Below are positions 1-33,683 of a stretch of DNA of 33,683 nucleotides, one piece after another. Each line of letters opens with the position of its first letter. Position 1 is the stretch's first letter. The stretch comes from Thiotrichales bacterium 35-46-9. GTDB lineage: Bacteria; Pseudomonadota; Gammaproteobacteria; Thiomicrospirales; Thiomicrospiraceae. A model generated the notes under the pieces. It did no database searches. It was not told the origin of the DNA and saw only the letters and a program-made list of their open reading frames with translations. A program made the translations under genes and the position numbers. Location: NCBI GenBank assembly GCA_002281095.1, contig NCFI01000007.1:27605-61287 (forward strand), written 5' to 3'.

Positions 1-438
1 ATGGTACTCTTTCTGTTCGTCATTATGATGTTGGATATTAATTTAACGCCATTAAAAGAAGGGTTTGCCCGTTATTTACCGATTGGTATTGTGGTGGCCT
101 TAGTGGTGTTGGCTGAGATGGCGATGGTGTTGAATCCTACCTTCTTCGGCTTAGACAATTTCCCATCTCCGGTGGCGCTTTCAGCGACAGACAGTAATAC
201 CAAAATGTTGGGTCAATTGTTGTTCACTGAGTACTTGTTTGCGTTTGAATTGGCTGCCGTGCTGTTGTTGCTTTCTATCGTTGCTGCCATTGTGTTGACC
301 TTACGTCGTCGCCACCAAAGTGAAGCCTTGTATCAAGATGTGGGCGCTCAGGTGCGCGTGCAAGCCAGCGATCGTCTGACGATGGTCAAAATGGCTCCAA
401 CCGTCAAATCTAACGCGCCTGAACAGGGAGCTGAGTAA
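1..438 (+). CDS. nuoJ: NADH-quinone oxidoreductase subunit J (5' truncated)
   Basis: This is the C-terminal part of NuoJ, a membrane subunit of respiratory complex I. The window opens inside the gene: the first codon is ATG, but the peptide starting [15 protein letters not shown] matches an internal helix of NuoJ, which is normally about 200 residues, so this Met is not the start. The visible 145 residues hold a helix at about 1-11, another at about 25-43, and a third at about 75-100 that ends in a basic RRRHQ stretch, followed by a soluble tail. The TAA stop shares its last base with the nuoK ATG, so the two genes are translationally coupled. The family call is secure from motif and context. 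Confidence 0.93.
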
Positions 439-752
439 TGAGTGAAATGATTCAATTGTCGGACGTGCTGCTTTTCGGTGCCGTGTTGTTTGTATTAAGT
501 TTGGCAGGTATCTTCCTGAATCGTAAAAACTTAATCATTATTTTGATGAGCATTGAGTTGATGTTGTTGGCGGTTAATACGAACTTGGTTGCTTTTTCGA
601 GCTTTCAAGGCAATATGCATGGTCAAGTGTTTGTATTTTTTATTTTAACCGTTGCGGCGGCTGAAGCGGCTATTGGTTTGGCATTGTTGGTGTTGTTATT
701 CCGTAATAAGCACAGTATTAATGTTGATGATTTAAGTGAAATGAAGGGATAA
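438..752 (+). CDS. nuoK: NADH-quinone oxidoreductase subunit K
   Basis: NuoK is a small antiporter-like (MrpC-related) membrane subunit of complex I in the proton-translocating arm. The protein has 104 residues, close to the usual 100 or so, with three hydrophobic helices at about 9-27, 31-54 and 63-87. The conserved in-membrane glutamates are visible as E40 in the stretch IELMLLAVN and E76 in the stretch [17 protein letters not shown]-type ribosome binding site lies in the end of nuoJ, and the ATG overlaps the nuoJ stop by one base. It is part of the nuo operon. Confidence is high. Confidence 0.97.
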
Positions 753-757
753 AACGG

Positions 758-2707
758 ATGTCAATGCATGCTATTTTTCTCACCATTTTATTGTCGCCGT
801 TAGTAGGTGCGATAGGTGCAGGTGTTTTTGGTCGTTGGCTGGGTCGCACAGGTTCTCATCGTATCACTATCGCGTCGGTAGCGGTTTCGGCTGCTCTGTC
901 AGCTTACGTTTTTTATCTTTACGTGTTTGCTGGTGCTGAGTCATACAACGCCACTATTTACACGTGGATGATCTCGGATGGTATTCGCTTTGAAGCAGGC
1001 TTCCTAGTTGATCGTCTAACAGCAACCATGATGTTGGTGGTGACTTTTGTTTCCTTGATGGTACATATTAACACCATCGGTTACATGGAGCATGAAGAAG
1101 GTTATGAACGCTTTTTTAGCTACATCTCTCTTTTCACTTTTTCCATGTTGTCATTGGTTATGGCAAACAACTTCTTGCAATTATTCTTTGGTTGGGAAGC
1201 GGTTGGTTTAGTATCCTATTTATTGATTGGTTTCTACTTCAAACGTGAGTCTGCGAATCAGGCCAGTTTAAAAGCCTTTTTGGTTAACCGTGTGGGTGAC
1301 TTTGGCTTTTTATTGGGTATTGCCCTAGTGGTTGGCTATTTCGGCACCTTGGATTATGCTGAGTTTTTTGATGGCTTAGCAGCTCATGCAGGCACGAGTG
1401 TCATGTTCGGCGATACGGCTATTCATATGTTGACGCTGATGACGATGTTACTATTTGTCGGTGCCATGGGTAAGTCGGCACAAATGCCGTTGCACGTTTG
1501 GTTGCCTGAGTCGATGGAAGGTCCGACGCCGATTTCTGCCTTAATCCATGCGGCAACCATGGTGACTGCCGGTATCTTTATGGTGGCTCGTTTATCTCCT
1601 GCCTATGAGTTGGCAGAGGGTACCTTGACCTTTATTCTGTTAACCGGTGCTTTCACTGCCTTATTAATGGGGTTGCTGGGTATTGTGCAGACAGACATTA
1701 AGCGCGTGGTAGCTTACTCAACATTATCACAGTTAGGTTATATGGTGGCTGCTTTGGGTGTTTCTGCTTATGCAGCGGGTATGTTCCATGTTCTGACACA
1801 TGCTTTCTTTAAAGCGTTGTTATTCTTGGCAGCTGGTTCGGTCATTATTGCCATGCATCATGACCAAGATATTCGCAATATGGGTGGGTTGGCGAAGAAA
1901 ATGCCGATTACTTATGCGGCGCTGTTGATTGGTTCGTTAGCATTAATTGGCTTCCCGGGTTTTTCAGGCTTCTATTCAAAAGATGGCATTTTAATGGCGA
2001 TCTCAGAGGCGGACTCTGTTGCTGCACAGCTTGCTTTTGTTATGTTGTTGGTAGGCGTTTTTGTCACAGCTTTCTATAGTTTCCGTATGTTCTTTATTGT
2101 TTTCCACGGTAAAGAAAGTGACTATGTGCGCACGCACGATATTCATGAGTCGCCTTGGGTAGTCACCTTGCCATTAATTGCCTTGGCGATTCCAGCCGTG
2201 TTCTTTGGCGGACTGTTTGTCGAACCGATCTTATTTGGTGATATGTTCGCTGATGCCATTACGGTTGCACCAGAACATAATGTCTTAGCTAAGGTTGCTG
2301 AACACGGCACTTCTGCACTGGATATGTTGTTACATGGTCTGATGGCCTTGCCGACTTGGCTAGCTTTGGCTGGTGTTGCTTTAGCTTGGTTCCTCTACAT
2401 TAAACGCCCTGAATTGGCACCCGTGTTAGCCCAGCGTTTTGCGGGGGTACATGCTACCTTGCGTCATGCCTATGGCTTTGATCGTTTCAATGACATCGTC
2501 TTTGTTCAGGGTACGCGTCGTATCGGTGAATTCTGTTCTCGTGTAACCGATAGCAAAATGATCGACGGGTGGGTTGTTAATGGAACGGCTAACGCCATTG
2601 CTTTCCTAGCTGCGAAAGGTCGTTATGCTCAGACGGGCTATTTGTATCACTACGCTTTTGTCATGATTTTTAGCCTGATGGGGCTATTAGCATGGGCATT
2701 ATGGTAA
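758..2707 (+). CDS. nuoL: NADH-quinone oxidoreductase subunit L
   Basis: NuoL is the largest antiporter-like proton-pumping subunit at the distal end of the complex I membrane arm. At 649 residues it fits the family (about 610-690). It is almost wholly hydrophobic. The core shows GWEAVGLVSYLLIGFYF (TM5 glutamate), a lysine-bearing GKSAQMPLHVWLPESMEGP helix with the discontinuous TM7 proline region, and QTDIKRVVAYSTLSQLGYM. The C-terminal part, about 520-649, should carry the long lateral helix and the last transmembrane segment. An AAGGGA site lies 8 bases before the ATG. Only five bases separate it from nuoK. Confidence 0.97.
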   Translation: MSMHAIFLTILLSPLVGAIGAGVFGRWLGRTGSHRITIASVAVSAALSAYVFYLYVFAGAESYNATIYTWMISDGIRFEAGFLVDRLTATMMLVVTFVSLMVHINTIGYMEHEEGYERFFSYISLFTFSMLSLVMANNFLQLFFGWEAVGLVSYLLIGFYFKRESANQASLKAFLVNRVGDFGFLLGIALVVGYFGTLDYAEFFDGLAAHAGTSVMFGDTAIHMLTLMTMLLFVGAMGKSAQMPLHVWLPESMEGPTPISALIHAATMVTAGIFMVARLSPAYELAEGTLTFILLTGAFTALLMGLLGIVQTDIKRVVAYSTLSQLGYMVAALGVSAYAAGMFHVLTHAFFKALLFLAAGSVIIAMHHDQDIRNMGGLAKKMPITYAALLIGSLALIGFPGFSGFYSKDGILMAISEADSVAAQLAFVMLLVGVFVTAFYSFRMFFIVFHGKESDYVRTHDIHESPWVVTLPLIALAIPAVFFGGLFVEPILFGDMFADAITVAPEHNVLAKVAEHGTSALDMLLHGLMALPTWLALAGVALAWFLYIKRPELAPVLAQRFAGVHATLRHAYGFDRFNDIVFVQGTRRIGEFCSRVTDSKMIDGWVVNGTANAIAFLAAKGRYAQTGYLYHYAFVMIFSLMGLLAWALW

Positions 2708-2738
2708 TCACCAGTAGCATTAATAAGGACGAATAAGG

Positions 2739-4250
2739 ATGACACAATTTCCACTACTGAGTGCATTGATTTGGTTGCCGATTTTATCGGGCCTACTGGT
2801 ACTGATGATGCGACACCAACCTAACCTAGCCAAGCAGTTTGCGCTTTGGTCTTCGGTGCTGGTATTTATTTTGTCATTAGGCCTGTACACAGGGTTTGAC
2901 AATACAACAGCTCAAATGCAGTTTGTTGAGCAGGCGAGTTGGATTTCAGCTTTTAATATTCAATACTTCTTGGGTGTTGATGGTCTGTCAATGCCATTGA
3001 TTATTTTAACCACCTTCACCACAGTACTGGCTGTTTGGTCAGCATTTGACTGTATTAAGGAGCGTGTCGAGCAATACATGGCAGCCTTCTTAATGATGAA
3101 CGGCATCATGATTGGCGTGTTTTCTGCTTTGGATGCGATTCTTTTCTATGTATTCTGGGAAGTGTTGCTCATCCCCATGTTCTTGGTTATTGGTCAATGG
3201 GGTGGTCAACGCCGTGTTTATGCGACAATTAAGTTCTTCCTTTACACCTTTTTTGGTTCAGTATTCATGTTGATTGCCTTTCTGTATATGTACAGTCAGA
3301 TCGGTAGTTTCTCATTACTTGATTTCCAAGCTATGCCATTAGGGTTTACGGCACAGATTTTAATTTTCTTGGCTTTCTTGATTGCTTTTGCCGTCAAAAT
3401 CCCAATGTTCCCGGTGCATACTTGGTTACCTGATGCACACGTTGAAGCACCGACCGCGGGTTCTGTGGTACTGGCAGCGATTATGCTCAAAATGGGTGGT
3501 TATGGTTTTGTTCGTTTCTCGTTACCCATGACGCCAGATGCGGCCAATGAATTGGATTGGTTGGTCATCAGCCTGTCGATTATCGCCATTGTTTATATCT
3601 CGGTGATTGCCATGGTGCAGAAAGATATGAAGAAACTGGTTGCTTATTCATCTATTGCACACATGGGCTTTGTCACACTGGGGATGTTCTTGCTGTATGG
3701 TATTCTGCGTAATACAGGCGAAGTGCAGGGTGCAATCCTAGGTCTTGAAGGTGCGATGATTCAAATGATTTCGCACGGTTTGATCTCTGCTGCCATGTTC
3801 CTAGCGATTGGTGTGATGTACGATCGTATGCATACGCGTGATATTTCTGCTTATGGCGGTGTGGTCAATACCATGCCAGTGTTTGCTGTGTTTGTGTTGT
3901 TGTTTGCCATGGCTAATGCGGGTTTACCAGGAACCTCTGGGTTTGTCGGTGAATTTATGGTTATTTTGGCGGCCTTCAAATCCAACTTCTGGATCGCTTT
4001 AGCAGCGGCTACGACACTGATTTTGGGTGCGGCTTATACACTCTGGATGGTCAAGCGCGTTATTTTTGGCGATGTTGTGAACCATCATGTTGCTGAATTA
4101 TCTGATTTGAATCGTCGAGAGTTTGCCATTATGTCCATTTTGGCAGTTGTGGTTGTCGCTTTAGGGTTTTACCCAGCACCCGTGATGGATATTATGCACG
4201 CTTCTGTTGCTCATTTAGTTGAGCAAGCGATGACTTCTAAGTTGCCTTAA
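2739..4250 (+). CDS. nuoM: NADH-quinone oxidoreductase subunit M
   Basis: NuoM is the second antiporter-like proton-pumping subunit of complex I. It has 503 residues, the usual size. Diagnostic stretches are FYVFWEVLLIPMFLVIG (TM5 glutamate), KIPMFPVHTWLPDAHVEAP (pumping-helix lysine and the broken helix) and QKDMKKLVAYSSIAHMGFV. An AAGGA ribosome binding site sits just before the ATG. It lies 31 bases after nuoL and one base before the likely nuoN start, consistent with one transcript. Confidence 0.97.
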   Translation: MTQFPLLSALIWLPILSGLLVLMMRHQPNLAKQFALWSSVLVFILSLGLYTGFDNTTAQMQFVEQASWISAFNIQYFLGVDGLSMPLIILTTFTTVLAVWSAFDCIKERVEQYMAAFLMMNGIMIGVFSALDAILFYVFWEVLLIPMFLVIGQWGGQRRVYATIKFFLYTFFGSVFMLIAFLYMYSQIGSFSLLDFQAMPLGFTAQILIFLAFLIAFAVKIPMFPVHTWLPDAHVEAPTAGSVVLAAIMLKMGGYGFVRFSLPMTPDAANELDWLVISLSIIAIVYISVIAMVQKDMKKLVAYSSIAHMGFVTLGMFLLYGILRNTGEVQGAILGLEGAMIQMISHGLISAAMFLAIGVMYDRMHTRDISAYGGVVNTMPVFAVFVLLFAMANAGLPGTSGFVGEFMVILAAFKSNFWIALAAATTLILGAAYTLWMVKRVIFGDVVNHHVAELSDLNRREFAIMSILAVVVVALGFYPAPVMDIMHASVAHLVEQAMTSKLP

Positions 4251-4251
4251 T

Positions 4252-5706
4252 GTGAGCGGATTACAAACGATGGATATGATGTTACAAGTTTTAGCCCCTG
4301 AATTGCTGATCCTAATTGCTGCCATGACGTTATTGGTTGGTGATACTTTTTGGGGTCATCGTCACAAGGCACTCACTTTCCAGTTAACCTTGGCGAGTAT
4401 TGTCGTAACGGCATTGGTTATTTTGGCGAGCTTTTCGACCACTTCAGTGCAGTTATTTAATGGTGCTTTTATTCGTGATGGCGTCGCTGATGTACTGAAG
4501 CTGTCAATGCTGTTCATGACTTTTTTTGCCTTTCTATTCGCACGTGATTATCTGGTTCAACGTAATATTGAACGAGGTGAATATTATGTGTTGGGTCTGC
4601 TAAGCTTATTAGGGATGATGGTGCTTGCCTCATCTTATGATATGGTCACACTATTTATGGGCTTAGAAATCATGTCGTTAGCGCTTTACGCCATGATTGC
4701 CATGCAAAAAGATTCTGGTTTTGCCATTGAATCTGCAATGAAGTATTTTGTGCTGGGTGCGATGGCCACGGGTTTACTGCTTTATGGTATGACCTTAGTT
4801 TATGGCAATGTGGGTTCGTTACAGTTTGCGACGATTTACCAAACTTTGGCGACGACAGAACAGTCATTAGTATTAAGTTTAGGTTTAGTGTTTATCTTAG
4901 TGGGGCTGGCGTTCAAGTTTGGTGCGGCACCTTTCCACAATTGGGTTCCTGATGTTTATCATGGTTCGCCAACCGGTATTACTTTATTCCTTTCGGCTGC
5001 TCCTAAAATTGCTGCCTTTGCCTTAATGTTCCGTTTGCTCATTGAAGGATTAGAGGCTGCATTGATGCAGTGGCAGAGTATTTTAATTATTCTGGCTGTT
5101 TTGTCGTTAGTGGTCGGTAATGTGATTGCCATTGCGCAAACGAACCTCAAACGTATGCTTGCCTACTCTACCATTTCGCACATGGGCTTTATTATATTAG
5201 GCTTCTTGACAGGTAACGTCGGCGGTTATGCTGCGGCTATGTATTATGTCGTGATTTACGCTTTAATGAGTTTAGGTGGCTTTGCGGTTATACTTGCCTT
5301 GTCTCGTAAAGGTTTCGAAGCGGATAATATTGTGGATTTGGCCGGATTGGGTAAACGTAATCCGGTATTAGCGCTCGTTATGCTGGTTATTTTGCTCTCT
5401 ATGGCTGGTATTCCACCATTTGTTGGTTTTTATGCCAAATTGGTGGTATTAACCGAAGTGGTTGAAGCTGGTTTGACTTGGTTGGCTGTGTTTGCCGTGG
5501 TTATGTCGGTTGTTGGTGCTTACTACTATCTTCGTGTGATCAAGGTGATGTATTTTGATCAACCAGCTGCGCAAAACGCTCATGATGCCGACTTTGCTAA
5601 TGCATCTTTGCGCTATGGGCTCATTCTGGTAGCGACATTAGTGTTGATGTTGGGTATCTTACCGGATGGATTATTGACGCTGTTCAATGATGTGATGATG
5701 TATTAA
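4252..5706 (+). CDS. nuoN: NADH-quinone oxidoreductase subunit N
   Basis: NuoN is the third antiporter-like proton-pumping subunit of complex I. It has 484 residues and is hydrophobic throughout. The conserved core includes FMGLEIMSLALYAMIAM (TM5 glutamate), FKFGAAPFHNWVPDVYHGSP and QTNLKRMLAYSTISHMGFI. The start is uncertain. The longest form begins at GTG 4252, almost touching the nuoM stop, with no convincing ribosome binding site. An in-frame ATG at 4270 has a weak GCGGA-like site before it and would give a protein 6 residues shorter. The family call does not depend on this. Confidence 0.95.
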   Translation: MSGLQTMDMMLQVLAPELLILIAAMTLLVGDTFWGHRHKALTFQLTLASIVVTALVILASFSTTSVQLFNGAFIRDGVADVLKLSMLFMTFFAFLFARDYLVQRNIERGEYYVLGLLSLLGMMVLASSYDMVTLFMGLEIMSLALYAMIAMQKDSGFAIESAMKYFVLGAMATGLLLYGMTLVYGNVGSLQFATIYQTLATTEQSLVLSLGLVFILVGLAFKFGAAPFHNWVPDVYHGSPTGITLFLSAAPKIAAFALMFRLLIEGLEAALMQWQSILIILAVLSLVVGNVIAIAQTNLKRMLAYSTISHMGFIILGFLTGNVGGYAAAMYYVVIYALMSLGGFAVILALSRKGFEADNIVDLAGLGKRNPVLALVMLVILLSMAGIPPFVGFYAKLVVLTEVVEAGLTWLAVFAVVMSVVGAYYYLRVIKVMYFDQPAAQNAHDADFANASLRYGLILVATLVLMLGILPDGLLTLFNDVMMY

Positions 5707-5715
5707 AAGGACAGA

Positions 5716-6027
5716 ATGATGCAACAAGAACTCATTTGGGGATATTTACTACTGTGCTTGTTGCTAGCAACCTTGCCGTGGGTGACGAATCGGTTGTTTT
5801 TGGCGATCAAGTTAACGCGTAAGTCGTTTGTTATTCGTTCTCTAGAGTGGGCCGTTTATGCGTTCATTGCCTTAATGGCGGGGTGGGGGCTTGAGTATCA
5901 GTTAACGGGTAGCATTCAATCTCAGGATTGGGAGTTTTATGTGTCTACCTTGTTTATGTTTATGATTATGTCGTTTCCAGGGCTCATTTATTTAATGAAG
6001 CAGGGTAAAACAGTGAATCCCGCTTAA
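5716..6027 (+). CDS. DUF2818 family membrane protein, last gene of the nuo operon
   Basis: This is a 103-residue membrane protein with about three hydrophobic helices (roughly 6-19, 42-60 and 76-95). The pattern LPWVTNRLF near the N-terminus, the mid-protein SLEWAVYA and the C-terminal WEFYVSTLFMFMIMSFPG match DUF2818, as I know the family, which sits just after nuoN in many betaproteobacteria. No biochemical function is established. Position suggests a role in complex I assembly or membrane packing, but that is inference from context. Two ATGs are possible, 5716 and 5719; AAGGA at 5707-5711 is better spaced for the second. A strong terminator follows, so this gene ends the operon. Confidence 0.85.
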   Translation: MMQQELIWGYLLLCLLLATLPWVTNRLFLAIKLTRKSFVIRSLEWAVYAFIALMAGWGLEYQLTGSIQSQDWEFYVSTLFMFMIMSFPGLIYLMKQGKTVNPA

Positions 6028-6050
6028 TGGTATGAGTTGATTGAGTGATG

Positions 6051-6078
6051 AGCCGAGGCAGACACCTCGGCTTTTTTT
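6051..6078 (+). terminator. Rho-independent terminator of the nuo operon
   Basis: AGCCGAGG (6051-6058) pairs with CCTCGGCT (6065-6072) around a six-base loop and runs into seven T residues at 6072-6078. It lies 24 bases after the DUF2818 stop and separates the nuo operon from nadD. Confidence 0.93.
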
Positions 6079-6102
6079 GTTATGCTAGCAGGTGATACTT
6101 GA

Positions 6103-6729
6103 ATGGCTAGGATTGGTTTGATGGGTGGTACTTTTGACCCGATTCATTTCGGGCATTTGCGTTCAGCTTGGGAAGTGTCACAACAACTGGGGCTGAACGA
6201 AATGCATTTTATTCCCAGTGCGATACCCGTCCATCGACCTCAGCCCGTGGCCAGTGCGGAACAGCGTTTGGCGATGGTTAAGGCGGCGATTGAACCTATA
6301 TCGGGTTGGCAGGTCAATGATTGCGAGTTGAGGCGAGAAAGACCTTCTTATACCGTAGATACCTTGTTGGAGTTGCGCGCCACCTTGGGTGATGAACATG
6401 AGTTCTGGTTTTTAATGGGTAGTGATGCCTTTGAAGGATTGCTCAGTTGGCATCGTTGGCAAGAGCTGTTATCACTAACGAATATAGCGGTCATGGTCAG
6501 AGCGGGATCTCATCCGCGTTGTTGTGCTGAACTCAATGAGATGTTAAATCGTCCGACGAATGAGTCAGTAGGATTCGGTCAAGTGAAATTGGTTGAAGTC
6601 ACGGCATTAGCCATTTCAGCAACCCAAATTCGAGCGGAGTTGGCATCTAATCAACTTCCGCATTTTTTAGTGAGTGAGTCGGTGTTAGAATACATTCAGC
6701 ATCAACGTATGTATGGTTACAAAGGATAA
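6103..6729 (+). CDS. nadD: Nicotinate-nucleotide adenylyltransferase
   Basis: NadD converts nicotinate mononucleotide and ATP to nicotinate adenine dinucleotide, the penultimate step of NAD synthesis, in the cytoplasm. The 208-residue protein (about 213 in E. coli) opens with the nucleotidyltransferase signature GGTFDPIHFGHL at residues 9-20. It also has the central MGSDAF stretch and the C-terminal ISATQIRAEL motif that binds the ATP phosphates. An AGGTGA site at 6090-6095 is 7 bases before the ATG. It is followed by rsfS after six bases, the standard nadD-rsfS pair. Confidence 0.97.
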   Translation: MARIGLMGGTFDPIHFGHLRSAWEVSQQLGLNEMHFIPSAIPVHRPQPVASAEQRLAMVKAAIEPISGWQVNDCELRRERPSYTVDTLLELRATLGDEHEFWFLMGSDAFEGLLSWHRWQELLSLTNIAVMVRAGSHPRCCAELNEMLNRPTNESVGFGQVKLVEVTALAISATQIRAELASNQLPHFLVSESVLEYIQHQRMYGYKG

Positions 6730-6735
6730 ATTGGT

Positions 6736-7068
6736 ATGCAGTCAGAAGCATTAGTTGCGTTAGTGGTTAAGGAATTAGATGATAATAAAGCGAAAGCGAT
6801 TACACAGTTAGATGTACGCGGATTAAGCAATGTCACTGATTTCATGGTAGTGGCGACTGCAACTTCCAGTCGTCATGGTAAAGCCTTAGCGGATAAGGTT
6901 TGGGAAGCATCCAAAGAGGCAGGTAACATTCCCGTTGGTATGGAAGGCGAGTTGGTAGGTGATTGGGTGCTGCTTGATTTAGGTGATGTGGTTGTTCATA
7001 TTATGCTGGAAGAAGTCCGCGCGTTGTATCAGCTAGAAAAACTATGGAATATGCGCCCAAGCAACTAA
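6736..7068 (+). CDS. rsfS: Ribosomal silencing factor RsfS
   Basis: RsfS binds ribosomal protein L14 and blocks joining of the ribosomal subunits when nutrients are short. The 110-residue protein is full length for the family (Iojap/DUF143). It shows VRGLSNVTDFMVVATATSSRH near residues 30-50 and the hallmark GDWVLLDLGDVVVHIM near 74-89. The AAAGGA ribosome binding site lies in the nadD 3' end, 9 bases before the ATG. A long inverted repeat begins immediately after its TAA. Confidence 0.96.
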   Translation: MQSEALVALVVKELDDNKAKAITQLDVRGLSNVTDFMVVATATSSRHGKALADKVWEASKEAGNIPVGMEGELVGDWVLLDLGDVVVHIMLEEVRALYQLEKLWNMRPSN

Positions 7069-7110
7069 GGAAGATCTGAATAATGCACTTCGTTTTTTAT
7101 TCAGACTTCC
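7069..7110 (+). terminator. Long inverted repeat after rsfS, possible terminator or attenuator
   Basis: GGAAG (7069-7073) and TCTGAATAA (7075-7083), separated by one extra A, are complementary to TTATTCAGACTTCC (7097-7110). This gives a 14-bp stem with a one-base bulge and a 13-base loop. It begins at the base after the rsfS stop. The downstream T tract is broken (TATGCTTGTTTTT), so termination may be partial, or the hairpin may act as a 3' stabiliser or processing signal. Confidence 0.55.
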
Positions 7111-7256
7111 TATGCTTGTTTTTCGGTTGGTGGAAGGGATTAAGTCAATGGGTTACAGTTAGTTGTGGTGCAATCCTTCCCCCACACTTTAGTGCTGCGG
7201 AGCAGAAGCCCCATCCCTTTGCATCTTTCAGAGCTTTTCTAGGTTGAGCAGTCGCC
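7111..7256 (+). promoter_or_regulatory. Structured leader upstream of rlmH with alternative pairings
   Basis: No gene is seen here. GGAAGGGATT at 7132-7141 can pair with AATCCTTCC at 7172-7180 (one bulge) or, through AAGGGAT 7134-7140, with ATCCCTT at 7213-7219. The second fold nests GGGTT 7150-7154 with AAGCCC 7206-7211, CAG 7156-7158 with CTG 7195-7197, and TGTGG 7164-7168 with CCACA 7182-7186. A small hairpin CTGC/GCAG at 7195-7205 competes. This could be an RNA leader or a small RNA. I recognise no Rfam family and see no convincing promoter. Confidence 0.35.
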
Positions 7257-7727
7257 ATGAACTTAAAGTTGATTTGTGTCGGTCAAAAGATGCCTGCGTG
7301 GATTAGCGCTGGCTTTCAAGAGTATGCGGTGCGTTTGACGGGTCAATGTCGCTTGCAGCTGATTGAATTGGCACCGGCAAAGCGTACCAAGAGTGGTGTG
7401 GCAGCTAAGTACATGGAAGAAGAAGCGCAGCGAATCGAGTCGGCCTTATCGGGTAATCCATTACGTATTGTGTTAGATGAGCATGGTGCTGTGGTGGATA
7501 CGAAAGCGGTTGCTAAACGCATGGAACAGTGGTTGCCATCGGGGCGTGATGTTGCTTTCATTGTCGGTGGTCCTGATGGGCTTGCACCAAGTATTAAGCA
7601 GAGTGCTGATTGGTGTTGGTCGTTGACCCCGTTGACCTTGCCGCATCCCTTGGTAAGGGTCATGTTAGCTGAGCAACTCTATCGAGCCTGGTCATTGATG
7701 AACCATCATCCTTATCACCGAGAGTAA
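7257..7727 (+). CDS. rlmH: 23S rRNA (pseudouridine1915-N3)-methyltransferase
   Basis: RlmH is a SPOUT-class methyltransferase that uses SAM to methylate pseudouridine 1915 in helix 69 of 23S rRNA on the assembled 70S ribosome. It has 156 residues (155 is typical). It shows the trefoil-knot SAM-binding motif FIVGGPDG at about 100-107 and the family-defining C-terminus HHPYHRE. It follows the structured gap after rsfS and is the first gene of a compact run into maf and rng. Confidence 0.97.
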   Translation: MNLKLICVGQKMPAWISAGFQEYAVRLTGQCRLQLIELAPAKRTKSGVAAKYMEEEAQRIESALSGNPLRIVLDEHGAVVDTKAVAKRMEQWLPSGRDVAFIVGGPDGLAPSIKQSADWCWSLTPLTLPHPLVRVMLAEQLYRAWSLMNHHPYHRE

Positions 7728-7737
7728 AGGCGCTTTT

Positions 7738-8304
7738 ATGCTTTATTTGGCTTCTGCTTCTCCCAGACGTAGCGAATTATTAACCCAACTGGGTATAACT
7801 TACCAAGTGGTGGTTACCGATGTTCCAGAGATTAGAGCTGCAGATGAAACAGCACTGGCTTATGGTTATCGAGTGAGTTTGGCTAAAGCAGAAGCGGCAT
7901 CAAAAGGCTTGCCTGAATCTGCTTGGGTTTTGTCGGCAGATACTGAGGTGATTGTTATGGATGATGAAACCTTAGGCAAGCCTAAAGATAAAGCCCATTT
8001 TATGCACATGATGCGTCGTTTATCGGGTCAGACTCATGCCGTACAAACGGTGATTTGCCTTAAACATAGGCATCATTGTTGGCAAAATCATCAGTTGAGT
8101 TTAATCACGTTTCGTTCACTTGGCGATCAGGAGCTAGAAGCTTATTGGTTGTCTGGTGAGCCAGAAGGCAAGGCGGGTGGTTACGCCATTCAGGGTAGAG
8201 CGCAAGCTTGGATCAGTCAATTTCAAGGGAGTTATTCTGGCGTGATGGGATTGCCTTTGTATGAAACCGAACAACTATTAACCTTGGCAGGTTATTCAGC
8301 ATGA
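7738..8304 (+). CDS. maf: Maf-type nucleoside triphosphate pyrophosphatase
   Basis: Maf proteins hydrolyse dTTP, UTP or modified nucleotides to the monophosphate and pyrophosphate, acting as house-cleaning enzymes. The 188-residue protein opens with LYLASASPRRSELL, the conserved substrate loop. It has the catalytic ADTEV stretch near residue 67 and the conserved EGKAGGYAIQG stretch near residues 141-151. Whether it belongs to the dTTP/UTP (YhdE) or the m7GTP (YceF) branch cannot be fixed by eye; its place before rng matches YhdE. An AAGG site lies before the ATG. Its TGA overlaps the rng ATG as ATGA. Confidence 0.93.
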   Translation: MLYLASASPRRSELLTQLGITYQVVVTDVPEIRAADETALAYGYRVSLAKAEAASKGLPESAWVLSADTEVIVMDDETLGKPKDKAHFMHMMRRLSGQTHAVQTVICLKHRHHCWQNHQLSLITFRSLGDQELEAYWLSGEPEGKAGGYAIQGRAQAWISQFQGSYSGVMGLPLYETEQLLTLAGYSA

Positions 8305-9794
8305 GTGCGATGAGTGTTGCTACCGAAGAGAAAGTGATTGTTAACGTTACGCCGCGAGAAACACGTGTTGCCTGGATAGAAAATGGCGTATTGCAAGAAG
8401 TTTGGGTTGAGCGGGTTAGTAAGCGTGGCTTAGTGGGTAATTTGTACCGGGGTCGTGTCGTGCGCGTCTTGCCTGGCATGCAAGCGGCATTTGTTGATGT
8501 TGGACTTGATAAAGCCACTTTTTTGCACGTTTCCGATGTCTGTACCAAGCCACTAATTTTTGCTGACGACACGCCTGTCGATACCGATGATATTACGCGT
8601 TTATTGCGTGAGGGCCAAGAAATTTTGGTGCAAGTTATTAAAGACCCCTTAGGCTCTAAGGGCGCGCGAGTTTCTATGAACATTACTTTGCCCTCTCATC
8701 TGTTGGTGCATTTGCCTAGAGAGCAGACGACGGGGGTTAGTCAACGCATTGAATCGCAGGAAGAGCGTGAACGATTAAGATCGATTGTGGAAACTAGCCC
8801 AGAACGCGCGCAAATGAGCGGTGGTTTTATTGTTAGGACGGTTGCAGAAGGTGTAGAAGCACAAGAACTCCTTGATAATATGCGCTTTTTGCATAAATTG
8901 TGGCAACATATTGAAGCGAAAATGTCAGCAGCAACAGGGCCGACACTGATTCATGAAGATTTGCCCTTGTTTTTACGCGTCATTCGAGATGTACCACAAG
9001 AGCGCATTGAATCTCTGCGAGTGGATTCTCGAGAGACTTTTGTGCGTATGCAGCAGTTTGCACAAACCTATGTTCCCGAGTTAACGGAGCGTATTGAACT
9101 CTATCAGGGCGAGCGTCCCATTTTTGATTTGTATTCTGTTGAAGATGAAATTCAGAAAGCCTTAGAGCGTAAAGTGCCTTTGAAGTCGGGTGGCTACTTA
9201 ATTATTGATCAAACCGAAGCCATGACGACCATTGACGTGAACACGGGTGCGTTTGTTGGTAATCGTAATTTAGAAGAGACCATCTACAAAACCAATCTGG
9301 AGGCGGCACAAGCCATTGCCCGCCAACTTAGATTGCGTAATTTGGGCGGTATTATTATTATCGATTTTATCGATATGGCTGTTGAGCTGCATCGTCAGCA
9401 GGTTTTGCAAGCTTTAGATCGTGCTCTAGCTAAAGATCGTACACGTAGTACGGCTAGCCAATTAACCAGCTTGGGATTGGTCGAAATGACGCGTAAGCGC
9501 ACACGTGAGAGTCTGGTGCGCACGTTATGCGAACCCTGTCCAGTCTGTCATGGCCGTGGTGTGGTTAAATCAATTGAAACCTTGGTCTATGAAGTATTTC
9601 GTGAAGTGACGCGTATGGCGCGTCAATATGATGCCGATAAATTGCTGGTGATTGCCAGTGAACCTTTGGTCGAGCGTATGTTGGAAGATGAGTCATCCAG
9701 TATTGCTGAATTGGAGTCTTTCTTGGATAAAAGTATTTCTTTCCAGATAGATAATCATTATTTCCAAGAACAATTTGATGTGGTTATGCTGTAA
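8301..9794 (+). CDS. rng: Ribonuclease G
   Basis: RNase G is a cytoplasmic 5'-end-dependent endoribonuclease that matures the 5' end of 16S rRNA and degrades some mRNAs. The protein has 497 residues (489 in E. coli), so it is the short G form without the RNase E scaffold. An S1 domain lies at about 45-130. The magnesium-binding aspartates of the RNase E/G catalytic domain correspond to about D312 in MTTIDVNTG and D355 in IIIIDFIDM. A CEPCPVC zinc-link motif has cysteines at about 410, 413 and 416. The start overlaps maf by four bases; ATG 8310 is a possible internal alternative. Confidence 0.97.
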   Translation: MSAMSVATEEKVIVNVTPRETRVAWIENGVLQEVWVERVSKRGLVGNLYRGRVVRVLPGMQAAFVDVGLDKATFLHVSDVCTKPLIFADDTPVDTDDITRLLREGQEILVQVIKDPLGSKGARVSMNITLPSHLLVHLPREQTTGVSQRIESQEERERLRSIVETSPERAQMSGGFIVRTVAEGVEAQELLDNMRFLHKLWQHIEAKMSAATGPTLIHEDLPLFLRVIRDVPQERIESLRVDSRETFVRMQQFAQTYVPELTERIELYQGERPIFDLYSVEDEIQKALERKVPLKSGGYLIIDQTEAMTTIDVNTGAFVGNRNLEETIYKTNLEAAQAIARQLRLRNLGGIIIIDFIDMAVELHRQQVLQALDRALAKDRTRSTASQLTSLGLVEMTRKRTRESLVRTLCEPCPVCHGRGVVKSIETLVYEVFREVTRMARQYDADKLLVIASEPLVERMLEDESSSIAELESFLDKSISFQIDNHYFQEQFDVVML

Positions 9795-12700
9795 ATGCCT
9801 CGTTGGCTCGGTTTATTATTGATATGGAAGGGGCATTTGCTGCTCTGGTCAGCGGCTCTAGTGGCAGTCGCTTGGGTTGCATTAGTCTTGTTTTTACAAT
9901 TACTCGCATCGCGGCCTGAAACATTGCAAACTTTGGCTAGCTGGGCTGATGCTCGCCTGGAAATGAAGCAGTTTAGCTCGGAAGCCCGTCCATTATCTTC
10001 ATCAGTCAGTATTCGAGTAGAGGGGCTGACTCTAGCTTGGCAAGGTGGCCAGCTAGAAGTGCCATCATTGAGTGCTGATGTGCATTTATGGAATTTGTTA
10101 TGGCCTGACTTGGCCGTGGGCAAGCAGATGCGTGCAGAGTCTCCTGTACTAACCTTATCCGCTTTGGATGCAGGTGTTGGTGGTAATCCCTTGGCTTCTC
10201 CTTGGTTGCGTTTGTGGGAAGATACGCTGATTAGTCAAGCCAAAGTAGTATGGCAGGCTGATGAGGCTTGGACGCTACAAAATATCGATATGCGTATGAA
10301 TATGCATGAAAACTGGTCGGTTCATATGGTGGCTAATCTTTATTATCCAAACTTTCCAATGATTCCGATTAGTGCTGATGCCAATATTCGACATCGATTT
10401 GGATTTAATCCCAGTGTGCATTTTTCTGCTCGTGCCTTACCAGAGGGGCTTCATTTATTTGGTCAATCAGGCGATGTTCAGTTTCGCTTGCAAGGAGATT
10501 GGACCAGAGAACAATTATCTTCGATTTTGTTGGTTGAAGTTCGAGATACAGAGGCATGGACACAAGATGTTTCTCACCAATTAGTTGGTCGCGTGGTGAG
10601 TGATGACTTGCGCACTTGGGATATCACGATTGAGCGATTGGTATTGGCGGAGCAGAGTATTGAGTTACCTGTTTGGCCTCGTTTGAGTTTGCATCCTCAA
10701 ACAGGAGCCTTGCTGACATTAAATAAGATACGACTTTCTGACTCGGATCAGTGGTTAGCTTTATTGCCCCAAGAATGGCAAGCCTGGTGGCTGCGTTGGA
10801 AGCCTCAGCTTTGGCTTAACCAACTCAGTTTACATTGGCGCGCTGACGGTCAGCTGGACGATATTCGAGGCGCGATTGATCAGCTGAGTTGGCAATCAAA
10901 TGAAGCAGTTCCCGGTATGACCTTCCGTCAACTCACTTTTGATTATGCGCCTGAACAAAAACGCTTAGCGATTGTGCCACAAGGGGATAGCGATATTCGC
11001 TGGCATCAGCAAAATGGTGAGTTACTCAAAGTAGAAGCAGATCCCTTAGTGTTGCAAGTCGATCCAGCTAATGTTTTTGCTCGTTGGTCTTTACCCACCT
11101 GGCGTGTGAATATCGCCGGTGTTGAAGCGAGTGTGATGATGCATGTGCATGAAACCGAGGCAACACAATTACAGTTGACCGTAAAGGCAGATACCTTGCA
11201 GCAGGTGTTACCCTTGCTGCCTCTGCGTTTGACTTCTCAAGAGTTACAGAATTGGTTGGCTTCCTCTAAGCTGAATGGATCGCAAGCTAAGGCTAATATT
11301 AAATTTAATGGCGCGTTGACGGATTTGCTCACTGGAAATTTGCATGCAGAAAACTTTAGTGCTCAAGTTGAAGCACAACAAGTTCGTTTGATTTACGACT
11401 CGGAATATCCTCCCATCAATCAAGCCGATATTCTATTGACTTGGTTTCCAGATCGACTAGCTATCACAGCGGAAAGGGCCAGTTTACTGGGTGCGCAGTT
11501 AAATCAGGTCAAAGCCGATATTCTTTATCAACAAGAAAGGGTGGCACTGCGTATTAACGGTTTAGTGAAAGGAGAGTTGCCGCAAATTACCCAGTTTTTG
11601 CAGCAATCACCTTTAGCTAAAGAGCTGGAAATTAACGAGTTGCTGAGTGAGTTGCGGCTAACGGGAGGGTTTAACGGTCAGCTTTCCTTGTGGTTGCCTT
11701 TACAGGGTTACGACGATAAAGTGAGTACGCGTGTGCGTGGTGTTATTCAGACACAAAAAGCACACTTACACTACCGAGATGAGGTGGTTCATGAATTGAA
11801 AACCAAGCTTTTGGTTTCAGAGATGGGCGTTGAAGCGCGTTCTATTTCTGGTGTCTGGCGCGAGGGGCCGATACAAGCACGACTAACCAGTGATTCGAGT
11901 GAGCAGCAGCGCCTTTTGTTAACGGCACAAACTCCGTTAGCGATGCAAGAGATCGCACAAGGCGCGCTCCCTTGGCGTGCGGAAGTGAAGTTTTTACCCA
12001 ATGAGTTGATACAATTTCAAGCGAGTGCTGATGTTAACCAGATCAAACTCAGTGCACCTTTTGCAAACTTGTTTTCAACGTCGGATGATGCCGTCTGGCA
12101 GGTTAAAGGCGTATGGCAGCAAGATCAACTCAAGCTGTCGGCACAAGATAAACAATGGCAACTGCATACGCAATGGCTCAATTCGCTAACGGATTGGCGG
12201 CTCATTAATTTGAGTCTGCTCCCCTTAAAAACGACACATACGCCCGCCAAGCAATCTATTAAACTGGTGTTACCAAAGGTGAATGGTGATATGTGGTTGT
12301 CTTGGTGGGAGCGCTATCAGGCTAATACCACTTCAGTAGGCGTTAACTTAACCGAGCGTGGTCACATCAGTATGACTCAATTCGATTTGATGGGGCAGTC
12401 TTTTCACGCAGTTAATCTCGATTGGCAAAAAGGGCAGGAAAATACGGGGTGGCTGAAGATTCAGTCTCCCGAAGTTAACGGTACATTGAATTGGCAAGGT
12501 GAGGATATGAAGTTGCACCTGTCCAATTTACTATTTAAGCATCACATCCTAAGTGTGGCAGAAAAAAAGGCAGAGGGCGCACCGCAGTGTCGTACGCCCA
12601 GTAGCCGTGTGTGGCCAAAGCTATCTGTATCGATTGATAAACTGCTGTTGGAAACATGGCGCGAGTCACGTATTGTTACGAGTGAGCTAACGAACATCAA

Positions 12701-13439
12701 AGCGCAAATTAAGCAACAAGGTTCGGTGCGTAGTGCAAAAGACATTGAATTTCGTTCAAAAACCTTAGCGGCTAAATTAGATTGGGATTGGGATATTGCT
12801 AGCCAGCGCTCCAGTTTATTTATCAATGCACGCGCAGAACAAGCGATCGATTTAACGCGATTAGTGGGTATCGATAATGCGATTAACTCGGGTAGTATTG
12901 AATTATCCAGTTTGCAGTCATGGCCAGGTGGATTGGATTGCTATGATAGCCGATTAATTAGTGGTAGTTTAGATATGAGAGCAGACGATGGCGTATTGAG
13001 TGAGGCTAGCCCTGGAGGGTTTAGTCGTCTGCTGGGATTGCTCAGTTTTGATGCCTTTACCCGTCGTTTAAAAATGGGCTTGGGTGATGTGGTGAATCAG
13101 GGATTGGCATTTGATAAAATCATACTGAAGTCAACCTTGAATAGAGGAGTGTTACAAGTGGAGTCACTGGCGGTTACCAGTTCAGCGATGAATATCGATT
13201 TGTCTGGTACCAGTAGCATTAACAATGAAACTCATAATTTGCAAGCTAAAGTAACGCCGTTGATTGGGGATACCATTCCGACTATGGCGTTGTTGTCGGG
13301 AGCTTCACCGATAACGGCCATTGGCTATTATTTGTTACAAAAAATTATTCCGCCTTTGGGTGGTAATTTTATTACCCTAAACTACCGCATTACAGGGAGT
13401 TGGCAGGAGCCGATACTGGATGAAATTAGCGCACCTTAA
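9795..13439 (+). CDS. yhdP: YhdP/TIGR02099-type AsmA-like envelope protein
   Basis: This large 1214-residue protein has one N-terminal transmembrane helix at about 13-37 and a long periplasmic part rich in beta-strand-like repeats. Length, single anchor and position directly after rng match YhdP (about 1266 residues in E. coli). YhdP is one of the AsmA-like proteins thought to bridge the periplasm and move phospholipids to the outer membrane. The C-terminal 150 residues, with FSRLLGLLSFDAFTRRLKM and later LNYRITGSWQEPILDEI, fit the AsmA_2 C-terminal region. The ATG abuts the rng stop with no gap. The gene overlaps the next by 20 bases. Function is by family; sequence divergence is expected here. 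Confidence 0.9.
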   Translation: MPRWLGLLLIWKGHLLLWSAALVAVAWVALVLFLQLLASRPETLQTLASWADARLEMKQFSSEARPLSSSVSIRVEGLTLAWQGGQLEVPSLSADVHLWNLLWPDLAVGKQMRAESPVLTLSALDAGVGGNPLASPWLRLWEDTLISQAKVVWQADEAWTLQNIDMRMNMHENWSVHMVANLYYPNFPMIPISADANIRHRFGFNPSVHFSARALPEGLHLFGQSGDVQFRLQGDWTREQLSSILLVEVRDTEAWTQDVSHQLVGRVVSDDLRTWDITIERLVLAEQSIELPVWPRLSLHPQTGALLTLNKIRLSDSDQWLALLPQEWQAWWLRWKPQLWLNQLSLHWRADGQLDDIRGAIDQLSWQSNEAVPGMTFRQLTFDYAPEQKRLAIVPQGDSDIRWHQQNGELLKVEADPLVLQVDPANVFARWSLPTWRVNIAGVEASVMMHVHETEATQLQLTVKADTLQQVLPLLPLRLTSQELQNWLASSKLNGSQAKANIKFNGALTDLLTGNLHAENFSAQVEAQQVRLIYDSEYPPINQADILLTWFPDRLAITAERASLLGAQLNQVKADILYQQERVALRINGLVKGELPQITQFLQQSPLAKELEINELLSELRLTGGFNGQLSLWLPLQGYDDKVSTRVRGVIQTQKAHLHYRDEVVHELKTKLLVSEMGVEARSISGVWREGPIQARLTSDSSEQQRLLLTAQTPLAMQEIAQGALPWRAEVKFLPNELIQFQASADVNQIKLSAPFANLFSTSDDAVWQVKGVWQQDQLKLSAQDKQWQLHTQWLNSLTDWRLINLSLLPLKTTHTPAKQSIKLVLPKVNGDMWLSWWERYQANTTSVGVNLTERGHISMTQFDLMGQSFHAVNLDWQKGQENTGWLKIQSPEVNGTLNWQGEDMKLHLSNLLFKHHILSVAEKKAEGAPQCRTPSSRVWPKLSVSIDKLLLETWRESRIVTSELTNIKAQIKQQGSVRSAKDIEFRSKTLAAKLDWDWDIASQRSSLFINARAEQAIDLTRLVGIDNAINSGSIELSSLQSWPGGLDCYDSRLISGSLDMRADDGVLSEASPGGFSRLLGLLSFDAFTRRLKMGLGDVVNQGLAFDKIILKSTLNRGVLQVESLAVTSSAMNIDLSGTSSINNETHNLQAKVTPLIGDTIPTMALLSGASPITAIGYYLLQKIIPPLGGNFITLNYRITGSWQEPILDEISAP

Positions 13440-14265
13440 TCAACTCAAAGTGAGCTGGATATCGTTAACAGCAAGCGCAGATGTTCAGCATAACTTAACG
13501 CAAGTTTCTCAATGGGTGCCAGAAATTGCGGCAAATCAGCCAGATGTGTTGGTGTTGCCCGAAGCCTTTGCTTGGCTGTCTTCAAATTTGATGGCGCAAC
13601 AAGCGCATACTGAAGTATTGGGCGATTCGCAAGCCCCTTTACAGTCGGCTTGTGCGCAGTGGGCGCGGCAGTTAAATGCTTATGTGGTAGCAGGTAGTTT
13701 GCCGTTAACCATTGGGGATCATGTTTATGCAACACTCTGTATATTTGACCCTAATGGAGTGTTAGTCACTTATTACCGTAAGATGCATTTGTTTTCGGTG
13801 GTTACGCCAACGGGGATGACTTACCGAGAGGACAAATTGTTTCATGAAGGCCCTGTTCCTGTTATCTGGCATAGTCCATGGGGAGCCATTGGGTTAGCGA
13901 TTTGTTACGATCTGCGCTTTCCCGCCATGTTTCGCTATTACGCCCAAGCTGGAGCAAGATTGGTTTTGTTGCCTTCAGCTTTTACTGCTGAAACAGGTGC
14001 CGCGCATTGGCACACCTTGGTAAGAGCAAGAGCAATCGAGACTCAGTCCTTTATGTTGGCGGTGAATCAGGTAGGACAGCATGACGAGCGTTTGCAAACC
14101 TATGGTCATTCCTTATTGGTTGACCCTTGGGGGCAGGTATTGCGGGATTCTCTAAAAGCTACGGGTGTTTTTAGTGCTGAAATTGACCTTAGCCGAGTCG
14201 ATCAGTTGCGTCATCAGTTTCCTGTGTTGCAAACGCGATCTAACGGAATGGATGAAGTTTTGTGA
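13420..14265 (+). CDS. Nitrilase-superfamily carbon-nitrogen hydrolase (deaminated glutathione amidase-like)
   Basis: This is a 281-residue cytoplasmic amidase of the nitrilase superfamily with the full Glu-Lys-Cys triad: E48 in LPEAFAW, K121 in YRKMHLF and C162 in AICYDLRFP. The CYDLRFP context is typical of the Nit1/NitA branch, which hydrolyses deaminated glutathione, a transaminase by-product; the exact substrate is inferred. The ATG lies inside the yhdP 3' end with AGGAG at 13405-13409, a 20-base overlap that argues for co-translation. It is the last gene of the rlmH-to-nit run. No strong terminator precedes the thrS promoter. Confidence 0.88.
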   Translation: MKLAHLNQLKVSWISLTASADVQHNLTQVSQWVPEIAANQPDVLVLPEAFAWLSSNLMAQQAHTEVLGDSQAPLQSACAQWARQLNAYVVAGSLPLTIGDHVYATLCIFDPNGVLVTYYRKMHLFSVVTPTGMTYREDKLFHEGPVPVIWHSPWGAIGLAICYDLRFPAMFRYYAQAGARLVLLPSAFTAETGAAHWHTLVRARAIETQSFMLAVNQVGQHDERLQTYGHSLLVDPWGQVLRDSLKATGVFSAEIDLSRVDQLRHQFPVLQTRSNGMDEVL

Positions 14266-14275
14266 TGGTCGAGAG

Positions 14276-14304
14276 TTCACTAAAATAGGGGCAACTGCTA
14301 CAAT
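14276..14304 (+). promoter_or_regulatory. thrS: Candidate sigma-70 promoter for thrS-infC-rpmI-rplT
   Basis: A -35 element TTCACT (14276-14281) and a -10 element TACAAT (14299-14304) are separated by exactly 17 bases, 11 bases after the nitrilase stop. CTGCTA (14295-14300) and TAGCAG (14304-14309) form a short inverted repeat over the -10, which may be chance or an operator. Confidence 0.6.
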
Positions 14305-14343
14305 AGCAGACCTTGTACGAATATTAACTTAGGAAAGAGAATC

Positions 14344-16263
14344 ATGCCGGTCATTACTTTGCCCGATGGTAGTCAACGTCATTTTGATGCGCCTATTTCT
14401 GTGATGGATGTGGCGGCCAGTATTGGCGCTGGTTTGGCGAAAGCTTGCATCGCAGGTCGTGTTAATGGCGAGTTGTGTGATGCCTGTGATCTCATTACGG
14501 AAGATGCCAGTCTTTCGATCATCACCATCAAAGATGCCGATGGCTTGCACATCATGCGCCATTCTTGTGCGCATTTGTTGGGCCATGCCGCGAAGCAACT
14601 CTTTCCAGGTATTCAAATGGCCATTGGCCCAGTCATTGAGAATGGCTTTTACTATGATGTGGATTATGAGCGCTCGTTGACACAAGAAGACTTGCTGGCG
14701 ATTGAACAGCGTATGCAAGTCTTGGCTAAAACCAATTATGCCGTTGTTAAAAAAGTGACACCGCGCGATGAAGTGGTTCAGGTCTTTACCGAGCGTAACG
14801 AACCCTACAAATTAGAGTTGGTTCGGGACATTCCTGCAACGCAAACGGCAATGAATCTCTATCATCATGAAGAATATGTGGATATGTGTCGTGGTCCGCA
14901 TGTGCCGAATATGAGTTTTACCAAAGCCTTTAAATTGACCAAAGTAGCGGGTGCTTATTGGCGCGGTGATAGCAACAATAAAATGCTACAACGTATTTAT
15001 GGTGTGGCTTTCGCGACTGAAAAAGAGCTGAAAGACTATTTGGTGATGATGGAAGAAGCGGAAAAGCGCGACCATCGTAAACTGGGTAAACAGTTAGATT
15101 TGTTTCATTTTCATGAAGAAGCGCCTGGTGCGGTGTTCTGGCATCCGAAAGGCTGGACGGTGTTCCAACAACTCATCAGTTATATGCGTCAACGTCAAGC
15201 AGAGACAGGTTACATTGAGGTCAATACACCAGATGTGATGGATCGCAGCTTGTGGGAAATTTCTGGGCACTGGTTTAACTATCGCGATAATATGTTTACC
15301 ACCACTACCGAAGATGGTCGTGTCTATGCCTTAAAGCCAATGAACTGTCCAGGTGCAATGCTTATGTATGCGCAAGGCCAAAAGAGCTACCGTGATTTGC
15401 CCATTCGCATGGGTGAGTTTGGTAAGGTTCACCGTTATGAACCATCGGGTGCATTACACGGCTTAATGCGTGTGCGTCATTTCACGCAAGACGATGCCCA
15501 CATTTTCTGTACGCCAGAGCAAATGGCACAAGAGTGTCAGGATGTGGTCGCTTTGGTGTTGGATATCTATAAAGAGTTCGGTTTTAACAATGTGCATATT
15601 AAACTGTCAACTCGTCCAGAAAACCGCATTGGTAGCGATGAAACTTGGGATATTTTAGAGGCGGCCTTAGCAGACTCGTTAAATGCAATGAACCTGCCTT
15701 ATACCCTTTTCCCGGGTGAGGGTGCGTTTTATGGTCCTAAACTTGAGTTTGTATTGCGTGATGCCATTGGTCGTGATTGGCAATGCGGTACTTTGCAAGT
15801 CGATATGAGCTTGCCCGATCGATTTGATCTGAACTATATTTCAGACGATGGTACGAAGAAACGTCCGGTCATGTTGCACCGTGCCTTGTTTGGTTCGTTA
15901 GAGCGCTTCTGTGGTATTTTGATTGAGCATTACGAAGGTAAATTCCCATTATGGTTAGCGCCCGTGCAATTGTCGGTGCTTCCCGTTTCGGAAGTTTTTG
16001 ATGAATATGCGAAAAAAGTGGTTGCAGAATTAAGAAAATCGGGTTATCGTGTTGAATTAGACTTGAGAAATGAAAAGCTTGGGTATAAAATTCGTGAACA
16101 CTCAATGCAGCGCATTCCCTACACCTTGGTGGTAGGCGAGCAAGAACAAAGCTCGGGTAGTGTGAACGTTCGTGTGCGTGGTGGCGAAACCTTGGGTAAT
16201 ATGAGCATGGCTCAACTCATGGAACGCTTAGCACATGAAGTCGCTACCAAAGGCAATGTGTAA
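14344..16263 (+). CDS. thrS: Threonine--tRNA ligase
   Basis: ThrRS charges tRNA-Thr and edits mischarged serine. It has 639 residues (642 in E. coli). The order is an N-terminal TGS domain (1-61), the SAD editing domain with [10 protein letters not shown] around 74-83, the class II catalytic core, and a C-terminal anticodon-binding domain from about 540. Zinc ligands correspond to C335 (MNCPGAM), H386 (FTQDDAHIF) and H512 ([12 protein letters not shown]). Motif 2 is seen as [12 protein letters not shown]. An AGGAAAG site precedes the ATG. It leads the thrS-infC-rpmI-rplT operon. I saw no obvious tRNA-like operator in the short leader. Confidence 0.98.
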
Positions 16264-16280
16264 ATTATTTGAACTTATTT

Positions 16281-16296
16281 AGGAGTAAGTGTTATC
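16281..16296 (+). promoter_or_regulatory. infC: infC ribosome binding site and AUC start codon
   Basis: AGGAG at 16281-16285 is followed after 8 bases by ATC at 16294-16296. No ATG, GTG or TTG lies in frame at a usable distance. The first in-frame conventional start is GTG 16312, 26 bases from the AGGAG, which is too far. Use of a rare AUH-type start in infC is known to underlie autoregulation by IF3. Confidence 0.75.
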
Positions 16297-16848
16297 AGCA
16301 AGCGACCTATCGTGCGCAGTACCGCACCAGAAGAAAGCAACCGCAAAGAGCGCATTAATGGTGAGATTCGAGCGCAATCCGTACGACTGATCGGTCCAGA
16401 AGGTGAGCAGATCGGTATTGTTAAGTTGGCCGAAGCGTTACGCATTGCTGAGGACGCTGAATTAGATTTGGTGGAGATTGCCGCTCAGGCAGATACCCCA
16501 GTCTGTAAAGTCATGGACTATGGCAAGTATCAGTTTCAACTTCAGAAGAAAAATGCTGAAGCGAAAAAGAAACAGAAACAAATCCAAGTCAAAGAGTTAA
16601 AGTTCCGCCCTGGAACCGAGGAAGGCGATTATCAGGTAAAGCTTCGCAACCTGAAACGCTTTTTGGAAGAGGGAGACCGTGTGAAGGTGATTGTGTGGTT
16701 CCGTGGACGCGAAATCACACACAAGGAACTGGGTTTGAAGGTGCTAGAGCGCATTCAAGCCGATGTTGAAGGAATTGGTACGATTGATCAGTTGCCTAAG
16801 CTGGAAGGCCGCCAACTGATGATGATGGTCATTCCTTCAAAAAGCTAA
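16294..16848 (+). CDS. infC: Translation initiation factor IF-3 (AUC start)
   Basis: IF-3 binds the 30S subunit, prevents premature 50S joining and rejects non-canonical start codons. From ATC 16294 the protein has 184 residues (about 180 typical), beginning [14 protein letters not shown] after the initiator. The N-terminal domain shows [20 protein letters not shown], then DYGKYQFQ, a basic linker rich in KKKQKQ, and the C-terminal domain with [17 protein letters not shown] and [12 protein letters not shown]. Starting at GTG 16312 would remove six residues and leave the gene without a spaced ribosome binding site. The rare start implies self-repression: IF-3 lowers initiation at its own AUC. 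It is preceded by thrS and followed by rpmI and rplT. Confidence 0.92.
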
Positions 16849-16863
16849 ACGAGACGCGTGAGG

Positions 16864-16909
16864 ACAGGAGCTAGCTCCTGTTACTTGCAGAGCCATTCCT
16901 CGGTGCTCT
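16864..16909 (+). promoter_or_regulatory. Paired hairpins in the infC-rpmI gap, possible r-protein leader
   Basis: A perfect 18-bp palindrome, ACAGGAGCTAGCTCCTGT, spans 16864-16881. A second stem AGAGC (16889-16893) / GCTCT (16905-16909) follows seven bases later. No T run follows, so this is not a terminator. In other bacteria ribosomal protein L20 represses rpmI-rplT through RNA structure in this region; the same role here is inferred from position only. Confidence 0.4.
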
Positions 16910-16947
16910 AGTCTTATATTTCCATCAATGCGTAGCTGAGTAATGTT

Positions 16948-17145
16948 ATGTCTAAAATGAAAACCAAGAGTAGCGCTAAAAAGCGCTTCCAAAAAACAGG
17001 CTCTGGCCGTTTTAAGTGCAAGCAGGCTTTCCTGCGTCACATCCTGACTAAGAAAACGAGTAAGCGTAAGCGTCAATTACGCGCACCTGGCATGGTTCAT
17101 GAGAGCGACGTTAAATCTGTTGTTCAAATGATGCCTTACGCGTAA
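16948..17145 (+). CDS. rpmI: 50S ribosomal protein L35
   Basis: L35 is a small structural protein of the large ribosomal subunit. The 65 residues are highly basic and open [20 protein letters not shown], matching the family signature ([14 protein letters not shown] type), which fixes the start at 16948 rather than ATG 16957. The ribosome binding site is weak (GAG about 8 bases upstream), which fits translation that depends on leader folding. It is followed by rplT after 21 bases. Confidence 0.97.
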
Positions 17146-17166
17146 CGATTAGAAGGAGTGAAATAA

Positions 17167-17526
17167 ATGGCACGAGTTAAACGTGGTGTAGTCGCCAGAG
17201 CGCGTCACAAGAAAGTTATCGATGCGGCCAAGGGTTACCGTGGTCGTCGTAAAAATGTCTATCGCGTAGCGGTACAAGCGGTCATTAAAGCGGGTCAATA
17301 CGCTTACCGTGACCGTCGTCAGAAAAAACGTCAATTCCGTGCGTTGTGGATTGCGCGTATTAACGCAGCAGTTCGTAGCCTAGACATGACTTACAGCAAA
17401 TTCATTAATGGCTTGAAAAAAGCGAATATTGAAATTGACCGTAAAGTGTTGGCGGATATGGCTGTACATGATATGGCAGCTTTCTCAGCGATTGCACGTC
17501 AAGCACAAGCAGCATTAGCGGCTTAA
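17167..17526 (+). CDS. rplT: 50S ribosomal protein L20
   Basis: L20 is an early-assembly 23S rRNA-binding protein and, in several bacteria, the repressor of its own operon. It has 119 residues, the expected length. It begins [20 protein letters not shown] and has the conserved [13 protein letters not shown] and the [14 protein letters not shown] helix region. A strong AGGAGTG site precedes the ATG. It ends the thrS-infC-rpmI-rplT operon; a clear terminator follows 20 bases later. Confidence 0.98.
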
Positions 17527-17546
17527 TTGATTGTGATCATTGAACG

Positions 17547-17575
17547 AAACAGGGGTCTTTGACCCCTGTTTTTTA
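17547..17575 (+). terminator. Rho-independent terminator after rplT
   Basis: AACAGGGGTC (17548-17557) pairs perfectly with GACCCCTGTT (17561-17570) around a TTT loop and is followed by TTTT (17571-17574). It separates the rplT operon from pheST. Confidence 0.94.
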
Positions 17576-17661
17576 TTGATCGTTGCGATCATCTATTCAT
17601 TAGCGTTTCATGCGCGATATGCAGCGTTAATAAATGGGTCATAGTCATAGGGAGTCCGTTG

Positions 17662-18654
17662 ATGGACATGGATCGTCTTTTACAAGATGCGTTAACACAA
17701 ATTAATGAAGCATCAGATTTAGAAGCTTTAGAAACCGTTCGCGTTCATTACTTTGGCAAAAAAGGGGCGCTGACCGAACTGAGTAAGCAGTTAGGTCAGG
17801 CCAGTGCAGAAGAGAAGCCGATTCTCGGTGCTAAAGTGAGTGGGCTGCGTCAAGCCATTAACGAAGCCTTTGACGCTAAAAAGAAAGTTATTTCTGATGC
17901 GCTTTTGGCCGCTAAGTTAGCGAGTGAGTCTTTGGATGTGAGCTTGCCAGGGCGAAATGTCGATGTCGGTAGTTTGCACCCGGTAACGCAAACGATCGCA
18001 CGTATTAACGACTGGTTTGCGCAGCTGGGTTTTTCAGTGGAGCAGGGGCCTGAAATTGAAGATGATGTGCACAATTTCGAAGCCTTAAATATTCCTGAAA
18101 CCCATCCTGCTCGTGCCATGCACGATACCTTTTATTTCGATAGCGGCTTGTTGCTGAGAACACATACTTCGCCTGTACAAATTCGTACCATGGAACGCCA
18201 ACAACCCCCTTTGCGTATTATTGCGCCAGGACGTGTTTATCGTTGTGATTCCGACCAAACCCATACCCCGATGTTTCATCAAATTGAAGGGCTAGTGGTG
18301 GATAAAACGGCTAACTTTGCGCAATTAAAAGCATTGCTAGAGTCATTTCTCGTTTACTTCTTTGATGATCCTGAGCTTAAAGTGCGTTTCCGTCCTTCGT
18401 ATTTCCCTTTTACCGAGCCTTCGGCAGAAGTGGATATTGCCACTAATTTGCTGGGTGGTCGTTGGGTCGAGGTCTTAGGGTGTGGCGTGGTGCATCCCAA
18501 CGTGTTGAAACATGCGGGTATTGATCCTGAACAATACACCGGTTTCGCTTTTGGTCTGGGTGTTGAGCGCTTGGCGATGTTGCGCTTTGGTATTCCCGAT
18601 TTGCGTATGCTGTTTGATAATGATGTGCGCTTCTTGCGTCAATTTCAGGCATAA
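17662..18654 (+). CDS. pheS: Phenylalanine--tRNA ligase alpha subunit
   Basis: PheS is the catalytic subunit of the alpha2beta2 PheRS. From ATG 17662 it has 330 residues (327 in E. coli). This start has AGGGAG at 17649-17654, 7 bases away; a TTG at 17659 and an ATG at 17668 fit less well. An N-terminal coiled-coil arm spans about 1-85. The class II core shows [10 protein letters not shown], then [15 protein letters not shown], and near the end motif 3 as [18 protein letters not shown]. It lies 135 bases after rplT with a terminator between. The upstream gap holds only a small GATCG/CGATC hairpin; no Phe-rich leader peptide was found. Confidence 0.97.
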
Positions 18655-18663
18655 GGAGTCGAC

Positions 18664-21039
18664 ATGAAATTTTCTTATCAGTGGTTAACGAGCTTTGTTG
18701 CAACCGGTTGGAGCTTAGAGCAAACTTGTGCCAAGCTAAATGATTTAGGGTTGGAAGTAGAAGAAACGACGCCCGTTGCTGGTGATTTTAGTGGTGTAGT
18801 GGTGGGTAAAGTGCTTACGGTCGAGCCGCATCCGAATGCCGATAAGTTGCGCGTAACAACCGTGGATGTTGGTCGTGCTGAGCCAGTTCAGATTGTCTGT
18901 GGGGCGCCTAATGTTCGTGTGGGTATGGTTGCGCCAACGGCTTTAGTGGGAGCGGTATTACCCGGTATCACCATTAAAGACGCGGAGTTGCGTGGTGTGG
19001 CTTCTTCTGGCATGTTGTGTTCAGCGGGTGAATTAGGCATTGAAGGCCAAGAGAGCGGTTTATGGGATTTACCAGCCGAATTGACGGTTGGTTCTGATTT
19101 GCGTGAAGCACTCAATCTGAATGATGCCAGTATCGAGATTTCGCTAACCCCTAATCGTGCCGATGCATTGAGTGTGCTGGGTGTGGCGCGTGATGTGGCG
19201 GCATTAAGTGGCGTTTCGGTTCAAGCACCTAGCGTAACAGAACATCAGGTCGTGCTTTCTGCATCGGTTGACGTTAAGTTAGATGCGGCTGAGGACTGCC
19301 CAAGTTATTTGGCTTGTCGTGTTGATTTACCCGAAAACGCCCAGACGCCACTTTGGATGAAAGAGCGGTTGCGTCGTTCAGGTTTGCGTAGTTTGGGTTT
19401 GGTGGTAGATGTCACCAATTATGTGATGCTGGAACTGGGACAACCCATGCACGCCTTTGATGCCGACAAGATCCAAGGTGCGATTCAGATCAGAAATGCT
19501 CAGGCGAACGAGTCTTTGACCTTGCTAGACGGCAAAACGGTCAGCTTGGCAGGGGATATGTTGGTTATTGCCGATGATACCGGTGCAATTGCTTTGGCGG
19601 GTATCATGGGCGGACAATCAACGGCCGTGACGGATGCGACTCGTCGTGTTGTATTAGAGTGTGCGCATTTTACACCAGCCGCTGTGGTGGGCAGAGCGCG
19701 TCGCTTGGGCTTGCACACCGATGCTTCGCACCGTTTTGAGCGCGGTGTTGATCCCTTATTGCCTGAGTTAGCGATGAAGCGCGCACTCAGCTTATTGGCT
19801 GAAGCGGGTGCTCAGTGCGCTGCGGTGGTTAGCGTTGGTGTTGGTGTAACATCCATCGCTGAGAATCGTTTGAGCTTGCGTCGTGAACGCATTGAGCGTT
19901 TATTGGGTATGTCGGTTGCCGATGCTCAAGTGGTTCAGCTACTATCTGGTTTAGGCATGAAGGTGACGGCCAATGCAACGGGATGGGATGTGGTTGCGCC
20001 CAGCTGGCGTTTCGATATGGCGATTGAAGCAGATTTGGTCGAAGAGCTGGCGCGCATGATTGGGCTGGATAATTTACCCAAGTTGCCGTTACCCGCGACC
20101 AGTGTCATGCCATCGGGCCGTAATCAGCAAGAGATGCGATTAAAACACCTTTTGGTCGGTCGTGGTTATCAAGAAGCTATTACTTACAGTTTTGTTGATG
20201 GCAAAGAACAACGACTGGTAGAACCGAATCAGGTGGGTATTGATCTCGCCAATCCGATTGCTGAAACCTTAGGCCAAATGCGTGTCAGTCTATGGACAGG
20301 ATTATTATCAGCCGCGCGATATAACCTAAACCGCCAAGCTAAACGGGTGCGTTTCTTTGAAACGGGCTTGCGTTTTCTGGCGCAGCAGGATGACAATGGA
20401 CTGCCAGTGCAAATTCCAACGCTAGCGGGCATTGTTTGTGGTAGTGCAGCTGCCATGCAATGGGGTCAGGCGACGCGTCAGGTTGATTTTTATGATGTGA
20501 AAGGGGATGTTGAGGCGTTATTAGCGAGTGCGGGATTGATGGGTCAAGTCAGTTTTGTGCCGGCACAACACCCTGCCTTGCATCCTGGCCAAACCGCCAG
20601 CATTCAGCTGAATGGGCAAGTGATTGGTCTTATCGGTAGCTTGCACCCCAGTTTGGCTAAACAAATGGACATTGATATGCCAGCAGTACTGTTTAGTATT
20701 GATTTGGCCTATTTAACCGCCTTACCAGCAAAAGCCACTTTCCAAGGACTTTCTAAGTTCCCCTTAGTGCGTCGCGATATTGCGGTAGTGGTTGATGCAC
20801 CTGTCACTTTTGCCCAAGTGTCATCCGTCATTGCCTCGGTTAAGCGTGATTGGTTCCAATCGGCCGAACTGTTTGATGTTTACGCGGGTAAGGGATTAGC
20901 TGAAGGTCAGCGTAGTTTGGCGATTGCTTTGTGGTTCCAAGACTTAGAACGCACACTGACTGATGCTGAAATTGAAGCTTGTATGAATGAAATTATTGAA
21001 CAGCTGAGCCTGCAATTGAATGCTCAGCTACGTGCTTAA
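18664..21039 (+). CDS. pheT: Phenylalanine--tRNA ligase beta subunit
   Basis: PheT is the large PheRS subunit that binds tRNA-Phe and edits Tyr-tRNA-Phe. It has 791 residues (795 in E. coli). The order is an N-terminal B1 segment, an OB-fold tRNA-binding domain at about 40-148 (VEPHPNADKLRVTTVDVG), the B3/B4 editing module at about 210-390 with MLELGQPMHAFDADK, B5 at about 400-475, the catalytic-like core, and a C-terminal FDX-ACB domain from about 698 (FPLVRRDIAVVVD). AAGGAG overlaps the pheS stop and sits 5 bases before the ATG. It is cotranscribed with pheS and ihfA. Confidence 0.98.
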   Translation: MKFSYQWLTSFVATGWSLEQTCAKLNDLGLEVEETTPVAGDFSGVVVGKVLTVEPHPNADKLRVTTVDVGRAEPVQIVCGAPNVRVGMVAPTALVGAVLPGITIKDAELRGVASSGMLCSAGELGIEGQESGLWDLPAELTVGSDLREALNLNDASIEISLTPNRADALSVLGVARDVAALSGVSVQAPSVTEHQVVLSASVDVKLDAAEDCPSYLACRVDLPENAQTPLWMKERLRRSGLRSLGLVVDVTNYVMLELGQPMHAFDADKIQGAIQIRNAQANESLTLLDGKTVSLAGDMLVIADDTGAIALAGIMGGQSTAVTDATRRVVLECAHFTPAAVVGRARRLGLHTDASHRFERGVDPLLPELAMKRALSLLAEAGAQCAAVVSVGVGVTSIAENRLSLRRERIERLLGMSVADAQVVQLLSGLGMKVTANATGWDVVAPSWRFDMAIEADLVEELARMIGLDNLPKLPLPATSVMPSGRNQQEMRLKHLLVGRGYQEAITYSFVDGKEQRLVEPNQVGIDLANPIAETLGQMRVSLWTGLLSAARYNLNRQAKRVRFFETGLRFLAQQDDNGLPVQIPTLAGIVCGSAAAMQWGQATRQVDFYDVKGDVEALLASAGLMGQVSFVPAQHPALHPGQTASIQLNGQVIGLIGSLHPSLAKQMDIDMPAVLFSIDLAYLTALPAKATFQGLSKFPLVRRDIAVVVDAPVTFAQVSSVIASVKRDWFQSAELFDVYAGKGLAEGQRSLAIALWFQDLERTLTDAEIEACMNEIIEQLSLQLNAQLRA

Positions 21040-21051
21040 AAGGAAATGACG

Positions 21052-21345
21052 ATGACGATTACAAAAGCAGAATTATCTCAAACTTTGGCAGACACTTTGG
21101 GCTTAAATAAGCGTGAGTCTAAAGAAATCGTTGAAGACTTTTTTGGTCAGATTGGTGAAATTTTACAAACAGGCGAAGATGTCAAACTTTCTGGTTTTGG
21201 CAACTTTGAGCTGCGAGATAAGTCGCCACGCCCAGGGCGTAATCCGCGTACCGGTGAAGATGTGCCTATTACCGCGCGTCGTGTTGTGACCTTTAAGCCA
21301 GGACAGAAACTACGTGCATTGGTGGATCAACACCAAGGAGTCTGA
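21052..21345 (+). CDS. ihfA: Integration host factor subunit alpha
   Basis: IhfA pairs with IhfB to bend DNA sequence-specifically, acting in transcription and recombination. The protein has 97 residues with the HU/IHF fold: [22 protein letters not shown] (beta arm with the intercalating proline in RPGRNP) and [16 protein letters not shown]. Two in-frame ATGs exist. AAAGGA at 21039-21044 is 7 bases from ATG 21052 but only 1 base from ATG 21046. The second start also gives [10 protein letters not shown], aligning with E. coli MALTKAEMSE, so 21052 is chosen. It follows pheT after a short gap and ends in tandem stops TGA TAA. Confidence 0.96.
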
Positions 21346-21348
21346 TAA

Positions 21349-21753
21349 ATGACCACGACGGCCATTGCTGAAAAGAAGTATTACACCATTGGTGAAATTA
21401 GTCAGTTGACTGGCTTAAAGCCGCATGTATTGCGTTATTGGGAGCAGATGGTTCCGATATTGGAACCGACCAAGCGTAGTGGTCGTCGTTATTATCAGCG
21501 TCAGGATCTGCAGGTAATTCTGGAGCTAGACAGGTTAATTAACCACGAAGGTCATACTTTGTCTGGTGCTTTAACTAAAATCAAGGCACACGGTTTACCT
21601 GAAGGGGTTGCCTTACCGACTAAAAGTGCCATTCGTGGTAAGAAGCCGCAAGTCAGTCTAGAAAAGTTGGAAGCTAGTTTAAAATTGTTGTTGCGGAAAA
21701 TACAGCGTCATAATTTAGCCACAATCAGCCGATGGGATAATATTGGTACTTGA
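21349..21753 (+). CDS. MerR-family transcriptional regulator
   Basis: This is a 134-residue DNA-binding protein with an N-terminal winged MerR HTH at about 11-60: YYTIGEISQLTGLKPHVLRYWE is the helix-turn-helix, followed by RRYYQRQDL in the wing. A C-terminal helical stretch (about 100-125, LEKLEASLKLLLRKIQ) probably dimerises it. No metal-binding cysteines are present, so it is not a metal sensor of the MerR/CueR type. The same regulator lies next to ihfA in many beta- and gammaproteobacteria; its target is not known to me. AAGGAG at 21335-21340 is 8 bases before the ATG. Its 3' end carries the tRNA-Pro promoter. Confidence 0.88.
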   Translation: MTTTAIAEKKYYTIGEISQLTGLKPHVLRYWEQMVPILEPTKRSGRRYYQRQDLQVILELDRLINHEGHTLSGALTKIKAHGLPEGVALPTKSAIRGKKPQVSLEKLEASLKLLLRKIQRHNLATISRWDNIGT

Positions 21754-21779
21754 ATAGTAGGCCGTATTACCGCTATAAT
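21750..21779 (+). promoter_or_regulatory. Promoter of tRNA-Pro
   Basis: A -35-like TTGAAT (21750-21755) and a perfect -10 TATAAT (21774-21779) are 18 bases apart. Transcription would start about 21786, just before the mature tRNA end at 21791. The -35 overlaps the stop codon of the MerR-like gene. Confidence 0.72.
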
Positions 21780-21790
21780 GATCGGATGTT

Positions 21791-21867
21791 CGGGGTATGG
21801 CGCAGCCTGGTAGCGCACTTGCATGGGGTGCAAGGGGTCGTAGGTTCAAATCCTGCTATCCCGACCA
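21791..21867 (+). tRNA. tRNA-Pro (anticodon GGG)
   Basis: A complete 77-base cloverleaf can be drawn. The acceptor stem is CGGGGTA (21791-21797) with TATCCCG (21857-21863), then A and an encoded CCA. The D arm includes AGCCTGGTAGC. The anticodon stem is CTTGC/GCAAG around loop ATGGGGT, giving anticodon GGG at 21825-21827. The T arm contains GGTTCAAATCC. It resembles E. coli proL (GGG). It has its own promoter and terminator and sits in its usual place after the ihfA-merR pair. Confidence 0.97.
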
Positions 21868-21875
21868 ATATTATT

Positions 21876-21907
21876 AAAAAGGTCTGTATATTACAGACCT
21901 TTTTTTA
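21876..21907 (+). terminator. Terminator after tRNA-Pro, possibly bidirectional
   Basis: AAAAAGGTCTGTA (21876-21888) pairs with TACAGACCTTTTT (21892-21904) around a TAT loop and runs into a T tract to 21907. On the opposite strand the A tract becomes a T run, so it can also end suhB, which converges here. Confidence 0.92.
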
Positions 21908-21920
21908 TTGTAACTCGTCC

Positions 21921-22721
21921 TTATTTACGATATTGTTCTGGCAACAAAGGCGCCAGAGTTTTCATCATTGCAGCGAGTAATTTCGGATTAGCGGCAACAA
22001 TATTGCCAGAGTTGAGGAAGTTCTCACCGCCAGCAAAGTCGCACACCAGTCCGCCGGCTTCCTGCACAATGAGTGCGCCCGCAGCAATATCCCAACTATT
22101 GAGTTTGAATTCCCAAAAGCCATCAACGCGTCCCATCGCCGTCCAAGCTAAATCTAACGCGGCAGAACCGGGACGACGAATGCCTGAGGTTACTTTCATA
22201 AAAGTTTTCAGTGTTTCCATGTAAACGTCTAAATGTTCAAAGTCACGAAATGGAAAGCCAGTCGCCAGTAAGGATTGGTCTAGTGTGCGTTGTTCACTAA
22301 CGCGAATGCGACGATTGTTGAGTTGCGCACCAGCACCTCGTGAAGCAGAAAAGAGTTCTTGACGCATTGGGTCGTAAATCGCACCGTGCATCAGCTTGCC
22401 ATTGTGTAGTACTGCAATAGATACCGAAAATTGTGGAAAGCCATGTAAAAAGTTAGTGGTACCATCGAGCGGGTCGATGATCCATAAGTATTCATCGTTG
22501 TCGCCAATAAAGCCGCTTTCTTCGCCTAAAATAGCGTGCGAGGGGTAAAATTTACGAATCGTTTGTATAATGTCATCTTCTGCCATGCGATCAATTTCGC
22601 TGACATAGTCATTTTCCGACTTTTTCTCGATGGTCAGACGGTCTGTTTGTTGCATGTGACGAGTGATGATATCTCCGGCTCGGGTGGCAGCGCGACAAGC
22701 GACATTAAGAATAGGATGCAT
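21921..22721 (-). CDS. suhB: Inositol-1-monophosphatase family protein SuhB
   Basis: SuhB hydrolyses inositol-1-phosphate in vitro. In E. coli it also takes part in the NusA/ribosomal-RNA antitermination complex; that second role is assumed by homology here. It has 266 residues (267 in E. coli). The magnesium-binding motifs are clear: GEESG at 66-70, IDPLDGTTNFLHG at 82-94, and the later SWDIAAGALIVQEAGG near 212-228. A minus-strand AAAGGA precedes the ATG. It diverges from trmJ and converges on the tRNA-Pro terminator. Confidence 0.96.
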   Translation of the reverse strand: MHPILNVACRAATRAGDIITRHMQQTDRLTIEKKSENDYVSEIDRMAEDDIIQTIRKFYPSHAILGEESGFIGDNDEYLWIIDPLDGTTNFLHGFPQFSVSIAVLHNGKLMHGAIYDPMRQELFSASRGAGAQLNNRRIRVSEQRTLDQSLLATGFPFRDFEHLDVYMETLKTFMKVTSGIRRPGSAALDLAWTAMGRVDGFWEFKLNSWDIAAGALIVQEAGGLVCDFAGGENFLNSGNIVAANPKLLAAMMKTLAPLLPEQYRK

Positions 22722-22765
22722 GGGTTTCCTTTAACAAACAGACAACATAAATTTTAATAAAGAAC

Positions 22766-22801
22766 TTGGATAGATTATCCAATTAAACGGGTTGTATTAT
22801 A
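22766..22801. promoter_or_regulatory. Divergent suhB/trmJ promoter region with inverted repeat
   Basis: TTGGATA (22766-22772) and TATCCAA (22776-22782) form a perfect inverted repeat around GAT. Next to it, the minus strand reads TATAAT at 22801-22796, a good -10 for suhB, and the plus strand reads TATTAT at 22795-22800 for trmJ. The -35 elements are poor on both strands, so the repeat may be a regulator site. Confidence 0.45.
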
Positions 22802-22841
22802 CATGATTTGCGTTTATTTAAGAGATTCAAAGGACTGACAA

Positions 22842-23627
22842 GTGTCGCTGGCTGACTTAACACAACAACTCAGTGCTATTCGTATTGTTTTGGTTGAAAC
22901 CTCACATCCTGGCAATATTGGTTCTGTCGCTCGTGCCATGAAAACCATGGGATTAAGCCAGTTAGTCTTGGTTAATCCGAAAACCTTTCCCGATGGTTTG
23001 GCAACAGCTATGGCTAGTGGTGCCGCCGATGTGTTGGCATCAGCGCGTATCGTAGAAACTTTGTCTGAGGCGATAGCCGATTGTACCTTAGTGATTGGTA
23101 CCAGTGCGCGCTTGCGTGTGTCGGCATGGCCACAGGTGGATGCCAAGGGTGCAGCAGAGGTTCTCTTGTCGCATCAACAACAAGCAGGTCAGACAGCGCT
23201 GGTATTTGGTCGAGAAAGTTCAGGTCTGAGTAATAGTGAGTTGGACTTGTGTCATTATTTGGGGCATGTTCCGACTAATCCTGATTATGGTTCTTTGAAT
23301 TTGGCAATGGGTGTACAAATTTTTGCTTATGAGTTGTGGATGCAGGCGCAACGGCAAGCAGGCTGGGCAGACAAAGAACAACACCCCAAGGAATTGGCAA
23401 CCTCCGCCGCTTTGCAAGGTTTTTATCAACATTTAGAATCAACCTTGCAGGCTATTGAATTTCTCGATGACCGCAACCATGAACCTTTTATGCGACGCAT
23501 GAAGCGCCTGTTTGGTCGCATACAGTTAGAAGCGAATGAAGTCACCATGTTGCGCGGTACCTTGCGGCGTATGCAACGTATCGCGGGTTTGGCTAAAGGT
23601 GTTAAACAAACCAAGGAAACCGAATGA
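22842..23627 (+). CDS. trmJ: tRNA (cytidine/uridine-2'-O-)-methyltransferase TrmJ
   Basis: TrmJ is a SPOUT-family enzyme that 2'-O-methylates nucleotide 32 in the anticodon loop of several tRNAs using SAM. The 261-residue protein shows [20 protein letters not shown] near 14-33 and the knot motifs [14 protein letters not shown] and [20 protein letters not shown] near 145-170. The start is GTG 22842, supported by AAAGGA at 22829-22834, 7 bases away. The C-terminal third is the helical extension typical of the family. Its TGA overlaps the cysE ATG as ATGA. Confidence 0.95.
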
Positions 23628-24433
23628 GTAGTTTGTGGCAGTCATGGAAAGCAGATGTGGCTTGTGTGTTTGCACGAGATCCGGCCGCGCGTTCCACTTT
23701 GGAAGTCTTGTTAACCTATCCAGGTGTGCATGCGGTATTTTGGTATCGACTCGCGAATCGTTTGTGGCATTGGAACTTTAAGCTATTGGCGCGCTGGTTA
23801 ATGACCATAGCTCGCTGGTTAACTGGCGTGGAAATTCATCCTGCTGCAACCATTGGTCAACGCTTTTTTATTGATCATGGTATGGGTGTGGTGATTGGTG
23901 AAACCGCAGAAATTGGTGATGACGTAACGCTTTATCATGGAGTTACCTTAGGAGGTACCAGTTGGCAGGAAGGTAAGCGTCACCCGACCTTGGGCAATGG
24001 CGTCATTGTCGGCGCTGGTGCTAAGGTGTTGGGTCCAATTCTGGTGGGGGATAACGCACGTATTGGTTCCAATGCTGTGGTGGTTAAACCTGTGGCAGAA
24101 GGTGTTACTGTTGTCGGTATTCCAGGACATGTGGTGAAATCTAAAAAGGTTGATGAAGCTAAGCGTGCACAAGCGCAGAATTTGCTGGGTTTTGATGCTT
24201 ATGGTGTTGGCGCTGATGCACCCGATCCAGTTGAGCGTGCCATTCACGCATTGACAGATCATGTATTGGCCATTGATGCTCAGTTAAAAATGGCGCAGCA
24301 GGAGTTAGTGCGTTTGGGTTCGGTTTTACCTGAAGTGGAATTACCTACTTTGGATGCATGTATGTTGGATGCTTGTGAAACAAAAACGAATGACGTACAG
24401 CATAATGCCGATTTTTCAACCCATAATACCTGA
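23624..24433 (+). CDS. cysE: Serine O-acetyltransferase
   Basis: CysE transfers acetyl from acetyl-CoA to serine, giving O-acetylserine, the first committed step of cysteine synthesis. It has 269 residues. A short helical N-terminal domain (1-65) is followed by a left-handed beta helix of hexapeptide repeats from about 68 to 170: [10 protein letters not shown], the catalytic [32 protein letters not shown] and GIPGHVV. About 95 residues follow, ending in a Cys-containing tail ([10 protein letters not shown]) beyond the usual core. It overlaps trmJ by four bases. Cysteine supply next to iscR/iscA makes metabolic sense. Confidence 0.95.
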
Positions 24434-24471
24434 CTGTTGCGCTAAGGTATTGCAGAATTTTGATCTGGTTG

Positions 24472-24496
24472 ATACCATACTAAGCTAGTCAACTAT
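24472..24496 (+). promoter_or_regulatory. iscR: Candidate IscR type 1 operator upstream of iscR
   Basis: The 25-base stretch matches the E. coli IscR type 1 consensus, as I remember it, at 21 positions. The left half begins ATACC and has ACTA; the right half TAGTCAACTAT (24486-24496) matches in full. It lies 20 bases before the iscR ATG. It overlaps a -35-like TTGATA (24469-24474) with a -10-like TATTCT (24494-24499) 19 bases later. This fits negative autoregulation by holo-IscR. Confidence 0.65.
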
Positions 24497-24516
24497 TCTG
24501 TCGGTGATACCCACTT

Positions 24517-24975
24517 ATGCGTCTTACTTCTAAGGGTCGGTATGCAGTTACTGCTATGCTAGACATTGCTATTCATCAGCCACATGGTGCTGTTTCTTTA
24601 TCGGATATTGCCTCTCGTCAATGTATCTCGCTTTCTTATTTAGAGCAGATTTTTACTCGACTGAGAAAAGCTAAGTTGGTGAAAAGCGTACGCGGTCCTG
24701 GCGGTGGATATCTGATTGGTGCGCCGTTAACGGAAATTAGCGTGCAGAAAATTGTAGAGGCTATGAATGAAGATCTCGATGCTCGCCAATGTCGAGGTTC
24801 GGAGGATTGCCATGAGGGAACGGCTTGTCTTTCTCATGCATTGTGGGATGATTTATCGGCGATGATTGCGGGATTTTTGTCACATATTACCTTGGCTGCT
24901 TTGTTAGAAAAGCGTCATTTGGCAAGTAGTGGATTAAATCAACAAATTAGTGTGGCGCAAATATTGCGTCGTTAA
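24517..24975 (+). CDS. iscR: Fe-S cluster assembly transcriptional regulator IscR
   Basis: IscR is a Rrf2-family regulator carrying a [2Fe-2S] cluster; the holo form represses isc-type promoters. The 152-residue protein opens MRLTSKGRYAVTAMLDIA, has the winged HTH at about 26-66 (LSYLEQIFTRLRKAKLVKSVRGPGGGY) and keeps all cluster ligands: C92, C98, C104 and H107, numbered as in E. coli. GGTGA lies about 10 bases before the ATG. A candidate IscR box lies directly upstream. It follows cysE and precedes iscA, but iscS and iscU are absent from this locus. Confidence 0.96.
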   Translation: MRLTSKGRYAVTAMLDIAIHQPHGAVSLSDIASRQCISLSYLEQIFTRLRKAKLVKSVRGPGGGYLIGAPLTEISVQKIVEAMNEDLDARQCRGSEDCHEGTACLSHALWDDLSAMIAGFLSHITLAALLEKRHLASSGLNQQISVAQILRR

Positions 24976-24999
24976 GTGCGTGCAAGAGGAGTGCAAACA

Positions 25000-25326
25000 A
25001 TGACAATTAATTTAACGCCCAGTGCGGTAGAACGCGTTCGTACCATGCTGGCCAAACGTGGTCATGGTATTGGTTTGTACTTAGGCACGAAAGTGAGTGG
25101 TTGTACGGGTTTCGCTTACGTTGTTGATTATGCTGATGAGGTCAAAGACTCTGATTTGGTCTTTGAGTTTGATGAAATTAAAGTCGTTGTGCCACAAAAA
25201 AGTATGGAACAATTGAATGGCATGACCTTGGATTATGCAAAAAACGGACTGTTAAATGAAGGCTTCGAGTTTATTAACCCGAACGTGAAAGATATGTGTG
25301 GATGTGGCGAAAGTTTTAGTGTTTAG
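25000..25326 (+). CDS. iscA: Iron-sulfur cluster assembly protein IscA
   Basis: IscA is an A-type carrier that delivers Fe-S clusters to target proteins. From ATG 25000 it has 108 residues (107 in E. coli), with the three conserved cysteines C35 (SGCTGFAY), C100 and C102 (CGCGESF). The NPNVKDMCGCGESF ending is specific for IscA rather than ErpA. The start is set by AAGAGGAG at 24985-24992, 7 bases upstream; an in-frame GTG at 24976 lacks a site. It lies 24 bases after iscR and is probably cotranscribed. A converging hairpin follows. Confidence 0.95.
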   Translation: MTINLTPSAVERVRTMLAKRGHGIGLYLGTKVSGCTGFAYVVDYADEVKDSDLVFEFDEIKVVVPQKSMEQLNGMTLDYAKNGLLNEGFEFINPNVKDMCGCGESFSV

Positions 25327-25332
25327 TTGTTA

Positions 25333-25355
25333 TTGCTGGCCTCATCAGCCAGCAA
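25333..25355. terminator. Hairpin between converging iscA and PCMT-like gene
   Basis: TTGCTGGC (25333-25340) pairs with GCCAGCAA (25348-25355) around a seven-base loop. It lies between converging genes and could stop transcription from both sides, but the T tracts are short on each strand. Confidence 0.45.
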
Positions 25356-25372
25356 CTCCTTTAATATGAGGA

Positions 25373-26023
25373 TTAAAAGCTAAACACCATTTCAGGTTTA
25401 GGGCCAACGAGCGGAGTCAGCTCAGTTTCAAATAGCGTTTCTTCTGTCCATTGTTGGTCTTCTGTTCGTGTGTAGCAAATGGCTTGCATCGCAGAACCCG
25501 TACCAACCACCGCAACACAACGGCCACCCAGAGTTAATGACTTTAGCCAAGCTTCTGGTTTCATGGCCACAGAGCCGTTAACGACAATAACATCATATTC
25601 TTTGTTCAGCGGCAAGTCGTAAGCGTTTCCTGTTGTGCAATGAATATTTTGATGGCCCAGCTGCGTTAGCTTGGATTTAGCTTGATGTGCTAACTGTTCA
25701 TCGAGTTCGATGCTGTCCACTTCTCGGCAGAGTTTTGCTAACAGCGCTGTTTGGTAGCCCGAACCTGTTCCTACTTCAAGTGCCTTCTCGTTCGGTTGAG
25801 GGTTTGTTGCCTGAAGAAATCGACCAATGATTTTAGGTTCTAACATCATTGATTCATTGCTTAATGGAATAGAAGTTTCGCTGTAAGCAAGACTTTCAAA
25901 ACCATCCGGCACGAAAGGATGACGTGGCGTTGCTGCCATGACGTCTAGAATTCGCATATCTAACACATCCCATGGACGGATTTGTTGTTCGATCATGTTA
26001 AAGTGCGCTAGGGCATAGTCCAT
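25373..26023 (-). CDS. PCMT-like SAM-dependent methyltransferase
   Basis: This 216-residue protein is related to protein-L-isoaspartate O-methyltransferase (Pcm). It opens MDYALAHFNMIEQQIRPWDV, typical of the betaproteobacterial branch, and has SAM-binding motif I as EVGTGSGYQTALLA near 83-96. The Pcm active-site stretch around QTISQP in E. coli is here ESMMLEPK (57-64), without the Ser/Thr of the TIS motif, so isoaspartate repair should not be assumed. The minus-strand promoter has an extended -10 (TGG TAAAAT, plus coordinates 26058-26066), and an AGGAG site precedes the ATG. Cytoplasmic; target unknown. Confidence 0.8.
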   Translation of the reverse strand: MDYALAHFNMIEQQIRPWDVLDMRILDVMAATPRHPFVPDGFESLAYSETSIPLSNESMMLEPKIIGRFLQATNPQPNEKALEVGTGSGYQTALLAKLCREVDSIELDEQLAHQAKSKLTQLGHQNIHCTTGNAYDLPLNKEYDVIVVNGSVAMKPEAWLKSLTLGGRCVAVVGTGSAMQAICYTRTEDQQWTEETLFETELTPLVGPKPEMVFSF

Positions 26024-26057
26024 GTTTGGCTCCTGCTGTAAACTTAAAATTTTTCAG

Positions 26058-26066
26058 ATTTTACCA
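26058..26066 (-). promoter_or_regulatory. Extended -10 element upstream of the PCMT-like gene
   Basis: On the minus strand TGG is followed directly by TAAAAT, 34 bases before the ATG. No good -35 is visible, which is usual for extended -10 promoters. Confidence 0.45.
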
Positions 26067-26099
26067 CAAACTGTGCGCATAATCAGGTTTGACGTTTTC

Positions 26100-26141
26100 T
26101 TTGTCGCCTTAAACGACAAACCGAGCGCTAGGCTCGGTTTG
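26100..26141 (-). terminator. Terminator region of sodB with two overlapping stems
   Basis: CAAACCGAGC (26117-26126) pairs with GCTCGGTTTG (26132-26141) around five bases. A second stem, TTTGTCG (26100-26106) with CGACAAA (26114-26120), shares the CAAA, so only one can form at a time. Read on the minus strand the GC-rich stem comes first, 21 bases after sodB. The following T run is weak (GTCGTTT). Confidence 0.6.
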
Positions 26142-26161
26142 CGTTGAGTAAACCGTTTCGA

Positions 26162-26755
26162 TTAACCGTTAAAGCGCTCAGCTACGTTGTTCCAGTTAAC
26201 AACAGACCAGAAACCTTTTAGGTAATCTGCACGGCGATTACGGTAGTCAACATAGTAAGCATGTTCCCAAACATCAACGCCTAATAAGGCATTTTTACCC
26301 ATTTGCAATGGATTGCCTGCATTTGAGCTGCTCACTAATTCTAGGCTACCATCGGCATTTTGAGCTAACCATGCCCAACCTGAACCGAAGGTTGCCAAGC
26401 CTGTGGCTTCGAATTTAGCTTTGAAATCATCAAAAGAACCAAAGGTTTTTGTGATCGCATCCATCAGTTTTCCTGTCGGTGCAACACCACCGCCAGCACT
26501 TGGCGGCGCCATCATCGTCCAGAATTGATTATGATTCCAATGTTGCCCAGCATTATTGAAAATACCACCAGCAGGCGCCGTTTTGACGATATCTTCCAGG
26601 CTTTTGCCTTCAAATTCAGTGCCGACCACCAAACGATTAAGATTGTCGACATAAGCTTGATGATGCTTGGTGTGATGAAGTGTCATGGTTTCTTCGCCAA
26701 TATAAGGCGCCAACGCGTTATAAGCATAAGGTAAAGCGGGCAAGGTGTGCGACAT
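26162..26755 (-). CDS. sodB: Superoxide dismutase [Fe]
   Basis: SodB converts superoxide to oxygen and hydrogen peroxide in the cytoplasm. From ATG 26755 it has 197 residues (193 in E. coli), opening MSHTLPALPYAYNAL. The metal ligands are H27 (TLHHTKHH), H75 (GQHWNHNQFW), D161 and H165 (DVWEHAYY). Q71 in the GQHWNH stretch, with no later Gln in LVSSSNAGNPL, marks the iron rather than manganese type. The start is supported by GGAG about 10 bases upstream; a TTG at 26770 would add five residues without support. An IscR-like box lies 35 bases before the ATG. No signal peptide. Confidence 0.96.
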   Translation of the reverse strand: MSHTLPALPYAYNALAPYIGEETMTLHHTKHHQAYVDNLNRLVVGTEFEGKSLEDIVKTAPAGGIFNNAGQHWNHNQFWTMMAPPSAGGGVAPTGKLMDAITKTFGSFDDFKAKFEATGLATFGSGWAWLAQNADGSLELVSSSNAGNPLQMGKNALLGVDVWEHAYYVDYRNRRADYLKGFWSVVNWNNVAERFNG

Positions 26756-26789
26756 GATCAAAAGCTCCAATTGAATCGTAGAGAAAATA

Positions 26790-26814
26790 ATACCTGACTA
26801 TTTTACTCAGGATT
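26790..26814 (-). promoter_or_regulatory. sodB: Candidate IscR type 1 operator upstream of sodB
   Basis: Read on the plus strand the 25 bases begin ATACCTGACTATTTTA and continue CTCAGGATT. They match the E. coli IscR type 1 consensus, as I recall it, at 22 positions. A minus-strand -10-like TATTAT (plus 26792-26787) overlaps its downstream edge; the -35 is poor. The site also covers the ycgL stop codon. Confidence 0.6.
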
Positions 26815-27136
26815 AGATGTTAGCGCTAGTCTTAGAAACAGCTGCTTGTTGTTCAGCGACCCAGCGATCTTCTATCGCTTGTAAAGCAGTGGGATCGCTC
26901 GGTGGTAATTGTAGATAATAGCCATCATTACATAATGATTCATAGACTTTTTGACCATCCGCTCTAGCCAGTTTGCGATCGGCGGTCATGTCAAAGTCAA
27001 TGACGTGATGTGACTGAGGAAATTGTTGTTGTAGTGCTTCAGGTAGCTTTTCCCATCCTAGTTTTTGTGAAAGATATAAATAGGTGGCTTCTTTTTTGAA
27101 ATGACGATAGGTGCTGGTTGGAATAGCGACAGACAT
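26813..27136 (-). CDS. YcgL domain protein
   Basis: This is a 107-residue protein with the YcgL fold. An N-terminal EATYLYLSQKLGWEKLP corresponds to the TYLYV region of E. coli YcgL, and the highly conserved GYYLQLPP lies near residues 77-84. The E. coli protein is 108 residues, so this is full length from ATG 27136; a longer reading from 27181 adds an unrelated hydrophobic leader. A GGAA lies about 10 bases before the ATG. Function is unknown to me; the family is small, cytoplasmic and best known in gammaproteobacteria. It is upstream of sodB on the same strand, with 57 bases between. Confidence 0.78.
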   Translation of the reverse strand: MSVAIPTSTYRHFKKEATYLYLSQKLGWEKLPEALQQQFPQSHHVIDFDMTADRKLARADGQKVYESLCNDGYYLQLPPSDPTALQAIEDRWVAEQQAAVSKTSANI

Positions 27137-27197
27137 GATTGAAAAGATTCCTACAGTTAAATTTAAGTAAATAAGATCCATAACAGGGTGATGACGG

Positions 27198-27226
27198 TTG
27201 ACCTAACTCTAGTGACTACCTAGAAT
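27198..27226 (+). promoter_or_regulatory. Sigma-70 promoter for the NDUFA9-like gene and cca
   Basis: TTGACC (27198-27203) and TAGAAT (27221-27226) each match consensus at five of six positions, with an exact 17-base spacer. Transcription would start about 27233, 34 bases before the ATG. Confidence 0.72.
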
Positions 27227-27266
27227 TGAGGGCTATGTTTTGTATTATAACGATTTGAGGTTGTGG

Positions 27267-28214
27267 ATGCGCGTCTTGGTATTAGGTGGTTCAGGTTTTG
27301 TCGGTCGTGCACTGATGCGTCAATTATCTGCCCAAGGGCATCAGCTGACTGTGCCGGTGCGTCGTCCCGAGCGTCAGCGCGATTTGAGACTGATTCCGAA
27401 TGTTACGGTGCTGCCGATTGAACACTTTAGTGACTTGCAATTACGCAAGTTGTTACGCGGGCACGATGCGGTGATTAATTTAATTGGTATCTTGCATGAA
27501 TCTGGAAAAACAACGTTCAGATCAGTGCACGTTGATTTAGTTCGTAAGTTAGCGGTTGCCTGCGAGGTGGAAGGAGTGAGGAGACTAATTCATATTTCTG
27601 CCTTGGGAGCGAGTGAAGAGGCGCCGAGCCGTTATTTGCGCTCTAAAGCCGAAGCAGAACGGGTTTTAGCCGCTACTGACTTAGACGTTACTGTTTTGCG
27701 ACCTTCCGTTATGTTTGGTGAGGGTGATAAGTTTGTCAATTCATTCGCTCGCTTGCTGGCATTAACACCGATTATGCCTGTGGTTTGTCCAAAATCAGAA
27801 TTGTCGCCTGTGTGGGTTGAGGATGTGGCGCGCGTTATCGTGAATTCGCTCGCAGATAAATCTGCTGTTGGCCAAACCTATGAGCTCTGTGGCGGCCGAG
27901 TTTATACGTTGATGGAGTTGTGGCAACTGATCGCAGAGATGACAGGACGTAAAGTGGATTTTATGGCACTGCCCGATGCTTTGTCGCGAGTTACAGCCCG
28001 CTTAATGGGGTGGATGCCTTCTCCTATGATGACGTTTGATAATTACCTCAGTTTGCAAGTCCCTTCGGTTTGTAGCAAGGATATGCCATTTGCCATTCAG
28101 CCGAAAAGCCTGCGCAGTTACGCGATGCAAGTATTCTCTAAAGGTCGTGTGCGTCAACGTTATGATGACCTGCGTCGGGTGGCTGGAAGGGATGCTTCGG
28201 ATCGTATTGTGTGA
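27267..28214 (+). CDS. Complex I NDUFA9-type NAD(P)-binding protein
   Basis: This is a 315-residue atypical short-chain dehydrogenase/reductase of the family that includes the mitochondrial complex I subunit NDUFA9. The Rossmann glycine motif GGSGFVGRAL lies at residues 7-16, followed by VPVRRPER, where the Arg residues suggest NADP binding. The central HISALGASEEAPSRYLRSKAEAE carries the SDR Tyr-x-x-x-Lys position as Y-L-R-S-K. In bacteria these proteins often sit near cca but are not proven complex I subunits. The start is ATG 27267 with AGG 6 bases upstream; an in-frame TTG at 27240 is unlikely. It overlaps cca by four bases. Confidence 0.87.
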   Translation: MRVLVLGGSGFVGRALMRQLSAQGHQLTVPVRRPERQRDLRLIPNVTVLPIEHFSDLQLRKLLRGHDAVINLIGILHESGKTTFRSVHVDLVRKLAVACEVEGVRRLIHISALGASEEAPSRYLRSKAEAERVLAATDLDVTVLRPSVMFGEGDKFVNSFARLLALTPIMPVVCPKSELSPVWVEDVARVIVNSLADKSAVGQTYELCGGRVYTLMELWQLIAEMTGRKVDFMALPDALSRVTARLMGWMPSPMMTFDNYLSLQVPSVCSKDMPFAIQPKSLRSYAMQVFSKGRVRQRYDDLRRVAGRDASDRIV

Positions 28215-29437
28215 AAATATGTTTGGTAGGTGGCGCAGTTCGTGACCAGTTGTTGGGACTGTCTAGTACGGATCGCGACTGGGTAGTCGTTGGTGCAACA
28301 AGCGAGCAGATGCTTGCATTAGGTTATCAGCAGGTTGGTAAAGATTTTCCTGTCTTTTTGCATCCGCAAACGAAAGAAGAATATGCGTTAGCGCGAACTG
28401 AACGTAAACAAGGTCATGGTTATCATGGTTTTAGCTGTAATGCAGGCTCAGAGGTAACTCTTGAAGATGACTTGCGACGTCGAGATCTAACCATTAATGC
28501 GATGGCAGTGTGTGATGGTAACTTAATTGATCCCTACGGGGGGAAGAAAGATATTGCTGCTCGGTGTTTGCGACATGTAAGTGACGCTTTTGCAGAAGAT
28601 CCATTACGTGTCCTACGGGTTGCTCGATTTGCGGCAAAACTAGCGAGGTTCGGTTTCGTTCTAGCAACTGAGACACGTTCACTAATGCGCGACATGGTGG
28701 CTTCGGGTGAGTTGGCACAGTTAACGCCTGAGCGTGTTTGGCAGGAAACAGCAAAAGCCTTGATTACCGATCACCCAGAGGTTTATTTTCAGGTATTGCG
28801 TGAAACAGGAGCTCTGGCACGATTAATGCCAGAGTTGGATATTTTGTTTTCCGTGCCGCAAGACCCTGTCTATCACCCAGAAGGGGATGCAGGTACTCAT
28901 ACCCTGATGGTACTTGGTGCTATGCGTCAGCAAACAAACGATATTGCCTTATTGTGGGCTGCTCTATGCCATGATTTAGGGAAGGGGTTAACACCTCAAA
29001 GCCTTTGGCCTAAACATCGCGGACATGAACAGGCTGGTGTTGCATTGGTTGAGCAACTGGGACTGCGATATCGTGTGCCTTCACAGGTAACACAATTGGC
29101 CAAGTTGGTTTGTCGTTGGCATGGTGATATTCATAAAAGTGATGAGTTGACACCTGAGCAACGTTTACAGGTAATGGAAGGGTGTGATGTTTGGCGTAAG
29201 CCAGAACAATTTGAAGCGCTGTTAGCGGTGAGTGAGGCTGATTCACGTGGTCGAACTGGTTTTGAAGTTGCTGAATATCCGCAAAGCAGTCGTTGGCGGT
29301 TCTGGTTACAGCAGGTACAGTCTGTGACAGCACAGTCATTTGTTGAGCAAGGATTGATTGGACGTGATATTCAAAAGGCTATGCGTAATGAACGGATTCA
29401 ACGATTGGTGAACGCTGATTCTATGAAATTATCATGA
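28211..29437 (+). CDS. cca: Multifunctional CCA-adding enzyme
   Basis: Cca adds or repairs the 3' CCA end of tRNAs and, in this class, also carries an HD domain with phosphatase/phosphodiesterase activity. It has 408 residues (412 in E. coli). The nucleotidyltransferase head shows GGAVRD (7-12) and D21/D23 in DRDW. RRDLTINAMAV follows, and then the neck EDPLRVLRVARFAAK. The HD domain from about 225 has HTLMVLGAMR and LCHDLGKGL. The start GTG 28211 overlaps the upstream stop as GTGA, and MKICLVGGAVRD aligns with E. coli MKIYLVGGAVRD. Confidence 0.96.
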   Translation: MKICLVGGAVRDQLLGLSSTDRDWVVVGATSEQMLALGYQQVGKDFPVFLHPQTKEEYALARTERKQGHGYHGFSCNAGSEVTLEDDLRRRDLTINAMAVCDGNLIDPYGGKKDIAARCLRHVSDAFAEDPLRVLRVARFAAKLARFGFVLATETRSLMRDMVASGELAQLTPERVWQETAKALITDHPEVYFQVLRETGALARLMPELDILFSVPQDPVYHPEGDAGTHTLMVLGAMRQQTNDIALLWAALCHDLGKGLTPQSLWPKHRGHEQAGVALVEQLGLRYRVPSQVTQLAKLVCRWHGDIHKSDELTPEQRLQVMEGCDVWRKPEQFEALLAVSEADSRGRTGFEVAEYPQSSRWRFWLQQVQSVTAQSFVEQGLIGRDIQKAMRNERIQRLVNADSMKLS

Positions 29438-29462
29438 AATTTTAATCAAAACTGTTGTTTTT

Positions 29463-29491
29463 TTGCGACAGTTGCGTATTTGTGCTAAACT
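29463..29491 (+). promoter_or_regulatory. Promoter of the OmpA/RmpM-like gene
   Basis: TTGCGA (29463-29468) and TAAACT (29486-29491) are 17 bases apart, and TGC directly before the -10 makes it an extended type. The -35 lies in the right arm of a weak inverted repeat, AACTGTTG (29450-29457) / CGACAGTT (29466-29473). The leader is about 50 bases. Confidence 0.62.
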
Positions 29492-29549
29492 GATCAAGTC
29501 GGCGTCAGTATAAGGCGCATCTTATTCATATTGGTTAGGGGATCTTACC

Positions 29550-30152
29550 ATGCGTAAATTAGTGTTATTGGCTGCTATGGTTGCAGCAACTTCTGCTCAG
29601 GCAGCGCCTCGTGAAGCTTTTTGGTTCGATAGCAACAATGTCGTTGTTAAGGACGGTCAAGGTAACTGCTTGCGTACTTCTTTCTGGACTGAGAAAGATG
29701 GTCTTTGCCCAGGTGCTAAAGCGCCAGAAGCTAAGCCAGCTCCAGTTGCAGCGCCTGCGCCAGCTCCTGCACCGGCAGCACCAATCGCAGCGCCGATTGT
29801 GACTAAGAAAACTTTGAAAGCGGGTGAGTTATTTGCCTTCGATAGCGCTAAATTAACGCCTAAAGCAGAGCAAGAAATTGCTAACACAGCTGCAGAAGCA
29901 AAAGCATTAAAATCTATCAATTTGGTTTTAGTGGAAGGTCATACCGACAATATCGGTACAGCAGCATACAACCAACAGTTGTCGATCAAACGCGCCAATG
30001 CTGTGCGTGATGCGTTGATTAAAAACGGCGTTCCAGCGGAAAAAATTGATGCGAAAGGCTATGGTTTTGACAAGCCTGTTGCTAGCAACAAAACGAAAGA
30101 TGGTCGTGCGCAAAACCGTCGCGTTGAAATCACCATTGACGGAACTAAATAA
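29550..30152 (+). CDS. OmpA-family peptidoglycan-binding protein, RmpM-like
   Basis: This 200-residue secreted protein has a Sec signal peptide at 1-18 (ending SAQA, cleavage before APRE). A short N-terminal module follows with two cysteines (GNCLRTSFWTEKDGLC). Next is a Pro/Ala-rich linker at about 55-85, then an OmpA C-terminal peptidoglycan-binding domain at about 90-197 (LFAFDSAKLTPKAEQEI, LVEGHTDNIGTAAYNQQLS, GRAQNRRVEI). There is no beta barrel and no lipobox. The layout matches RmpM and related betaproteobacterial OmpA proteins that tie porins to the cell wall. It has its own promoter, GGGGA ribosome binding site and strong terminator, as expected for an abundant envelope protein. Confidence 0.93.
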   Translation: MRKLVLLAAMVAATSAQAAPREAFWFDSNNVVVKDGQGNCLRTSFWTEKDGLCPGAKAPEAKPAPVAAPAPAPAPAAPIAAPIVTKKTLKAGELFAFDSAKLTPKAEQEIANTAAEAKALKSINLVLVEGHTDNIGTAAYNQQLSIKRANAVRDALIKNGVPAEKIDAKGYGFDKPVASNKTKDGRAQNRRVEITIDGTK

Positions 30153-30167
30153 TTTCGTGCATTGATG

Positions 30168-30200
30168 AAAAAAGCCCCGCAGTTTTTGCGGGGTTTTTTT
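30168..30200 (+). terminator. Rho-independent terminator of the OmpA/RmpM-like gene
   Basis: CCCCGCA (30175-30181) pairs with TGCGGGG (30187-30193) around GTTTT, flanked by an A run (30168-30173) and seven T residues (30194-30200). A textbook strong terminator. Confidence 0.96.
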
Positions 30201-30235
30201 ATGCTTAATATCGACAGTTTGCGACGGAATACTTG

Positions 30236-30294
30236 CCGATTTTAGCTAAATCGGTGAAAATAACCCTATTCGCCTGTCACTAGGTAACCCTATT
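30236..30294 (+). promoter_or_regulatory. tkt: tkt upstream region: inverted repeat and 10-bp direct repeats
   Basis: CCGATTT (30236-30242) and AAATCGG (30248-30254) form an inverted repeat around TAGCT. The ten bases TAACCCTATT occur twice exactly, at 30261-30270 and 30285-30294, 24 bases apart. A weak -35/-10 pair TTGCCG (30233-30238) / GAAAAT (30256-30261) overlaps. This looks like a regulator-binding region, but no known factor is recognised. Confidence 0.45.
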
Positions 30295-30322
30295 ACTTTT
30301 GAAACTTTTTGAGGACTTTTTT

Positions 30323-32353
30323 ATGTCTAACCGTCGTGAACTCGCCAATGCCATTCGTGCACTTAGTATGGATGCAGTGCAAAAAGCTAAATCAGGCCAT
30401 CCAGGTGCGCCTATGGGCATGGCAGACATCGCCGAAGTTCTGTGGAATAGCCACATGAAATACAACCCCAAAAATGCTAAATGGGCTGATCGTGACCGTT
30501 TTGTCTTATCTAATGGCCATGGTTCAATGCTGATCTATTCTTTGTTGCACCTAACAGGTTTCAACCTAAGTATTGATGACATCAAAAACTTCCGTCAATT
30601 TCATTCAAAAACAGCAGGTCACCCAGAGTACGGTTATGCAGACGGTATTGAAACCACTACTGGTCCATTAGGTCAGGGTATTACCAATGCGGTAGGTATG
30701 GCTATCGCTGAGCGTACCTTGGCAGCGCAGTTTAACCGCCCAGGTCATGCCGTTGTCAATCACCATACTTATGTGTTTATGGGTGATGGTTGTTTAATGG
30801 AAGGTTTGTCGCATGAAGCTTGCGCTATGGCTGGCGCCTTAGGTTTAGGTAAGCTGGTTGCCTTCTGGGATGACAACAATATTTCAATTGATGGTCATAT
30901 TGATGACTGGATGGAAGCAGATGTGCCAGCACGTTTTGAATCTTACGGTTGGCACGTTATTCGCAACGTCGATGGTCACAACGCAGAAGCTGTCGATGCA
31001 GCTATTCATGAAGCGAAATCGATTCAGGATAAGCCAACCTTGATTTGTACGCGCACTACCATCGGTTTTGGTTCGCCTAACTTGTGCGGTACGCATGATT
31101 GCCACGGCGCACCATTGGGTGATGCTGAAATTGCCTTGACCCGTGAAAATTTGGGTTGGCATCATGAACCTTTTGTAATTCCCCAGCATGTTTATGAAGG
31201 TTGGGATCACACAGCTAAGGGTGCGAAAGAAGAGGCTGAGTGGAATGAATTGTTTGCTTCTTACGAGAAAAACTACCCAGATTTAGCGAAAGAGTTTAAA
31301 CGTCGTATGTCTGGTGAATTGCCAGCGAATTTCGAAGTTGAAATGGACAAATTCATCGCTAAAACGCAATCGGATATGCCAAACATTGCTTCGCGTAAAG
31401 CCTCGCAAAATGCGATTGAAGCAATGGGTCCTTTGTTGCCAGAGTTGTTCGGTGGTTCTGCTGACTTAACTGGCTCTAACTTAACTAATTGGTCTGGTAC
31501 GGTCAAAGTCAATAAATCTAATGCGAACGGTAACTACCTATCATGGGGTGTACGTGAGTTCGGTATGGCGCATATGATGAATGGTATGGTGTTGCATGGT
31601 GGCTTTAAAGTTTACGGTGCAACCTTCCTAATGTTCATGGAGTTCATGCGTAACGCTTTACGTATGTCTGCGTTAATGAAGATTGGTACTATCTACGTTT
31701 ATACTCATGACTCAATTGGTTTGGGTGAAGATGGTCCTACGCATCAACCCGTAGAACAAATTGCGACCATGCGTGCGATTCCGAATTTCCATACGTGGCG
31801 CGCTTGTGATGCGATTGAGTCAGCTGTGTCATGGAAGATGGCTGTGTTGCGTTCTAATGCGCCAACAGCTTTGATTTTCTCTCGCCAAAATTTAACGCCA
31901 ATGTCGCGTACGCCAGAGCAAGTTAAAAACATTGAAAAGGGTGGTTACATCCTGCGCGATTGTGGTGCTGAACCGGATGTTATCTTGATTGCTACGGGTT
32001 CTGAAGTTGGTTTGGCCATGAAAGCGGCTGAACAATTGGCGCAAGACAATATTCAAGCTCGTGTTGTTTCTATGCCTTGTGCAGAAATGTTTATGGCTCA
32101 ATCAGAAGCTTATCGTGAGTCGGTGTTACCATCTTATATTCGTGAGCGTGTTGCGATTGAAGCAGGTATCAGTGATTACTGGCGTAAATTTGTTGGTTTA
32201 GATGGTGCAGTAGTCGGTATTGATACCTTTGGCGAATCAGCACCAGCAGATGTTCTGTTCAAGCATTTTGGTTTCACAGTCGAAAATGTCGTGAACACCG
32301 TTCTTGATTTGTTAGAAGATACGTGCACTGATGGTTGCTGTGGCGGCCACTAA
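30323..32353 (+). CDS. tkt: Transketolase
   Basis: Transketolase uses thiamine diphosphate to move two-carbon units in the pentose phosphate pathway (or the Calvin cycle, if one is present). From ATG 30323 it has 676 residues (663 in E. coli). H26 in SGHPGAPMG, the TPP-binding GDGCLMEG near 154-161 with DDNNISIDG about 30 residues on, the pyrimidine domain with [19 protein letters not shown], and the C-terminal domain with GSEVGLAM are all present. The C-terminus has an unusual CTDGCCGGH tail. GAGG at 30311-30314 is 8 bases before this ATG; an in-frame TTG at 30299 is less likely. A terminator follows. Confidence 0.97.
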
Positions 32354-32360
32354 TTTTCAT

Positions 32361-32396
32361 AACGCTCACGCTACCTAATTAGTGTGAGCGTTTTTC
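32361..32396 (+). terminator. Rho-independent terminator after tkt
   Basis: AACGCTCACGCTA (32361-32373) pairs with TAGTGTGAGCGTT (32380-32392), with one G-T pair, around six bases. A T run follows (32391-32395). It implies gap is mostly transcribed from its own promoter. Confidence 0.9.
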
Positions 32397-32427
32397 CAGA
32401 TTTATCAATTTTTAATTTGTAACTTAA

Positions 32428-33438
<1,011 letters not shown>

Positions 33439-33446
33439 TTTCGTGT

Positions 33447-33480
33447 AACACCTAGTCGTCTATTTTCGACTAGGTGTTTT
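33447..33480 (+). terminator. Rho-independent terminator after gap
   Basis: AACACCTAGTCG (33447-33458) pairs perfectly with CGACTAGGTGTT (33467-33478) around an eight-base loop. The T run is short (33477-33480), so some read-through into pgk is possible. Confidence 0.82.
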
Positions 33481-33526
33481 ATCGTTTGAGTGATTTCGTT
33501 AATCCTATTTCGTAAAGGAAAATAGT

Positions 33527-33683
33527 ATGGCTTTTATTCGTATGGCTGATTTGGATCTTAAAGGTAAGCGCGTTTTGATTCGTGCGGACTTAAACGTTCC
33601 AGTTAAAGATGGTAAAGTGACTTCGGATGCTCGTATTAAGGCTTCAATGAAGACGTTTGAAGCGGCAATTAAGGCTGGTGCTA
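33527..33683 (+). CDS. pgk: Phosphoglycerate kinase (3' truncated by window end)
   Basis: This is the first 52 codons of phosphoglycerate kinase, which makes ATP from 1,3-bisphosphoglycerate. The peptide begins [20 protein letters not shown] and continues [20 protein letters not shown], matching the N-terminal substrate-binding signature of Pgk (RVDLNVP-type and DARI). AAAGGA at 33514-33519 is 7 bases before the ATG. It follows gap by 88 bases with a terminator between. The rest lies beyond the window. Confidence 0.95.

Follow-up and report, generated by a model that had tools for sequence, protein, structure and literature searches.

A putative IscR type 1 operator before sodB in a SUF-only gammaproteobacterial order and its predicted link to iron-sulfur status

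Organization of the sodB and iscR loci

The window, by which the whole analyzed stretch of 33,683 nucleotides is meant, carries a gene for an iron-type superoxide dismutase (sodB) preceded by a gene with a YcgL domain, together with a gene for an Rrf2-family regulator of the IscR type that is followed by iscA. The features of both loci are collected in Table 1. The sodB product is best matched by the superoxide dismutase [Fe] model at 263 bits, which is under the naming cut-off of 348. The order of ycgL and sodB is preserved across the order to which the source organism belongs, as judged from the open reading frames upstream of sodB in relatives.

Table 1. Coordinates of genes and putative regulatory elements at the sodB and iscR loci of the window
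Feature	Position	Strand	Basis
Distal type 1 operator of iscR-iscA, putative	24426-24450	.	21/25; 16.5 bits
Proximal type 1 operator of iscR-iscA, putative	24472-24496	.	21/25; 14.0 bits
iscR, Rrf2-family [2Fe-2S] regulator	24517-24975	+	Pfam Rrf2; best NCBIfam model IscR
iscA, A-type Fe-S carrier, behind iscR	25000-25326	+	Pfam Fe-S_biosyn; best NCBIfam model IscA
sodB, iron-type superoxide dismutase	26162-26755	-	Pfam Sod_Fe_N and Sod_Fe_C; best NCBIfam model superoxide dismutase [Fe]
Alternative candidate -10 TATTAT, operator edge	26787-26792	-	sequence reading only
IscR type 1 operator of sodB, putative	26790-26814	.	25 bp near-palindrome; consensus fit, matrix rank, conservation
Candidate -10 TAAAAT, within operator	26800-26805	-	sequence reading only
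ycgL-domain gene, upstream of sodB	26813-27181	-	Pfam YcgL, 3.5e-21

No gap is needed to align the regulator with E. coli IscR, and the cluster ligands C92, C98, C104, and H107 are retained, as is the discriminator residue E43; the E. coli reference chains 4hf1/4hf0 have alanine at the three cysteines. Its score with the IscR model TIGR02010 (188.3 bits) falls below the naming cut-off of 207.55, and the next specific non-IscR model, CymR, reaches 82.9 bits. The iscR-iscA site that the earlier note had placed 2.3 kb from the sodB site is real, and it is the proximal member of a tandem pair, the distal member of which overlaps the stop region of cysE and was absent from that note.

A type 1 match upstream of sodB

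The putative sodB operator reads ATACCTGACTATTTTACTCAGGATT on the plus strand and fits the E. coli IscR type 1 consensus used for scoring, ATASYYGACTRWWWYAGTCRRSTAT (PMC3899308), at 22 of 25 positions, exactly as had been claimed from the first reading. It shares two bases with the stop codon of the upstream ycgL gene and lies 34 bp from the sodB ATG (26753-26755, minus strand). Within the window it is the only site with at most three mismatches to the consensus, and matches of this quality were absent from 100 dinucleotide shuffles of the window.

In the source genome (1.83 Mb, 144 contigs, 97.7% complete), a strict scan with the same limit returned four sites, located before sufB, folE2, an acetolactate synthase gene, and sodB, with none for the reversed pattern used as a control. 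The sufB site is a perfect type 1 match 23 bp 5' of the gene, and those of folE2 and the acetolactate synthase large subunit gene lie approximately 17 bp and 70 bp upstream, respectively. A relaxed pattern gave 15 forward matches versus five in the reversed control; six of the 15 were the strict four and both iscR sites, the remainder lying mostly within coding sequence.

A position weight matrix was also built from 53 sufB and iscR sites, all taken from genera other than the window's own. Among the 25-mers of the window it ranks the sodB site first (24.9 bits), above the distal and proximal iscR sites, with the next 25-mer at 6.5 bits, so that the site not only ranks near iscR, as had been suggested as a check, but exceeds it. 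Since the matrix was trained without any sodB promoter, it constitutes an independent model that singles out the window's sodB site.

Conservation within the order and the probable regulator

The order was sampled by 63 genomes, representing one family and seven genera, in which SodB was found in 58, SufB in 62, and a close IscR in nearly all; more distant Rrf2 proteins occur in a minority, and a scaffold of the IscU/NifU type, identified by the IscU/NifU N-terminal domain, was found in none of the 63. At least 8 bits with the matrix were reached within 220 bp upstream of sodB at 46 of 58 loci, against 1.0 expected, and a fit of at least 19/25 within 200 bp was obtained at 39 of 58, against 0.42 expected; roughly eight of the 58 loci have no recognizable type 1 site within 220 bp. 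Upstream of sufB the motif was present at each of the 30 loci inspected, and upstream of iscR at nearly all of 30. The IscR motif before the suf genes of the order is of type 1 and not of type 2.

In the window's genus, the site is present in all three genomes for which the sodB upstream region is available, namely the source genome and two congeners, whose operators are identical at 23-24 of 25 bases while the 3' flank has suffered deletions and base changes. A palindrome arisen by chance and without function might still be entertained, given the three mismatches and the ill-defined promoter of the window, yet the absence of matches in both the window shuffles and the reversed genome control, the retention of the operator beside a decaying flank, and above all the order-wide excess, which by itself contradicts such an origin, make this a very remote prospect.

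The palindrome could alternatively be bound by another regulator, for which the source genome offers an NsrR-like Rrf2 protein (encoded on C116) and two Fur-family proteins. Against this, the motif is common to the sufB and iscR promoters, and in genus g4 (G017 and G019) the iscR and sodB operators within the same genome both carry the variant form ATTTCCGA..TCGGAAAT, so that the site co-varies with the iscR operator; moreover, a close IscR is nearly universal in the sample, unlike the distant Rrf2 proteins. Two other sites over sodB were tried and rejected: a type 2 IscR site (AWARCCCYTSnGTTTGMnGKKKTKWA) fits at best 18/26 positions (p = 0.33), and a Fur box fits 13/19 (p = 0.10) in the window, with no order-wide enrichment over sodB for either motif. 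Binding by NsrR, Fur, or a further factor is accordingly improbable.

The sodB operator therefore resembles type 1 sites in its consensus fit beyond chance, in sharing its motif with iscR and Fe-S promoters, and in its conservation. It is very probably a real IscR binding site, as predicted from sequence, because the same motif stands before sodB across the order and in unrelated groups. The superoxide dismutase gene thus appears to be tied to the iron-sulfur status of the cell. This proposal of the earlier note is supported: the two observations that could have undone it were loss of the site in close relatives and many equally good matches in random genes; instead, the site is kept in both congeners for which sodB could be compared and in the greater part of the order, and neither the matrix scan of the window nor the pattern scan of the genome gave such a crowd of matches.

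Promoter geometry and the sign of regulation

The operator was initially described as overlapping the sodB -10 element. This is plausible, with TAAAAT inside the operator and TATTAT at its edge, although a sigma-70 scan around the window's sodB yielded nothing convincing and no good -35 for either candidate. The sufB operator of the source genome likewise has TAAAAT at its centre. The spacing between operator and ATG, which is 27 bp in the congener G003, leaves too little room, as does the 34 bp of the window, for a -35, a -10, and a leader, so that the promoter should coincide with the operator or lie farther upstream, where it would be blocked by bound IscR. Comparably short distances, 19-35 bp across the window, Methylophaga, and Sulfuritalea, are found outside the order as well.

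A different arrangement is seen in most other genera of the order, where the operator ends on the base that opens a good -35 (TTTACA or TTGATA, followed after 16 bp by TACAAT or TAAAAT) and is centred at about -48; in G006, G007, and G013 the operator is about 15 bp farther upstream, near -63. This fixed upstream position makes activation possible in those genera, where the geometry is less plainly repressive. It also lends some weight to the view that the site is a true type 1 operator at which holo-IscR activates sodB, the iron enzyme being produced under an ample supply of iron and clusters according to an iron-sparing logic, and the sodB gene of Yersinia is reported to be expressed under iron-replete conditions (PMC8262890). 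Raising an iron enzyme during iron shortage, as repression would entail, runs against iron sparing. The operators of the window, Methylophaga, and Sulfuritalea, however, leave no room for a downstream promoter, and operators of the same type stand before sufB and iscR in the same genomes, where the E. coli precedent is repression: type 1 sites are bound by IscR only when it carries its [2Fe-2S] cluster, and are repressed by it (PMC3899308, PMC12594620). Activation is consequently considered unlikely, and repression is favored at the window's sodB because no promoter fits between operator and ATG.

The SodB sequences of the window's genus (L087-L089) stand apart from those of the other genera in the order (L090-L116) despite the kept ycgL-sodB order, and an AU test rejects a single clade for all SodB of the order (p = 0.011). 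Tentatively, and with long branches in the tree, the sodB of the window's genus may have replaced an older gene at the same locus, the operator being either kept or rebuilt.

Proposed mechanism

The preferred reading, to which a probability of roughly 0.8 is assigned, is that the site is a type 1 operator through which holo-IscR represses sodB along with suf and iscR, and that cluster damage or shortage relieves this repression. As type 1 sites are bound only by the holo form and repress, sodB would be down when clusters are plentiful, with [2Fe-2S]-IscR on the operator blocking transcription as at sufB and iscR-iscA, and would be released upon cluster loss. Superoxide, other oxidants, or a shortage of iron or clusters would oxidize or strip the IscR cluster and take the protein off type 1 sites, whereupon suf and iscA, for Fe-S assembly, and sodB would rise together. 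In E. coli lacking both cytoplasmic superoxide dismutases, the iscR promoter is up about threefold (PMC12594620), which indicates that superoxide can act via the IscR sensor. The site, its statistics and conservation, the motif common to suf and iscR, and the cluster ligands of IscR are computed here; from them and from the cited precedents we infer binding by IscR, its cluster requirement, repression over activation, and the inducing signals.

Other candidate members of the regulon

Type 1 sites also occur before folE2, which encodes the GTP cyclohydrolase FolE2, in several genera (L005 at G000:C106:13395-13419, and G001, G007, G011, G012, G013, and G062), the gene often adjoining one for a CobW/COG0523-like GTPase. 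The acetolactate synthase large subunit gene has its site at about 70 bp upstream in two congeners (L004 at G000:C87:8027-8051, and G001:C205:8033-8057). Further sites precede grxD, for the monothiol glutaredoxin Grx4, in three genomes (L206 in G003, L207 in G006, and L128 in G016), and the thiol peroxidase gene tpx in one (L143 in G058).

Recurrence beyond the order

Outside the order, 80 named sodB loci were compared, and 14 of them fit at 19/25 or better, against 0.36 expected; they belong to Chromobacteriaceae and relatives, Methylophaga, Sulfuritalea, Thiodiazotropha, and others. With the exception of one fragmentary genome, the outside genomes with a sodB site possess an IscR orthologue whose own gene carries a type 1 site. 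Most of them also encode an IscU-like protein, so that the wiring is recurrent and not restricted to SUF-only organisms, and a link between type 1 control of sodB and loss of the ISC system was rejected on the same ground. On the SodB tree the operator label requires many changes, some of which are artificial products of the 19/25 cut-off. The Escherichia sodB upstream regions in the comparison set contain no type 1 site (16/25). One of these genomes, Escherichia sp. MOD1-EC7003 (G076, L025), oddly has neither IscU nor a close IscR match, perhaps owing to missing or masked sequence.

Comparison with known systems

The iscR operators of E. coli and P. aeruginosa share with the present system the 25-bp type 1 consensus, the cluster ligands of the regulator, and E43, so that cluster dependence is expected; the targets differ, being sodB and suf here rather than an isc operon, in an order in whose 63 genomes no IscU-type scaffold was found. 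The sodB gene of E. coli is under Fur/RyhB control. Its product belongs to the same enzyme family, whereas no Fur-box enrichment is seen over sodB here. The earlier contention that direct IscR control would be a wiring different from that of E. coli is fair, but it has precedents: in Yersinia pseudotuberculosis, IscR directly binds and represses the sodB promoter, through a type II site, as apo-IscR, under iron starvation (PMC8262890), and in Caulobacter a putative IscR target sequence has been described upstream of sodB (PMC11475020). As in Yersinia, sodB is a predicted direct IscR target in the window, but the site is of type 1, with no type 2 site, so that the predicted regulatory sign differs and the opposite response is expected. 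Caulobacter, likewise with an IscR target sequence upstream of sodB, differs in that its motifs are unlike the E. coli type 1 consensus and in being an alphaproteobacterium with an isc-suf operon.

In the largely open-access literature that was searched, no description was found of a type 1 IscR site at sodB, of a link between IscR and folE2, or of a Thiomicrospira IscR regulon; an earlier prediction in a database such as RegPrecise may exist. What appears to be new is the predicted type 1, cluster-dependent form of control at sodB, along with its membership of the core regulon in an order that lacks IscU and its occurrence in other lineages.

Significance

More broadly, it seems somewhat more probable than its contrary that in this SUF-only order IscR serves as a sensor of superoxide damage and that sodB belongs with suf and iscR to a core type 1, holo-repressed regulon, joined in several genomes by grxD or folE2, a wiring that recurs in separate proteobacterial lineages. 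The prediction is simple and can be tested in culturable groups such as Methylophaga and relatives of Chromobacterium. If it is true, the sign of control would be opposite to both the repression by apo-IscR in Yersinia and the iron-sparing control in E. coli, and a superoxide dismutase that protects clusters would be induced by cluster loss via the Fe-S regulator itself, forming a direct feedback loop.
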